The position numbers and the translations under genes are program-made. The notes under the pieces were generated by a model. It was not told where the DNA came from. It made no database searches and saw only the letters and a program-made list of their open reading frames with translations. 64,000 nt of DNA, taken from NCBI GenBank assembly GCA_021775525.1, contig JAJFHQ010000048.1:1-64000 (forward strand), read 5' to 3'. Source of the stretch: Hyphomicrobiales bacterium (GTDB taxonomy: Bacteria > Pseudomonadota > Alphaproteobacteria > Rhizobiales > Methyloligellaceae). Of this stretch, positions 1 to 64,000 are shown piece after piece (the first letter of the stretch is position 1; each line of letters begins with the position of its first letter).

Positions 1-140
1 AGATGGTGATGCCGGGAGACAATGTGACGGTTGAGGTTGAGCTGATTGTGCCGATCGCCATGGAGGAGAGCCTCCGCTTCGCGATCCGCGAGGGCGGCCG
101 TACCGTGGGTGCAGGCGTCGTCGCAGCAATTATCGAGTAG
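1..140 (+). CDS. tuf: Elongation factor Tu, C-terminal fragment (partial at window edge)
   Basis: Frame starting at base 3 reads [45 protein letters not shown], the EF-Tu C-terminus; directly upstream of rpsJ. Confidence 0.95.
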
Positions 141-151
141 ATAGATCAGAT

Positions 152-186
152 AAAACCGGGTGCCTTCATTGGCAGCCGGTTTTTTT
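152..186 (+). terminator. Terminator/attenuator-like hairpin between tuf and rpsJ
   Basis: AAAACCGG(g)TGCC-TTCATT-GGCA(g)CCGGTTTT, 8+4 bp stem with one mismatch, followed by T-run at 180-186. Confidence 0.75.
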
Positions 187-199
187 CAAGGTGATAGAC

Positions 200-508
200 A
201 TGCAAAGCCAGAATATCCGGATACGGCTCAAAGCCTTCGACCACCGGGTTCTCGATGTCTCGGCAAAAGAGATCGTGAACACCGCGAAGCGCACGGGCGC
301 GGAGGTACGCGGACCAATTCCGCTGCCCACGCGGATCGAGAAATACACGGTCAACCGGTCGCCGCATGTCAATAAGAAGAGTCGCGAGCAGTTCGAAATG
401 CGCACGCATAAGAGGTTGCTCGATATTGTTGATCCGACGCCGCAAACGGTGGACGCGCTGATGAAGCTCGACCTTGCCGCCGGTGTTGATGTTGAAATCA
501 AACTCTAA
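200..508 (+). CDS. rpsJ: 30S ribosomal protein S10
   Basis: [19 protein letters not shown]...; ORF opens at 191 but ATG at 200 with AAGG upstream fits S10. Confidence 0.97.
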
Positions 509-544
509 CGACCGGCTTTACCGGCGTAGTTGAGGAATGAAGCG

Positions 545-1411
545 ATGCGCTCAGGCGTGATTGCACGCAAAGTTGGAATGACCCGTCTGTTCACTGAGAC
601 AGGCGAGCATATTCCTGTGACCGTGCTCGATCTGAACAATTGCCAGGTTCTTGCCCAGAGGACCGAGGAGAAAAATGGCTATACAGCTGTTCAACTCGGT
701 TCGGGTATGGCGAAGGTAAAAAATGTGAGCCGCGCGCAACGCGGGCATTTTGCTGTTGCCAAGGTAGAGCCCAAAAGCCGCGTCGCTGAGTTCCGGGTCA
801 GCCCGGACAACCTGATCGATATCGGCGCTGAAATTACAGCTGACCACTTTATCGAGGGTCAGTATGTTGATGCCAGCGGCACCAGCGTCGGCAAGGGTTT
901 TGCCGGCGCCATGAAGCGCCATGGATTTGGCGGTTTACGAGCCAGTCATGGTGTATCCATCTCACACCGTAGCCACGGCTCCACGGGCCAGTGTCAGGAC
1001 CCCGGCAAGGTGTTCAAGGGCAAGAAAATGGCCGGTCAGATGGGCAACAAGCAGATTACGACGCTTAATCTTCGCGTCGTCAAAACCGACGTGGAGCGTG
1101 GCCTCATCATGGTTCGTGGTGCGGTGCCGGGTTCCAAGGGCGGCTGGGTCTTGCTGCGTGATGCGGTCAAGAAAACATTACCGGACGATGTTCCTATACC
1201 GGGTTCCTTCCGTGGCGGCAGCAATGGCGGGGCAAAGCCCAAGGCAGATGCTGATGATACAGAAGCAGAGGTTCCAGAGGTGGAACAAACGGCAGCTGAG
1301 GATGTTGCCGAAACTCCTGCTGAAGGGACAAAAGCTCCCGAAGCCGACAACAAGGCTGATGAAGCTGGCGCTAAAGATGCATCCGATACTGAAGAAGGTC
1401 AGGACAAATGA
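545..1411 (+). CDS. rplC: 50S ribosomal protein L3 with acidic C-terminal extension
   Basis: [16 protein letters not shown]..., L3 core plus about 59-residue Asp/Glu/Ala-rich tail. Confidence 0.96.
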
Positions 1412-2028
1412 AGGCCGATGTAACGACATTGGAGGCCAAGAAGGCCGGCACGGTCGATCTGTCCGAAGACGTATTCGGTCTTGAGCCGCGCGCGGATATT
1501 CTGCATCGCATGGTGCGCTATCAGCTCGCCAAGAAACGCGCCGGCACCGTATCGGTGAAGGATCGTTCGCAGATCACCGGTAGCACGGCCAAGATCATGA
1601 ACCAGAAAGGGTCGGGCCGGGCGCGCCACTCAACGCGCAAAGCCAATTTATTCCGTGGTGGCGGCAAGGCGTTCGGGCCCAAACCCCGGGATCATTCGAT
1701 TTCACTTCCGAAAAAAGTGAGGGCCCTTGCCCTGCGCCATGCGCTCTCCGCCAAGGCGAAAGCAAACGAACTTGTTGTGCTGGACAATGCCGCGTTGAAA
1801 GATGCCAAAACCGGTGCGCTAAGGAAGAAACTTTCCAAGCTGGGGCTGGACTCGGCCCTAATTATCGATGGCATCGAACTTGAGAAAAACTTCTCACTTG
1901 CAGCGCGCAATATTGTTGGCATCGACGTGCTGTCTGTTCAGGGCATCAATGTCTACGACATCCTGCGTCGCGACAAGCTGGTGTTGACCAAGGCAGCAGT
2001 TGAAGCGCTGGAGGCACGATTCAAATGA
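1408..2028 (+). CDS. rplD: 50S ribosomal protein L4
   Basis: L4 motif [30 protein letters not shown]; order in S10 operon. Confidence 0.97.
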
Positions 2029-2318
2029 ACCTCGTAGACGCATATGATGTGATTGTAAGCCCGTCCATCACCGAGAAATCGACCCTGGTTTCTGAGCATA
2101 ACCAGGTGATTTTCAACGTGCGCCGCAACGCCACCAAACCGCAAATTCAGGCTGCGGTCGAGCAGTTGTTCGGCGTCAAGGTCAAGGCTGTGAATACGCT
2201 GAACCGCAAGGGCAAAATCAAACGGTTCAAGGGAATGTTGGGCAAGCGTTCTGATGTCAAGAAAGCCATCGTCACGCTTGAAGATGGCCAGAGCATTGAC
2301 ATCACGACGGGTCTATAG
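2025..2318 (+). CDS. rplW: 50S ribosomal protein L23
   Basis: [25 protein letters not shown]; operon order. Confidence 0.97.
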
Positions 2319-2332
2319 GCGAGACGAATAAG

Positions 2333-3169
2333 ATGGCATTGAAAAAATACAAACCGATGACACCAGGCCAGCGCAGTCTCGTGCTGGTTGATCGCTCTCA
2401 TCTTTGGAAAGGCCGGCCAGTCAAGGGACTGACCGAGGGCCTGATTAGTAAGGGCGGGCGCAACAACGCTGGCCGGATCACGGCTCGTCGCAGGGGCGGT
2501 GGACATAAACGTCTTTACCGCGTGGTTGATTTCAAGCGCATCAAGGCAGATGTGTCGGCAACGATCGAGCGGATTGAATATGACCCGAACCGATCTGCCT
2601 TTATTGCGCTGCTGAAATATGATGATGGTGAGCAAAGCTACATTCTGGCACCCCAACGCGTTGCTGTGGGCGACCAGGTCATTTCCGGTGAGCAAGTTGA
2701 TGTGAAGCCAGGCAACGCCATGCCGCTTGCCAACACGCCGATTGGCACCATCGTGCACAATGTCGAGATGAAGCGCGGCAAGGGCGGCCAGATTGCCCGG
2801 GCGGCCGGGACATACGTACAGCTTGTTGGCCGCGATTCAGGATATGCAATCCTGCGGCTCAATTCAGGCGAGACGCGCATGGTGCGCGCGGAATGCATGG
2901 CAACGGTGGGGGCGGTTTCCAATCCTGACAATGCCAATATTAAGCTGGGCAAGGCCGGGCGCAAACGCTGGATGGGCAAACGCCCCTCTGTGCGCGGCGT
3001 GGCAATGAACCCGGTTGATCATCCACATGGCGGCGGCGAGGGACGCTCGTCGGGTGGACGCCACCCAGTGACTCCATGGGGCAAGCCCACCAAGGGTAAG
3101 CGCACCCGGTCCAACCGTCGTACCGACAAACATATTGTCCGCAGCCGTCATCTGCGGAAGAAGAGATAG
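2333..3169 (+). CDS. rplB: 50S ribosomal protein L2
   Basis: [15 protein letters not shown]..., [26 protein letters not shown]. Confidence 0.98.
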
Positions 3170-3180
3170 GAGCAAGCTGG

Positions 3181-3459
3181 GTGTCACGTTCAGTCTGGAA
3201 AGGCCCGTTTGTCGACGGGTATCTGCTCAAGAAGGCAGAAACTGCCCGCGCAAGCGGCTCCAATGCGGTCATCAAGATCTGGAGCCGGCGTTCGACCATA
3301 CTGCCGCAATTCGTCGGCATCACCTTTGGTGTTCACAACGGACAAAAGCATGTTCCCGTTCTGGTGACCGAGGACATGGTGGGCCACAAATTCGGTGAAT
3401 TCGCACCGACTCGGACCTATCACGGCCACACCGCCGACCGGCGTGCGAAAAGGGTTTAA
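3181..3459 (+). CDS. rpsS: 30S ribosomal protein S19
   Basis: GTG start; [19 protein letters not shown]. Confidence 0.97.
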
Positions 3460-3464
3460 GGGAA

Positions 3465-3845
3465 ATGGGTAAGGCCAAAAGAGAACGCGTATTGCCCGAG
3501 AATGAGGCAAAAGCGGTTACACGCCTGCTGCGTGTTTCACCGCAGAAACTCAATCTCCTGGCGCAACTCATTCGCGGCAAAAAGGTCGACAAGGCTCTGG
3601 CCGAGCTCACCTTTTCGCGCAAGCGAATTGCCGCAGAAGTCAAGAAGACGCTTCAGTCGGCAATCGCCAATGCGGAGAACAATCATGATCTGGACGTGGA
3701 CGCCCTGGTCGTGACCCAAGCCTATGTGGGAAAAAACCTTGTGATGAAACGCTGGAAACCGCGTGCACGTGGCCGTGTTGGCCGGATTATCAAACCGTTT
3801 TCTCAACTGACCGTTGTGGTCAGGCAGGTCGAGGAGGCCGCTTAA
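3465..3845 (+). CDS. rplV: 50S ribosomal protein L22
   Basis: L22 core [26 protein letters not shown]. Confidence 0.97.
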
Positions 3846-4564
3846 TGGGTCAAAAAGTAAATCCGATCGGCCTGAGGCTCGGTATCAACCGGACCTGGGA
3901 TTCGCGTTGGTACGCGGACAAGGGCGAGTATGGGAAGCTGCTCCACGAAGACATCAGGATTCGTGACCGCGTGATGAACATGCGCAGCCAAGCGGGGATT
4001 TCGAAGGTCGTCATTGAGCGGCCGCACAAGAAATGCCGCATCACCGTACACACCGCGCGCCCGGGCATATTGATCGGCAAAAAGGGTAGCGACATCGAGA
4101 AGTTGCGGAGCGAGCTCTCGTCAATGACGGAGTCCGAGGTGCAGCTGAACATCGTCGAAGTTCGCAAGCCGGAAATTGATGCAACGCTGGTTGCCGAAGG
4201 TATTGCCCAGCAGCTTGAGCGGCGTGTTGCGTTTCGCCGCGCGATGAAGCGTGCTGTTCAGTCGGCCATGCGTCTTGGCGCACTGGGAATTCGCATCAAT
4301 TGTGCAGGTCGTTTGGGCGGTGCGGAAATCGCTCGTATGGAATGGTATCGCGAGGGCCGTGTGCCGCTGCACACGCTGCGCGCCGACATCGATTATGGCA
4401 CGGCGCTTGGACGCACCGCATACGGTATTATCGGCATCAAGGTCTGGGTCTTCAAAGGCGAGATCATGGAGCATGATCCAATGGCCCAGGAACGCCGGTC
4501 CATGGAATCGCAAGAAGGCGGACGGATGCGCCGTGACGATCAGGCGTCCAAGCGTCCCAACTAA
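3845..4564 (+). CDS. rpsC: 30S ribosomal protein S3
   Basis: [26 protein letters not shown]. Confidence 0.98.
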
Positions 4565-4588
4565 GAGACGAGTAAGAGGATATAGAAG

Positions 4589-5005
4589 ATGCTTCAACCG
4601 AAGCGCACAAAGTTTCGCAAGATGCACAAGGGTCGCATCAAGGGCGTCGCCAAAGGCGGGTCGAGCCTGAATTTCGGATCCTACGGTCTGAAGGCGCAGG
4701 CACCTTCACGGGTCACTGCCCGGCAGATTGAGGCGGCGCGCCGTGCCATGACCCGGCATATGAAACGTATTGGTCGCGTGTGGATACGCATCTTCCCCGA
4801 TGTCCCCGTCACCAAGAAGCCAACCGAAGTACGGATGGGTAAGGGTAAGGGTGCGGTCGAATTCTGGTGCGCAAAAGTGAAACCGGGCCGCGTCATGTTC
4901 GAGATTGACGGCGTGACTGATGCTGTGGCGCGCGAGGCGTTGCGCCTTGGTGCCGCAAAATTGCCGGTCAAGACCAAGGTCATTGCCCGGCTGGGCGACA
5001 ACTAG
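4589..5005 (+). CDS. rplP: 50S ribosomal protein L16
   Basis: [19 protein letters not shown]. Confidence 0.98.
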
Positions 5006-5026
5006 CCGGAATCTGGCAAGGAAGAA

Positions 5027-5245
5027 ATGATGAAGGCGATAGATTTACAGGCCATGACGCCGGACCAGCTCACCGACAAGCTGCTGAAATTGAAAAAAGA
5101 GCAGTTCAATCTGCGTTTTCAGGCAGCGAGCGGCCAAATGGAAAATACTGCGCGTGTACGCCAGGTCCGCCGCGATATCGCGCGGATCAAGACAATTGAG
5201 CATGCGAAACGGGTTGAGTCTGCTCCTGCAGCCTCAAAAGGATAG
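5027..5245 (+). CDS. rpmC: 50S ribosomal protein L29
   Basis: L29 pattern [38 protein letters not shown]. Confidence 0.96.
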
Positions 5246-5251
5246 GAACCC

Positions 5252-5482
5252 ATGCCAAAACGAATTTTACAAGGCGTTGTAGTCAGCGACGCGAATGACA
5301 AGACCATCGTCGTGCGGGTCGAAAGGCGTTTTACGCATCCGCTCTACAAGAAGACGGTGAGGCGGAGCAAAAAGTATCACGCCCATGATGAAGCCAATGC
5401 GGCGAAGATGGGTGACAAGGTGCGCATTCAGGAATGCCCGCCGATTTCTAAGAACAAGTGCTGGACGCTAATAGCTGGCTGA
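5252..5482 (+). CDS. rpsQ: 30S ribosomal protein S17
   Basis: [42 protein letters not shown]. Confidence 0.97.
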
Positions 5483-5570
5483 CGGTTCAAAAAGGTTTCA
5501 ATGCCGTGAGCGGATGTCGCTAACGGTGAAGGGTTTTGGCGGAAAGCCAAGGAAATAAAGGTCGAGTGCC

Positions 5571-5939
5571 ATGATACAGATGCAGACCAATCTGGACGTA
5601 GCCGATAATTCCGGTGCGCGCCGCGTCCAATGCATCAAGGTGCTTGGCGGGTCCAAGCGAAAATATGCCTCTGTCGGTGACATCATCGTTGTCTCCGTCA
5701 AGGAGGCAATCCCGCGCGGACGCGTCAAGAAAGGTGAAGTGATGCGCGCTGTTGTCGTGCGCACAGCCAAGGGCGTACGGCGTGCCGATGGCAGCCTAAT
5801 TCGCTTCGATCGCAATGCGGCTGTGCTGGTCAATGCACAGGGCGAGCCTATTGGTACGCGTATCTTCGGCCCCGTCACCCGGGAATTGCGCTCGCGCAAG
5901 CACATGAAAATCGTGTCATTGGCACCGGAGGTTCTGTGA
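5571..5939 (+). CDS. rplN: 50S ribosomal protein L14
   Basis: [27 protein letters not shown]. Confidence 0.98.
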
Positions 5940-6262
5940 AAATGACCAAACTGAAAATCAGGAAGGGCGACTTTGTCACGCTTCGCACCGGCAAGGATAA
6001 AGGTAAGGGTGGTGAAGTGCTGAAGATCATGCCCAAGGATAACAGGGCCTTGGTGCAGGGCGTGAATATGATCAAGCGCCACCAGAAGCAGACACAACAG
6101 CAGGATGGCGGCATCATTACTCGTGAGGCAAGCGTGCATATTTCAAATCTGGCGCTTGAAGACCCGAAGGATGGCAAACCCACCCGCGTTGGTTTCAAGA
6201 CCCTCAAAGACGGCAGAAAGGTGCGTTTTGCGAAACGCTCCGGGGAGGTGATCGATGGCTAA
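5936..6262 (+). CDS. rplX: 50S ribosomal protein L24
   Basis: [25 protein letters not shown] (KOW motif). Confidence 0.97.
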
Positions 6263-6809
6263 TGCCTATGTCCCGCGCCTAAAGCTGCAGTATGAGAAGG
6301 AACTGCGCGAGGCAATGACCAAGGAGTTTGGTTACGCCAACGCGATGCAGATTCCGCGTCTGTCCAAAGTCGTGCTCAATATGGGTATCGGCGAGTCGGT
6401 GGTCGACAGCAAGAAAGTGCAGGCGGCGGCCGATGATCTGGCGCTGATTTCTGGCCAGAAGCCAGTCATTATCAAGGCGCGCAAATCCATCGCCACGTTC
6501 AAGCTGCGCGAAGGAATGCCAATTGGCGTCAAGGTGACGCTTCGCAAAAATCACATGTTCGAATTTATTGACCGGCTCGTCACCATTGCTCTGCCAAGGG
6601 TAAGGGACTTCCGCGGGCTAAGCCCGAAGAGTTTTGACGGACGGGGTAATTTCGCGCTCGGGATCAAGGAGCACATCGTGTTCCCTGAGATTGACTATGA
6701 CAAGGTGTCTGACATCTGGGGAATGGATGTCATCGTCTGCACGACGGCGCCGACCGATGATGAAGCAAGATCGCTTCTCAAGGGATTTAATTTTCCGTTC
6801 CGGACTTGA
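6255..6809 (+). CDS. rplE: 50S ribosomal protein L5
   Basis: [47 protein letters not shown]. Confidence 0.98.
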
Positions 6810-6851
6810 GGGTTCGAACCAGGACCCTTCGGGAACAAGGAGACAAAAGAG

Positions 6852-7157
6852 ATGGCCAAAAAAAGCTCAATTGAGCGCAACAACAAACGGCGCAAGATGG
6901 CGGCGCAATATTCCAGCCGCCGCGCACGTTTGAAAGAGATCGCCAGCGACCGTTCTTTGCCAGCCGAAGAGCGCTTTGCTGCGCGTCTTAAGCTTGCACA
7001 GCTACCGCGCAATTCCTCGCCCACACGCATTCGCAACCGGTGCGATGTGACGGGCCGGCCGCGCGCGTTTTATCGCAAGCTGAGAATGTCGAGGATCTCG
7101 TTGCGGGATCTGGCTTCACAGGGACAGATCCCTGGCATGGTTAAGTCGAGTTGGTAG
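6852..7157 (+). CDS. rpsN: 30S ribosomal protein S14 (101 aa form without CxxC zinc ribbon)
   Basis: [31 protein letters not shown]...[15 protein letters not shown]. Confidence 0.97.
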
Positions 7158-7170
7158 GAGAACGCTTCCG

Positions 7171-7569
7171 ATGACGATGACAGACCCACTAGGGGATATG
7201 CTGACACGGATACGCAACGCGGCAATGCGGAGCAAATCCAAGGTCGCTACGCCTGCCTCAAAACTCAGAGGTCGCGTTCTCGATGTGCTGCAGGAAGAAG
7301 GGTACATCCGGGGCTATGCCCAGGTTGATTATGATGGCGGCAAGTCCGAGTTTGAAATCGAACTGAAATATTATGATGGCGAACCAGTCATCAAGGAATT
7401 GAGACGGGTGTCCACACCGGGGCGCCGCGTCTATTCCTCGGTACGTAATTTACCGACCGTGCAAAATGGCTTGGGTGTCTCCATTTTATCCACGCCCAAG
7501 GGTGTTATGTCAGATTCAAAAGCTCGCACGGAAAATGTGGGTGGTGAGGTTTTGTGCAGCGTATTCTAG
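7171..7569 (+). CDS. rpsH: 30S ribosomal protein S8
   Basis: [17 protein letters not shown]...GGEVLCSVF. Confidence 0.97.
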
Positions 7570-7616
7570 CTGTGCCGGTTAAGGCGCGCGCTGCGTGGGA
7601 ATAAAGGTTTAGGTTT

Positions 7617-8150
7617 ATGTCTCGCACTGGAGCAAAAGCGGTCGCAATGCCTGATGGCGTCAACGCGACAATTGAAGGCCAAAAGGTTACCGTAAAGGGT
7701 CCCAAAGGTGAGCTTTCTATTGTCCTGGTTGATGACGTGGAGGCGCAAATGACCGATACCGGAATCAAGGTAACGCAGCGTGGTGAAACGAACCGCGCCC
7801 GATCCATGTGGGGCCTGTCGCGTACGCTTATCGCCAACCTGGTTGATGGTGTCACCGAGGGTTTCGAGAAATCTCTTGAAATTATCGGCGTTGGCTATCG
7901 CGCCCAGATCCAGGGCAAGAATTTGCAATTGGCGCTCGGTCTTAGTCACGACGTGAAATACGCCATTCCAGAAGGAATTGACGTGAAATGCCCGTCGCAG
8001 ACAGAAATCATTGTGTCAGGAATTGAAAAACAGAAAGTGGGTCAGGTCGCGGCTGAAATTCGCCGGTTCCGCCCTCCCGAACCTTACAAGGGCAAAGGCA
8101 TCCGCTATACGGGTGAATATGTGTTCCGTAAGGAAGGTAAGAAGAAATAA
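7617..8150 (+). CDS. rplF: 50S ribosomal protein L6
   Basis: [33 protein letters not shown]...[16 protein letters not shown]. Confidence 0.98.
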
Positions 8151-8162
8151 CGGAGCGTTCCT

Positions 8163-8525
8163 ATGAGCGTTGTTAAAAAGAGATTCGAGCGCCGTACCAA
8201 TCGTGTAAGACGGTCTTTGAAGCGAGTTGCGAATGGTCGGCCACGGCTTTCCATATTTCGTTCGTCTAAGCATATCTATGCACAAGTCATTGATGATGCA
8301 GATGGAAAAACGATTGTTGCAGCTTCAAGCCTTGATCAGAATTTACGCAAATCCAATTCCAAGGGTTGCGATGTGAACTCTGCGCAGTCTGTTGGAAAGC
8401 TGGTTGCTGAACGCGCCCTCAAAGCTGGTATCAAGGATGTGATTTTTGACCGTGGCGGATATCTCTACCATGGCCGGGTCAAGGCCCTTGCCGATGCCGC
8501 GCGTGAAGGCGGACTTAAGTTTTAG
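8163..8525 (+). CDS. rplR: 50S ribosomal protein L18
   Basis: [20 protein letters not shown]...[26 protein letters not shown]. Confidence 0.97.
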
Positions 8526-8554
8526 AATTTGATTTTTTAAAAGGATCACGAACA

Positions 8555-9142
8555 GTGGGACGCAAACCTGGAAATCAACGAGGACGCCAGCAAGGCCGTG
8601 GACGCGACGATCGCGACAACGAATTTGTGGATAAGCTCGTACACATCAATCGCGTGGCCAAGGTCGTGAAAGGCGGTCGGCGTTTCGGGTTTGCCGCTTT
8701 GGTCGTTATTGGCGATCAGAAGGGCCGGGTCGGTTTTGGGCATGGCAAGGCGCGCGAAGTGCCCGAAGCCATTCGCAAGGCCGCTGATGCCGCGAAAAAC
8801 AATCTCATTCGCGTTCCCTTGCGTGAAGGGCGTACGCTTCATCACGATGTGATGGGTCGGCACGGAGCAGGCAAAGTGATCTTGCGTGCAGCACCTCCAG
8901 GCACAGGTATTATTGCTGGTGGACCTATTCGTGCGGTTTTCGAGACCCTAGGCATCCAGGATGTTGTTGCGAAATCACTTGGCAGCGCCAACCCTTATAA
9001 CATGGTGCGTGCGGCTTTCGACGCGCTGAAGAATGAAGACAGTCCTCGCGGCGTTGCTGCGCGGCGCGGCAAGAAAGCGAGCGAAATTGTCGCCCGCCGC
9101 CGCGACGGCATCGACTCGCCCGAGGCCGCAGCCGACGCTTGA
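8555..9142 (+). CDS. rpsE: 30S ribosomal protein S5
   Basis: [53 protein letters not shown]. Confidence 0.97.
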
Positions 9143-9179
9143 TTGGGCAAGGGCAGCGAACAGGTAAGGGACCAGGAAA

Positions 9180-9383
9180 ATGGCTGAAAAGAAATCCGGA
9201 AAGACTGTCATGGTCGAGCAGATTGGGAGTCCAATCCGTCACCCTCAGGATCAACGTGCGACACTCGTTGGTCTGGGTTTGAACAAGGTTGGCCGTCGCC
9301 GCACTTTGACCGATACGCCCCAGGTGCGTGGCATGATCGATAAGGTCCAGCATCTGGTTCGTGTTGTTGACGAGAAAGCTTAG
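9180..9383 (+). CDS. rpmD: 50S ribosomal protein L30
   Basis: [42 protein letters not shown]. Confidence 0.96.
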
Positions 9384-9394
9384 GAAAATTTGCT

Positions 9395-10012
9395 ATGCGA
9401 CTGAATGACTTGAGAGATAACCCCGGCGCCACTCAAACCCGTAAGCGGGTTGGGCGCGGTCCTGGCTCTGGCAAGGGCAAGACCGCTGGTCGTGGCCACA
9501 AGGGTCAGAAATCCCGCTCGGGCGTTGCCATCAAGGGCTTCGAAGGCGGGCAGATGCCGATCCATCGCCGGCTGCCCAAGCGTGGCTTCAATAATGTGTT
9601 CGCCAAGGATTTAAACGAGGTCAATGTTGGCCGACTGCAGGCTGCAGTGGACAAGAAAACGCTTGATCCGAAGAAGACGGTGACTGTTGAGGCGCTTGCC
9701 GCCGCCGGAATTATTCGTCGTGTCAGGGATGGCGTGCGTCTGCTTGGCCAGGGCGAATTGAAATCTAAGCTAACGATTGAGGTTACGGGCGCATCTGCCG
9801 GTGCTGTGAAGGCCGTTGAGAAGGCTGGTGGCAAGGTCGCACTGGTTGAAATGCCGAAAAAACAAGCGAAGCCTAAGCCTACGGAAAACAAAGAAAAAGC
9901 AAAGCCTGAAGCAAAATCGGCAAGTGCGAAAACGGCGGAAAAGAAGCCCGCCAAATCGTCGGCCAAATCTTCAGCAAAATCACCGGCTAAGACGACCAAA
10001 AAGAACTCCTAA
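9395..10012 (+). CDS. rplO: 50S ribosomal protein L15 with Lys/Ala-rich C-terminal extension
   Basis: [43 protein letters not shown]; about 50-residue K/A/S/P tail. Confidence 0.96.
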
Positions 10013-10065
10013 CCGGGACGGCACCTCACGGGTTTTAATCCGTCCCAAATCGCTGGAGCGCGCAA

Positions 10066-11400
10066 ATGGCATCTGCTGCTGAACAACTGGTCTCCAATCT
10101 GAATTTCTCAGCTTTTTCAAAGGCGGAGGAACTCAAAAAACGGATTTGGTTCACGCTTGGCGCGTTGCTGATTTACCGGCTGGGCACTTACATCCCTATT
10201 CCGGGCATCAATCCCCAGGCACTTGCGGATATCTTCCGTCAAAACCAGTCCGGTATTCTGGGTATGTTCAATATGTTTGCCGGCGGTGCAGTCGGGCGCA
10301 TGGCGATCTTTGCACTCAACATCATGCCGTATATTTCGGCATCGATTATCATTCAGCTGCTGACCACCGTTTCGCCCCATCTTGAGCAGTTGAAGAAAGA
10401 GGGCGACCAGGGGCGCAAACAAATCAACCAGTACACGCGCTACGGAACGGTGGTGCTGGCGACGCTGCAAGGCTATGGCATTGCTGTCGGTCTTGAAGGC
10501 GCGGGCAACGTTGTTACGGATCCGGGCCTGTTCTTCCGGGTTACCACGGTGATCACGCTAGTGGGTGGCACGGTATTCTTGATGTGGCTCGGCGAGCAGA
10601 TCACCGCACGCGGCGTTGGCAACGGTATTTCGCTGATCATCTTCGCAGGTATCGTGGCGGAATTGCCTTCAGCCCTGATCGGTACCATAGAGTTGGGCAG
10701 GCAGGGGGCGCTCTCCACACCGCTCATCCTGGGCCTGTTTGTGATGGCAATCGCCGTCATCGCATTCATCGTTTTCATGGAGCGCGCGCAACGGCGTCTG
10801 CTGGTGCAATATCCCAAGCGACAAATGGGCAATCGCATGTTCCAGGGCGATTCATCGCATTTGCCCCTGAAGCTCAACACCGCGGGTGTGATACCGCCGA
10901 TCTTTGCATCGTCCCTGCTGCTGCTGCCGATTACGGTGGCCAATTTCTCTTCAGGGCAGGGCCCTGATTGGCTTACATCTATTACCGCCCTGGTGGGCCA
11001 TGGCCAACCACTCTATATCGTCCTGTATGTGGCGATGATTGTTTTCTTCGCCTTTTTCTATACAGCGGTTGTGTTCAACCCGAAGGAAACGGCGGACAAT
11101 CTGAAGCAATATGGCGGGTTTATTCCCGGCATCCGTCCGGGCGAACGCACGGCTGAATATATCGACTACGTGCTCACCCGGATTACGGTCGTCGGTGCGG
11201 CATACTTGGCCGTGGTATGCGTATTACCGGAATTGCTGATTTCATATGCCGCCGTTCCGTTTTACTTCGGCGGAACGTCATTGCTCATCGTTGTGTCCGT
11301 GACGATGGATACAGTCGCGCAGGTGCAAAGCCATTTGCTGGCGCATCAATATGAAGGGCTGATCAAGAAGTCCAAGCTACGCGGAGCACGGCGCAGATGA
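10066..11400 (+). CDS. secY: Preprotein translocase subunit SecY
   Basis: Multi-TM protein; LLIYRLGTYIPIPGINP, MPYISASIIIQLL. Confidence 0.98.
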   Translation: MASAAEQLVSNLNFSAFSKAEELKKRIWFTLGALLIYRLGTYIPIPGINPQALADIFRQNQSGILGMFNMFAGGAVGRMAIFALNIMPYISASIIIQLLTTVSPHLEQLKKEGDQGRKQINQYTRYGTVVLATLQGYGIAVGLEGAGNVVTDPGLFFRVTTVITLVGGTVFLMWLGEQITARGVGNGISLIIFAGIVAELPSALIGTIELGRQGALSTPLILGLFVMAIAVIAFIVFMERAQRRLLVQYPKRQMGNRMFQGDSSHLPLKLNTAGVIPPIFASSLLLLPITVANFSSGQGPDWLTSITALVGHGQPLYIVLYVAMIVFFAFFYTAVVFNPKETADNLKQYGGFIPGIRPGERTAEYIDYVLTRITVVGAAYLAVVCVLPELLISYAAVPFYFGGTSLLIVVSVTMDTVAQVQSHLLAHQYEGLIKKSKLRGARRR

Positions 11401-12047
11401 ACCTTATCCTCCTTGGACCGCCAGGCGCCGGTAAGGGGACCCAGGCACGTATGCTTGGGGAAGCGCACGATCTCGTACAACTTTCCACAGGAGATATGCT
11501 GCGTGCTGCAGTCGACGCAGGTACTAAAGTTGGAAAACAAGCCAAGGTGACGATGGAAGCAGGCAAACTGGTCTCAGACGACATCGTCATTGGAATTATT
11601 TCCGAGCGGATTGATGAACCCGATTGCAGTACCGGTTTTATCCTTGATGGGTTCCCGAGGACCGTCGCCCAGGCCGAAGCCCTGGATGAGCTTTTAGTTC
11701 AGAAAAACAAAAAGCTCGATGTTGTTTTTGAGATCAGGGTTGATGATGAGCGGTTGATCAAACGTATCACGGGACGCTTCACATGCGCCAATTGCGGCGA
11801 GGGGTATCATGAAGAGTTCAGACGCCCGGAACAGGATGGTATTTGTGATAAATGCTCTGGAACCGAGTTCTCAAGGCGCAAGGATGACAATGAAGAAACA
11901 GTGCGAAGCCGCTTGACGGCCTACCACACGCAAACGGTTCCGCTGATCGGATATTACGGAAATAGCAGCAGATTGAAATCAGTTGACGGAATGCTTGAAA
12001 TTGATTCCGTCTTCAAGCAAATAGAGGTGGCACTGACGGAACTTTAA
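11397..12047 (+). CDS. adk: Adenylate kinase
   Basis: MNLILLGPPGAGKGTQA Walker A; zinc lid CANCGEGYHEEF...CDKC. Confidence 0.98.
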   Translation: MNLILLGPPGAGKGTQARMLGEAHDLVQLSTGDMLRAAVDAGTKVGKQAKVTMEAGKLVSDDIVIGIISERIDEPDCSTGFILDGFPRTVAQAEALDELLVQKNKKLDVVFEIRVDDERLIKRITGRFTCANCGEGYHEEFRRPEQDGICDKCSGTEFSRRKDDNEETVRSRLTAYHTQTVPLIGYYGNSSRLKSVDGMLEIDSVFKQIEVALTEL

Positions 12048-12085
12048 ATGGCGGCGAAAGCAAGCATTTTCAAACGTTTGGCGGG

Positions 12086-12114
12086 TTGACGAAATGATCT
12101 GGAATCCGCTAGAA
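12086..12114 (+). promoter_or_regulatory. Possible sigma70-type promoter upstream of rpsM
   Basis: TTGACG (12086-12091), 17-nt spacer, CTAGAA (12109-12114) in the 213-bp adk-rpsM gap. Confidence 0.35.
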
Positions 12115-12260
12115 ATCAACCCTCTTGTACTGGAAAAATGAATCGGTCCCGGGCGCGCGGCAGCTACCGGAAACCGATTTTGTTGTGTTTGCTGATTTGT
12201 CATTCCATTTCAAGGACTTAATAACCGTCACGCGCTGCGTTTCAACGGAGATATACGAGA

Positions 12261-12629
12261 GTGGCCCGAATTGCAGGTGTAAATATCCCGACCAACAAGC
12301 GCGTGGAAATCGCGCTGACCTATATTCATGGCATAGGCCGCACCCTTGCGAAGCAGATTTGCGAGAATGCGTCCATTCCCTATGAGCGCCGGGTCAATGA
12401 GCTTTCTGATCAGGAAGTCATCCAGGTTCGGGAGATGATCGACCGCGACTACATAGTCGAGGGTGATCTGAGGCGTGAAATGTCGATGAACGTCAAGCGG
12501 CTGATGGATTTGGGCTGCTACAGGGGCTTGCGGCATCGCCGTGGACTTCCTGTCAGGGGTCAGCGCACACATACCAATGCCCGCACCCGCAAGGGTCCGG
12601 CCAAGCCGATCACAGGCAAAAAGAAATAG
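12261..12629 (+). CDS. rpsM: 30S ribosomal protein S13
   Basis: [26 protein letters not shown]. Confidence 0.98.
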
Positions 12630-12702
12630 AGTTTAAGCCACTTCGGCCTGTTTTGAGTGCGTTACAGGCGCAGGTGCGGATTGAGACGAGAGATTTTTAG
12701 AA

Positions 12703-13092
12703 ATGGCTAACGAAAAAACCCGCGTCAAACGCCGCGAGAAAAAGAACATCACTTCCGGTGTGGCGCATGTCAGCGCAACCTTTAACAACACCATGATCAC
12801 CATTACCGACGCCCAGGGCAATGCAATTTCCTGGTCGTCAGCGGGTGCGCAGGGGTTCAAGGGATCACGCAAGTCCACGCCTTTCGCCGCCCAGATGGCG
12901 GCTGAGGATGCCGGTAAGAAGGCAATGGAACATGGCATGAAGAACCTTGAGGTTGAGGTTCGTGGTCCCGGATCAGGCCGGGAATCAGCGCTGCGGGCAT
13001 TGCAGGCGGCTGGATTCGTCATCACGTCAATTCGCGACGTGACGCCGATCCCGCATAACGGATGCCGTCCGCGTAAACGGCGCCGCGTCTAA
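12703..13092 (+). CDS. rpsK: 30S ribosomal protein S11
   Basis: [33 protein letters not shown]...[13 protein letters not shown]. Confidence 0.98.
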
Positions 13093-13199
13093 AACGTTTT
13101 TTAATGCCGTGGCACGAGCTGCGGTAGATCATTGGTTACCCAGCAGTCGTGTCGCTCCTTCCAGACACGAAATGCCGGGAAGAATAGAAGGGTGCTTAG

Positions 13200-14216
13200 G
13201 TGCTTCAGAAAAATTGGCAAGATCTGATCAAGCCCACCAAGCTGAACATCACCGCGGGCCGCGAGGCTGACCGTACGGCTGTTGTCGTAGCGGAGCCGCT
13301 CGAACGCGGTTTTGGTCTCACGCTTGGTAATGCGTTGCGGCGCGTGCTGCTGTCGTCTTTGCAGGGTTCGGCAATCACATCGGTTCATATCGATGGCGTG
13401 CTACACGAATTTTCCTCGATCCCTGGTGTGCGTGAAGATGTGACGAACATCGTTCTCAACATCAAGGAAATCGCTCTGCGTCAGCATTCAGAAGGCGTCA
13501 AACGCCTGGTGCTGAAGAAAGAGGGTCCGGCAGTGGCGACCGCCGCCGATATCGAGGGGACTTCTGATGTGGATATCCTCAATCCTGATCATGTGCTGTG
13601 CACGCTTGATGAGGGTGCCTCGATCCGTATGGAATTTACGACTGACACTGGCAAGGGTTATGTACCTGCCGACCGTAACCGCCCCGATGATGCGCCCATA
13701 GGCCTGGTGCCCGTCGACAGCCTCTTCAGCCCGGTGACAAAAGTTTCATACCGCGTTGAGAATACTCGCGAAGGGCAGATCCTCGACTATGACAAGCTCA
13801 TTATGGAAGTTGAGACCGATGGCTCGATCAATCCCGATGATGCCGTCGCCCTGGCTGCGCGTATTCTCCAGGACCAGCTGGCAATCTTCGTCAATTTCGA
13901 AGAGCCGAAAAAAGAAACTGTGGAAGAGCGCCAGCCCGAGCTCGAATTCAGTGCCGCGCTTCTCAAGAAGGTTGACGAGCTGGAATTGTCGGTTCGCTCT
14001 GCCAACTGCCTGAAGAATGACAATATTGTTTATATCGGTGACTTGATCCAGAAGACCGAGGCCGAAATGCTCCGGACCCCGAATTTCGGGCGCAAGTCGC
14101 TAAATGAAATCAAGGAAGTGCTCGCTGGTATGGGTCTTCATCTCGGTATGGAAGTGCCCAATTGGCCGCCAGAAAATATCGAGGAACTGGCCAAGCGCTT
14201 CGAGGACCATTACTAG
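13200..14216 (+). CDS. rpoA: DNA-directed RNA polymerase subunit alpha
   Basis: [27 protein letters not shown]-terminal alpha-CTD. Confidence 0.98.
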
Positions 14217-14262
14217 ACCGCAGCGACGCCAGATTTAGCGTCCCGCGCAGGAGAAAGTAGCC

Positions 14263-14700
14263 ATGCGTCATCGTCGAGCCGGCCGTAAATTGAACAGGAC
14301 TGCGAGTCATCGCCGGGCTCTGTTTGCCAACATGGCGGCGGCATTGATCAAGCACGAGCAGGTTGTCACGACATTGCCGAAAGCCAAGGAGCTTCGCCGT
14401 GTCATGGACCGGCTAGTTACGCTTGCCAAGCGCGGTAATTTGCATTCCCGCCGCCTGGCTGTCGCGCGGGTGCGTGATGAAGTCATGGTCAAGAAACTGT
14501 TTGATATTCTGGGGCCCCGTTACAAGGAACGTTCAGGTGGTTACACCCGGGTTCTGAGGGCCGGTTATCGATATGGCGATTCAGCGCCGATGGCGGTTAT
14601 CGAACTCGTTGATCGCGACCCGGAAGCCCGCGGACTGGATTCCGGCCCAACCCAGGACAGGGATGAAGACGGCGATACAGGTGATCAAGTCGCGGCTTAA
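14263..14700 (+). CDS. rplQ: 50S ribosomal protein L17
   Basis: [45 protein letters not shown]. Confidence 0.98.
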
Positions 14701-14725
14701 CGGGCTTTGTTCATTGGAGAATTTT

Positions 14726-14752
14726 GGGGCGGCGCTTGTGCCGCCCTTTTTT
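14726..14752 (+). terminator. Rho-independent terminator of the ribosomal/rpoA operon
   Basis: GGGGCGGC-GCTTGT-GCCGCCC followed by TTTTTT. Confidence 0.88.
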
Positions 14753-14848
14753 GTCCGCGTAATCTGTATCCCCGTGGTGTGATTTGTCAGATATTTCCGT
14801 TGCTTTGAAAGGCTGCTCAAGACCGGTGAATTTGATGAATTCCAGGAG

Positions 14849-16294
14849 ATGAGGATCAAGAGCTTGAAAGTTCCATGGATCAGATATTCTTCCGCCATCC
14901 TGACGGTAGCGATTGTTGTCATGTCGGGCCTGGCCAGTTCATTGAATGCGCAGCAGCGCCGAGTCCCTTCAAGTGAGTCCGAGGTCCGTCTTTCCTTTGC
15001 ACCGGTTGTTAAACGGGCAGCTCCTGCGGTCGTTAACGTCTACGTGCGCAGGAAGGTCAGCAGACGTTCATCCCCATTTATGAATGACCCGATCTTCGGA
15101 CGGTTGTTCGGTCAAGGCTTCGGTCCACCCCGTAAAAGAGTAGAAAATTCCCTTGGATCAGGCGTTATCATTAGCCCCGACGGTGTCATTGTCACCAACC
15201 ATCATGTCATCAAGGCGCGAGGTGAAGCCGAGATCAAAGTGGCGTTGTCTGACAAGCGGGAATTTCCTGCGAGTTTGATCCTCAAGGATGAGCGCACCGA
15301 CCTGGCCGTTCTCAGGCTTGATGCGCCGGGCGTGACATTCCCATATCTAAATTTTGAAGACTCTGAGGGTCTGGAAGTTGGCGACATTGTGCTTGCCATA
15401 GGTAATCCGTTTGGTGTCGGGCAAACGGTCACCAGCGGTATTGTTTCAGCTCTCGCCCGTACGCAGGTTGGCATCTCCGATTACCAGTTTTTCATCCAGA
15501 CAGATGCTGCCATCAACCCGGGAAATTCCGGTGGGGCGCTGGTTGACGTGGACGGCAGACTCGTGGGCGTAAATACAGCCATCTTTTCGCGAACTGGAGG
15601 CTCGCACGGGATCGGGTTTGCCATCCCCTCGAATATGGTGCGCCAGGTTGTGAAGTCAGCTTTGCAGGGCAATGAAATCAAGCGCCCCTGGTTTGGTGCA
15701 ACGTTACAGCGGGTCACGCCTGATATCTCTGAGTCTCTCGGCCTGGACCGGCCCGCGGGTGCCTTGGTCAAGCAAGTGAGAAAAAACAGCCCCGCGGCAC
15801 AGGCAAAGTTGCTTCCCGGAGATGTCATTGTCGGGGTTAATGGCAAACAGGTCTCTGACCCCACGGCATTTCGCTATCGTTTTTCAACCAAACCTCTTGG
15901 CGGATCTGTTCCGCTTGGCATTGTGCGAGACGGCAGAGCCATAACGGTTTCGGTGCCGTTACGCGAAGCGCCTGAAATTCCACCGCGCAACGAGACTGAA
16001 CTTAGGGGACAAAATCCCTTTGCCGGTGCGAAGGTGGCGAACCTGTCTCCAAAGCTTGCGGAGGAGCTTTCAATCGATGAAGAAGCGTATGGAGTTATTG
16101 TTCTCACCATTCACCGCCGATCGCCGGCAGGTAGGACACGATTCCTGCGTCCGGGTGATATCGTCGTGGCCGTCAATGGTGAGAGAGTGAAGTCGGTGCG
16201 CAATCTTTCGCAACTTCTGAACCTGCGCGTGCGCCGGTGGCGGGTCAGTCTCAGGCGTAAGGGCCGTATTCTGAATGTCGAAATTGGCGGTTGA
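14849..16294 (+). CDS. degP: DegP/HtrA-family periplasmic serine protease with two PDZ domains
   Basis: Signal-like N-terminus; VTNHHVI, DLAVLRL, INPGNSGGALVD triad; C-terminal PDZ repeats. Confidence 0.92.
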   Translation: MRIKSLKVPWIRYSSAILTVAIVVMSGLASSLNAQQRRVPSSESEVRLSFAPVVKRAAPAVVNVYVRRKVSRRSSPFMNDPIFGRLFGQGFGPPRKRVENSLGSGVIISPDGVIVTNHHVIKARGEAEIKVALSDKREFPASLILKDERTDLAVLRLDAPGVTFPYLNFEDSEGLEVGDIVLAIGNPFGVGQTVTSGIVSALARTQVGISDYQFFIQTDAAINPGNSGGALVDVDGRLVGVNTAIFSRTGGSHGIGFAIPSNMVRQVVKSALQGNEIKRPWFGATLQRVTPDISESLGLDRPAGALVKQVRKNSPAAQAKLLPGDVIVGVNGKQVSDPTAFRYRFSTKPLGGSVPLGIVRDGRAITVSVPLREAPEIPPRNETELRGQNPFAGAKVANLSPKLAEELSIDEEAYGVIVLTIHRRSPAGRTRFLRPGDIVVAVNGERVKSVRNLSQLLNLRVRRWRVSLRRKGRILNVEIGG

Positions 16295-17628
16295 AAATGG
16301 CGCATTCTGAAACAGCATCTCTTTTTGAGGCTGGTGGCTTGGCCGATAATGCGCCACGCCCGCTGGCGGACAGGCTGCGACCAAACAGTCTTAGCGATGT
16401 TGTGGGACAGCCGCATTTACTCGGAGACCAAGGTATTCTCACTCGAATGATTGAGGCGGTCCGTCTCTCTTCGGTTGTTTTCTGGGGACCCCCAGGAACT
16501 GGCAAAACCACCATAGCGCGGTTGCTCGCGCAGCACACAGACCATCATTTCGAGCAACTGTCGGCTATCCAGTCAGGTGTGCAGGACTTGCGGAAACTGT
16601 TCGAGGCTGCGCGTACCCGCAGGCGTGATGGTTTGGGCACCGTGCTGTTCGTGGACGAGGTGCATCGCTTTAATAGATCGCAACAGGATTCATTTCTTCC
16701 CGTCATGGAGGACGGGACGATTGTGCTCATAGGTGCTACGACCGAAAACCCGTCTTTTGAGCTGAACTCCGCGCTGCTTTCGCGTTCCAGCGTGCTCACG
16801 CTGAATCGTCTGAACAATGACGTGCTTGAAATTTTATTGGACCGCGCCGAAGCGGAGGAAGGCAGAAAGCTTCCGCTTGGGCACGATGTCCGCGACGCTC
16901 TGAAAGTAATGGCAGATGGCGATGGCCGCGCCTTGCTGAACCTTGCCGAAGAAATTTTCATGGCCACGAAGGTGGAGTCAGCCCCGTTGACACTGCCTGA
17001 TATGACAGCCCTCGTTCAGCGCCGTGCGCCTCTCTACGACAAGGGGCAGGATGGGCATTACAATCTCATCAGCGCCCTGCACAAATCAGTGCGTGGTTCT
17101 GACCCCGATGCAGCGCTCTACTGGTTGGCACGGATGTTTGCTGGTGGAGAAGACCCGCTCTATATCGGACGGCGTCTGGTGCGCATGGCGGTTGAAGACA
17201 TTGGCATGGCAGATCCGCTGGCCCTGGTGCAGACCAATGCGGCCAAGGACGCGTATCATTTCCTGGGCAGTCCTGAAGGTGAACTGGCGCTGGCGCAGGC
17301 GACTGTTTATCTGGCCATGGCGCCCAAATCCAACGCCTCCTATGCTGCGTTCAAGTCAGCCGGACGGACCGCGCGTGAAGGCGGCTCACTTCCCCCGCCC
17401 AAACACATCCTGAATGCCCCAACGCAGCTCATGAAAGATGAAGGATATGGTGCTGGGTACGAATATGACCACGATGCACAAGAAGGTGTCTCCGGTCAGA
17501 ACTATTTCCCGGATAGCGTGACCCCGGAAGATTATTACCAACCTACGGATCGTGGCCTGGAGCTCGAAATAAGCAAACGGCTGACCGAATGGCGTAACTT
17601 GCGTCGATCCAGGGAGCAGAACTCATGA
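16291..17628 (+). CDS. rarA: Replication-associated recombination AAA+ ATPase RarA/MgsA
   Basis: PLADRLRPNSLSDVVGQPHLLG, GPPGTGKTTIARLLA, LFVDEVHRFN. Confidence 0.93.
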   Translation: MKMAHSETASLFEAGGLADNAPRPLADRLRPNSLSDVVGQPHLLGDQGILTRMIEAVRLSSVVFWGPPGTGKTTIARLLAQHTDHHFEQLSAIQSGVQDLRKLFEAARTRRRDGLGTVLFVDEVHRFNRSQQDSFLPVMEDGTIVLIGATTENPSFELNSALLSRSSVLTLNRLNNDVLEILLDRAEAEEGRKLPLGHDVRDALKVMADGDGRALLNLAEEIFMATKVESAPLTLPDMTALVQRRAPLYDKGQDGHYNLISALHKSVRGSDPDAALYWLARMFAGGEDPLYIGRRLVRMAVEDIGMADPLALVQTNAAKDAYHFLGSPEGELALAQATVYLAMAPKSNASYAAFKSAGRTAREGGSLPPPKHILNAPTQLMKDEGYGAGYEYDHDAQEGVSGQNYFPDSVTPEDYYQPTDRGLELEISKRLTEWRNLRRSREQNS

Positions 17629-18005
17629 AGATGGTGCTCATGGTCGCCATGGGCGGTGCATTTGGCGCCAGTGCACGCTACCTCGTTGGTGTAGGCGCGC
17701 TGAGAATATTCGGACCTGCATTTCCCTGGGGCACATTGATCGTCAATGTGGCAGGGTCGCTGATTATGGGGTTGCTGATTGCATCTCTCGCCCTGCGCTA
17801 TTCCATCTCGAATGAAATGCGCACGTTCCTCGCAACCGGCATACTTGGTGGCTTCACCACATTTTCAGCATTTTCCCTGGACTTTGCCGTGCTGATGGAG
17901 CGCAAGGCTCAAGGGTTGGCGCTGGTGTATCTGGGCGCGTCGGTGGGACTTTCTATCGTTGCCCTGTTTGCCGGCCTGTATCTTGCCAGGACACTTTTTC
18001 AATGA
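17625..18005 (+). CDS. crcB: Fluoride efflux transporter CrcB/Fluc
   Basis: GGAFGASARYLVG...WGTLIVNVAGSLIMG...GGFTTFSAFS. Confidence 0.93.
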   Translation: MKMVLMVAMGGAFGASARYLVGVGALRIFGPAFPWGTLIVNVAGSLIMGLLIASLALRYSISNEMRTFLATGILGGFTTFSAFSLDFAVLMERKAQGLALVYLGASVGLSIVALFAGLYLARTLFQ

Positions 18006-18997
18006 GCGATGTTCAGCTTGTGGAAGTGGACTCGGGCGAAACCGGTATGCGTCTCGACCGGTGGTTCAGGGCACACTATCCAACCCTTGGTCACGGCGCC
18101 CTGCAAAAACTGTTGCGCACAGGGCAGGTGCGCGTAGATGGCGGGCGCGTCAAAGCCAATGCACGTCTGGAAGCCGGGCAAAGAGTGCGGGTGCCGCCCA
18201 TGCGCGCACCCGGCAACTCAAGAAAACCTGTCGCGGCACGCACTTCCTTGTCCGAACAGGATGCAACTTTCATCCAGGAACTCGTTATTTACAGGGACCG
18301 TCATGTTCTGGCGATCAACAAGCCGGCAGGTCTTGCCGTGCAGGGAGGCACCAAAACATCCCGTCACGTGGACGGTCTGCTCGATGGATTGATATTTGAT
18401 GCTGACGAGCGCCCCCGTCTTGTGCACCGGCTGGATAAAGACACCAGCGGCGTTCTCCTGCTAGCGCGTGACCGGGCAACCGCATCTGCGCTCGGTGACG
18501 AGATGAAATCTCGCGAGGCTCGCAAGACCTACTGGGCGCTTGTGAATGGTGTGCCGTCTCCGCAGCGCGGTGAGTTAAATTTGCCGCTCATCAAAAAGGG
18601 TGGTGCGCAGTCCGAACGCGTGCAGGTGGCGGAGGAAGATGAGGAGGGTGCAAAACACGCACTCACCCGATACGCCGTGATTGAACCTGCAGGCAGCAAA
18701 CTATGCTGGGCAGCCTTGTGGCCTATGACCGGGCGCACCCACCAGCTGCGTGTTCATATGGCAGCCATAGGCCACCCGGTTGTGGGTGATGGCAAATATG
18801 GAGGGGCCGAAGCGCATCCCGGCGGTGAAATAGAGGCCAGGCTGTATTTGCATGCGCGAAAAATCGAGATTTCAAACCCATCGGGTAAGGGCATGCTGAA
18901 AATCACGGCCGAATTACCGGACCATATGCGCAAAACATGGGGCCTGTTCGGGTTTGATCCCGATCTGGATGACGAGTTAGGCGAGGAAGAATTTTAG
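18002..18997 (+). CDS. RluC/RluD-family pseudouridine synthase with N-terminal S4 domain
   Basis: S4 motif; catalytic RLVHRLDKDTSGVLLLAR. Confidence 0.93.
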   Translation: MSDVQLVEVDSGETGMRLDRWFRAHYPTLGHGALQKLLRTGQVRVDGGRVKANARLEAGQRVRVPPMRAPGNSRKPVAARTSLSEQDATFIQELVIYRDRHVLAINKPAGLAVQGGTKTSRHVDGLLDGLIFDADERPRLVHRLDKDTSGVLLLARDRATASALGDEMKSREARKTYWALVNGVPSPQRGELNLPLIKKGGAQSERVQVAEEDEEGAKHALTRYAVIEPAGSKLCWAALWPMTGRTHQLRVHMAAIGHPVVGDGKYGGAEAHPGGEIEARLYLHARKIEISNPSGKGMLKITAELPDHMRKTWGLFGFDPDLDDELGEEEF

Positions 18998-19000
18998 GCG

Positions 19001-19687
19001 ATGACCCGGAAACTTATTATTTTTGATTGCGATGGCACCCTTGTGGACAGCCAGCATCTTATCGTGGCCGCCATGGAACAGGCTTTTGACAGCGTAAAAC
19101 GCACACCACCTGAAAGAGAGGCGATCCTTGGCATTGTCGGGCTGTCACTGCCCGAAGCCATCTGGCGTTTAACGGATGGGGAAGATGAGGGGACCGTCAT
19201 GAAAATAAGAGACGGTTACCGGGACGCCTTTGGCGTCCTCCGCCGGGACCCGAAACACAATGAGCCCATGTATGAAGGCGCGCATGATGCAATCCTGCAA
19301 CTGGCAGATGACACATCAATTGAGCTTGGTATCGCCACGGGAAAATCACGCCGCGGCGTGGATAATTTGCTCGAACGGTTCGATCTTACGTCCTGTTTCA
19401 CCACCATCCAGACTGCTGATGATGCTCCTTCCAAACCCCATCCCGGCATGATCGCACAGGCGCTTGACGAAACCGGTTGCCAGGCCACGGACGCGGTGAT
19501 GATAGGGGACACGACGTTCGATATGGAAATGGCGCGTAATGCCGGGGTCAAAGGCGTAGGCGTGTCATGGGGCTACCACCCGGTGCATCTACTGGCCCAG
19601 CATGATGTCCACGGAATTGCAGAAGATTACAAGCAGTTGCTGAGTATGCTGGACGGCATGTTCGCAGCCAAAAGTGCGGCCGAGTGA
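19001..19687 (+). CDS. HAD-family hydrolase (phosphoglycolate phosphatase-like)
   Basis: LIIFDCDGTLVDSQ, GIATGKSRRGV, KPHPGM, VMIGDTTFDMEMARNAG. Confidence 0.9.
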   Translation: MTRKLIIFDCDGTLVDSQHLIVAAMEQAFDSVKRTPPEREAILGIVGLSLPEAIWRLTDGEDEGTVMKIRDGYRDAFGVLRRDPKHNEPMYEGAHDAILQLADDTSIELGIATGKSRRGVDNLLERFDLTSCFTTIQTADDAPSKPHPGMIAQALDETGCQATDAVMIGDTTFDMEMARNAGVKGVGVSWGYHPVHLLAQHDVHGIAEDYKQLLSMLDGMFAAKSAAE

Positions 19688-19693
19688 GGTTTC

Positions 19694-20407
19694 GTGCCTG
19701 AGAGACCGCTTCCCAAACGATTTTACGAGACGGTCAGTCTCGAAGAGGGACCGGGCGGGGTCTCAATCCTGCTTGATGGACGGGTTGTGCGCACGCCCGC
19801 GCGTGCAGAGCTTTGCGTTCCTGGCAAGGTGCTGGCGGAGGCTATCCTAGGCGAATGGGAGGCCCAAAAGGAGACTATTGATCCGGCTGCAATGCCAATG
19901 ACCAAACGCGCCAATACGGCGCTTGATCGCGTTCGGGGTCGCGAAGTGGAAGTGGTCCGGGAACTTGTCGAATATGGTGGTGCTGATCTGCTTTGCTACC
20001 GGGCTGAAAGCCCGGAGGAACTCATCCAGTTGCAATGCACCCATTGGGATCCTGTTCTGGCGTGGATGAAATCAAACATCGGCACAGATTTTAAAATACA
20101 GACAGGAGTTTCCCATATTGTACAACCGGAGCAATCCCTGGCGCTAGTCAGTGGTGCATTCGCTGCATTTGATGCTTTTGAGCTCACGCCTCTGCACACC
20201 ATGACAACGCTGACAGGCTCGGCATTACTGGCATTGGTGCTTGCAAGGGGCCATCTGGATGCTGATCAGGTCTGGGACGCGGCCCATGTGGATGAAGACT
20301 GGCAAATCACGAAATGGGGCGAGGATGCGGAAGCGAAGGCGCGTCGTGCAATACGCCGCTCCGAGTTGAACATGGACACTTCATTCCTGGCGTTAGTGCG
20401 GTCATAG
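19694..20407 (+). CDS. ATP12-family F1-ATPase assembly chaperone
   Basis: LDGRVVRTPAR, EWEAQKETIDPAAMPMTKRANTALDRV. Confidence 0.88.
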   Translation: MPERPLPKRFYETVSLEEGPGGVSILLDGRVVRTPARAELCVPGKVLAEAILGEWEAQKETIDPAAMPMTKRANTALDRVRGREVEVVRELVEYGGADLLCYRAESPEELIQLQCTHWDPVLAWMKSNIGTDFKIQTGVSHIVQPEQSLALVSGAFAAFDAFELTPLHTMTTLTGSALLALVLARGHLDADQVWDAAHVDEDWQITKWGEDAEAKARRAIRRSELNMDTSFLALVRS

Positions 20408-20453
20408 CTGCGTCACTTCGCTTCAGCGATGCCTCGTGCTATTCACGTTTATG

Positions 20454-20470
20454 TTGTGACACTGTCACAA
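20454..20470. promoter_or_regulatory. Perfect 17-bp palindrome, candidate operator upstream of pccB
   Basis: TTGTGACA-C-TGTCACAA, 19 bp before the start codon at 20490. Confidence 0.5.
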
Positions 20471-20489
20471 ACCAACGGGACGGGACTAA

Positions 20490-22022
20490 ATGAAAGAAAT
20501 CATCGACGAACTGGAACAGCGTCGCGCCAACGCACGTTTGGGAGGCGGGCAAAAACGCATCGATGCCCAGCACAAGCGCGGCAAGCTGACGGCACGCGAG
20601 CGTATTGAACTTCTGCTGGATGAAGACTCGTTTGAGGAGTTCGATATGTATGTCGAGCACCGCTGCACTGATTTCGGCATGGAGAAACAAAAAATCCCCG
20701 GCGACGGGGTTGTGACGGGCTGGGGCACGATCAATGGCCGCGTTGTGTACTTGTTCGCCAAGGATTTCACCGTGTTTGGCGGCTCGCTCTCACGCACCCA
20801 TGCGGAGAAGATCAACAAGGTCCAGGATATGGCGCTGCGGAACCGCGCGCCAATCATCGGCGTGTTCGATGCTGGCGGTGCACGTATCCAGGAAGGCGTC
20901 GATGCGCTTGGTGGTTATGGCGAGGTGTTCTGGCGCAATGTGCAGGCGTCGGGCGTGATCCCGCAAATATCAATCATCATGGGGCCGTGTGCCGGGGGCG
21001 ATGTCTACTCTCCGGCCATGACCGATTTCATCTTCATGGTGAGAGACACCAGCTACATGTTTGTCACAGGGCCTGATGTGGTCAAAACCGTGACCAACGA
21101 GGAAGTCAGCGCGGAAGAGCTCGGCGGCGCCAGCATCCACACAACCAAATCCTCCATTGCTGACGGGGCCTACGAAAATGACGTGGAGACGCTTCTGCAA
21201 ATTCGCCGGCTGATGGATTTTCTGCCCTCCAGCAACATTTCCGGCGTGCCCGAATTGCCAACCAAGGACAGGTCGGACCGGGTGGAGAAATCTCTCGATA
21301 CGCTCATTCCCGATAATCCGAACCAGCCCTACGACATCAAGGAACTGATCCACAAGGTTGCCGATGAGGGGGACTTCTTCGAGATACAGGAGGCTTTTGC
21401 CGGGAACATCGTCACCGGGTTCGGGCGCATGGAGGGCTGCACCGTCGGCTTTGTGGCCAACCAGCCCATGGTTCTGGCCGGTGTTCTGGATTCAGACGCG
21501 AGCCGCAAGGCGGCACGTTTCGTGCGCTTCTGCGATTGTTTCAGCATCCCGATTGTTACATTCGTTGACGTGCCCGGGTTTCTGCCCGGTACGGGCCAGG
21601 AATATGGCGGGTTGATCAAACACGGCGCAAAGTTGCTTTACGCCTATTCGGAAGCCACGGTGCCAAAGGTGACAGTGATCACCCGAAAGGCCTATGGCGG
21701 GGCCTATGACGTCATGGCGTCAAAGCATATCCGTGCGGACATGAACTATGCCTGGCCGAGCGCCGAGATCGCGGTGATGGGGCCGAAGGGTGCGGCGGAA
21801 ATCCTCTACCGCTCCGAGCTTGGCGACAAAAAGAAGATCGCCAAGCGCGTCAAGGAGTATGAGGACCGCTTCGCCAATCCGTTCATCGCCGCCGAGCGAG
21901 GTTATATCGACGAGGTGATCCTGCCCCGCAACACGCGTAAACGCGTCTCCCGCGCCCTCAACATGCTGGGCACCAAGAAGGTCGAGAACCCGTGGAAGAA
22001 GCACGGGAATATGCCTTTGTAA
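20490..22022 (+). CDS. pccB: Acyl-CoA (propionyl-CoA) carboxylase beta subunit
   Basis: Carboxyltransferase motifs [51 protein letters not shown]. Confidence 0.93.
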
Positions 22023-22034
22023 TGGATTTTTGCC

Positions 22035-22454
22035 ATGGCCGAAAACAAAACCAAACCCCATAACGCCTCCGTCCCCGCTTTTCTCAAGGCGGTAGAGAAT
22101 GAGAGGCGGCGGCGCGATGCGCTGACCGTCAATGAGTTGATGAAACGCATCACCGGTGAGAAGCCAACCATGTGGGGTCCGACCATGGTGGGATTTGGGA
22201 ACTATCACTACAAATATGACAGCGGCCACGAGGGAGACTATTTCCTGACCGGATTTTCACCACGCAAGGCGAATCTCGTCCTCTACATCATGCCGGGCTA
22301 TGGCCAGTTCGATGATATCATGGCGCGGCTGGGCAAACACAAAACCGGAAAGTGCTGCCTCTATATCAACAAGCTGGATGATATAGATCTGGACGTACTT
22401 GAGGAGCTGATTGAAAAATCAGTTGCCTGGATGCGCAACAAATATGGCAAGTGA
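22035..22454 (+). CDS. DUF1801 domain-containing protein
   Basis: MWGPTMVGFGNYHYKYDSGHEGDYFLTGFSPRKANLVLYIM resembles DUF1801/YdhG-like. Confidence 0.75.
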   Translation: MAENKTKPHNASVPAFLKAVENERRRRDALTVNELMKRITGEKPTMWGPTMVGFGNYHYKYDSGHEGDYFLTGFSPRKANLVLYIMPGYGQFDDIMARLGKHKTGKCCLYINKLDDIDLDVLEELIEKSVAWMRNKYGK

Positions 22455-22463
22455 GGTGTTGAT

Positions 22464-22913
22464 ATGAGTGATCAAAAGGCCCGGGCACTCGGTTTCAACC
22501 ATATTGCGCTCGAGGTGGGAGATATCGATGCCGCTCTCGACTTCTACGCCAAAATATTCAAGGTCAAACTGCGCGGACGCGGCGGGAAGATGGCGTTTAT
22601 CGACATGGGCGACCAGTTCCTGGCGATAGCGGCAACCGGCAAGGTTGATCGCGATGCAGAGCGCCATTTCGGACTGGTTGTGGATGATCAGGCAATGGCG
22701 GTGGAGAATGCCAAGGCTGCTGGGGCTGTGTTGGTCGAGGGCAGCAAGAATACCTTTTACGATCCCTGGGGCAACCAGTTCCAGATTGTGGAGTATTCCT
22801 CTATCCAGTTTATGAAAACAAGGTCCGTGCTTGAGTCCATGGGTCTTGGATATCTGGAAAAGAGTGATGCCGCACTCTCGGAGCTTGGCGAGAAGGGCAT
22901 CAAGGTCGAATGA
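22464..22913 (+). CDS. VOC/glyoxalase-family protein
   Basis: GFNHIALEVGDIDAALDFYAKIFKV; FYDPWGNQFQIVEY. Confidence 0.85.
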   Translation: MSDQKARALGFNHIALEVGDIDAALDFYAKIFKVKLRGRGGKMAFIDMGDQFLAIAATGKVDRDAERHFGLVVDDQAMAVENAKAAGAVLVEGSKNTFYDPWGNQFQIVEYSSIQFMKTRSVLESMGLGYLEKSDAALSELGEKGIKVE

Positions 22914-23593
22914 GCCTGAGGGTGCGCAGCAATTCCAAAACCTCTGTAACCCTGTTTGGAGCCGACTACAGCGTTTACACGAGGACCGTGCGTCTCGCAT
23001 TGGAGGAAAAAGGCGTTTCCTACCGGTTTCAGCCGATAGATATATTCTCCGCATCAGGACCGCCCGCCGACTATCTGGACCGTCACCCTTTTGCGCGTAT
23101 TCCAACCTTCGAGCATGAGGGGTTTCGTCTCTATGAGGCAGGAGCGATTTCACGTTATGTGGATGAGGCTTTTCCTGGTTCCGGGTTGCATTGTGATGCC
23201 CCCCAGGCAAGAGCGCGTATGAACCAGATCATGTCGCTGATCGACAGTTATGCTTACCGCTCGTTGGTTTGGGATGTGTTTTTTGAGCGGGTCAGGGTGC
23301 CGCAGAAGGGCGGCAGGTCTGACGAGGGGCGGATTGAGGCAGGTCTGGCAACAGCAGGGATATGTCTTTCAGCAATCAGCGAACTTAGAGGCGATGATGC
23401 TTGGCTTGCCGGCTCCAAAGTGTCACTCGCCGATCTCCATGCCTATCCGATACTGGTCCTTTTTCGTTTGGCGCCTGAAGGGCAGGAACTTTTTAAGACG
23501 TATCCGGCGTTGAGCGAATGGTATAAGGCGTTTGGCGAACGCGAGAGCGCCTTGGCGACACGCCATCCCCTGGAAACTTCAGAAAGTGAATAA
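22910..23593 (+). CDS. Glutathione S-transferase family protein
   Basis: SVYTRTVRLALEEKGVSYRFQPID...HPFARIPTFEHEGFRLYEAGAISRYVDE. Confidence 0.9.
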   Translation: MSLRVRSNSKTSVTLFGADYSVYTRTVRLALEEKGVSYRFQPIDIFSASGPPADYLDRHPFARIPTFEHEGFRLYEAGAISRYVDEAFPGSGLHCDAPQARARMNQIMSLIDSYAYRSLVWDVFFERVRVPQKGGRSDEGRIEAGLATAGICLSAISELRGDDAWLAGSKVSLADLHAYPILVLFRLAPEGQELFKTYPALSEWYKAFGERESALATRHPLETSESE

Positions 23594-23598
23594 AACTC

Positions 23599-23997
23599 AT
23601 GTCTGAACCCATATTCAAAATGATCAAAGGTGCTCCGAATCCGGTCGCGCCTTTCTCTCATGTCGTCGAAGCCGATGGCTGGCTGTTCCTCACCGGACAG
23701 ATGCCCACATACCCGGGAGAGCCGGACAGGCCCCTTGATGAAGGCGTGGAAGCGCAGACGCGGCGCACAATGGACAATCTCATCATCGTGCTGGAAGGCA
23801 TGGGGCTGGATTTGAGTCATGTGGTGCAGGCGCGGGTCTATCTGACCGAGTTTGACAGGGACTATGCGGTCATGAACGAAACCTACCAGTCCTATTTCCC
23901 GCCTGATCGCCGCCCGGCACGCACCTGCGTTGGCGTTTCCGGATTGGCAGTGGGCGCTCTTGTGGAAATTGACATGGTGGCGAGGCGGCCATCGTAG
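23599..23997 (+). CDS. RidA/YjgF-family protein
   Basis: GAPNPVAPFSHVVEADGWLFLTGQMP...YFPPDRRPARTCVGVSGLAVGALVEIDMVA. Confidence 0.9.
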   Translation: MSEPIFKMIKGAPNPVAPFSHVVEADGWLFLTGQMPTYPGEPDRPLDEGVEAQTRRTMDNLIIVLEGMGLDLSHVVQARVYLTEFDRDYAVMNETYQSYFPPDRRPARTCVGVSGLAVGALVEIDMVARRPS

Positions 23998-24061
23998 CCC
24001 TTGAGCCAGGGGCGATCAGGTCCCATCTAAAGTTCAGAAAATCCCTCAACAGGAGAACCTC

Positions 24062-24382
24062 ATGATCGTCACCACAACTCATTCTTTGGAAGGCAGGCAA
24101 GTTACTGAGTATCTCGGGCCCGTTGCCGGGGAATGTGTCCTCGGCGCAAATATCTTCCGTGATTTGTTTGCTTCTATTCGTGACATCGTGGGCGGCCGGG
24201 CAGGCGGCTACCAAAAGGTGCTGCGCGACGGGCGTCATATGGCGACTAACGATATGGTCGAAGAGGCGCAAGACTTGGGGGCTGACGCCATCCTAGGTGT
24301 CGATATCGATTATGAGAGCCTTGGTGAGACCAATTCCATGTTGATGGTGTCTTGCAACGGAACGGCCGTAAAACTGCGCTAG
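24062..24382 (+). CDS. YbjQ-family (UPF0145) protein
   Basis: MIVTTTHSLEGRQVTEYLGPVAGECVLGANIFRD...EEAQDLGADAILGVDIDYE. Confidence 0.9.
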   Translation: MIVTTTHSLEGRQVTEYLGPVAGECVLGANIFRDLFASIRDIVGGRAGGYQKVLRDGRHMATNDMVEEAQDLGADAILGVDIDYESLGETNSMLMVSCNGTAVKLR

Positions 24383-24409
24383 GCGCGTTAACCGCTACAA
24401 ACAGACGCA

Positions 24410-24439
24410 TTGACTTATAGGCGTGGGTTGCCGCTAATT
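24410..24439 (+). promoter_or_regulatory. Possible promoter for the oxygenase/sulfotransferase pair
   Basis: TTGACT (24410-24415), about 18-nt spacer, CTAATT (24434-24439). Confidence 0.3.
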
Positions 24440-24487
24440 GTGCGCGATATTCATGAGCGTATTATCAACATTTAAGGGCTCTCGAAA

Positions 24488-25273
24488 ATGAGCTTGGCAA
24501 CAGCAGAGTCTACATCTTCACGGGCGCGCAAATCGACTCGCGAGAGCAAGATTCTCGATCACGTGATCGCGTCTATCGAAGAATGCGTGGCTCATGATGA
24601 ACCGTTCGGTCATTGCTATTTCGAGAATGTTTTCCCGGAAGACTTTTACAAGGAAATTCTGAAACGGCTGCCAAGCCCGGAAGAATATCACGCGCTGAAC
24701 CTGAAAGCCTGGTCAAGGGCCAATGGTGAAAGTACGCGTGATCGCATGTTTCTCTCGAAAGAAGGCCTTGAGCCGCTTGGTGACGATCAGCGTGAGTTCT
24801 GGTCAACGGTTACTGATGTCATTCTGTCGGAGCAGGTCAAGCGGGCCATCTACGCCAAGCTGTGGAAGGACATCGCACTGCGCTTTGATCTCGAGCAGGA
24901 TGAAGTGCCGGACGTTGTAGGACATCCACGCGGAGTGCTTTTTCGCGACACTGACGAATACCGCATCAAGCCGCATCCGGACGGTGAGAGCCGTATCGTC
25001 ACGATGATGTATTACCTTCCAAAAGACATGAACCAGGAAGACCTTGGCACATCTCTCTATGTGAAGCGGCCTCCCTTGAAGCGCCTGTTTGGAGACAAGT
25101 TCGAGGAAGTGAAGCGTTTTCCTTACCGGCCCAACTCCGGCATGGCTTTCGTCATAAACCGGCGGCCCGACCGCACCAGTTGGCATGGCAGGGAGCTGCT
25201 TCCATCAGGCTCAGGCGTGCGCAACTCGATCCTGACCCAGTTCCGCGAGGATGCTGACGGCCAGGACTACTGA
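24488..25273 (+). CDS. 2OG-Fe(II) oxygenase-like protein
   Basis: Candidate HxD (IKPHPDGES), distal His (SWHGRE) and Arg (GVRNS) in a jelly-roll-like arrangement. Confidence 0.6.
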   Translation: MSLATAESTSSRARKSTRESKILDHVIASIEECVAHDEPFGHCYFENVFPEDFYKEILKRLPSPEEYHALNLKAWSRANGESTRDRMFLSKEGLEPLGDDQREFWSTVTDVILSEQVKRAIYAKLWKDIALRFDLEQDEVPDVVGHPRGVLFRDTDEYRIKPHPDGESRIVTMMYYLPKDMNQEDLGTSLYVKRPPLKRLFGDKFEEVKRFPYRPNSGMAFVINRRPDRTSWHGRELLPSGSGVRNSILTQFREDADGQDY

Positions 25274-25302
25274 CGCCGGTTTGGCGTGGATCGTCCCGGC
25301 CC

Positions 25303-26001
25303 GTGATTATCTCCCACACACATAAGTTCATTTATCTCAAGACCATGAAGACGGCGAGCTCCAGCATGGAGATTGCGCTTTCTCAGCTGCTTGGACCTGA
25401 TGACATCATCACCCCGGCGCGCCCTGATCTGGAAAGCCAGCGTGAGCAGGGTGTCGGTGGACAAAATTACCGGATCGATCATCCTGATGTACCCAAGCGC
25501 GCCCTGTGGCGGCGTCTGTTGGGGCGCCCTGAACGTTATTATCATCCCACGGTGGGCTATTACGAGCATATGCCGGGCTGGCGTGTACGTCGTTATATCG
25601 GGGAGGACATCTGGAACAGCTATTACAAATTCGCATTTGAGCGGAACCCCTGGGACCGTCAGGTGTCATTCTATTTTTACAAGACGCGAGGGAAGGAGAA
25701 TCCGCCGTCTTTCAACCAGTTTCTCATGAACAAGACCAAGGCCTATGTTGGAAATTACGACATTTACGCCATAGACGGGGCCATCGCAGTAGATTTTGTG
25801 GGTCTCTATGAAGATGTCGAGAAAGACTTTGAAAAAGCACTGAAAGACATTGGAATAAAAGATAAAATAAATTTGCCAAAGGCAAATGTCTCACACAAGA
25901 AAGATCAGCGCGGTTATCGCCAACACTTCACTGATGAGACACGTAACATGATGGCCGAGTGGTATGCGCCAGACATTTCAGCCTTTGGCTATAAGTTTTA
26001 G
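25303..26001 (+). CDS. Sulfotransferase family protein
   Basis: MIISHTHKFIYLKTMKTASSSMEIAL (PAPS 5'-phosphosulfate loop-like KTxKTAxSS), FAFERNPWDRQVSFYFY (3'-phosphate motif-like). Confidence 0.78.
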   Translation: MIISHTHKFIYLKTMKTASSSMEIALSQLLGPDDIITPARPDLESQREQGVGGQNYRIDHPDVPKRALWRRLLGRPERYYHPTVGYYEHMPGWRVRRYIGEDIWNSYYKFAFERNPWDRQVSFYFYKTRGKENPPSFNQFLMNKTKAYVGNYDIYAIDGAIAVDFVGLYEDVEKDFEKALKDIGIKDKINLPKANVSHKKDQRGYRQHFTDETRNMMAEWYAPDISAFGYKF

Positions 26002-26066
26002 CGTAATGGTACGTGACTCGCGCTAAACTCCGCGTGCTGAAATTCAAAAGGGGTGCACGACCGTTT

Positions 26067-28085
26067 ATGTTCAAGAAAATCCTTATAGCCAACCGTGGCG
26101 AGATTGCCTGCCGCGTTATCAAGTCTGCCAAGGCAATGGGCATCAAGACAGTTGCAGTCTATTCCGAGGCTGATCGTAATGCGGTTCATGTGGAGATGGC
26201 CGATGAGGCTATTCTGATTGGGCCACCTGCCGCGGCTGAATCCTATCTGGTTATCGACAAGATCATTGCCGCCGCCAAGGAAACTGGTGCTGAAGCCATC
26301 CATCCCGGTTACGGATTTTTATCTGAAAATGCGGCATTCGCCAAGGCGCTGGCCAAAGCTAACATCACCTTCATTGGACCCAATATCAAAGCCATCGAGG
26401 TGATGGGTGACAAGATTGAGTCGAAGAAGTTTGCATCCAAGGCAAAGGTAAATACCGTGCCGGGCCATCTCGGGGTCATCGAGGACGCCAAGGAAGCGGA
26501 AAAAATAGCAGGAGAGATCGGCTACCCGGTCATGATCAAGGCGTCCGCCGGAGGTGGCGGGAAAGGTATGCGGATTGCTTATTCCGCCGAAGAAGTTGCG
26601 GAAGGGTTTGCGTCCTCGAAGTCGGAGGCCAAATCGAGTTTTGGCGATGACCGGATTTTTGTTGAAAAATTTATCGAAGAGCCCCGCCATATTGAAATTC
26701 AAGTCCTGGCGGACGGGCAGGGCAACGTCATCCATCTGGGCGAGCGTGAATGCTCGATCCAGCGCCGGAACCAGAAAGTCATAGAAGAAGCTCCTAGTGC
26801 GTTCCTCGATGAAAAGGTGCGCGCTGAAATGGGTGCGCAGGCAGTTGCGTTGGCAAAAGCGGTGGACTACGCCAGCGCCGGCACGGTCGAATTTATCGCC
26901 GACAAGGATAAAAATTTTTATTTTCTCGAGATGAATACCCGCTTGCAGGTCGAGCATCCGGTGACAGAACTGATCACCGGGGTTGATCTGGTCGAGCAGA
27001 TGATCCGGGTTGCAAGTGGAGAGAAACTCAAGCTCACGCAAAAAGACATTATACTCACCGGCTGGGCTATTGAAGCCCGCGTCTACGCAGAAGATCCGTT
27101 CCGGAATTTCCTCCCGTCAACTGGGCGGCTGGCGTCCTACCGGCCTCCGGAGGAGGGTGTAAGAGCTGGGTTGACAATCCGCAATGACACCGGCGTGAGC
27201 GAAGGGGGAGAGATCTCGGTCTATTACGACCCAATGATCGCAAAACTGATTACTCATGCCAGCACGCGGGACGCGGCCACCGATCATATGATTCGGGCGC
27301 TGGATGCTTTTTATATCAGCGGCATTCAGCACAATATCCCGTTCCTGTCGGCCATCATGGAGCATCCAAGATGGCGGTCAGGGGAAATCTCGACGGGATT
27401 TATCGCTGAGGAATATCCCGATGGATTTTTTCATCGGCTACCTGATAGTCAGGAACGCATAACCTTCACGATAGTTGCCGCGGCGATAGATCACCTCGCC
27501 AATCAGCGCCGCCGTGAAATCACTCATCAAATGGGGGGTGAAGGCGTGAGGTTTGCGCATAGGCGCATTGTCCAGCTTGGAGATCAAAGCCAGCAGGTTA
27601 TGGTGAGCGGGCAATTTGGCGATGATATCGAGGTCGCCCTCCTGGACGATAAAGGCCAAGAGCATGACCGGAACAAGGTCACATTCGATTGGTGGTTCGG
27701 CGAGCCGATCTGGATTGGAAAACTCAACGGGGTGGAGCTATCCGTTCAGGTGCGCCCCATTCTCAATGGGTTTGACCTGTCGTATCGCGGAGTCCATGTC
27801 TCTGCTTATGTCTATACTCATCGCGAGGCTGAACTCGCCGATCTGATGCCGGTGAAGGTGCCGCCCGACACTTCAAAACAACTGTTATGTCCAATGCCGG
27901 GTCTGGTTGTTTCCATACATGTGGAGAAGGGTCAGCAGGTCAAGGCGGGTGAGGTGTTGTGCGTGGTGGAGGCAATGAAGATGGAGAACATCCTGCGAGC
28001 GGAGCGTGATGCGACGGTTGCCGAAATTCTAGCAGGTCCGGGTGACAGCCTGGCCGTTGATGCAACGATCATGGAGTTTGAATAG
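26067..28085 (+). CDS. pccA: Acetyl/propionyl-CoA carboxylase alpha subunit (biotin carboxylase + BCCP)
   Basis: MFKKILIANRGEIACRVIKSAKAMGI; GGGGKGMRI; biotin motif VEAMKMENIL; ORF opens at 26013. Confidence 0.95.
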   Translation: MFKKILIANRGEIACRVIKSAKAMGIKTVAVYSEADRNAVHVEMADEAILIGPPAAAESYLVIDKIIAAAKETGAEAIHPGYGFLSENAAFAKALAKANITFIGPNIKAIEVMGDKIESKKFASKAKVNTVPGHLGVIEDAKEAEKIAGEIGYPVMIKASAGGGGKGMRIAYSAEEVAEGFASSKSEAKSSFGDDRIFVEKFIEEPRHIEIQVLADGQGNVIHLGERECSIQRRNQKVIEEAPSAFLDEKVRAEMGAQAVALAKAVDYASAGTVEFIADKDKNFYFLEMNTRLQVEHPVTELITGVDLVEQMIRVASGEKLKLTQKDIILTGWAIEARVYAEDPFRNFLPSTGRLASYRPPEEGVRAGLTIRNDTGVSEGGEISVYYDPMIAKLITHASTRDAATDHMIRALDAFYISGIQHNIPFLSAIMEHPRWRSGEISTGFIAEEYPDGFFHRLPDSQERITFTIVAAAIDHLANQRRREITHQMGGEGVRFAHRRIVQLGDQSQQVMVSGQFGDDIEVALLDDKGQEHDRNKVTFDWWFGEPIWIGKLNGVELSVQVRPILNGFDLSYRGVHVSAYVYTHREAELADLMPVKVPPDTSKQLLCPMPGLVVSIHVEKGQQVKAGEVLCVVEAMKMENILRAERDATVAEILAGPGDSLAVDATIMEFE

Positions 28086-28088
28086 GCC

Positions 28089-28250
28089 TTGGGATTTTTC
28101 ATTGTCATCGCGATCTGTATTGCCTTCACTGCCATTTGCGTCTCCATGGCCAGGAAAAGGCGGCGTAACGTGTTGCTCTGGGGTATCCTGGGGTTCAGTT
28201 TCTGGTTCATCCCGGTCATTATTCTGGCCATGATAGGACCGCAAAGCTGA
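28089..28250 (+). CDS. Predicted small membrane protein (53 aa, TTG start)
   Basis: LGFFIVIAICIAFTAICVSMARKRRRNVLLWGILGFSFWFIPVIILAMIGPQS*, two hydrophobic segments around RKRRR; starts 3 bp after pccA stop; not in ORF track. Confidence 0.5.
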   Translation: MGFFIVIAICIAFTAICVSMARKRRRNVLLWGILGFSFWFIPVIILAMIGPQS

Positions 28251-28269
28251 GTCACGGCAGTTAAAGACC

Positions 28270-28761
28270 ATGCGTCTCTATTTCGCCTACGGTTCAAATA
28301 TGTCGCCCGCTCAAATGGCGATGCGATGTCCCGGTGCGCGTGCCGTGGGTCCGGCACAGTTGGGCGACTGGCGCTTTCACGTAAATACCCGCGGCTCTGC
28401 ATCGATACTCCCAGATAAGGGCGCTCTTGTTCACGGGGTGTTGTGGCGTTGCACTGCCGCGCATTTTCATGCTCTCGACAAATATGAAGGCATTGCATGG
28501 GGCAATTACCGGCGGCGGCAGGTCAGCATAGTCATGGAGAGCGGGGCCTTTGCACCAGCCGTCGTATATGCTGGAACGCGCACCTATGACGGACGCGCCA
28601 GAGTGCGTTACATGGCGACAGCGGTGCTGCCCGGCGCCAGGGAATTCGGGCTACCCGAAGCCTATATTGATGAATTACAGTCCTGGCTTCCGGAGCGCCC
28701 GATTGGTGAAAGTCGTATACCAGTTCGCGGCCGGGCAAAACCTATACGCTTTCCGCGATAG
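28270..28761 (+). CDS. Gamma-glutamylcyclotransferase-like (AIG2/GGCT) protein
   Basis: MRLYFAYGSNMSPAQMAMRCPGARAVGPAQLGDWRF...LHGVLWRCTAAHFHALDKYEG. Confidence 0.88.
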   Translation: MRLYFAYGSNMSPAQMAMRCPGARAVGPAQLGDWRFHVNTRGSASILPDKGALVHGVLWRCTAAHFHALDKYEGIAWGNYRRRQVSIVMESGAFAPAVVYAGTRTYDGRARVRYMATAVLPGAREFGLPEAYIDELQSWLPERPIGESRIPVRGRAKPIRFPR

Positions 28762-28935
28762 TGTGCAAAAAATTTATTAATTTTAAGAATGGATCATGAA
28801 ATAGAATATAATACTAAGATAACTCTAAAAATAAGAAATAATAACTAAAATAATTGCCACTATTAGAAATTAAAAAAACCACTTTCTGCAATGTTTTTCA
28901 TATGGTCCTGACCATCAGAACAGGGGGACTCATAA

Positions 28936-29217
28936 ATGAAACTCTTTACCGAGCATCCAAGATCAGTGGGTGAGAATTATTTTCAGCATATGATTTCTGC
29001 GGCTACGTTTTCAGTTCGGATGTTTGCAGGCGCGACGTGTTGTTTGCTGCATGCAATATTCCCGTTTCTGTTTGAACGTACGGCAAGTGTAATTATTGCA
29101 GAGCTTTATGACCGCATGGTAGCGAACAGGGTCAGGGGGCCTCGTGGCCCCGATCACAAATCAGCATTCGGAACCGATGATCAAAGACGGGTCGCCACAA
29201 CCATTACAGGACAATAA
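28936..29217 (+). CDS. DUF6356-like small protein
   Basis: MKLFTEHPRSVGENYFQHMISAATFSVRMFAGATCCLLHAIFPFLFERTAS... Confidence 0.7.
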   Translation: MKLFTEHPRSVGENYFQHMISAATFSVRMFAGATCCLLHAIFPFLFERTASVIIAELYDRMVANRVRGPRGPDHKSAFGTDDQRRVATTITGQ

Positions 29218-29488
29218 AGCCGTTAAAGTGCTGATTGAGGGGCGGGTCCAAGGCGTGTGGTTTCGTGGCTGGACCGTGGAAAATGCAAGGCGGCTCAATC
29301 TGGATGGCTGGGTTCGTAACAGGCGGGATGGATCGGTTCAGGCGGTCTTTTCAGGTCTGATCATCCGCGTGGACGAAATGTTGAAGCTATGCGCTGAAGG
29401 GCCACCAGCAGCCGATGTCAGCTCAGTTGAATACATTCTTCACCACAGCCCCGTCGAGGCAGGATTCAGGATAAAGCGTTCGGTTTGA
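29177..29488 (+). CDS. Acylphosphatase
   Basis: [46 protein letters not shown] opens at 29144, start uncertain. Confidence 0.9.
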
Positions 29489-30170
29489 AATAAGTTGCGA
29501 ATGACGCCTTGAGTGCTGCATCGACCTCATCAATCGATACTGATTTGCCAAGGTCCGCCAGGCTTGTGATGCCGTGGTCCATCACACCGCAGGGTACGAT
29601 CCCGGAATAGTGCTCAAGTTCAGGGTCCACATTCAGGCTGAATCCATGAAACGTAACCCAGCGTCTTACGCGTACGCCTATGGCTGCGATCTTGTCTTCA
29701 TAACCATGACCTCGTTCGGGCCGTGAAACCCAAACACCGATTCGCTTGTCTCGTCTCTCGCCCCTGATCTCAAAAGTGGAAAGTGCCTCGATAATCCAGT
29801 CTTCAAGGGCGCAAACAAAGGCGCGGACGTCTTTGCCACGTTTGCTCAAATCCAGCATCACATAGGCAATGCGCTGCCCAGGTCCGTGATAAGCGTACTG
29901 GCCGCCGCGCCCTGTCCTGATGACAGGAAAACGGTCCGGAGTGAGCAAATCTCTAGGGTTTGCGCTGGTACCAGCCGTGTAAACGGGAGGGTGTTCCAGT
30001 AGCCAGACGCATTCGGTTGCAGTACCTGCCCGGATTTCCGCAACATGGCGTTCCATCTCGTAAACGGCCTGCGTATAGTCGACAGGTGTGCCACTGACGC
30101 GCCATTCAATGTCATGGATCATGTTTCTGGAAGGCTCAAATCCACTGATTATTTTGTTCGGCTTTACCAA
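29466..30170 (-). CDS. lipB: Lipoyl(octanoyl) transferase
   Basis: [63 protein letters not shown]. Confidence 0.95.
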
Positions 30171-30278
30171 CCGGTAACCTCAATCGTGAAGAGTGTATCC
30201 AACAAGTCGGGCACTATATGGTACTGCGTCGTCCCTTCTAATAAATTTCCAGGCAGGCAATGGAGTTTGAGACGCGCA

Positions 30279-30521
30279 ATGGAATCAATCAACACAGTAC
30301 CAATTGAACTCACCGTCGTTCTCGGTGAATCAACAATGCCGGTCAATCATCTTCTCAAGATGGGCCGGGGAGCCGTTATTGAACTTACCACACTTGAAAA
30401 TGAAGAGGTTCAGGTCCTCGCCAACAATACGCCGATCGCAAAGGGCGATGTGGTCGTTCATGGCGACAAGATCGCCATTTCCATAACCGGAAAAATCAAT
30501 CGGGACACAAGCAAGCCATAG
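30279..30521 (+). CDS. FliN/FliM C-terminal (SpoA-like) domain protein, orphan
   Basis: ATG at 30279; IELTVVLGESTMPVNHLLKMGRGAVIELTTLENEEVQVLANNTPIAKGDVVVHGDKIAISIT. Confidence 0.85.
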   Translation: MESINTVPIELTVVLGESTMPVNHLLKMGRGAVIELTTLENEEVQVLANNTPIAKGDVVVHGDKIAISITGKINRDTSKP

Positions 30522-30629
30522 CCGGTAGGCTTGCCGAGCGACGCCGCATGACCCATGCGCGTCTCTTGCTTGCCCGTGTGGCCTGTGTTTGCTACATGGG
30601 ACGCAGTTCTCCGTAGGGAGAGAGACTTT

Positions 30630-30717
30630 GCGGTCGTGGCGGAACTGGTAGACGCGCAGCGTTGAGGTCGCTGTGGGATAATATCCCGTGGAAGTTCGAG
30701 TCTTCTCGACCGCACCA
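30630..30717 (+). tRNA. tRNA-Leu(GAG)
   Basis: Acceptor GCGGTCG/CGACCGC, anticodon arm CAGCG-TTGAGGT-CGCTG, long variable arm, T-loop GTTCGAGTC, encoded CCA. Confidence 0.96.
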
Positions 30718-30755
30718 CTCTCTCCTAATCCGGGATCAGGCCCTAGCAGATTTGC

Positions 30756-31625
30756 CTAGCGCTTGACCGGTGCAACGGATGCATCAGCTTCCGGCTTCCC
30801 AGCTGTCTCAAGCTTGGCAATCGTTGCCTGCTCTGCGCCACCAGTTTTGGCTGTCGCACTTTTTACCGAGCCATAATTATTTGCCGGTACGATATGCACG
30901 ATCTTGTAGCCACCTTTCTTCAAAGCACGCAGAAAAGCAGGTACAGCAGCTGCCGTTGCGAACTTGGTGTCGTGAAACAGGATAATTCCACCTTGCTTTT
31001 GATTGAGCCGCGACATGGTGCGCTTGATAATTGTATGTGGACCAATCCCGCGCCAGTCATCGGAACTGACATCAGTGGAGAAAATCGCGTATCCGCGCCT
31101 GGTCGCATAGGCTTTCATGATGTGGCTATCATTTAGACCTGGAAATCTGAAAAATGGTGCGATCTGCTGGTCAACGGCTGCATTGATCGTGCGGAACCCG
31201 CGTTCAATCTGGTTGGTTGCCCTGGCCTTGGACATGCGCCCGATATTCGGGTGAGACCAGGAGTGCGCTCCGATGGTGTGGCCATCGTCCGCTACGCCCT
31301 GGAGCACCTCGGGATAATTCTGGGCCATGGTTCCGACGGGAAAAAAGGTTGCCTTCACGCACTCTTTCTTCAGGGCCTCAAGCACGCGCTGCGTATTTTT
31401 AGGATGGGGCCCGTCATCGAACGTCAGCACAATTTCCTTGGGCTGAAGGTCAAGCGTCTTCTTATATTGGAGTTTGCCGAAGCGAGGTCCGTCGGAAGTA
31501 TCTATTTCCAGGACTCGCGAGACGCCAAGAGCGTCAGGATTATTCATACAATCGCTAGCTGATGCGGGTGTTACGCTCATTAACGCGAGCGCGCACACTG
31601 ACAGGCTAGCCACCCCATTACGCAT
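30756..31625 (-). CDS. Polysaccharide deacetylase family protein
   Basis: IVLTFDDGPHPKNTQRVLEALKKECVKATFFPVGTMA; DGHTIGAHSWSHPN; secretion signal. Confidence 0.93.
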   Translation of the reverse strand: MRNGVASLSVCALALMSVTPASASDCMNNPDALGVSRVLEIDTSDGPRFGKLQYKKTLDLQPKEIVLTFDDGPHPKNTQRVLEALKKECVKATFFPVGTMAQNYPEVLQGVADDGHTIGAHSWSHPNIGRMSKARATNQIERGFRTINAAVDQQIAPFFRFPGLNDSHIMKAYATRRGYAIFSTDVSSDDWRGIGPHTIIKRTMSRLNQKQGGIILFHDTKFATAAAVPAFLRALKKGGYKIVHIVPANNYGSVKSATAKTGGAEQATIAKLETAGKPEADASVAPVKR

Positions 31626-31840
31626 TACTTCCCCCCGGTGGCTGGGTTACGCTTACTAATACTTCTATTTTTGTCTGGAGGATCGCAGAAAACAAGAGTT
31701 AATTCGGTCAATGTCGAGCGTAGTTAACCAAAATTGCTGTTGAAATATGCTTCTCTACCGTGGTCTGGCGGCTCTCTTGGGGGTGTCGAAGAGCGCTGAT
31801 ACAGGTCAAATGACCCGACGCTGAAAAGTTAGGCGATGCA

Positions 31841-33220
31841 ATGCAGGATGAGCCCGACGAAATAGAGATGCGGGATTCGGAAGGCGCACTTCTTCCCGAT
31901 TTTGTCCGCTCGGTCGAGCTTGCCCTGGAAGAAGGCAAGGGCAACGAAGTTCGCGCGCTGGCAGGCGAAATTCATGACGCCGACCTTGCTGACCTCATAG
32001 AACATTTGCGCGGTGAGCAGCGCGGACAGCTGATTGATGCGCTGGGTGAGGATTTCAATCCGGGTACGTTGAGCGAGTTGGAAGAACCTGTGCGTGATCA
32101 GGTTCTGGAGTTGATGCCTAACGAGCAAGTGGCCGAGGCAGTTCGGGAGCTGGAGTCAGACGATGCGGTTTACCTGCTGGAAGACCTCGAGCAGAGCGAA
32201 CAGTCAGATATCCTGGCAAAGTTGCCGAAAAGCGAGCGAGTAGCGCTGGAGCGCTCACTTGATTATCCCGAAGATTCAGCTGGCCGCCTCATGCAGACGG
32301 ATTTTATTTCCGTTCCGCCATTCTGGTCTGTCGGCCAGACCATCGATTATATGCGCGAGGAGGATGATCTTCCCAACGCCTTTACACAGATCTGGATTGT
32401 CGATCCTTCACACCATCTGGTCGGCCGCGTTCCACTAGACAGGCTGCTTAGAACCAAGCGTCCGGTCAAGATTGAGGATGTTGCCGACCTTGAAGTTCAC
32501 CAGGTCACGGCCGAGGAAGACCAGGAAGAGGTCGCGCTGGAATTTGAACGTTACGACCTGATGTCGGCTCCCGTCGTCGATGAGGATGCCCGCCTGCTCG
32601 GTGTTATCACGGCCGATGACATCATGGAGGTTCTCAAAGACGAGGCTGAGGAGGATATTCATCGCCTCGGTGGGGTTGGCGATGAGTCCGTTTCCGATAC
32701 GGTTTTGAGCACCACGCGCAGCAGGTTCATATGGCTGTTGGTCAATCTGGCAACAGCTGTACTCGCCTCATGGGTCATATCCCTGTTTGATGCGACAATT
32801 GAGCAGATGGTGGCGCTGGCGGTGCTGATGCCCATTGTTGCCTCGATGGGGGGGAATGCCGGTACCCAGTCCATGACGGTTGCAGTGCGGGCTCTGGCAA
32901 CCCATGAACTTGGGCCGGTCAACGCCAGGCGTGTCATTACGCGCGAAGTCCTGGTAGGGCTGCTGAATGGATTGATGTTCGCCGTCATTATCGGCGCCGT
33001 GGCCTATTTCTGGTTCGGGAGCGATTTGCTGGGGCTGGTTATTGCATTGGCCATGATCATCAATATGCTCGTAGCCGGATTGTTCGGGATACTCATACCC
33101 ATGGCGCTGGATACACTCGATATTGACCCGGCTGTTGCCTCAGGGGCATTCGTTACCACGGTGACGGACGTGGTCGGATTCTTCGCGTTCCTGGGGCTTG
33201 CCGCCTTGTGGCTGGTTTAA
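31841..33220 (+). CDS. mgtE: Magnesium transporter MgtE
   Basis: MgtE N-domain, CBS domains, MPIVASMGGNAGTQSMTVAVRALA. Confidence 0.95.
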   Translation: MQDEPDEIEMRDSEGALLPDFVRSVELALEEGKGNEVRALAGEIHDADLADLIEHLRGEQRGQLIDALGEDFNPGTLSELEEPVRDQVLELMPNEQVAEAVRELESDDAVYLLEDLEQSEQSDILAKLPKSERVALERSLDYPEDSAGRLMQTDFISVPPFWSVGQTIDYMREEDDLPNAFTQIWIVDPSHHLVGRVPLDRLLRTKRPVKIEDVADLEVHQVTAEEDQEEVALEFERYDLMSAPVVDEDARLLGVITADDIMEVLKDEAEEDIHRLGGVGDESVSDTVLSTTRSRFIWLLVNLATAVLASWVISLFDATIEQMVALAVLMPIVASMGGNAGTQSMTVAVRALATHELGPVNARRVITREVLVGLLNGLMFAVIIGAVAYFWFGSDLLGLVIALAMIINMLVAGLFGILIPMALDTLDIDPAVASGAFVTTVTDVVGFFAFLGLAALWLV

Positions 33221-33269
33221 GCATGCCCGGGGTTTATTGCGGGATGAAATAAAGCCGGGTGGTACTAGA

Positions 33270-34094
33270 ATGATTCACAGCGTTAAAGCGAATGGGGCTG
33301 TAATTCCCGCAATTGGTCTCGGCACATGGGACTTGCGAGGAACGACATGTGAAACCTGCATTACCACTGCCCTCGATGCCGGTTATCGCCATATCGACAC
33401 TGCCGCCATGTATGACAATGAGCGCGAAGTGGGGAGAGCGGTACGCGCCAGTTCGGTTCTCCGCGAGGAAATTTTTCTGACCACCAAAGTCTGGCATGAC
33501 TGCGCGGGCGATGGACCTTTACAACGATCGGTAGAAGAAAGTCTTGTTCGCTTAAAGCTGGACTATGTGGATCTGGTGCTCATGCACTGGCCGGACAAGG
33601 GAACGCCGATAGAAGAGACCATGCTTGCTTTAAAAGACGTAAAAGATAGAGGGCTTGCACGGCATATTGGCGTTTCAAACTTCAATGTCTCGCTGGTTGA
33701 GAAAGCCGCATCGCATTCAAGTGAACCGCTCGCCGTCAATCAGGTCGAATATCATCCCTACCTTGACCAGTCGCCGGTACTCGGAGTCTGCCGCAAACAT
33801 GGCATGGCACTGACTGCATATTCACCACTGGCGAAAGGGCGCGTGTTCGAAGAGATCACCTTGAAAGAAATCGGTGAAATCCACGGCAAAAGTGCGGGGC
33901 AGGTGACGCTGCGATGGTTGGTGCAGCAGGAACAAGTTATCGCTATCCCGCGCTCCTCAAAGCCCGAGAACATCATCGCTGCTTACGACATTGCCGATTT
34001 CAGACTCAGTGGGGACGAGATGAAGCGCATCTCAGGCCTCGCCCATCCCGGAGGCCGGATGGTTGATTTCGACTTTGCACCTGACTGGGACTAA
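33270..34094 (+). CDS. Aldo/keto reductase
   Basis: IPAIGLGTWDLRG, DAGYRHIDTAAMYDNEREVGRA, LVLMHWP, HIGVSNF; ORF opens at 33198. Confidence 0.93.
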   Translation: MIHSVKANGAVIPAIGLGTWDLRGTTCETCITTALDAGYRHIDTAAMYDNEREVGRAVRASSVLREEIFLTTKVWHDCAGDGPLQRSVEESLVRLKLDYVDLVLMHWPDKGTPIEETMLALKDVKDRGLARHIGVSNFNVSLVEKAASHSSEPLAVNQVEYHPYLDQSPVLGVCRKHGMALTAYSPLAKGRVFEEITLKEIGEIHGKSAGQVTLRWLVQQEQVIAIPRSSKPENIIAAYDIADFRLSGDEMKRISGLAHPGGRMVDFDFAPDWD

Positions 34095-34276
34095 GCTGGC
34101 GGGTGCAGCTTGTTGCTGCGTCACTTTCTCCATCCCAATTCATCAGTGACCGGATCGTTCGTATGCCGGCAATCGCATTTGTTTCAACTATTCTTGATTT
34201 AGTCACGCCTGTTGGTGGCGGCTATACCCAAGGAGAGCGTAGCTGTTTGCGTGCGTTATCGGAAAGGATTGAAGCG

Positions 34277-34792
34277 ATGTTCAAGCCAGTTCTGTGCAAG
34301 TGCCGGGGTTTTTCTATCGCGGTACCGTTGATCGCTGCGTTTGCCTATGCATATTGGATAGATCCAGCAATCAGCAATGATCCGAACATTACCAATGCCC
34401 TTATCCATGGCTGTGTGGATAGCGAACGCGCTGCCGCACGTAGCGGGCGTGCCTGTATCGGGCGCGTGACAGCGCCGTGCAAGGCACAGCCTGACAATGC
34501 CCACCGCGAGGACAAGATAGAATGCGACGAACGCGAGTTCGTCTTGTGGAGTCAGCTTGTTCAAAAGGAATTTGCGGCTCTTCTCACGCAGCTCAAACCT
34601 CCACAGCGGGAGAAATTGCAGCATTCGCAGAACCTCTGGATAAAATATCAGTCAGAGGATTGCAGAGTCCCCTATGTGCTGTTTGCTCAAGACAGGGCTG
34701 AATTCGTTGGGCCGGCCTGCACGATCGAGGTGAAGGCTGCGCGTGCTCTGCAATTGCGAGCCTGGCGAGATGAGTTGAACACCGCGCAATGA
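34277..34792 (+). CDS. LprI/DUF1311-like secreted protein
   Basis: Signal-like N-terminus and KLQHSQNLWIKYQSEDCRV; start chosen at 34277 within ORF 34103-34792. Confidence 0.7.
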   Translation: MFKPVLCKCRGFSIAVPLIAAFAYAYWIDPAISNDPNITNALIHGCVDSERAAARSGRACIGRVTAPCKAQPDNAHREDKIECDEREFVLWSQLVQKEFAALLTQLKPPQREKLQHSQNLWIKYQSEDCRVPYVLFAQDRAEFVGPACTIEVKAARALQLRAWRDELNTAQ

Positions 34793-34868
34793 TCCGCGCG
34801 GATATAGTTGTGGAACTGTTGGCCTGCGGTTAGGCTCGCGCCATATCCGCATCATCAGGGCTTACCGG

Positions 34869-35312
34869 TTGAAATCACTGCACACGGAAATTGGAATTGG
34901 CGCGCCCGCCGACGTTGTCTGGGAAGTCATTAGTGATCTTGATGGCTGGGCGGCTTGGAATCCGGTCATGAAGGCATCCGGCCAGCTTTCCAAGGCTGGT
35001 CGGATTGACGTGATCATTGCAGCGCCCGGAGGTCAGGGAATATCATTGCGTCCTGAGATCGTAGAGCTTGAAAATGGCCGGGAATTTCGCTGGCGCGTGC
35101 GTAAATTTCTCGGGATGTTCGATGCAGAACATGGATTTCGGGTCGTGCCCGAAGATACAGGCCGTTGTCGGTTTGAGCAGTTTGAGACATTTGGCGGAAT
35201 CTTGGGCGGCGCGATGTATACACGCCAATCAAAAGCGCTCGATATGGGATTCCAGGCCATGAACCGGATGCTGAAACGCGAATCTGAAAAACGCGCCCGG
35301 GAACGAGTATAA
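34869..35312 (+). CDS. SRPBCC-family protein
   Basis: TEIGIGAPADVVWEVISDLDGWAAWNPVMKASG. Confidence 0.88.
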   Translation: MKSLHTEIGIGAPADVVWEVISDLDGWAAWNPVMKASGQLSKAGRIDVIIAAPGGQGISLRPEIVELENGREFRWRVRKFLGMFDAEHGFRVVPEDTGRCRFEQFETFGGILGGAMYTRQSKALDMGFQAMNRMLKRESEKRARERV

Positions 35313-35352
35313 ATCAGGCGCGATGCCCCCCAAACAAGCATGACGTTACCCC

Positions 35353-36150
35353 ATGTTTTTTTATCTTTCAAAATTCATCTGGTTTTTCTTGCAACCTTCT
35401 AATGCAGTCCTTTTTCTCCTGATAGTTGGGATTGCCTTGCTGTGGAGCCGTTGGGCCCGCACCGGGCGCTGGATCGTCTTTGCTGCCGGCGTGATATGGC
35501 TGGTTGGCGGATTGTCGCCGTTGGGGCATGCGTTGCTCCTCCCGCTGGAAAACCGTTTCGAGCGTAGCCAAGTTGAGGCTGGTCCGCCGCCAGCCGGAAT
35601 TCTCATACTCGGTGGCGCTCAGGACATGTCCATAACGGCAGCGCGTGGTTCCTTGGCATTGAACGAGGCTGGCGACCGGCTTGTTGAGGCCGCCTTGCTG
35701 GCAAATCGTTTCCCGAATGCCAAAGTCGTGTTCACCGGCGGCTCAAGTGCGATCTTCGGTGACAAGACAAGCGAAGCAGAAGGCGCGATGACACTTCTCG
35801 AGGAATTGGGCATTTCTCGCGGCAGGCTGATACTGGAACGGCGCGCAAAGAACACGTACCAGAATGCCCGGTACAGCAAGGAATTGATCAATCCGGAGTC
35901 TCAGGCGCGATGGCTTCTGGTGACGTCGGCCTACCATATGCCGCGCGCCATGGGATGTTTCAGCGCTGTTGGCTTCAAGGTTGAACCATGGCCCGTTGAC
36001 TACAGAACCCGCGGGCTTGCGGATTTGTACCGGTTCTTTCCCAAAGCGTCAGAAGGTTGGCGCAGGATTGATAGCGCGGTACGTGAATGGGCAGGGTTGG
36101 TGATATACAGGCTCACCGGGAGAACATCCGCGCTCTTTCCGGGACAGTAG
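35353..36150 (+). CDS. YdcF/DUF218-family protein
   Basis: ILILGGAQDM, KVVFTGGSS, RAKNTYQNARYSKELI, WLLVTSAYHMPRAMGCF. Confidence 0.88.
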   Translation: MFFYLSKFIWFFLQPSNAVLFLLIVGIALLWSRWARTGRWIVFAAGVIWLVGGLSPLGHALLLPLENRFERSQVEAGPPPAGILILGGAQDMSITAARGSLALNEAGDRLVEAALLANRFPNAKVVFTGGSSAIFGDKTSEAEGAMTLLEELGISRGRLILERRAKNTYQNARYSKELINPESQARWLLVTSAYHMPRAMGCFSAVGFKVEPWPVDYRTRGLADLYRFFPKASEGWRRIDSAVREWAGLVIYRLTGRTSALFPGQ

Positions 36151-36183
36151 GATACCAGGATAATTTGTTTCAGGAGGCATGTA

Positions 36184-36579
36184 ATGGCGCAGGACATCAC
36201 CACGAGTGTGAAACAGCTGGTTGAAGTCGCCAAGAAGACAATCGAGGAAGTATCAGCCGAAGAGGCTATGGAAATGCTTGACGACATAGATGTGGTGTTC
36301 GTTGATATCCGTGATGTGCGGGAGTTGCAGCGAGAAGGAAAAATACCCGGTTCATTCCATTGTCCGCGCGGTATGCTCGAATTCTGGATCGACCCGGAAA
36401 GCCCTTATCACAAGGAAATTTTTGCACAGAAAAAGAAGTTCATTCTCCATTGCGCGTCAGGGTGGCGCTCAGCATTGGCCACTGATGTGGCGCAACGCAT
36501 GGGACTGAAGCCCGTTGCACATATCGATAGTGGCTTTTCAGGCTGGAAGAAGGCGGGCGGTCCGGTGGAAAAGCCGTAG
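36184..36579 (+). CDS. Rhodanese-like domain protein
   Basis: VVFVDIRDVRELQREGKIPGSFHCPRG; catalytic loop LHCASGWRSAL; strong AGGAGG. Confidence 0.92.
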   Translation: MAQDITTSVKQLVEVAKKTIEEVSAEEAMEMLDDIDVVFVDIRDVRELQREGKIPGSFHCPRGMLEFWIDPESPYHKEIFAQKKKFILHCASGWRSALATDVAQRMGLKPVAHIDSGFSGWKKAGGPVEKP

Positions 36580-36594
36580 GACTGCTTTCCGAAA

Positions 36595-37455
36595 TCAATC
36601 AGTGTGTCGCCACACCAGCCATACGCCAAAACTGGCCAGAACCAGACCGGCAAGTGAAAGCACGCCGAGTGTCTGATTCAGGCTGATCCATGCCATCAAC
36701 GCGGCAGATCCCGGAACAATAAAAAATGCGGAAGCGGCCCGTCCGGCTTGTCCGCGCATGAGCATAAGCGAATAAATCCCCATACCGACAATGGAGATCA
36801 TCACGATATTCCAGCCAATCATGGCCATGAGGGTAGGCGTCCAGACCGCGTGAGGCGTCTCGAACGCCAGGACCCCCAGTACACTTGCAGTCGCGCCCCC
36901 CGCCAGTTGAATCGCAGTGGCGGGGAAGGGTGCAATATTAGAGGTGAAGCGTTTGAGGTAGAGCGTGCCGCCGGTAAGGCCTGCAAGCGACAGCCCAACC
37001 AGTGCGATGACAGTCCATTGTGTGGCGGCAAAGGGGAAGGCCAGTGAGACGCCTGCAAGCCCCAGCACCATTCCGGTCCATTGGCGTGGCGTAAAACGTT
37101 CATTGAGCAGTGGCACGGCAATGGCAGCGGTCAGTACTGGATGAATGGCATGAACCAGGGCCAGTGGAGCTGCATCGACTGTAATCAGCGCTACATGAGC
37201 TGCACCAAGCGTTACGCCATGCACCAGCGCGCCGCCGATCATCAGGTGCGGCCAATGGGGCAGGGCAGGCAGGGCCTCCTTGCGCATAAAAATCGCCAGC
37301 AACAGCATCAAGGGGGCAGCGATAACCAGGCGAATGGCAACAAACAATACCGGTGATATGTCATCCAGTCCGATACGCGAGGTGACATAGCTCGATGCCC
37401 ACAGCAGGGCGAACATGGCCGGCATCAAAAAAGACAGGCGTTTTGATTGAAACAT
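36595..37455 (-). CDS. EamA/DMT-family transporter
   Basis: About 10 TM segments; ALLWASSYVTSRIGLDDISPVLFVAIRLVIA. Confidence 0.88.
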   Translation of the reverse strand: MFQSKRLSFLMPAMFALLWASSYVTSRIGLDDISPVLFVAIRLVIAAPLMLLLAIFMRKEALPALPHWPHLMIGGALVHGVTLGAAHVALITVDAAPLALVHAIHPVLTAAIAVPLLNERFTPRQWTGMVLGLAGVSLAFPFAATQWTVIALVGLSLAGLTGGTLYLKRFTSNIAPFPATAIQLAGGATASVLGVLAFETPHAVWTPTLMAMIGWNIVMISIVGMGIYSLMLMRGQAGRAASAFFIVPGSAALMAWISLNQTLGVLSLAGLVLASFGVWLVWRHTD

Positions 37456-37482
37456 TCCGCCCCTCGCGGTCAGGGCGGTAAA

Positions 37483-38232
37483 TTACGGCGTTTGTTTCAC
37501 AAGAAGGCCCGCGAACATGACCGGCCCCATGGATTTACCGGTGGGCGCACCGCCTTTAGACTCCAGGCTGATGGCAAGCTGAACGCCTTTTTCAAGCATT
37601 TTGTGATCAATTTCCGCCGGTGCATCCATCATGGCGTAAGCACCGGTGCCAACAAGCCCCAATGTCATGGGAGGCTTTTTACCATCTTTCATGATGGCCC
37701 AAAGCTCGTAGCTGCTTGAGGCAGGTTCCTGTGCGGACACTGGCCGGATGGCAAACTGTTTTCCATTCATGTTCATGGTGACGACAAAACCGGTTTCACC
37801 CTTGTCGCTTTGCAGCATGGCCACATAACGCTCTTCAGGAGGCGCTTGCCTTAATGAGGTGTCCAGACCGCCAATCCAGACAACGGCTAGCGCAAGTGCT
37901 GCAGCTACAGCGCCCATTGTTGCGTATCTCCACACGGCAAGGCTGCGCTTCAGATCAACCATTTGTTGGGCGAGGTCCGACAGCGCTGTATTGCCCGCAG
38001 GAACTTGTGCAGCAAGTGCTGCCTCGATCTTGTTCCAGGTGGAGGCAGGTGGTTCGACTGGCGGCACGGCTTCATTCAGGTGGCTGAGTCTTGCCTCCCA
38101 TTCGCTGACGGCGCGTGCAAAGGACGAATCGGAAACCTTCAGACGATCCGCTTCCGAGCGCTCCTGCGCGTCGAGCGTGCCCAGCGCATATTCACCGGCA
38201 AGGATATCGTGATCGTGCTTAGCCATCGCCAA
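37483..38232 (-). CDS. RskA-like anti-sigma factor
   Basis: HDILAGEYALGTLDAQERSEADRL; single TM; C-terminal RskA-like domain; overlaps ECF sigma gene. Confidence 0.85.
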   Translation of the reverse strand: MAMAKHDHDILAGEYALGTLDAQERSEADRLKVSDSSFARAVSEWEARLSHLNEAVPPVEPPASTWNKIEAALAAQVPAGNTALSDLAQQMVDLKRSLAVWRYATMGAVAAALALAVVWIGGLDTSLRQAPPEERYVAMLQSDKGETGFVVTMNMNGKQFAIRPVSAQEPASSSYELWAIMKDGKKPPMTLGLVGTGAYAMMDAPAEIDHKMLEKGVQLAISLESKGGAPTGKSMGPVMFAGLLVKQTP

Positions 38233-38767
38233 GGCACTCCTTGACCTTGGCCAGTCCGCGGCGAATCCAGCTCTTTACTGTGCCAACAGGTGTAGACATG
38301 CGTTCAGATATTTCCTCGTGTGTATATCCGTAATAATAAGCCATTAGCAGGCATTGTCTCTGGTCAGGATTAAGCCTTTCCATACAACTGAGCAACGCTT
38401 TCAACTCATTATTCTGGACCGTCATCTGGTACGGGTCCGGGGCGTCATCTTCCCGTTCTCCGCCGTCTTTTTGATCCTCAACGCCTACTTCGGTTCGTTT
38501 GCGCAATACATCGATTGCCCTGTTTCTGGTAATCGCAACCATCCAGCTCATGGGCGAGCCCAGCTCGGGACGAAAATTGGGCGCCGCATCCCAAATCTTG
38601 AGATAGGCGTCTTGAATCACATCTTCAGCCAGATCACTTCTTTTCAAGATACGTACCGCAACGCCAAACAGTTTCGCACTTGAAGCATTATAAAGTGCGC
38701 GAAACGCAGCCCTATCGCCATTGGCGGCGGCGCGAAGCAGTTGGTCGAGTTCAGATTGGGCCATCAC
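38219..38767 (-). CDS. ECF-family RNA polymerase sigma factor
   Basis: Region 2 LAEDVIQDAYLKIWDAAP; region 4 YYYGYTHEEISERMSTPVGTVKSWIRRGLAKVKECL. Confidence 0.92.
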   Translation of the reverse strand: MMAQSELDQLLRAAANGDRAAFRALYNASSAKLFGVAVRILKRSDLAEDVIQDAYLKIWDAAPNFRPELGSPMSWMVAITRNRAIDVLRKRTEVGVEDQKDGGEREDDAPDPYQMTVQNNELKALLSCMERLNPDQRQCLLMAYYYGYTHEEISERMSTPVGTVKSWIRRGLAKVKECLGDG

Positions 38768-38848
38768 AGGCTGATTATTGTCCGTTTTTGTAAGGCGGCT
38801 GTCGCCTAATCGATATAGTGGATTGGCAGATGTTGCAAAGGTATGTGT

Positions 38849-40597
38849 TCATTTTGCATCGGAAACGGGCTCGATACGCACCTCAGGTAATATCTGCACG
38901 GGAAGCTGGCGCGCTTGCTCGACGCGGAGAACTTTCATCGGCTTTTTGACGCCGCGAACGGTTAAACTTTTCATCTCAAGCCCGGAGGTGTCCAGGTCAG
39001 CACGCTTGGCGGCCTGATTCGAGATGATCATCTGGCACTCAAGGTCTTTGGTTGCCGATTCCAGGCGGGCTGCTACGTTGACTGTGCTGCCAATGACCGT
39101 CATGGCTGCTGATGATGAATGCCCGATCTCTCCAAGCACCAACGGTCCGACATGTAGCCCCATCCCGATCTGTAAGGGCTGGTCAACTTCGCCTTCAAGA
39201 GCCTGGTTCAAGCCATCAAGGGCAAGGTCGATCCTGTGGGCGGCCTTGATGGCCTGACGGCAGGCCGTTTCAGGGTCTCCATCGCGGCCAAACACGGCCA
39301 TGAGGCCATCGCCGAGATATTTGTCAATCCAGCCACTCTCCTCGTGGATTACCGTGCCGACAGTATCAAACAGCCTGTTGAGCAGAAACACGACATCATA
39401 GGGCAGGCGGCCCTCACTCAGTGTTGTGAAACCCCGTAAATCAAAGAACAGGATGGCCAGTTCCCGCTCCATGCCTTTCACTTCCTTGCTTTTGGCACGG
39501 GTCTCCGTACTGACAGGAGATAACAGCAGGTCGACCGTGACTTCGGCATATGGCCGTAATTGGCAGGCCAGGCGGACACCGGGTCCAGCGGAAATGCTTT
39601 TCAGGGTTTCTGCTTCAGCGCGCGATGGCGGTTGGAGATATTCGCCGCCAGAAATAACATTGACCCGGCAAGTGGAACAGCGCGCCCTGCCACCGCAAAC
39701 AGAAAGATGGGGAATGTTGTTCATGCGGCTGATTTCAAGAAGCGTCGCGCCACTGATTCCGCTGACCGAGGGCTCCGGAGAGTAGTTCACGGCGACTTTC
39801 GGGCGTTGGGAATTTGCAATCAGGCGTCCTGCAAAAATTAGCATCAGCCCGCCTAGCAAAATATAAAATCCGTATTTTGCCTGGGTCCCGTAAGCGGCAA
39901 TTGCCTTACCGGCATCCGCATTCGGCCAGTTAGAAACGGCTTTAAGGTTTTCAAAAATGGCCGGATCAGTGATGGCAATATTGGCGTAGCGACCGGCGAC
40001 CATGAAACCCGAGATGGCTGTTATGGGGACGATAACCGCTAATGCAAGTAGAACTGGAAATACACCGCTATACCAGCGCGTGAGACGCAGCCAGTAATGG
40101 ATCCCCACGCAACCATGGATCCAGACCAGCAGAAGCAATATCGTCTGGTTCCAGCCCTTGTTTGGCCACAGCTTCACGAGTTCGTAAAAATAGATGTCGT
40201 TCACACCAAAAAATGTGTGCGCCACCCGTGTGTTCACGATGTGGGGAAACAGAAGAAATGGAATTGAGAGACCAAGAAGTATTTGCGCCACCTCCCACGG
40301 GGCCATCTTGTAAGTTTGCCTGCGAACCAGCTTGAACAGCGCCAGAGCGATATGCGCAATAAGCGCAAGCCCGAGTACAATGCCCCCGGGCACAGACCGG
40401 GTGATTGCGGTGCGCCAGCTCTGTGCCTCCATCATGGCATCGATTGAGAACAGCCCCAGGGCATGGTTGAGAAAATGCGTGGCTGCGAACGCAAACAGGA
40501 TCAAACCTGAGAACAGCCTTATTTGCTGGGTAACACTGCCTCTAAGCAGAACTGACTTCCGGTGTGGTTTCATATTACGTCCACATCTTGTGCACAT
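38849..40597 (-). CDS. Class III adenylate/guanylate cyclase with His-rich membrane anchor and 2Fe-2S ferredoxin domain
   Basis: Multi-TM N-terminus with several His; CGGRARCSTC...LACQ; cyclase motifs LFFDLRGFTTLSEG, KYLGDGLMAVFG, STVNVAARLE. Confidence 0.9.
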   Translation of the reverse strand: MCTRCGRNMKPHRKSVLLRGSVTQQIRLFSGLILFAFAATHFLNHALGLFSIDAMMEAQSWRTAITRSVPGGIVLGLALIAHIALALFKLVRRQTYKMAPWEVAQILLGLSIPFLLFPHIVNTRVAHTFFGVNDIYFYELVKLWPNKGWNQTILLLLVWIHGCVGIHYWLRLTRWYSGVFPVLLALAVIVPITAISGFMVAGRYANIAITDPAIFENLKAVSNWPNADAGKAIAAYGTQAKYGFYILLGGLMLIFAGRLIANSQRPKVAVNYSPEPSVSGISGATLLEISRMNNIPHLSVCGGRARCSTCRVNVISGGEYLQPPSRAEAETLKSISAGPGVRLACQLRPYAEVTVDLLLSPVSTETRAKSKEVKGMERELAILFFDLRGFTTLSEGRLPYDVVFLLNRLFDTVGTVIHEESGWIDKYLGDGLMAVFGRDGDPETACRQAIKAAHRIDLALDGLNQALEGEVDQPLQIGMGLHVGPLVLGEIGHSSSAAMTVIGSTVNVAARLESATKDLECQMIISNQAAKRADLDTSGLEMKSLTVRGVKKPMKVLRVEQARQLPVQILPEVRIEPVSDAK

Positions 40598-40701
40598 GCG
40601 TGAGAAGAGTCTTCATCCCGCCTATATATCAGCGCAGCGCCATTGTATTGAGTAAATTTGATGCGCGGTGAGTAGAGGCGAGCTGAAACGGCGTTTGCAG
40701 T

Positions 40702-41139
40702 ATGGGCATTCATCTCATCAAATTATGTGTTGGCATCGACAGTGTTACGCATTTGTGCGAGCGGCAGGCGTTCCGTTTGGCCCAGGCCGAGGTGAATGGC
40801 GAGCCGCGTGAATTGTTTCACCGAACGCGTCAGATGCCCCGTCGGCGTGAAGAACTGCTTGATGGAGGGTCGATCTTTTGGGTCATCAAGGGGGTCGTCC
40901 TTGTTCGTCAGGCTATCCTCGAATTGAGAAAAGTCCGGGGGGATGATGGCATCCGGCGCTGTGACATCATTCTTGATCACTTGCTCGTGCCCACACGTCC
41001 GCACCCCAGGCGGGCATTCCAGGGCTGGCGATATTTGGCGCGTGAAGACGCGCCTGAAGATTTGGGGCTAGCCGAGTCAGATCTGGACGCACTGCCCGAA
41101 AAAATGCGTGGTGAATTGATCGAGTTGGGATTGCTTTGA
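40702..41139 (+). CDS. DUF1489-family protein
   Basis: MGIHLIKLCVGIDSVTHL...DDGIRRCDIILDHLLVPTRPHPRRAFQGWRYL. Confidence 0.8.
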   Translation: MGIHLIKLCVGIDSVTHLCERQAFRLAQAEVNGEPRELFHRTRQMPRRREELLDGGSIFWVIKGVVLVRQAILELRKVRGDDGIRRCDIILDHLLVPTRPHPRRAFQGWRYLAREDAPEDLGLAESDLDALPEKMRGELIELGLL

Positions 41140-41145
41140 GAGTGC

Positions 41146-42009
41146 CTATTTCTCGGCGTCGGTAACCGCGACGTTATCAATTAGCCGTGTCTTCCCCAGC
41201 ATCGCTGCTACGAAAACTCGTGCAGGCTCATGCACAGGACCTTCAATAAGCGCCAGCGTGTCTGCGTTGCGCACTTCCAGGTAGTCCACATCAAATCCTG
41301 AATTCCCGAGGCTCTTGCAGCCATCCTTGAGTGCGGGGTCAAGCGGTTTGCCATTCGCGAGTGCCTTGGCGATTGCAGAGATGGTCTGGTGCAGCAGCGG
41401 GGCTTTTTCGCGCTCAACTGATGTGAGGTAGGCATTGCGCGAAGACATGGCGAGTCCATCAGTCTCGCGGATGATTGGCCCGCCCAGGATTTCAACATTC
41501 ATGTCCAGATCGCGTGCCATGCGGCGGATCACCAGAAGTTGCTGGTAATCCTTCTCTCCGAATATTGCCACATCAGGGCGGCACTGGTTGAGCAGTTTCG
41601 CAACCACGGTGGCTACACCGCCAAAAAAATGAGGTCGCGATGCACCGCACAGTCCTTCGCTCAGACCCTCTACAGTGACATGAGTGGAAAAGTCCTGTTT
41701 GTAAACTTCAACCCGAGGAGGCATGAAAACGAGATCCACATCGAGCGCGGCCAACAGCTCCAAGTCTTTTTCATGTTCGCGGGGATAACTGTCAAAATCT
41801 TCATGCGGTGCAAACTGGGCCGGGTTGACAAATATCGTGACCACAGTGCGGTCGCCGGTCTTGCCGGCAAGCTTGACGAGCGAAAGATGTCCGTCATGCA
41901 GCGCGCCCATTGTCGGTACAAGCGTAATTTTCTCACCTGCTGAACGCCATGCACAAACTGTTTTTCTAAGGTCGTCGATGGTTGTAATGGTTGCTATGCT
42001 GTTCGGCAT
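41146..42009 (-). CDS. panC: Pantoate-beta-alanine ligase
   Basis: LVPTMGALHDGHLSLVK, TIFVNPAQFAPHEDFDSYPR, FGEKDYQQL, SSRNAYL; ORF opens at 42054. Confidence 0.96.
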   Translation of the reverse strand: MPNSIATITTIDDLRKTVCAWRSAGEKITLVPTMGALHDGHLSLVKLAGKTGDRTVVTIFVNPAQFAPHEDFDSYPREHEKDLELLAALDVDLVFMPPRVEVYKQDFSTHVTVEGLSEGLCGASRPHFFGGVATVVAKLLNQCRPDVAIFGEKDYQQLLVIRRMARDLDMNVEILGGPIIRETDGLAMSSRNAYLTSVEREKAPLLHQTISAIAKALANGKPLDPALKDGCKSLGNSGFDVDYLEVRNADTLALIEGPVHEPARVFVAAMLGKTRLIDNVAVTDAEK

Positions 42010-42086
42010 GGACACTGTCCCGGTCTTGTTGGTGGCGCATGACAGGAGTGCCATTGCAGTAAGAGCCGTCCGCCACCATTTGTAGG

Positions 42087-42887
42087 ATGAGGTTTAAATC
42101 CAAAAGCCCTGCAAATGCAAAGGGCTTGCCGGAATACACGAAGTCGTCAATGCCGAAAAACAAAGCACCATCGCCAAAGGCTGGTAACACTGGTGAAAGC
42201 CTGCCCGATGCACATTCCAGCGCTGTCGAAATCGATGCCTTTTTGGGCAAGGTGAAATCGCTTGCAATTCCGGATACGTCGGGAGCGCGCGGGCGGCTGA
42301 TATTCGCCATGGACGCCACCATGAGCCGCCAACCCACCTGGGACATGGCGCTTGGTTTGCAGGCCAGCATGTTTTCATCTGTAAAGGTCGTCGGTGGCAT
42401 TGATGTACAGTTGGTATATTTTCGTGGCATCGGGGAATGCAAGACCAGCAATTGGGTGAAAAACCCTGAAAGCCTGGCACGCCTTATGACCCAGGTCTCC
42501 TGTCGTGGTGGACACACCCAGATTGGCCGTGTTTTGAACCATGCACTGAGCGAATCCGGAAAGTCCAAGGTCAATGCACTGGTCTATGTTGGCGATTGCA
42601 TGGAAGAGAACATCGATGATCTCTCCGCGACCGCCGGGGAATTGGGACTGTTGGGTATGCCTGTATTCCTGTTTCAGGAAGGCAACGACCAAAGTGCTGA
42701 AATCGCTTTTCGCGAGATTGCCCGCTTGACCGGCGGAGCTTATTGCCGTTTCGATGCGGGTTCTGCCGCGCAATTGCGGGAGTTGCTGTCCGCCGTGGCC
42801 GTTTATGCTGCCGGTGGGCGCAAGGCATTGGAAAATTATGGCGGTGAATCGGGTGGTGCCCGGGCGCTGCTGGAGCAACTGTCCTAA
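42087..42887 (+). CDS. VWA-like domain protein
   Basis: RLIFAMDATMSRQPTWD (MIDAS-like DxTxS), GGHTQIGRVLNHAL, VYVGDCMEEN. Confidence 0.75.
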   Translation: MRFKSKSPANAKGLPEYTKSSMPKNKAPSPKAGNTGESLPDAHSSAVEIDAFLGKVKSLAIPDTSGARGRLIFAMDATMSRQPTWDMALGLQASMFSSVKVVGGIDVQLVYFRGIGECKTSNWVKNPESLARLMTQVSCRGGHTQIGRVLNHALSESGKSKVNALVYVGDCMEENIDDLSATAGELGLLGMPVFLFQEGNDQSAEIAFREIARLTGGAYCRFDAGSAAQLRELLSAVAVYAAGGRKALENYGGESGGARALLEQLS

Positions 42888-42892
42888 CGCAT

Positions 42893-43603
42893 ATGCATTA
42901 TCTTATTCTCGCAGTGCTTATCCTGCTCATCGTCTATGCGGCGCTGCGCTCCTTCCTCAATTCCAACCCGAAAACTTTGGCCCAGAACATGCGTAAAATG
43001 GCGGGATTTGGTGCACTGCTAATGGCGTTATTCTTCACTTTGACCGGTCGCTTTCCACTGGCGGTACCCCTGGGTGTCCTTGCCATATCCCTGCTGAAGG
43101 GAAATTTCTCAGGCTTCAATCCCTTTCCAGGCAACGCAAACAAGAGTGAAGGCCAGCAATCACGCGTGCGTACCCGGACAGTTGAAATGGAACTGGATCA
43201 TGACACCGGCGACATGGAAGGCCGGGTCATCAGGGGCAAATTCGCGTCACGGGCGCTGTCATCCATGAGTGAAAGCGAAGTGATCGAGCTGTGGAACGAA
43301 TGTCTGAAACCGGACTCGCAGGCGGCGCAGCTGCTTGAGGCCTACATGGATCGACGCATGCCGGAGTGGCGCGAAGATGCCGGTGAAAAAGCGAAGAACA
43401 GCAGTGCTTACGGGGGCCGGTCAGACGGCCCCATGTCGAGGGATCAGGCTTATGACATTCTCGGGCTTGAACCGGACGCGAGCAAGATCGATATTCGCCG
43501 CGCGCATCGCAGATTGATGAAAAGAATGCACCCCGATCAGGGTGGCTCAACCTACCTGGCCGCAAAAATCAACGAGGCCAAGGACTTGTTGCTCGGCCAG
43601 TAA
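42893..43603 (+). CDS. Membrane-anchored DnaJ-domain protein
   Basis: N-terminal TM segments; C-terminal J domain AYDILGLEPDASKIDIRRAHRRLMKRMHPDQGGS. Confidence 0.9.
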   Translation: MHYLILAVLILLIVYAALRSFLNSNPKTLAQNMRKMAGFGALLMALFFTLTGRFPLAVPLGVLAISLLKGNFSGFNPFPGNANKSEGQQSRVRTRTVEMELDHDTGDMEGRVIRGKFASRALSSMSESEVIELWNECLKPDSQAAQLLEAYMDRRMPEWREDAGEKAKNSSAYGGRSDGPMSRDQAYDILGLEPDASKIDIRRAHRRLMKRMHPDQGGSTYLAAKINEAKDLLLGQ

Positions 43604-43623
43604 CTGTTCACCGGTAATCGCGT

Positions 43624-44898
43624 CTATTCCGCTGACATTACAACGCAGGTGATGGCTCGGCGCTTGAGCTGGCTGCAAGTGCTGTTAGCTGCAGTTCGGG
43701 AAAATCCGGCAAAGCGGGCGCGGTACAGATTGCGTTTGGCATCGTGCAGAGGTACCGACAATGGCATATGACCGCTGATGACATCACCGGCTTCCACCTG
43801 TATCGCGGCGAGTCGCTGCATGGCGTCCGTCTGGCGTGCATAAGCTCCAACCTGGATATGGTAGCTGCCTTTATGCGTGGTCTGATTTCTTGCTGCGGTT
43901 TCCGGCGGCAATGAGGCAACGGTTTCCGGTGCACCTTGTTTTGTTCGCTGTTTGAAGGGTTCTGGCTGGGCATTAGCTGCCGCCTTTGCAGGAAATTGCA
44001 ATGATGTGGCAACCCTTACGGATTTCTTTTTCGGCTTTGGCCTGTGCTTACGCGGCAGTCTTGCGATCGCCTTTGGCATGGCTTTGTTGAGGATAGACCG
44101 CATGGCGGCGTTGCGTTTTCCAGACGTTCTCCCTCCGAATACAACAGCAATCAGATGCTTGTTTCCCCGCCGGACATTGGCGAGCAGGTTAAATCCCGAT
44201 GCGCGTGTGTAGCCGGTCTTAATGCCATCAGTTCCTTTATAGTCGAACAGCAGGCGGTTGTGATTGCGGTATTTCTTGCTTTTGTATTTGAAATATTTGC
44301 GGCTGAAATTTTTATATTTTTCCGGATGATCAAACATCAACCTGTTGGCCATGGTTATCATGTCGCGTGCGGTTGACACCTGGTTCTTGTTGGGCAGTCC
44401 GGATGCATTCTTGAATACTGTTTTCCGCATTCCGATTTCACGGGCCTTGGCGGTCATCAATTTTGCGAATTTGGCCTCCGACCCGCTGATATTTTCAGCA
44501 ACGGTAACCGCAACGTCATTTGCCGACTTGGTCACCAGCGCCTTGATGGCATCGCTTACCCTGATGGTTGATCCAGGCTTCAGGCCCAGTTTTGACGGTG
44601 CCTGTTTTGATGCATTTTTAGATACTTTCAGGCGAGTGTTTGGGTGGAATTTTCCTTCGTCCATTTGATCGAACAGAACATAGAGGGTCATGATTTTTGT
44701 GAGTGACGCCGGGAAGCGTAAAGCGTCGCCATGTTTTGAGTAAAGGATTTTACCGGTGTGGCCATCAACCACCATGGCTGAATAGCGTGCTGCCGCGAGA
44801 ACCGGACTTGCGGAAGCTGCGATCAATGCAACAACGGCAAGCAGGCAAGCGGCGACTGCATTGGTCATACGCGCGGCTGAAGACCGGCGTAACGGCAT
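43624..44898 (-). CDS. D-alanyl-D-alanine carboxypeptidase with C-terminal SPOR domain
   Basis: FPASLTKIMTLY (SxxK), KSANDVAV (SxN), DGIKTGYT (KTG); SPOR end YHIQVGAYARQTDAMQRL; ORF opens at 45099, start likely 44898 or 44868. Confidence 0.92.
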   Translation of the reverse strand: MPLRRSSAARMTNAVAACLLAVVALIAASASPVLAAARYSAMVVDGHTGKILYSKHGDALRFPASLTKIMTLYVLFDQMDEGKFHPNTRLKVSKNASKQAPSKLGLKPGSTIRVSDAIKALVTKSANDVAVTVAENISGSEAKFAKLMTAKAREIGMRKTVFKNASGLPNKNQVSTARDMITMANRLMFDHPEKYKNFSRKYFKYKSKKYRNHNRLLFDYKGTDGIKTGYTRASGFNLLANVRRGNKHLIAVVFGGRTSGKRNAAMRSILNKAMPKAIARLPRKHRPKPKKKSVRVATSLQFPAKAAANAQPEPFKQRTKQGAPETVASLPPETAARNQTTHKGSYHIQVGAYARQTDAMQRLAAIQVEAGDVISGHMPLSVPLHDAKRNLYRARFAGFSRTAANSTCSQLKRRAITCVVMSAE

Positions 44899-45092
44899 CC
44901 ATTTTGACACATTTACCCCAAGACCAGACGGCCCTGTTCCCCAAGTTTGTACAATTTTGACAGGCCCTGTATCCCGCCAATTTAACGCCTCCACAGCAGG
45001 CGCCCATTGGCTCAAGCTTACGGTCCAGCGTGTTACCAATCCGTTAATTGGTGCTCCTCGAAAAGAAAAATGGTGCAGTGCAATAAATATTA

Positions 45093-45122
45093 TTGACATA
45101 AATGCTGCAGCGCATATATAAG
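45093..45122 (+). promoter_or_regulatory. Candidate promoter of phasin gene
   Basis: TTGACA (45093-45098), spacer, TATATA (45115-45120)/TATAAG (45117-45122). Confidence 0.55.
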
Positions 45123-45198
45123 CTATTGCATTGCAAAATTAACGGCTCGGGAAAATACGAAATACGGTCCGGGCGAAGATCGACTAATGGAGAGTGAG

Positions 45199-45531
45199 AT
45201 GGACGTTAAGGGTTACGAAGACATTCAAAAAGTTGGCCAGGAAAACTTTGATACGGCGGTCAAAAACCTTGGTGAAGTCAACAAGGGTGTTCAGGCTATT
45301 GCCGGTGAGGTGACCGAGTACACCAAGAAGGCAATTGAGGACGGCACCGTCGCATTTGAGCAGCTCATCGGCGTGAAGTCTGTCGAGCAGGCGATTGAAA
45401 TCCAGACCACATATGCCAAGAAGGCCTATGACGACTATGTGTCTCAGGTGACCAAGATTGGCGAGATGTATGCCGACCTTGCCAAGGACGCATACAAGCC
45501 GGTCGAAACGGCATTTGCCAAGAAGGACTAA
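45199..45531 (+). CDS. Phasin family protein
   Basis: NFDTAVKNLGEVNKGVQAIAGEVTEYTKKAIEDGTVAFEQLIGVKSVEQAIEIQTTYAKKAYDDYVSQ; ORF opens at 45187, ATG at 45199 preceded by GAGAGTGAG. Confidence 0.9.
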   Translation: MDVKGYEDIQKVGQENFDTAVKNLGEVNKGVQAIAGEVTEYTKKAIEDGTVAFEQLIGVKSVEQAIEIQTTYAKKAYDDYVSQVTKIGEMYADLAKDAYKPVETAFAKKD

Positions 45532-45580
45532 TCTCCTTTGGCAATTGAGGGCAGCAGCGCCCTTCCTCCAAGACTATCGA

Positions 45581-45609
45581 GACCCGGCCTAAATGCCGGG
45601 TCTTTTTTT
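45581..45609 (+). terminator. Rho-independent terminator of phasin gene
   Basis: GACCCGGC-CTAAAT-GCCGGGTC followed by TTTTTTT. Confidence 0.92.
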
Positions 45610-45815
45610 ATGCTCGGTCCGGTATTGGGCCATATTAGGGTCGTATATCGGCTGGAGCATGCCTATATCTTCATAGTGTGATTTGCGGGCGGTGCGCTGA
45701 TACCGTTAGTATGTGATTTGTCGGCAGTGAATGAAGAATGTCCGTGAGTCCTTGCGTGCAGAATGTCCTGCACAAATCAAACAACCAGCTGGAGACCTGA
45801 AGAGAGACTTTTGGA

Positions 45816-46145
45816 ATGTCGCGCAAGAATCAAAACCAGCGCCCTGACGATGCCGGAACAGACATCGTTACCGAAACCCGGCCCAAAACAAAAAAGCCAA
45901 GCCTGTACAAGGTTCTGTTGCTGAATGACGACTATACGCCGATGGAGTTCGTCGTTTATGTTCTGGAACGATTTTTCAACAAGTCAGGGGAAGACGCGAC
46001 ACGGGTGATGTTGCATGTTCACCAGAAGGGTGTTGGTGTATGCGGGGTCTTCACTTTTGAAGTGGCAGAGACCAAGGTGGCACAAGTGATGAATTTTTCT
46101 CGGCAGAATGATCATCCGCTGCAATGCATGATGGAAAAGGAGTGA
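45816..46145 (+). CDS. clpS: ATP-dependent Clp protease adaptor ClpS
   Basis: [25 protein letters not shown]...[24 protein letters not shown]. Confidence 0.97.
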
Positions 46146-46154
46146 GATCAGCCC

Positions 46155-48608
46155 GTGACGTCATTTTCGTCCAGTCTTGAAGAGGCCCTGCACAGGGCGT
46201 TGGAATATGCCAACGAGCGCACCCACGAATACGCGACGCTTGAGCATCTGCTGTTATCACTTCTTGATGACGGCGACGCCTCGGCAGTGTTGCGTGCCTG
46301 TGATGTCGATGTCGATGAGTTGCGCGGCAAGCTGGTCGAATATATCGATAATGAACTTGAAGGGCTGATCCTGGACGATAGCTCCGAAGCGCAGCCAACA
46401 GCGGGCTTCCAGCGGGTCATCCACCGCGCCGTGGTGCATGTTCAATCTTCAGGCCGCGAGGAAGTAACCGGTGCCAACGTCCTGGTCGCCATTTTCGCTG
46501 AGCGCGAAAGCCATGCAGCCTTTTTCCTGCAAGAACAGGACATGACCCGCTTCGATGCGGTCAATTATATCTCTCACGGCATAGCCAAGCGCGCCGGCAT
46601 GTCCGAGCCGCGCGAAGTGCGAGGCGTGGACGAAGACGCCGCGACCATGGATGGTGCTGACGACAAGAAGCGCCGCGCGGACGCGCTGGAAGTCTATTGC
46701 GTCAATCTGAACGTCAAGGCGCGTGAGGGGCGCATTGACCCTCTGATCGGTCGAAATGAGGAGATTCACCGCACCATCCAGGTCCTATGCCGCAGGCAAA
46801 AGAACAATCCGCTCTTTGTGGGCGATCCCGGCGTCGGTAAGACCGCCGTTGCAGAGGGTCTTGCCCGGCGCATCGTACGTGCAGAGGTTCCTGAAGTTCT
46901 AGCCAGTTCCACCATTTTTGCTCTCGATATGGGGGCGTTGCTGGCAGGAACTCGCTATCGAGGTGATTTCGAAGAACGACTCAAAGCTGTGGTGCGCGAA
47001 ATCGAGGCCTATCCGGGCGCCATCATGTTCATCGACGAAATACATACCGTGATTGGCGCTGGCGCCACTTCAGGTGGAGCGATGGATGCGTCAAACCTGC
47101 TCAAGCCTGCCTTGCAGAGTGGGACGCTGCGCTGTATCGGATCGACCACCTACAAGGAATACCGCCAGCATTTTGAAAAGGACCGGGCGCTGGTGCGCCG
47201 CTTCCAGAAGATCGATCTGCGCGAGCCGAGCATCGAGGACACAATTGCCATCCTCAAGGGTTTGAAGCCCTATTACGAGGACTTCCACAAAATTCGTTAC
47301 ACCAACCAGGCGCTTAAATCAGCGGTGGAGTTGTCGGCAAAATATATTCATGACCGCCGTTTGCCGGACAAGGCAATTGACGTTATCGACGAGACAGGCG
47401 CTTCGCAGATGCTGATTCCGGAGCATCGGCGCCGGAAGACCATCGGTGTGAAGGAAATCGAAGCGACGGTCGCCACCATGGCGCGCATACCGCCGAAGAC
47501 AATTTCCAAGTCAGATTTTGAGGTTCTCGAGAATATAGAACGCGATCTCAAGCGTGTGGTGTTTGGACAGGACAAGGCGCTGTCGGCGCTGGCCTCAGCT
47601 ATCAAGCTGTCACGTGCAGGCTTGCGCGAACCCGAAAAGCCCATTGGCTGTTATCTGTTTTCCGGGCCTACGGGTGTTGGCAAGACGGAAGTGGCGCGTC
47701 AGCTTGCCCTTCAACTCGGCGTGGAATTGCTGCGTTTCGATATGTCGGAATATATGGAACGACACACGGTCTCGCGGCTGATCGGGGCACCTCCGGGTTA
47801 TGTGGGGTTCGATCAGGGTGGCTTGCTGACAGATGGCATCGACCAGCATCCCCATTGCGTCTTGCTTCTCGATGAAATCGAAAAAGCGCATAGTGATCTG
47901 TTTAACATCCTTCTGCAGGTGATGGACCATGGCACACTGACGGACCATAACGGCAAGAAAGTCGATTTCCGTAATGTGATCCTGATCATGACCACTAATG
48001 CGGGTGCGGCAGACCTCGCAAAGCCGCCAATCGGCTTCAGCCGCAACAAGCGGGAAGGTGATGATGAAGAGGCCATCAATCGCATGTTCACGCCCGAATT
48101 CCGCAACCGGCTGGATTCTGTCATTGGATTCTCAACTCTCCCGCCGGACGTTATCGCCAAGATCGTCGAGAAGTTCATCTTCGAGCTCGAAGCTCAGCTG
48201 CAGGATCGCAACGTCACCATCGAACTGACCGAGCAGGCCAATGCATGGCTTGCCGAGATGGGCTTTGACGAGAAATTCGGTGCTAGACCCCTGTCGCGTG
48301 TGATCCAGGAACACATCAAACGTCCGCTGGCTGACGAGTTGCTGTTCGGCAAACTGAAACATGGCGGTGTTGTGCGCGTGGTTGTCGAAGGCAAGGGGAA
48401 AGATAAGCGCCTTGGGTTCGAGTTTCTCGAAGGATCCGATGCCAAGAGCAAGCCTGGCAAGGGCACTTCGCGCAAACGTCCCACGAAGGCTTCAGCGAAA
48501 AAGCGACGCAATACCACATCCAAGTCAAAAGCGCCCAAGCCTAAATCGGGCAAGCCGCAATCGCGTGGGTCGAGCCCGGTCCCCAAAGTGCCCCTTCCGG
48601 CTAAATAG
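46155..48608 (+). CDS. clpA: ATP-dependent Clp protease ATP-binding subunit ClpA with basic C-terminal extension
   Basis: Two AAA+ modules ([30 protein letters not shown]); about 57-aa K/R/S/P tail. Confidence 0.96.
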
Positions 48609-48616
48609 GCGCCGGC

Positions 48617-49369
48617 TTGGCATCAAAGCCAGGTGAACTGCGGGCGCCTGCCTGGTGTCATGGCGCTTCACGGAAAGACGCCTATAAACGCGGCATTGCA
48701 TCAGCGCCCAGCGTTCCGGTTATTGTTGTACTGGTGACTTTTGTCGGCTTTGGCGCCCTGGCTCAGGGTGCGGGCCTGACCATGGCCCAGGCTGTCTTTG
48801 TCTCGGTAACCGTCTTTGCTCTCCCGGGTCAGGTTGTGCTCGTGGATCAGATCGCGCAAGGAGCAGCGCTTTTATCGACAGCATTCGCGGTGACGCTTAC
48901 CTCGGTGAGGCTGCTTCCCCTGACCATCTCTCTCATGCCTTATCTGCGTGACGGGATCACACCGAAGTGGGTTGAATTTGCTTTCGCCCATGTGCTCGCC
49001 ATCACCGTTTGGATAGAAGGAATGCGCCGCTTGCCCCCGCTTCCGGATGGGTTGCGTGCACCCTATTACGGCGGCTTTGTCTCAGCCCTGTTTCTAGGGA
49101 TTATGTGCGCCACGACATTGGGATTTTTACTATCTGGTCAGGTTCCAAAGGAAATTGGCGCCGGACTTATTTTTCTCACCCCGCTTTATTTTTTCCTGTC
49201 GCTAATTGGTGTTTCAAAAAACAGCATTGATTTGCTGGCTGTCGCAATCGGTGCGGTGCTCGGCCCCATCCTGTACCTGACGGCACCGAGTCTGGACTTG
49301 TTCCTGACCGGGTTGATTGGCGGGACAGTGGCGTATGGGCTTGGCAAATGGCGTGAGAGTGGCTCATGA
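48617..49369 (+). CDS. azlC: AzlC-family branched-chain amino acid permease subunit
   Basis: GFGALAQGAGLTMAQAVFVSVTVFALPGQVVLVDQ; start uncertain. Confidence 0.85.
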   Translation: MASKPGELRAPAWCHGASRKDAYKRGIASAPSVPVIVVLVTFVGFGALAQGAGLTMAQAVFVSVTVFALPGQVVLVDQIAQGAALLSTAFAVTLTSVRLLPLTISLMPYLRDGITPKWVEFAFAHVLAITVWIEGMRRLPPLPDGLRAPYYGGFVSALFLGIMCATTLGFLLSGQVPKEIGAGLIFLTPLYFFLSLIGVSKNSIDLLAVAIGAVLGPILYLTAPSLDLFLTGLIGGTVAYGLGKWRESGS

Positions 49370-49713
49370 GCATGTTCGTACAAGGAAACTGGGCTTATCT
49401 TTGGCTTTTCCTTGCCGGATTCTGCGCAACGCAACCCTGGCGTTATCTCGGTGTAGTTTTATCAGTCAATCTCAATACCGATAGTGAAGTCCTGGTCTGG
49501 GTCCGGCTGGTCTCTACTGCTTTGGTCGCCGGGCTTGTGACACGAATGCTATTGCTCCCGGCCGGTGCGCTGGCGTCTGTGCCACTCGATGTGCGCCTTG
49601 GAGCATTTCTATCCGGATGCTGCCTCTATTTTCTTACGCGCAAATCTCTGGCTGCAGGTGTGTTTTCCGGAGGTGGAGTGCTCATCCTGGCTCAATATTT
49701 CCTCGCGTCCTAG
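49366..49713 (+). CDS. azlD: AzlD-family transporter small subunit
   Basis: Short multi-TM protein overlapping the azlC stop. Confidence 0.82.
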   Translation: MSMFVQGNWAYLWLFLAGFCATQPWRYLGVVLSVNLNTDSEVLVWVRLVSTALVAGLVTRMLLLPAGALASVPLDVRLGAFLSGCCLYFLTRKSLAAGVFSGGGVLILAQYFLAS

Positions 49714-50135
49714 GCCACATCCAGTGCGTCTGATATTTTTTCCGCGTTCTCGGCAAGGACTTCGGAATCTTCCATCTCGCCCGTGTGGGGTTTGAGCGCA
49801 GTATCTTCCCAACGCGGTACAATGTGGAAATGGACATGGAACACGGTTTGACCGGCCGCTGCTTCGTTGAACTGCTGAATAAGAATGCCGTCTGCTTCCA
49901 TGGCGTTGCGAATGATGGGTGCCAGCATATGGACTGTCCGTATTGCCGCACAAAGGGTCGCTGTATCTACATCAAAAAGATTCACGGCAGGTGATTTTGG
50001 AATGACCAGTGCATGGCCATTCGCGCGCGGCATGATGTCGAGGAACGAAAAAGTTTCATCGTCTTCATAGATCTTGTGGCAGGGCAATTCGCCACGCAGG
50101 ATTTTGGCGAATACGTTGCTGTCGTCATATGTCAT
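49710..50135 (-). CDS. HIT-family protein
   Basis: VFAKILRGELPCHKIYEDDETFSFLDIMPRANGHALVIPK; HVHFHIVPR. Confidence 0.95.
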   Translation of the reverse strand: MTYDDSNVFAKILRGELPCHKIYEDDETFSFLDIMPRANGHALVIPKSPAVNLFDVDTATLCAAIRTVHMLAPIIRNAMEADGILIQQFNEAAAGQTVFHVHFHIVPRWEDTALKPHTGEMEDSEVLAENAEKISDALDVA

Positions 50136-50205
50136 GGGAGCCCTCTTAAACCGCCGGTTTATTGTTCAGCATCTGCTGCCTGTTTCCCAAGACTCGTGGC
50201 AAGGG

Positions 50206-51417
50206 TCAAGCATCGTTCTCATGAGGCGGGTTTTCAGTATTTCGAAAAGGTGCGAAGCGCGTCAGTTCCTGTTTTTCCATTTCGACACAGTCGCGTTCGC
50301 GAGTGAGAAAACTCTCCACCGCCGATCGGAGTGATGGATCGGCAATCAGATGTGCGCTGTAGGTCGTCTGGGGCAGATATCCGCGGGCCAGTTTGTGCTG
50401 GCCCTGCGCGCCAGCCTCGACACGTGCCAGCCCATGAGAGATCGCGTAATCGATAGCCTGGTAATAACAGGCCTCGAAATGCAGAAATGGATGGTCTTCC
50501 AGGCATCCCCAGTAGCGCCCATAGAGGGTGTCCCCACCAATAAAATTCAGCGCACCGGCAATTGGTTTGCCTGCCCGTTCACACAGAACAAGTAAAATGT
50601 GATCCGCCATGCTTTGCCCGACAAGGCTGAAGAATTCCCGGGTCAAGTAGGGGTGTCCCCATTTTCGCGCGCCTGTATCAGTGTAGAAGGCAAAAAAAGC
50701 ATCCCATTGGACCTCGCTCAGATCACTGCCGGTGACAAGCCTGATCGTGATGTCTTCTGAACAGGCCAGCCGGCGCTCCCTCTTGATGAGTTTGCGTTTT
50801 CGGGAAGTGAGGGAGGCCGTAAAATCATCGAAGCTGTCATAGCCACTGTTGAACCAGTGAAATTGCTGGTCTGTCCTGCGCAGCAGTCCGACTCTACCCG
50901 CGCGCTCCCATTCCCCCTTTGTCAGAAAGGTGAGATGGAGTGAGGAAGCCTGGTATCTGTCGAGCAGCGTAGCTGATGCGTTCAGTAGGTATCGCTCGCG
51001 CATTTCTGCATCATCCGCCTCGGGAACGAGTAGCCTGCGGCCGGTCACGGGTGTAAAGGGAACTGAGGCTTGGAGCTTGGGGTAATATCGCCCGCCCGCG
51101 CGCTCAAAGGCGTCGGCCCAACCATAGTCAAATACATATTCGCCTTGGCTGTGAGATTTCAAATAGCAGGGCATGCAGGCCAGAATACCACCGGTACCAT
51201 CATCGAGGACGAGATGCTGTGGTGCCCAGCCGGTTTCGGCGGTTGCCGAGCCGCTTGCTTCGAGTGCAGACAGAAATGCATGACTTATGAAGGGGTTATA
51301 GGGTCTTAATTGAGTCTTATCTGAAGATTCAGCGTTGGCGCAGGCATCCCACTGTGCGCCGTCGAGTGCGGAAATGTCCGGTTCGATGCGGACGAGAATT
51401 TGTTCCGCGTCACCCAT
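50206..51417 (-). CDS. GNAT-like N-acyltransferase (DUF482/peptidogalycan-type)
   Basis: PYNPFISHAFLSALEASGSA, GEYVFDYGWADAFERAGGRYYPKLQASVPFTPVTG, HFEACYYQAIDYAI. Confidence 0.85.
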   Translation of the reverse strand: MGDAEQILVRIEPDISALDGAQWDACANAESSDKTQLRPYNPFISHAFLSALEASGSATAETGWAPQHLVLDDGTGGILACMPCYLKSHSQGEYVFDYGWADAFERAGGRYYPKLQASVPFTPVTGRRLLVPEADDAEMRERYLLNASATLLDRYQASSLHLTFLTKGEWERAGRVGLLRRTDQQFHWFNSGYDSFDDFTASLTSRKRKLIKRERRLACSEDITIRLVTGSDLSEVQWDAFFAFYTDTGARKWGHPYLTREFFSLVGQSMADHILLVLCERAGKPIAGALNFIGGDTLYGRYWGCLEDHPFLHFEACYYQAIDYAISHGLARVEAGAQGQHKLARGYLPQTTYSAHLIADPSLRSAVESFLTRERDCVEMEKQELTRFAPFRNTENPPHENDA

Positions 51418-51443
51418 AAATCAATTTATCACTTCCAGTTTCA

Positions 51444-52187
51444 TCAGGGTCTGAATCCCTCGAAGATCATGGCGTCAGCCTCGTGCTCTGCATGCAGCCT
51501 TTGCGCCTCGCTGCGTATGGTCCATGTCAGCAGCGGGCGTTTGAGCACGCGCCGCCATATCCATGGCGCCACTGAGGGCAACGCAGCGATATCATAAGCC
51601 ACGAAATGCGGCTTGGCGATGAAAGCGCTCAGCAAATGGCGCATGTAGAGACGCTTCCAAAGTGACAGGTGGCCCCAGAAATGCGGGTTGAGAAAAGGCC
51701 CGGCTATGAGCCCGCGCGGCACCTCGGAGGCCGCTTGGGCGAATGCCCTGATAGCGTAAGGATCGAAGGACTGCACGGCCACGTTTCCGTCATACGCACG
51801 AACAAGCTTGGCCAAATGCTGTTCGAAGCTGCCGTGGGTACGCCAATCGCTCTTGATCTCGACAAGCAGAGGCACGCGTCCGGAAATTTGATCCAGCAAC
51901 TCGGGCAGGGTTTGTATCGCATCTGACGTTTCCTTGAAACGGATACGTTTCAGCTCCGCAGAACTGTGTGAAAGAACCCGCCCTTTACCATTGGTGAGTC
52001 GCTCCAGAGTGATATCGTGAAAAACAATGGCTTCGCCATCGCCGGCTTCCTGAACATCCACTTCCACACCATACCCGGCATCGATGGCGGTCTGGAAGGC
52101 GGAAGGCGTGTTCTCGATGATGCCCTTGGTTGCATCATGCAGGCCGCGATGAGCGATTGGCTGGATCAGCCAGTCGAGATGGGCCAC
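51444..52187 (-). CDS. Glycerophosphodiester phosphodiesterase
   Basis: IAHRGLHDATKGIIENTPSAFQTAIDAGYGVEVDVQ, VFHD. Confidence 0.92.
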   Translation of the reverse strand: MAHLDWLIQPIAHRGLHDATKGIIENTPSAFQTAIDAGYGVEVDVQEAGDGEAIVFHDITLERLTNGKGRVLSHSSAELKRIRFKETSDAIQTLPELLDQISGRVPLLVEIKSDWRTHGSFEQHLAKLVRAYDGNVAVQSFDPYAIRAFAQAASEVPRGLIAGPFLNPHFWGHLSLWKRLYMRHLLSAFIAKPHFVAYDIAALPSVAPWIWRRVLKRPLLTWTIRSEAQRLHAEHEADAMIFEGFRP

Positions 52188-52205
52188 GAGACGCGATCCC
52201 CTCTG

Positions 52206-52670
52206 CTATTGAATGGCAAACAGGGCATCTATTTCCACCGCCACGTTGCGTGGCAGCGAACCCGCACCAACGGCAAAGCGGGTGTGGCGTCCCGTGTCGC
52301 CAAGCACCTCTACGAGAAAGTTTGATGCGCCGTTTATGACCTCAGGGTGATCAGTGAATTCGGGGGTGGAATTGACGAATCCGCCCAGCTTCAGGCATTG
52401 CTCGATGCGGTCCAGTTCGCCAAGTGCTGATTTGGCTTGCGCCAGGATGTTGATCGCGCAGGCCTTTGCGGCCTTCTCTGCCGTTGCGATATCTACGTCT
52501 GCGCCGACTTTGCCTTTGAAGTCAGGACCACCAGCAATGATCGGCAACTGGCCGGAAATGAACAGTTGCTTGCCCGATATATGAAACGGAACATAGTTGG
52601 CCGCGGGCGCGGCTGCGGTCGGCAATTCGATGCCGAGTTCCTGAAGCCGGGCTTCGATAGTACCAGCCAT
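52206..52670 (-). CDS. RidA/YjgF-family protein (second paralog)
   Basis: MAGTIEARLQELGIELPTAAAPAANYVPFHISGKQLFISGQLP; ORF opens at 52769. Confidence 0.9.
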   Translation of the reverse strand: MAGTIEARLQELGIELPTAAAPAANYVPFHISGKQLFISGQLPIIAGGPDFKGKVGADVDIATAEKAAKACAINILAQAKSALGELDRIEQCLKLGGFVNSTPEFTDHPEVINGASNFLVEVLGDTGRHTRFAVGAGSLPRNVAVEIDALFAIQ

Positions 52671-52883
52671 GGATTGGCCCCCTTTGATTGTTTTGAACTG
52701 ATGTGAACGCTGTTCTGGTTGTAATGGGTTATCAGGATGCAGGCGAGTCCCTTGGGAAAAATTTGCCATTGCGCAGCAGGTTAAAGAAGCGCATTTATTT
52801 GCCGCAATCTTGTTTATTATTGCCGAGCCGATTGCGGATTGATTCGCATCTAGCGACTGGAGAACTTGGAATAGTTGAATTTT

Positions 52884-53741
52884 ATGTATCGAAACACATC
52901 GAAAATTAGCGCTTTGTTGCTGACTGCCGTTGCGCTCGGCCTGTCCTCAAACGTCGCTCAGGCGCTTGCGCCGGGCGGAGCAGCCAAGCTGGTGCCGCAC
53001 CGGGCCGTGTATGACATGACACTGGATTCAAGCCGGCCTGCATCGGGTGTTTCAGGCGTGAAGGGCAGGATGGTGTTCGAATTCGCCGGTTCAGGCTGCG
53101 ACGGCTACACGATGAACATGCGGCTCGTTACCCGTATAGTCGGCGCGACGGGGAGCTCCATCCTGTCTGACTTGCGCTCATCTACCTGGGAACAGGGGGC
53201 AGGTAAACGCTATCGTTTCAATTCCAGCCATTACAAGGGTGAAAAGCTGGAGGAGTCGACAAGCGGAGATGCCGAACGCTCCGGTGCCAATGATCATGTT
53301 GATATACAGGTGAGCGTACCGAAGTCCAAAACGCTCAAAGTTCCGGGTCCGGTGATGTTTCCAACCCAGCATTCCCTGGCTATTCTCGAATCGGCCAAGA
53401 AAGGCCAGTCTGTACTGCAGGCGCGCATTTATGACGGCTCGAGTGAAGGCGACAAAGTGTATTCGACAACCGCGTTCATCGGGAAGCGTTTGAAGCCGGG
53501 TGCCAAACGCCACCCCAAGCGCGTTGATAATGATAAGACGCTGGAGGCCCTAGAGTCCTGGCCAGTCTCGATCAGCTATTTCGAAACAGAAGAAGGCCCT
53601 GCGGAAACACCCGTCTATCAGTTAAATTTTCGCATGTATAACAATGGCGTAAGTCGAGATCTTGTGATCGATTATGGTGATTTCGCCATCAAGGGAGACC
53701 TGAGCTCGCTCGAGTTCATGCCCTATACGAAATGTGACTAG
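52884..53741 (+). CDS. eipB: EipB/DUF1849-family cell-envelope protein
   Basis: Signal peptide; LVPHRAVYDMTLDSSRPASGVSGVKGRMVFEFAGSGCDGYTMNMRLVT. Confidence 0.88.
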   Translation: MYRNTSKISALLLTAVALGLSSNVAQALAPGGAAKLVPHRAVYDMTLDSSRPASGVSGVKGRMVFEFAGSGCDGYTMNMRLVTRIVGATGSSILSDLRSSTWEQGAGKRYRFNSSHYKGEKLEESTSGDAERSGANDHVDIQVSVPKSKTLKVPGPVMFPTQHSLAILESAKKGQSVLQARIYDGSSEGDKVYSTTAFIGKRLKPGAKRHPKRVDNDKTLEALESWPVSISYFETEEGPAETPVYQLNFRMYNNGVSRDLVIDYGDFAIKGDLSSLEFMPYTKCD

Positions 53742-53798
53742 ACTTCGAGATTAAAACTTTCGATCTCCGATCCTTTACGACTGGTTTGAAGTCCCGCC

Positions 53799-54710
53799 CT
53801 ACGGCTTGTCCCACAACCATGCCGCACCGCGCACGCCGCTTTCAGCGCCGTGAAAAGGTGGATGAATTTCCACAGCTTTGTTGTCACTGAAAATATAGGG
53901 CGCCATCAATTCCGGAAGCTGCTTATAGAGGTGGTCCATGTTTGACAGGCCACCCCCAAGCACCACGCAGTCAGGATCGAAAATATTGAGCACGCCTGCC
54001 AGGCCCCGTGCCAGCCTTGAGGCATGCTTCGACAGTGTTATGTTTGCCTTCTTGCATCCTGCGCCGGCGCGATCCGCAATCTCAACGGCTGAGAGGGTCT
54101 CACCAAAAGTCCGTGTGTGGTCAGCAGCCAGGCCGGAGCCTGAAACCCAGCTTTCCATGCAACCCGTTCGGCCGCACCAGCATTCCGGCTCCGGCAGATC
54201 GCCCCGTTCTGGCCATGGCAGAGGGTTATGGCCCCACTCTCCACCATTACCGCGTGGCCCATCAAGAATCTTGCCCCTGAAAACCAGTCCGCCGCCACAC
54301 CCGGTACCGAGAATGACACCGAATACGCTGTCAGAGTTCATGCCCGCACCATCGGTCGCTTCTGACAGGGCAAAACAGTTGGCGTCATTCGCAAGCCGTA
54401 CCTGGCAGTTCAACAAGCACTCCAGGTCCTGGACAAGCGGTTGCCCATTCAACCAAGTAGAATTTGCATTCTGGACAAGCCCAGTTGCAGGGGAGATCGA
54501 ACCGGGGATGCCGATACCGATGCTGGTGCCTTCTGCCGCATTTTCCTCAAGGCGCCTTATCATCGTGCAAACCGAATCAAGGGTATTGCGATAGTCGCCT
54601 TTTGGGGTCTTCACCCGTTCCCGGGTCTCAATGGTCCCATCCAGCCCAAGCCGGATGCCTGCGATCTTGGTGCCGCCAAGATCAATTCCAATACGCGGAT
54701 GGCCGCTCAT
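53799..54710 (-). CDS. ROK-family sugar kinase
   Basis: RIGIDLGGTKIAGIRL; zinc motif NPLPWPERGDLPEPECWCGRTGCMESW; ORF opens at 54782. Confidence 0.92.
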   Translation of the reverse strand: MSGHPRIGIDLGGTKIAGIRLGLDGTIETRERVKTPKGDYRNTLDSVCTMIRRLEENAAEGTSIGIGIPGSISPATGLVQNANSTWLNGQPLVQDLECLLNCQVRLANDANCFALSEATDGAGMNSDSVFGVILGTGCGGGLVFRGKILDGPRGNGGEWGHNPLPWPERGDLPEPECWCGRTGCMESWVSGSGLAADHTRTFGETLSAVEIADRAGAGCKKANITLSKHASRLARGLAGVLNIFDPDCVVLGGGLSNMDHLYKQLPELMAPYIFSDNKAVEIHPPFHGAESGVRGAAWLWDKP

Positions 54711-54717
54711 TTCCAAT

Positions 54718-55026
54718 TCAGCGTCCCGTTTTTTCGGTGGGTCCCGTACCGCTTTGTATCGCCCGGTGCGCCAGAGCCACATCGCCCGGGTCGACGTCGC
54801 AATTGGCGGCGAATGTCAGGAGCAGGTCTTCCTCGCTCATCAAATAGTCCAGCGAAGCCGCCAGAATTGCGGCCCTAGAACCCGGGGCTGTGAAGATTTC
54901 CGGGGTCCAGCCAGAGATATCCAGAAATCGCGATAGCATGGATGGATCACTGGTCAGGAAGGTCAGGGCACGGATCGATATGTCTCGCGCAGTATCTGAA
55001 GAAAGGGGTGCCGGGTGCTTTTCCAT
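54718..55026 (-). CDS. DUF3572-family protein
   Basis: ALTFLTSDPSMLSRFLDISGWTPEIFTAPGSRAAILAASLDYLMSEEDLLLTFAANCDVDP; divergent from divK. Confidence 0.85.
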   Translation of the reverse strand: MEKHPAPLSSDTARDISIRALTFLTSDPSMLSRFLDISGWTPEIFTAPGSRAAILAASLDYLMSEEDLLLTFAANCDVDPGDVALAHRAIQSGTGPTEKTGR

Positions 55027-55236
55027 TGGCGATTGTTGCCGCCTTCCTTGCCGTTTTGCAAGAAACCATGATCTGGCTTTAAGACTTAGTTACGGGTTTT
55101 CGGCTCAAATAGGAGTGAATGATCAGGATGGGGACTTGGTTCCCAATCACAGGGAAGCCGAAGTGATATGGATGGCATGGAATATTCCGGCGGTTTAGCC
55201 GATCATGGGATCACAGAATTGACCAAGGCCGGGCCA

Positions 55237-55608
55237 ATGACAAAAACCGTAATGATTGTCGAAGACAATGATCTGAACATGAAGCTGTTCCATGACTTGC
55301 TGGACGCTCATGGCTATCAGACGTTGCAAACAAGAAACGGGATGGAAGCGCTGTCTCTGGCGCGCGAGCATGTTCCGGATCTTATCCTGATGGATATTCA
55401 ACTGCCTGAGGTTTCAGGACTGGAAGTCACGAAATGGCTGAAGGAAGACGATAAGCTTCGCTCAATCCCGGTCGTTGCAGTGACAGCCTTTGCGATGAAG
55501 GGGGATGAGGAGCGTATCCGTGAAGGTGGATGCGAGGCCTATATTTCCAAACCCATTTCCGTATCGAAATTCATGGACACGGTGCGCCAGTTTATTGGCG
55601 ATGCGTGA
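55237..55608 (+). CDS. divK: Single-domain response regulator DivK
   Basis: [39 protein letters not shown]...[16 protein letters not shown]; upstream of pleD. Confidence 0.93.
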
Positions 55609-55633
55609 TTGCTGAGGAGGTTGAGGAAACGCT

Positions 55634-57004
55634 ATGACCGCCCGGGTTCTCGTCGTCGATGACATCGAAGCGAATGTGAAGCTGCTCGAAGCGCGGCTCA
55701 CGGTAGAGTATTTTGAAACGCTGACCGCGCGCAGCGGTGAAGAAGCGCTGCAGATTTGCGCCAGTGAAGGCGCAGACGTGGTTCTTCTCGATGTGATGAT
55801 GCCGGGGATGGACGGTTTCGAAGTATGTCGGCGTCTTAAGGCTGACCCTAAAACACAACATATCCCTGTAATCATGGTGACGGCGCTGGATCAGCCCTCG
55901 GACATGGTGCAGGGGCTTGAGGCAGGTGCTGATGATTTTCTCACCAAGCCTGTCGATGATATTGCGCTCATAACGAGGGTTAAAAACCTCTCACGGCTAA
56001 AAACGCTTACCGATGAAATGCTTATGAGGGCCTCCACAAGTGAACAGATGGGCATGGGACCAGATCCCTCTCTCCATGGTGGTAAGGCAGGACTCGGGGG
56101 TAAAGTCTTGCTGGTTGAAGATCATGAGCGTTCCGCGCAGCGCATTGCGGACACCCTGTCTTCAGAGCAATCTGTTGATCTTGAAAGTGATCCGCAACAA
56201 GCGCTCATCAAGCTGCCCGAGAGCGACTATGATTTGCTGATGGTGAGTCTGAGTTTGTCGGGTACCGATGGGTTGCGGTTGTGCTCCCAGGTTCGTTCGC
56301 TGGATCGAATCCGTCATCTGCCGATACTTATCATCACTGAACCGGGTGAAGATGCGCGACTCCTGCGCGGATTGGATATGGGCGTAAACGATTATCTTGT
56401 ACGCCCCATCGACAAGAATGAAATGTTGGCGCGGGTGAAAACCCAGATTAAGCGCAAACGTTATTCCGACCAGTTGCGCAGCCGTCTTGAAGAAAATGTC
56501 GAGATGGCCATTACCGACCCGCTTACCGGGTTGTACAACAGACGCTATATGGAAGGTCATCTCAAGACCCTCGTTGATGAAGCAGTACAGCGCGGTAAAC
56601 CTCTTTCATTGCTGGTCGCGGACATAGATTTTTTCAAATCCGTCAACGATACCCATGGACATGATGCCGGAGACATCGTGCTCAAGGATTTCTCGGAACG
56701 ACTCAGGCAGAATATCCGGGGAATTGACCTTGCTTGCCGTCTTGGCGGCGAGGAATTCGTGGTGATGATGCCCGATACAGATCTCACCAAGGCCTATGTG
56801 GTGGCCGAACGGTTGCGTCAGTGTATTGCAGAAAAACCGTTCAAAATATCGACCGATACGCAAATACAAATCACGGCCAGCGTTGGAATATCGTCCCATG
56901 AGGGTGTTGAAGATACGCCTGACGCCTTGCTTAAACGCTCCGACCAGGCACTCTACTGTGCCAAGCGTGATGGACGTAACCGTGTGGTCGCAGACGCCGC
57001 CTGA
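55634..57004 (+). CDS. pleD: PleD-type diguanylate cyclase (REC-REC-GGDEF)
   Basis: MTARVLVVDDIEANVKLLEARL; RLGGEEFVVMM active site, RGID (RxxD) I-site five residues upstream. Confidence 0.95.
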   Translation: MTARVLVVDDIEANVKLLEARLTVEYFETLTARSGEEALQICASEGADVVLLDVMMPGMDGFEVCRRLKADPKTQHIPVIMVTALDQPSDMVQGLEAGADDFLTKPVDDIALITRVKNLSRLKTLTDEMLMRASTSEQMGMGPDPSLHGGKAGLGGKVLLVEDHERSAQRIADTLSSEQSVDLESDPQQALIKLPESDYDLLMVSLSLSGTDGLRLCSQVRSLDRIRHLPILIITEPGEDARLLRGLDMGVNDYLVRPIDKNEMLARVKTQIKRKRYSDQLRSRLEENVEMAITDPLTGLYNRRYMEGHLKTLVDEAVQRGKPLSLLVADIDFFKSVNDTHGHDAGDIVLKDFSERLRQNIRGIDLACRLGGEEFVVMMPDTDLTKAYVVAERLRQCIAEKPFKISTDTQIQITASVGISSHEGVEDTPDALLKRSDQALYCAKRDGRNRVVADAA

Positions 57005-57175
57005 CGTAATTCAATGCTTTGTCCGGCGCGTTTGTTACGCCATATTCTCAAAAAAACTGGTGGTTAACTGCGCTTCTAGATCGCAGTGCTTCCTCATTTG
57101 TTGTGTGAAAGTTTAAGGTTAACACTTTACTTTGCCACGGCTTTTCGTGTAATGGCGATATGTGAACTGTTGATT

Positions 57176-57522
57176 TTAGCGGGACGCAGGTTAGGCTATA
57201 CGTGGTGATCCAGCCTGCACTGAAATACGGGGAGGCGTATGAGGGATAAGGGTCGCCGCTCCAAATTGATTAGTCTGGCGCATCCTTCTTATTAGTCTCC
57301 CGCTAAGAGATAACCCTGCGGAGTGCTCAGGTCCGCCGCATCTCCTGGGTCCGTAGGGTTTGGCTGGTCGGTGAACGGTTTGAGTGGCCTCCTCGTTAAC
57401 GCCGCTCATCGGCCGGCCACCAAGTCAAATGACCAAGGCCCTCTTTGGTCCATTTGGCTTGTTGGCCAGTCCTGCTAACCACGTCGGATCTACCCCGCTA
57501 CCGAATTGTTGCAGGGCTGGCC
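57176..57522. ncRNA. Candidate structured non-coding RNA in convergent intergenic region (strand unresolved)
   Basis: TTAGCGGGA/TCCCGCTAA; AACCCTGCGGA(GTG)CTCAGG/CCTGGGTCCGTAGGGTT; TGAGTGGC/GCCGCTCA; about 22-bp hairpin 57415-57467; GGCCAGTCCTGC/GCAGGGCTGGCC. Confidence 0.5.
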
Positions 57523-57582
57523 TTCATATCTATTTCAAAAATGAGAATTCGATTGCGCTCAGGAGACCGGAGAGCATGAAAC

Positions 57583-57750
57583 CTATTTGATCTTGGTTTC
57601 CTTGAAATCGACATGCTTGCGCACGACGGGATCATATTTTTTCATGACCATTTTTTCTGTCAGTGTGCGAGCATTTTTCTTCGTGACATAATAGAAGCCG
57701 GTGCCCGCTGTGCTCTCGAGCTTGATTTTCATAGTGGGGGCCTTGGCCAT
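57583..57750 (-). CDS. rpmG: 50S ribosomal protein L33
   Basis: Minus-strand [55 protein letters not shown]; below the ORF-track length cutoff. Confidence 0.96.
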
Positions 57751-57840
57751 CTTTTACGTCCTTAAGTGAGTAGTTCGTTGTTGTGGCGTGCAACCTACTT
57801 CCCTTAAGCGGGAAGTCAAGCGCGGCATGAGGTCATTGGC

Positions 57841-58254
57841 CTAAGAATTCACGGTTTCTGCATCGCGATCCTGGGGGTCAAAACCATGCATGTAGAGCGC
57901 CCATTGATGCCCCACCAGTGCACCTTTGATAAGGGGAAGCGCCGCCATCGCCACGATGATCGTAATTGGCAACCATAGCGCTGCATGGACCCACAAGTCC
58001 GGATGGAATGCCATCTCAACGGCCAGCACCAGCGGGACGATAAAGTGCCCCACAACCATGATTGTAAAATAGGGAGGGGCATCGTCGGCACGGTGATGAT
58101 GCAGTTCCTCGCCGCAATTGGAACAGGCAGGCGCTACTTTCAGGTAACTGGTGAATAATGCACCGATTCCGCAATTGGGGCACTTCATCAAAAATCCGCG
58201 GCCAAGTGCCTGGAGCAAGGCTCGCGGAGGATTTTCAGAAATCACAACTGGCAT
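57841..58254 (-). CDS. DUF983-family membrane protein
   Basis: GRGFLMKCPNCGIGALFTSYLKVAPACSNCGEELHHHRADDAPPYFTI. Confidence 0.9.
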   Translation of the reverse strand: MPVVISENPPRALLQALGRGFLMKCPNCGIGALFTSYLKVAPACSNCGEELHHHRADDAPPYFTIMVVGHFIVPLVLAVEMAFHPDLWVHAALWLPITIIVAMAALPLIKGALVGHQWALYMHGFDPQDRDAETVNS

Positions 58255-58291
58255 TTCGGCTCATCCTATTTTTCGGGGTGTGCAAGACGTC

Positions 58292-60586
58292 TTATCGTTG
58301 TCTTCTTCTGGCCGCGCGGTTGCGCCCCTTGCGTTTGCGTGGAGCTGAGTGTTTTGCATCTTTATGCTTGGATGCCATATACGCACCTTCGCTTAGCATT
58401 TCAAATCTGAGAGCGCCTGCGCTCGGCACTGCTTCAATCAACCGCACCTCGACACTATCACCCAGCTTGTAGGCCATGCCTGTCCTGTCTCCGATCAGGG
58501 AGTGGCGGCGTTCATCATGACGGTAGAAATCCCCGCCAATCGATGATGCAGGCACAAAACCATCTGCACCCGTTTCTCTCAGGCGGACAAACAGGCCGGT
58601 TCTCACGACACCTGAAACGCGCGCTGAGAATGTTGCACCGATACGGTCTGCGAGATAACCGGCAATCAGGCGATCTACGGTTTGTCTTTCTGCGGCAACC
58701 GCTCGGCGCTCGTATTCAGAAATTGATTGCGCGGTTTCATCAATTGAAGAGATTTCCCGGTCGGTCAGACCACCAGCACCAAGATCAAGGGCGCGAACAA
58801 GGGCGCGATGCACAACGAGGTCTGCATAACGGCGGATGGGTGACGTGAAATGGGCATAGCGGCGCAGATTAAGACCAAAATGCCCGAAATTTGCTGCGTT
58901 GTATTCTGCCTGTGCCTGCGAGCGCAAAACCACCTCACTCACCAATTCCACCATCTCTGCTTTTCGCGCCTGCGCCAGTATCAGATTGAACTGCTCCGGT
59001 TTGAGCCGCCCGCTTTTGGGGAGGTCGATGGAGAGCGTGACAAGAAACTCTCGCAATGCCTCGAGCTTTTCTTTGGAGGGGGCATCGTGGACACGATAAA
59101 TTAGCGGTGATTTTTTTGCTTCCAGGGTTTCCGCGGCCGCCACATTAGCCTGGATCATGAATTCTTCAATTAGGCGGTGGGCCTCCAGGCGCGGTGGTGT
59201 GGTGATGGCCTCAACCTCACCCTTGGCGTTGAGTTTAATTTTACGCTCCGGCAGGTCGAGATCGAGTGGGGCGCGTTTGTCCCGGGCAGTTGCCAGCGCC
59301 CCATAGGCTTGCCACAGGGGCTTCAGGACCGTTTCCAGTAACGGAGCGGTTGCTTCGTCCGCCTGGCCCTCGATGGCGCCCTGCGCCTGCGCATAGCTGA
59401 GTTTGGCCCTGGAGCGCATGAGACCTCGTGTGAATTCATGTCTGGTTTTTTCGCCCACGGCATTGAAAACCATTCTGACGCACAGGCAGGCCTTGTCCTC
59501 TCCCTCACGCAGCGAACATAGATTATTTGAAATGCGCTCGGGTAACATGGGGACGACGCGATCAGGAAAATAGATGGAATTGCCACGCTTGTGCGCTTCC
59601 TTGTCTATCTGGGATGCGGGAATGACGAAGTTGGAGACGTCAGCGATGGCCACGCACACGATCCACCCGCCGGAATTATTCTTGTTTTCGTCCGGTGCTG
59701 CCCAGACCGCATCATCATGGTCTTTCGCATCCGGTGGATCGATCGTGACGAACGGAATATCCCGCAAATCCTCAAATGTGTCGGGTGAGGGGGGGGTGAG
59801 GCTTTCGGCTTCAAGCAAGACCGCTTCGGGAAACTCATCGGGGAGTCCGAGGGTATGCAGCGCGATCATGCTAATGGCACCCTCAGATTCGGGATTTCCA
59901 AAAAGCTCCACGACACGTGCTTTCGCCCGGCTCAAATGGCGGCTTTTTTCAATTTCGAATCGGACGAGGTCGCCATCTTTTGCGTCGTTGGTGTCGTGGC
60001 GTGAGACCGCCCATTCGCGTAATTGTTTACGGTCAATGGGGTCAATCACACCGCCACCGCCGGGAACGGTCCTGAATATTCCCAGCAGGCGAATGGCATC
60101 GCGCGGCAATTTCTTGATCAGCCTGGCTTCATAGGCGGGGCCGTCATCTTCATCGAGTTTGGTGAGACGTGCCAAAATACGGTCACCAACGCCGGGCGCC
60201 TGACCACGATCATCACGCCGCGACAGTAGGATAACACGGGGAGGATCTCCCTCATCTTCATCCCATTTTGCGGGACTCCCAATGAGTTCCCCGTCGTCAT
60301 CGCGGCCCGTGATTTCAATCACGGTGACGGAGGGAAGGGTTCCGGTTTTTGTTAGTCGTTTGCGCCGGCCTTTGATGAGTCCCTCATCTGCCATTTCCCT
60401 GAGCAGAAGTTTCAGTCCAACTCTGTCAGAACCCTTGATCTGGAATGCGCGGGCAATTTCGCGCTTACCGGCAAATGAGGGCGAGTCCTGGATGAACTTC
60501 AGTACATCCTGCTTGCTTGGCAGGCCGGGGGAGAGGCGACGCTTGCGCTTTGCGGCTGGTTTTGCGGTTTTTTTCTTCTTTGGCAC
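58292..60586 (-). CDS. rnr: Ribonuclease R
   Basis: FVTIDPPDAKDHDDAVWA; HFTSPIRRYADLVVHRAL; S1 domain; basic termini. Confidence 0.95.
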   Translation of the reverse strand: MPKKKKTAKPAAKRKRRLSPGLPSKQDVLKFIQDSPSFAGKREIARAFQIKGSDRVGLKLLLREMADEGLIKGRRKRLTKTGTLPSVTVIEITGRDDDGELIGSPAKWDEDEGDPPRVILLSRRDDRGQAPGVGDRILARLTKLDEDDGPAYEARLIKKLPRDAIRLLGIFRTVPGGGGVIDPIDRKQLREWAVSRHDTNDAKDGDLVRFEIEKSRHLSRAKARVVELFGNPESEGAISMIALHTLGLPDEFPEAVLLEAESLTPPSPDTFEDLRDIPFVTIDPPDAKDHDDAVWAAPDENKNNSGGWIVCVAIADVSNFVIPASQIDKEAHKRGNSIYFPDRVVPMLPERISNNLCSLREGEDKACLCVRMVFNAVGEKTRHEFTRGLMRSRAKLSYAQAQGAIEGQADEATAPLLETVLKPLWQAYGALATARDKRAPLDLDLPERKIKLNAKGEVEAITTPPRLEAHRLIEEFMIQANVAAAETLEAKKSPLIYRVHDAPSKEKLEALREFLVTLSIDLPKSGRLKPEQFNLILAQARKAEMVELVSEVVLRSQAQAEYNAANFGHFGLNLRRYAHFTSPIRRYADLVVHRALVRALDLGAGGLTDREISSIDETAQSISEYERRAVAAERQTVDRLIAGYLADRIGATFSARVSGVVRTGLFVRLRETGADGFVPASSIGGDFYRHDERRHSLIGDRTGMAYKLGDSVEVRLIEAVPSAGALRFEMLSEGAYMASKHKDAKHSAPRKRKGRNRAARRRQR

Positions 60587-60604
60587 GCAGACTCAGCCGG
60601 CGTC

Positions 60605-63220
60605 CTAGGACGCGGCCTCTTTGGCAGCAATCGACTTGGTGCTTTTGCGCTTCTTGGCGCCGGCCTTGGACTTCGCCTTGCTCTTGGAGGGCTTTTTGCC
60701 TTTTGCAGCCTTTGCGGCAATCAGTTCCACGGCCTGATCCAGGGTCATTTCTTCCGGCGGTATGGATTTGGGCAATGTCGCGTTGATCTTGGCATGTTTT
60801 ACATAAGGGCCGTATCTGCCATCCAGGACCTGGACAGATCCACCCAGTTCTGGATGTTCTCCGAGCTCTTTAAGGACGGTTGCCGCCGGACGTCCGCCGC
60901 GCTTGGTTTTCTTTTCCGCCAATACGGTCACAGCACGGTTGATCCCAACCTCGAAAACCTCTTCCGGAGTTTCTAGATTCGCGTATACGCCGTCATGCTG
61001 AACAAACGGCCCGTACCGGCCTATGCCGGCGAGGATCGGTTTTCCGGTTTCAGGATGATTTCCGATGTTACGCGGCAGCGAGAGCAGGGCCAGAGCCCGC
61101 TCCAGGTCTACTGTCTCAAGGTCAAATGTCTTCGGGACTGAGGAACGTTTGGGCTTTTCTTTCTCGACCGGCTCACCCAGCTGGACATAGGGCCCAAAAC
61201 GCCCCGATCGCAAGGTGACATCCAGCCCGGTTTCAGGGTCCTGGCCCAGGAGCTTCGACTCAGACTGCAATTGTTTAGAGCCGTCTTTGTTTGTTTCATT
61301 CAATTGTCGAGTATAACGGCAGTCGGGATAGTTCGAGCATCCGATGAAGGCGCCAAACTTGCCAACCTTGAGGCTCAGGCGTCCGTCATCACATGAAGTA
61401 CATTTGCGCGGGTCTGCATCGGGGTCATCTCCTTGCGGAAATACATGCGGTCCGAGCATGTCATTGAGAGCATCCAGCACCTCGGTGATACGCAAGTCCT
61501 TGATCTCATCGACCGCGGCAAAGAAATCACGCCAGAAGTCGCGCAGCACTTCTTTCCATTCGAGTTCCCCGGCGGAAATCCGGTCAAGTTTTTCCTCCAG
61601 CGCCGCGGTGAAATCGAACTCCACATAGCGCTTGAAGAAGCTCTCGAGGAAGGCAATGACCAGACGGCCTTTGTCTTCAGGGAATAGTCTTTTCTGGTCG
61701 AGCCGGACATATTCGCGGTCGCGAAGTACGCTCAGTGTCGACGTGTAGGTTGAGGGTCGGCCAATGCCCAGCTCTTCCATCTTCTTGATGAGAGTAGCCT
61801 CGGTGTAGCGGGGAGGCGGCTCGGTGAAATGCTGCTTGGCTTCTATCTCCTGCTTGCTTGGAACATCACCCTTCGCCATGGCCGGAAGCCGACGGTCACT
61901 CTCACGATCACCGGTGTCATCCTGACCTTCTTCGTAAAGCTTGAGAAAACCGTCAAACTTCACCACGGACCCGTTGGCACGAAGGCCATAGGATGTGCTT
62001 TCACTGCCCTCAACGCTGATATCAATGACCGTTCGCTCAAGCTCGGCACTGGCCATCTGGCTCGCAGTGGCCCGGCGCCAGACCAGTTTGTACAGCTTGG
62101 CCTGGTCGGTATCGAGATAGGATGAAATGCTGTCGGGATCCCTCGTGAAGTCTACTGGCCGTATGGCCTCATGGGCTTCCTGTGCGTTCTTGGCCTTAGT
62201 CTTGTAGTGCCGGGGGCTTTCCGGGAGGTAGCGACCACCAAAGGATCCGCCAATCATATCGCGGCAAGCAGTAATGGCTTCAGGAGCCATTTGGACGCCA
62301 TCGGTTCGCATATAGGTGATGAGGCCCTGTGTCGTTCCTCCAATATCAACGCCTTCATACAGCCGTTGTGCGACCTGCATGGTCTGGCGGGAGCTGAACC
62401 CTAGCTTGCGCGAAGCTTCCTGCTGCAAGGTGGATGTGGTGAAGGGCGGAGCGGGATTGCGTTTCTGTGCCTTGGCTTCAACCGAATTGATTTCATAAGT
62501 ACCGGAGTCGAGCCCGGCTTTGTATCTCGTGGCTGTCGCCTCGTCAGGAATATCATATCGATCCAGCTTTTTACCGGAGATCGAGACAAGACGGGCAGGA
62601 AAAACATCCCCGTTCAGCGTGGCCAGGGTGGCAATGATTGACCAGTATTCCTGGGATTTAAAGAGTTCAATTTCCGCTTCGCGGTCACACACGAGACGAA
62701 GGGATACCGATTGCACCCGCCCGGCCGAACGTGATCCGGGAAGTTTGCGCCACAACACCGGGGAAAGCGTAAAGCCAACCAGGTAGTCAAGCGCGCGGCG
62801 TGCAAGATAGGCATTGACCAGAGGTGCATCTATATCGCGTGGATGAGACATGGCTTCGATGATGGCCTGTTTGGTCACCGCGTTGAAAACCACGCGCTCA
62901 ACATCGACGCCCTTGAGGGCCTTTTTCTGGTCCAGAACCTGAAGCACGTGCCACGAGATGGCCTCGCCTTCACGGTCCGGGTCAGTTGCGAGGATGAGTT
63001 TGTCGGCGCCTTTTACGGCACGGACAATATCATTCAGGCGTTTGGAGGATTTCGAATCAACCTCCCACAACATTTCAAAATCGGCATCCGGATTAACCGA
63101 GCCGTCCTTGGATGGTAGGTCGCGGACGTGACCATAGGATGCGAGCACGGTGTAATCCGAGCCCAGATACTTGTTTATGGTCTTCGCCTTCGCCGGCGAC
63201 TCGACAATGACTACGTTCAT
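60605..63220 (-). CDS. topA: DNA topoisomerase I
   Basis: MNVVIVESPAKAKTINKYLG; ITYMRTDGVQMAPEAI; zinc ribbons; Lys-rich C-terminus. Confidence 0.97.
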   Translation of the reverse strand: MNVVIVESPAKAKTINKYLGSDYTVLASYGHVRDLPSKDGSVNPDADFEMLWEVDSKSSKRLNDIVRAVKGADKLILATDPDREGEAISWHVLQVLDQKKALKGVDVERVVFNAVTKQAIIEAMSHPRDIDAPLVNAYLARRALDYLVGFTLSPVLWRKLPGSRSAGRVQSVSLRLVCDREAEIELFKSQEYWSIIATLATLNGDVFPARLVSISGKKLDRYDIPDEATATRYKAGLDSGTYEINSVEAKAQKRNPAPPFTTSTLQQEASRKLGFSSRQTMQVAQRLYEGVDIGGTTQGLITYMRTDGVQMAPEAITACRDMIGGSFGGRYLPESPRHYKTKAKNAQEAHEAIRPVDFTRDPDSISSYLDTDQAKLYKLVWRRATASQMASAELERTVIDISVEGSESTSYGLRANGSVVKFDGFLKLYEEGQDDTGDRESDRRLPAMAKGDVPSKQEIEAKQHFTEPPPRYTEATLIKKMEELGIGRPSTYTSTLSVLRDREYVRLDQKRLFPEDKGRLVIAFLESFFKRYVEFDFTAALEEKLDRISAGELEWKEVLRDFWRDFFAAVDEIKDLRITEVLDALNDMLGPHVFPQGDDPDADPRKCTSCDDGRLSLKVGKFGAFIGCSNYPDCRYTRQLNETNKDGSKQLQSESKLLGQDPETGLDVTLRSGRFGPYVQLGEPVEKEKPKRSSVPKTFDLETVDLERALALLSLPRNIGNHPETGKPILAGIGRYGPFVQHDGVYANLETPEEVFEVGINRAVTVLAEKKTKRGGRPAATVLKELGEHPELGGSVQVLDGRYGPYVKHAKINATLPKSIPPEEMTLDQAVELIAAKAAKGKKPSKSKAKSKAGAKKRKSTKSIAAKEAAS

Positions 63221-63471
63221 TTCTCAGGATTCCGGAAAATTTGAAAAGAGAATCGGGCCCACTGGTATTGCCATCGTGCAAAAAAAGCAATCACACCATG
63301 CGGAGCTCATGAACATGGTGAATTGGAACATCGCTGTCAATTGATCCATTTAGAACAGTTTTGCCAAGCCACTAGAACCAGATTGCAGAGCACAACTAAT
63401 GCGTGTATTAAACATACATATCGGAGAATCATAATTACCGGCGCGAAAGCAATCCGGAAGGGCGAGGCCAA

Positions 63472-63759
63472 ATGGGCAAACCTCAGAAAAACAAGCGTAT
63501 GGCTCAGGTCGAAAATAGCGAGGAGCCAGCTAATTTGCGTAGGTCTGCCCCTTCGCAGTCAATCGCGAGTGATCGTAAAATTAAGACAGATGACGAGGAT
63601 AGCTTACCAACACTTACAGCAATTGATGCCGCTGGTTACGTCCATGAAATGGCATTTGAGTTGAAGGGCATTGCCGAATCGGCAAAACTTTCTTTTCTGG
63701 CCTATCTACTAGATCTTGTGATTGAGGAAAGCGGTGTCCAGAAACGTGGCCGACTCTGA
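63472..63759 (+). CDS. Hypothetical protein
   Basis: ATG ORF; MGKPQKNKRMAQVENSEEPANLRR...YVHEMAFELKGIAESAKLSFLAYLLDLVIEES. Confidence 0.65.
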   Translation: MGKPQKNKRMAQVENSEEPANLRRSAPSQSIASDRKIKTDDEDSLPTLTAIDAAGYVHEMAFELKGIAESAKLSFLAYLLDLVIEESGVQKRGRL

Positions 63760-63786
63760 GTGGACAAGCTGCTTAGAGCTGGAACT

Positions 63787-64000
63787 TTAAGTCTCACGCT
63801 GGTCTATCAAGGACACCAGCTGGCTCCCGTGGCGCTCCAGACGCCCAGCCAGATCTAATTCCAGTAAAATAATCTGTACCTGACGCGCAGTCAGCCGTGT
63901 CGCCCGGATCACTTCATCGATATCAACAGGTGATAGGCCAAGTGACTCGATAACACGCTCGCGCTCCGATTGGTCCACATCCAGTTTAATCGGGGAATCG
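63787..64000 (-). CDS. dprA: DNA-processing protein DprA, C-terminal winged-helix domain (partial at window edge)
   Basis: Minus-strand frame is open to window end: DSPIKLDVDQSERERVIESLGLSPVDIDEVIRATRLTARQVQIILLELDLAGRLERHGSQLVSLIDQRET*; upstream of topA as is common. Confidence 0.8.
   Translation of the reverse strand, partial: DSPIKLDVDQSERERVIESLGLSPVDIDEVIRATRLTARQVQIILLELDLAGRLERHGSQLVSLIDQRET

Follow-up and report, generated by a model that had tools for sequence, protein, structure and literature searches.

A probable four-hairpin form of the EcpR1 small RNA between pleD and rpmG in Hyphomicrobiales

What does the gap between the convergent genes pleD and rpmG encode, and is it new? 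In the 64,000-nucleotide stretch of Hyphomicrobiales DNA analyzed here (the window), pleD (55634-57004, + strand) and rpmG, the gene for ribosomal protein L33 (57583-57750, − strand), were identified from the open reading frame list and from homologues in related loci. As the original prediction had it, both genes end at the gap, pleD at 57004 and rpmG at 57583, and an undescribed structured RNA was proposed between them. A putative divK-like response regulator gene from the same list, named from its own sequence (55168-55608, +), lies 5′ of pleD, which fits the synteny of S. meliloti. The arrangement of pleD upstream and rpmG downstream was kept in most related loci. In one genome (G026) the locus was found at the ends of two contigs (L010 and L031), most likely a single locus split by assembly.

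EcpR1 hairpins in the pleD-rpmG gap

Both strands were folded, as proposed at the outset as a check: positions 57311-57535 (+) formed four consecutive hairpins, SL1 to SL4, at −112.1 kcal/mol compared to −75.8 ± 4.8 for shuffled sequences (z = −7.5), whereas the fold of the gap on the − strand was unremarkable (z = −1.5). The sole Rfam match in the whole 64-kb window was RF02500 (Atu_C6, alias EcpR1), at 57311-57423 (+), scoring 95 bits (cut-off, 60) and spanning model positions 1-113 of 113. From this match and the fold, SL1 was placed at 57312-57360 (+; loop UCCGCCGCAUCUCC) and SL2 at 57361-57419 (+; loop GUGGCCUCCUCGU, of the anti-Shine-Dalgarno type). The EcpR1 family has been described as two hairpins with loops UCCGCCGCAUCU and UCCUCG (PMC3927594), and both the SL1 loop UCCGCCGCAUCU and the SL2 loop motif UCCUCG are present at 57311-57423. 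The RNA also lies between pleD and rpmG on the strand of pleD; S. meliloti EcpR1 was found in the same gap, from divK-pleD to rpmG, and its overproduction results in elongated cells (PMC4414408). Stress induction, a cell-cycle phenotype and repression of gcrA and dnaA have been shown by others for the S. meliloti RNA, which slows the cell cycle under stress; few other sRNAs have been linked to cell-cycle control in bacteria. EcpR1 was carried by 29 of the 30 genomes of the window's family and by 203 of 298 genomes of the order.

Since SL1-SL2 is RF02500/EcpR1 in the pleD-rpmG gap, the description as undescribed was wrong for this half of the RNA; for SL3-SL4 (57421-57522) it holds in part. The EcpR1 form in which two hairpins are followed by a Rho-independent terminator was not found at this locus, where two more conserved hairpins follow and a U-tract is absent. 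Because the arrangement of two hairpins plus a terminator characterizes the S. meliloti RNA rather than the Rfam model, the present RNA remains a member of RF02500, in a variant form.

The inverted repeats traced by hand in the original prediction could now be assigned to these hairpins or set aside. Repeats AACCCTGCGGA (57312-57322)/TCCGTAGGGTT (57350-57360) and GGCCAGTCCTGC (57464-57475)/GCAGGGCTGGCC (57511-57522) are present as predicted. Repeat TGAGTGGC (57381-57388)/GCCGCTCA (57401-57408) is also there, but it is not the conserved pairing, its bases being part of the fixed SL2 loop and of the SL2 3′ arm. Similarly, the long hairpin predicted at 57415-57467 exists, but GGCC at 57415-57418 belongs to SL2, leaving 57421-57461 as SL3 proper. 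Farther 5′, repeats TTAGCGGGA (57176-57184)/TCCCGCTAA (57298-57306) and GGAGGCG (57231-57237)/CGCCGCTCC (57254-57262) were likewise located, but the structured 5′ element that they were taken to form (57176-57306) was rejected: it folded no better than shuffled sequence and was not conserved in the genus, in whose other members the 9-bp repeat 57176/57306 is not kept. The 5′ part of the gap as a whole (57005-57310) folded weakly (z = −2.1), and the presumed leader between promoter and SL1 (57160-57310, +) showed nothing special relative to shuffles (z = −0.75), with few pairs backed by the genus alignment. Positions 57176-57306 are probably just leader and promoter DNA.

Two further hairpins, SL3 and SL4

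In the window's genus and its neighbors, SL2 is followed by two extra long hairpins, at the place where two-hairpin families often have an intrinsic terminator. SL3 (57421-57461, +; loop GCCCUCUU) begins one base past the end of SL2 in the window, and SL4 (57464-57522, +) carries an apical UCGG-N-UACCCCGCU-RCCGA; both were delimited by folding and covariation, the latter in 69 distinct sequences, and both lie outside Rfam. A search of Rfam 15 over 57421-57522 gave no match past the last RF02500 model bases, even at E values up to 1.

A first covariation alignment (A3) covered close relatives only and varied too little to discriminate. The second (A5) comprised 71 SL3-SL4 sequences (69 distinct), in which standard pairs occupied 92.6% of cells compared to 71.1% in shuffles, although a structure model guided this alignment, which biases it in favor of structure. 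Compensatory changes in homologues, which the original prediction had asked for, were indeed present: 32 of the 36 SL3-SL4 pairs had changes on both sides, and cells with two-sided changes numbered 554 compared to 153 in shuffles, with none of 500 shuffles reaching any observed value. When partners were slid by 1 to 3 columns, SL3-SL4 pairing dropped to 24-52%. RNAalifold, applied de novo to the same alignment, returned 34 pairs, 30 of them with two-sided changes, and single divergent members folded on their own without an alignment gave the same SL3-SL4 structure. Little variation was seen in the loops GCCCUCUU and UACCCCGCU and in the UCGG/CCGA clamp around UACCCCGCU. The SL3-SL4 structure is a real RNA structure. 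Moreover, G-U pairs outnumbered A-C mismatches in SL3-SL4 by 251 to 28, which indicates an RNA read from the + strand, as for EcpR1. Covariation, the strand bias of G-U pairs and conserved synteny together lend strong support to a structured RNA on the + strand.

Distribution of the four-hairpin form and alternative readings of SL3-SL4

Models of SL3-SL4 (R1, and R2 built from 71 diverse members) were searched against large genome sets under strict filters, making all match counts lower bounds. Of 398 order genomes, R1 matched at least 43 and R2 at least 55, the R2 matches spanning 13 family groups (f1, f2, f3, f9, f11, f17, f24, f28, f30, f36, f43, f50 and f52). In a sample of 387 genomes from the class, the window's own genome was the sole R2 match under the strict filters. 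Searching named genomes with a DNA pattern for the two loops gave 70 matches, including Hyphomicrobium, Filomicrobium, Rhodomicrobium, a Methyloligella MAG and many Hyphomicrobiales MAGs; pleD and/or rpmG lay nearby or SL1/SL2 loops lay just upstream in 67 of them. The exceptions were L144 and two matches in phyla outside the Proteobacteria; these two (L110 and L156) were rejected as chance matches, without matching structure or synteny. Of 13 related loci scanned with Rfam, picked partly as divergent, one reached the RF02500 cut-off, over SL1-SL2 alone, and most Hyphomicrobiaceae loci tested fell below it. The four-hairpin form shows why Rfam misses EcpR1 in most of these loci.

Mapped onto a 66-row PleD tree (a quick method with SH-aLRT support only, in which the tree alone does not set the direction of change), the four-hairpin form needed 3 changes compared to 20 expected. 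All four-hairpin rows clustered in a single supported branch, whose 39 rows also included genus g5 and the g1 member L013, both without SL3-SL4. The simplest reading of this history is one gain and two losses. Apparent decayed remnants of SL3-SL4 were seen 3′ of SL2 in L011 (g5) and in L013.

A tentative proposal, which we hold somewhat short of even odds, is that SL3-SL4 is a new module whose two fixed C-rich loops recognize their own partner, either mRNAs or a protein. The module would have arisen a single time in a clade centered on Hyphomicrobiaceae, with copies at other sites in some genomes and losses in others; EcpR1 would then be a four-loop RNA reading more than cell-cycle mRNAs. Two second loci, in genomes of Hyphomicrobiaceae type and away from pleD and rpmG, carry an SL4-like hairpin with the same AACCCCGCUGCCG loop on the reverse strand of each locus (L200:1516-1629 and L201:1551-1659), a possible paralogous RNA. 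In f11 genomes (L202 and L203) the SL1, SL2 and SL4 loops were kept and the SL3 loop was unrelated and AU-rich.

SL3-SL4 might instead be a separate RNA or processed module with its own function that merely adjoins ecpR1. The SL4-like hairpin in L200 and L201, the retention of the SL4 loop in f11 where the SL3 loop was lost, and the loss of SL3-SL4 from g5 and L013 with SL1-SL2 kept would all fit such independence. However, SL3-SL4 was found directly 3′ of SL1-SL2, rare second copies apart, and SL3 lies one base from SL2 in the window and close to it in the other four-hairpin loci; SL3 abutting SL2 leaves no room for a separate SL3-SL4 promoter, and we consider this reading unlikely.

Slightly less probable still is that SL3-SL4 acts as a terminator or 3′ protection element replacing the intrinsic terminator of two-hairpin EcpR1. 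Its position at the 3′ end suits this role, as do the terminator counts: a strict scan found an intrinsic terminator after SL2 in 10 of 50 two-hairpin members, and none (GC-rich hairpin plus U-tract) was found after SL4 in 73 four-hairpin sequences. But neither SL3 nor SL4 is followed by a U-tract, and a terminator does not need two fixed loops on varying stems.

It is very improbable that SL3-SL4 is the 3′ end of an rpmG transcript on the − strand: rpmG is directed into the gap, but the fold of that strand described above was unremarkable and the wobble bias favors the + strand. Finally, long inverted repeats between convergent genes could suggest mere DNA palindromes or a mobile repeat with no role as RNA, but this reading is already refuted by order-wide covariation with fixed loops and by the roughly nine-to-one strand bias of G-U pairs over A-C mismatches, and the element is single copy in the genome.

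Promoter, candidate targets and relation to known EcpR1 RNAs

Aligned upstream regions contained a conserved sigma-70-type promoter, CTTTAC-N17-TGTAAT, at 57125-57153 (+). Of 102 sequences, 14 had the motif at 186-213 nt 5′ of the SL1 loop, and each of these came from the window's family; in resampled sequence the frequency was 0.1%. Given the position of the motif, the primary EcpR1 transcript probably has its 5′ end near 57160, some 150 nt ahead of SL1. As for the 3′ end, with no intrinsic terminator found after SL4, we infer Rho-dependent termination or processing. Just 5′ of the promoter, TTAAGGTTAAC (57112-57124) is conserved in the genus and may serve as a site for a regulator.

In S. 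meliloti the validated contact is between SL1 and the gcrA and dnaA mRNAs. A simple duplex energy test without accessibility found SL1 with the gcrA and dnaA leaders of the window's own genome to be no better than shuffles; by the same simple energy none of the four loops paired better with these leaders than with shuffled ones, pairing of SL1, SL3 or SL4 with them being indistinguishable from that with shuffled targets. Exact complementarity gave a different lead. The gcrA ribosome-binding site ACGAGGAGGCCA is a perfect 12-nt complement of the SL2 loop in seven family genomes, which are related and not independent; across 24 family genomes the complement was 12 nt in 7, 11 nt in 2, 7-10 nt in 14 and absent in 1. 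The window's own genome has a gcrA match of just 8 nt to the SL2 loop (GAGGAGGC). Of the 64 genes in the window one exceeds it, namely rpsC, whose 10-nt match extends over the last bases of the coding sequence before it. In L058 the SL2-complementary ribosome-binding site lies about 15 nt 5′ of the gcrA start (1501), the complement extending up to 12 nt in sister genomes.

The 12-nt SL2 complement occurred at 92 places in 30 genomes, and its reversed pattern at 5. Roughly a third of the 92 places (about 31) were ecpR1 itself, nearly all others that could be inspected lay in coding sequence, and most of these other places were in-frame DEEA codons; as a genome-wide target signal the 12-mer was therefore rejected, being dominated by ecpR1 copies and in-frame coding matches. 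With most places thus accounted for, gcrA alone stands out as a recurrent ribosome-binding-site match. SL2 probably covers the gcrA ribosome-binding site in this lineage, and exact complementarity makes gcrA a strong lead as an SL2 target, not a proven one.

We favor, at a probability of about 0.7, the reading of 57312-57522 (+) as a four-hairpin EcpR1 gene with its own promoter, encoding a trans-acting antisense sRNA directed at mRNAs such as gcrA. The gene would be transcribed from the promoter at 57125-57153 into a single transcript carrying SL1, SL2, SL3 and SL4, whose exposed C-rich loops may pair in trans with mRNAs, including cell-cycle mRNAs such as gcrA, and would lower their translation under stress. 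SL3 and SL4 would add two fixed loops that serve either further targets or a protein partner. Many Hyphomicrobiaceae are budding, asymmetrically dividing bacteria in which cell-cycle control is of special interest. The four-hairpin EcpR1 offers a defined candidate site in gcrA at which targeting can be tested, and a clade-wide EcpR1 with twice the conserved loops is a natural experiment on how sRNAs gain and lose target-binding modules.

The locus is new in part: SL1-SL2 is the known EcpR1, and the SL3-SL4 extension is new to the literature searched. SL3-SL4 is absent from the Rfam 15 RF02500 model and from the two-hairpin descriptions found in the open-access literature (PMC3927594 and PMC4414408), in which we also found no paper naming EcpR1 together with Hyphomicrobium. 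Among the closest known systems, S. meliloti EcpR1 (SmelC291, SmrC10 or Sra33; RF02500) shares SL1 and SL2 with their loops, the position between divK-pleD and rpmG, the strand and an upstream promoter of its own. It has two hairpins and an intrinsic terminator, with forms of 101, 142 and 171 nt (PMC4414408), whereas here SL3 and SL4 follow without an intrinsic terminator and the distance from promoter to SL1 is about 160 nt instead of about 30 nt. EcpR1 of Methylosinus sporium likewise has SL1 and SL2 and adjoins rpmG, but was reported with two stem-loops only (PMC12403871). The sRNAs SmelA075 and SmelA099 (PMC3927594) are compared with the present RNA only for the way they may work: they are multi-hairpin RNAs with CCUCCUCCC loops of the C-rich anti-Shine-Dalgarno type on freely varying stems, and differ from it in their loops, in their many copies per genome and in their positions.
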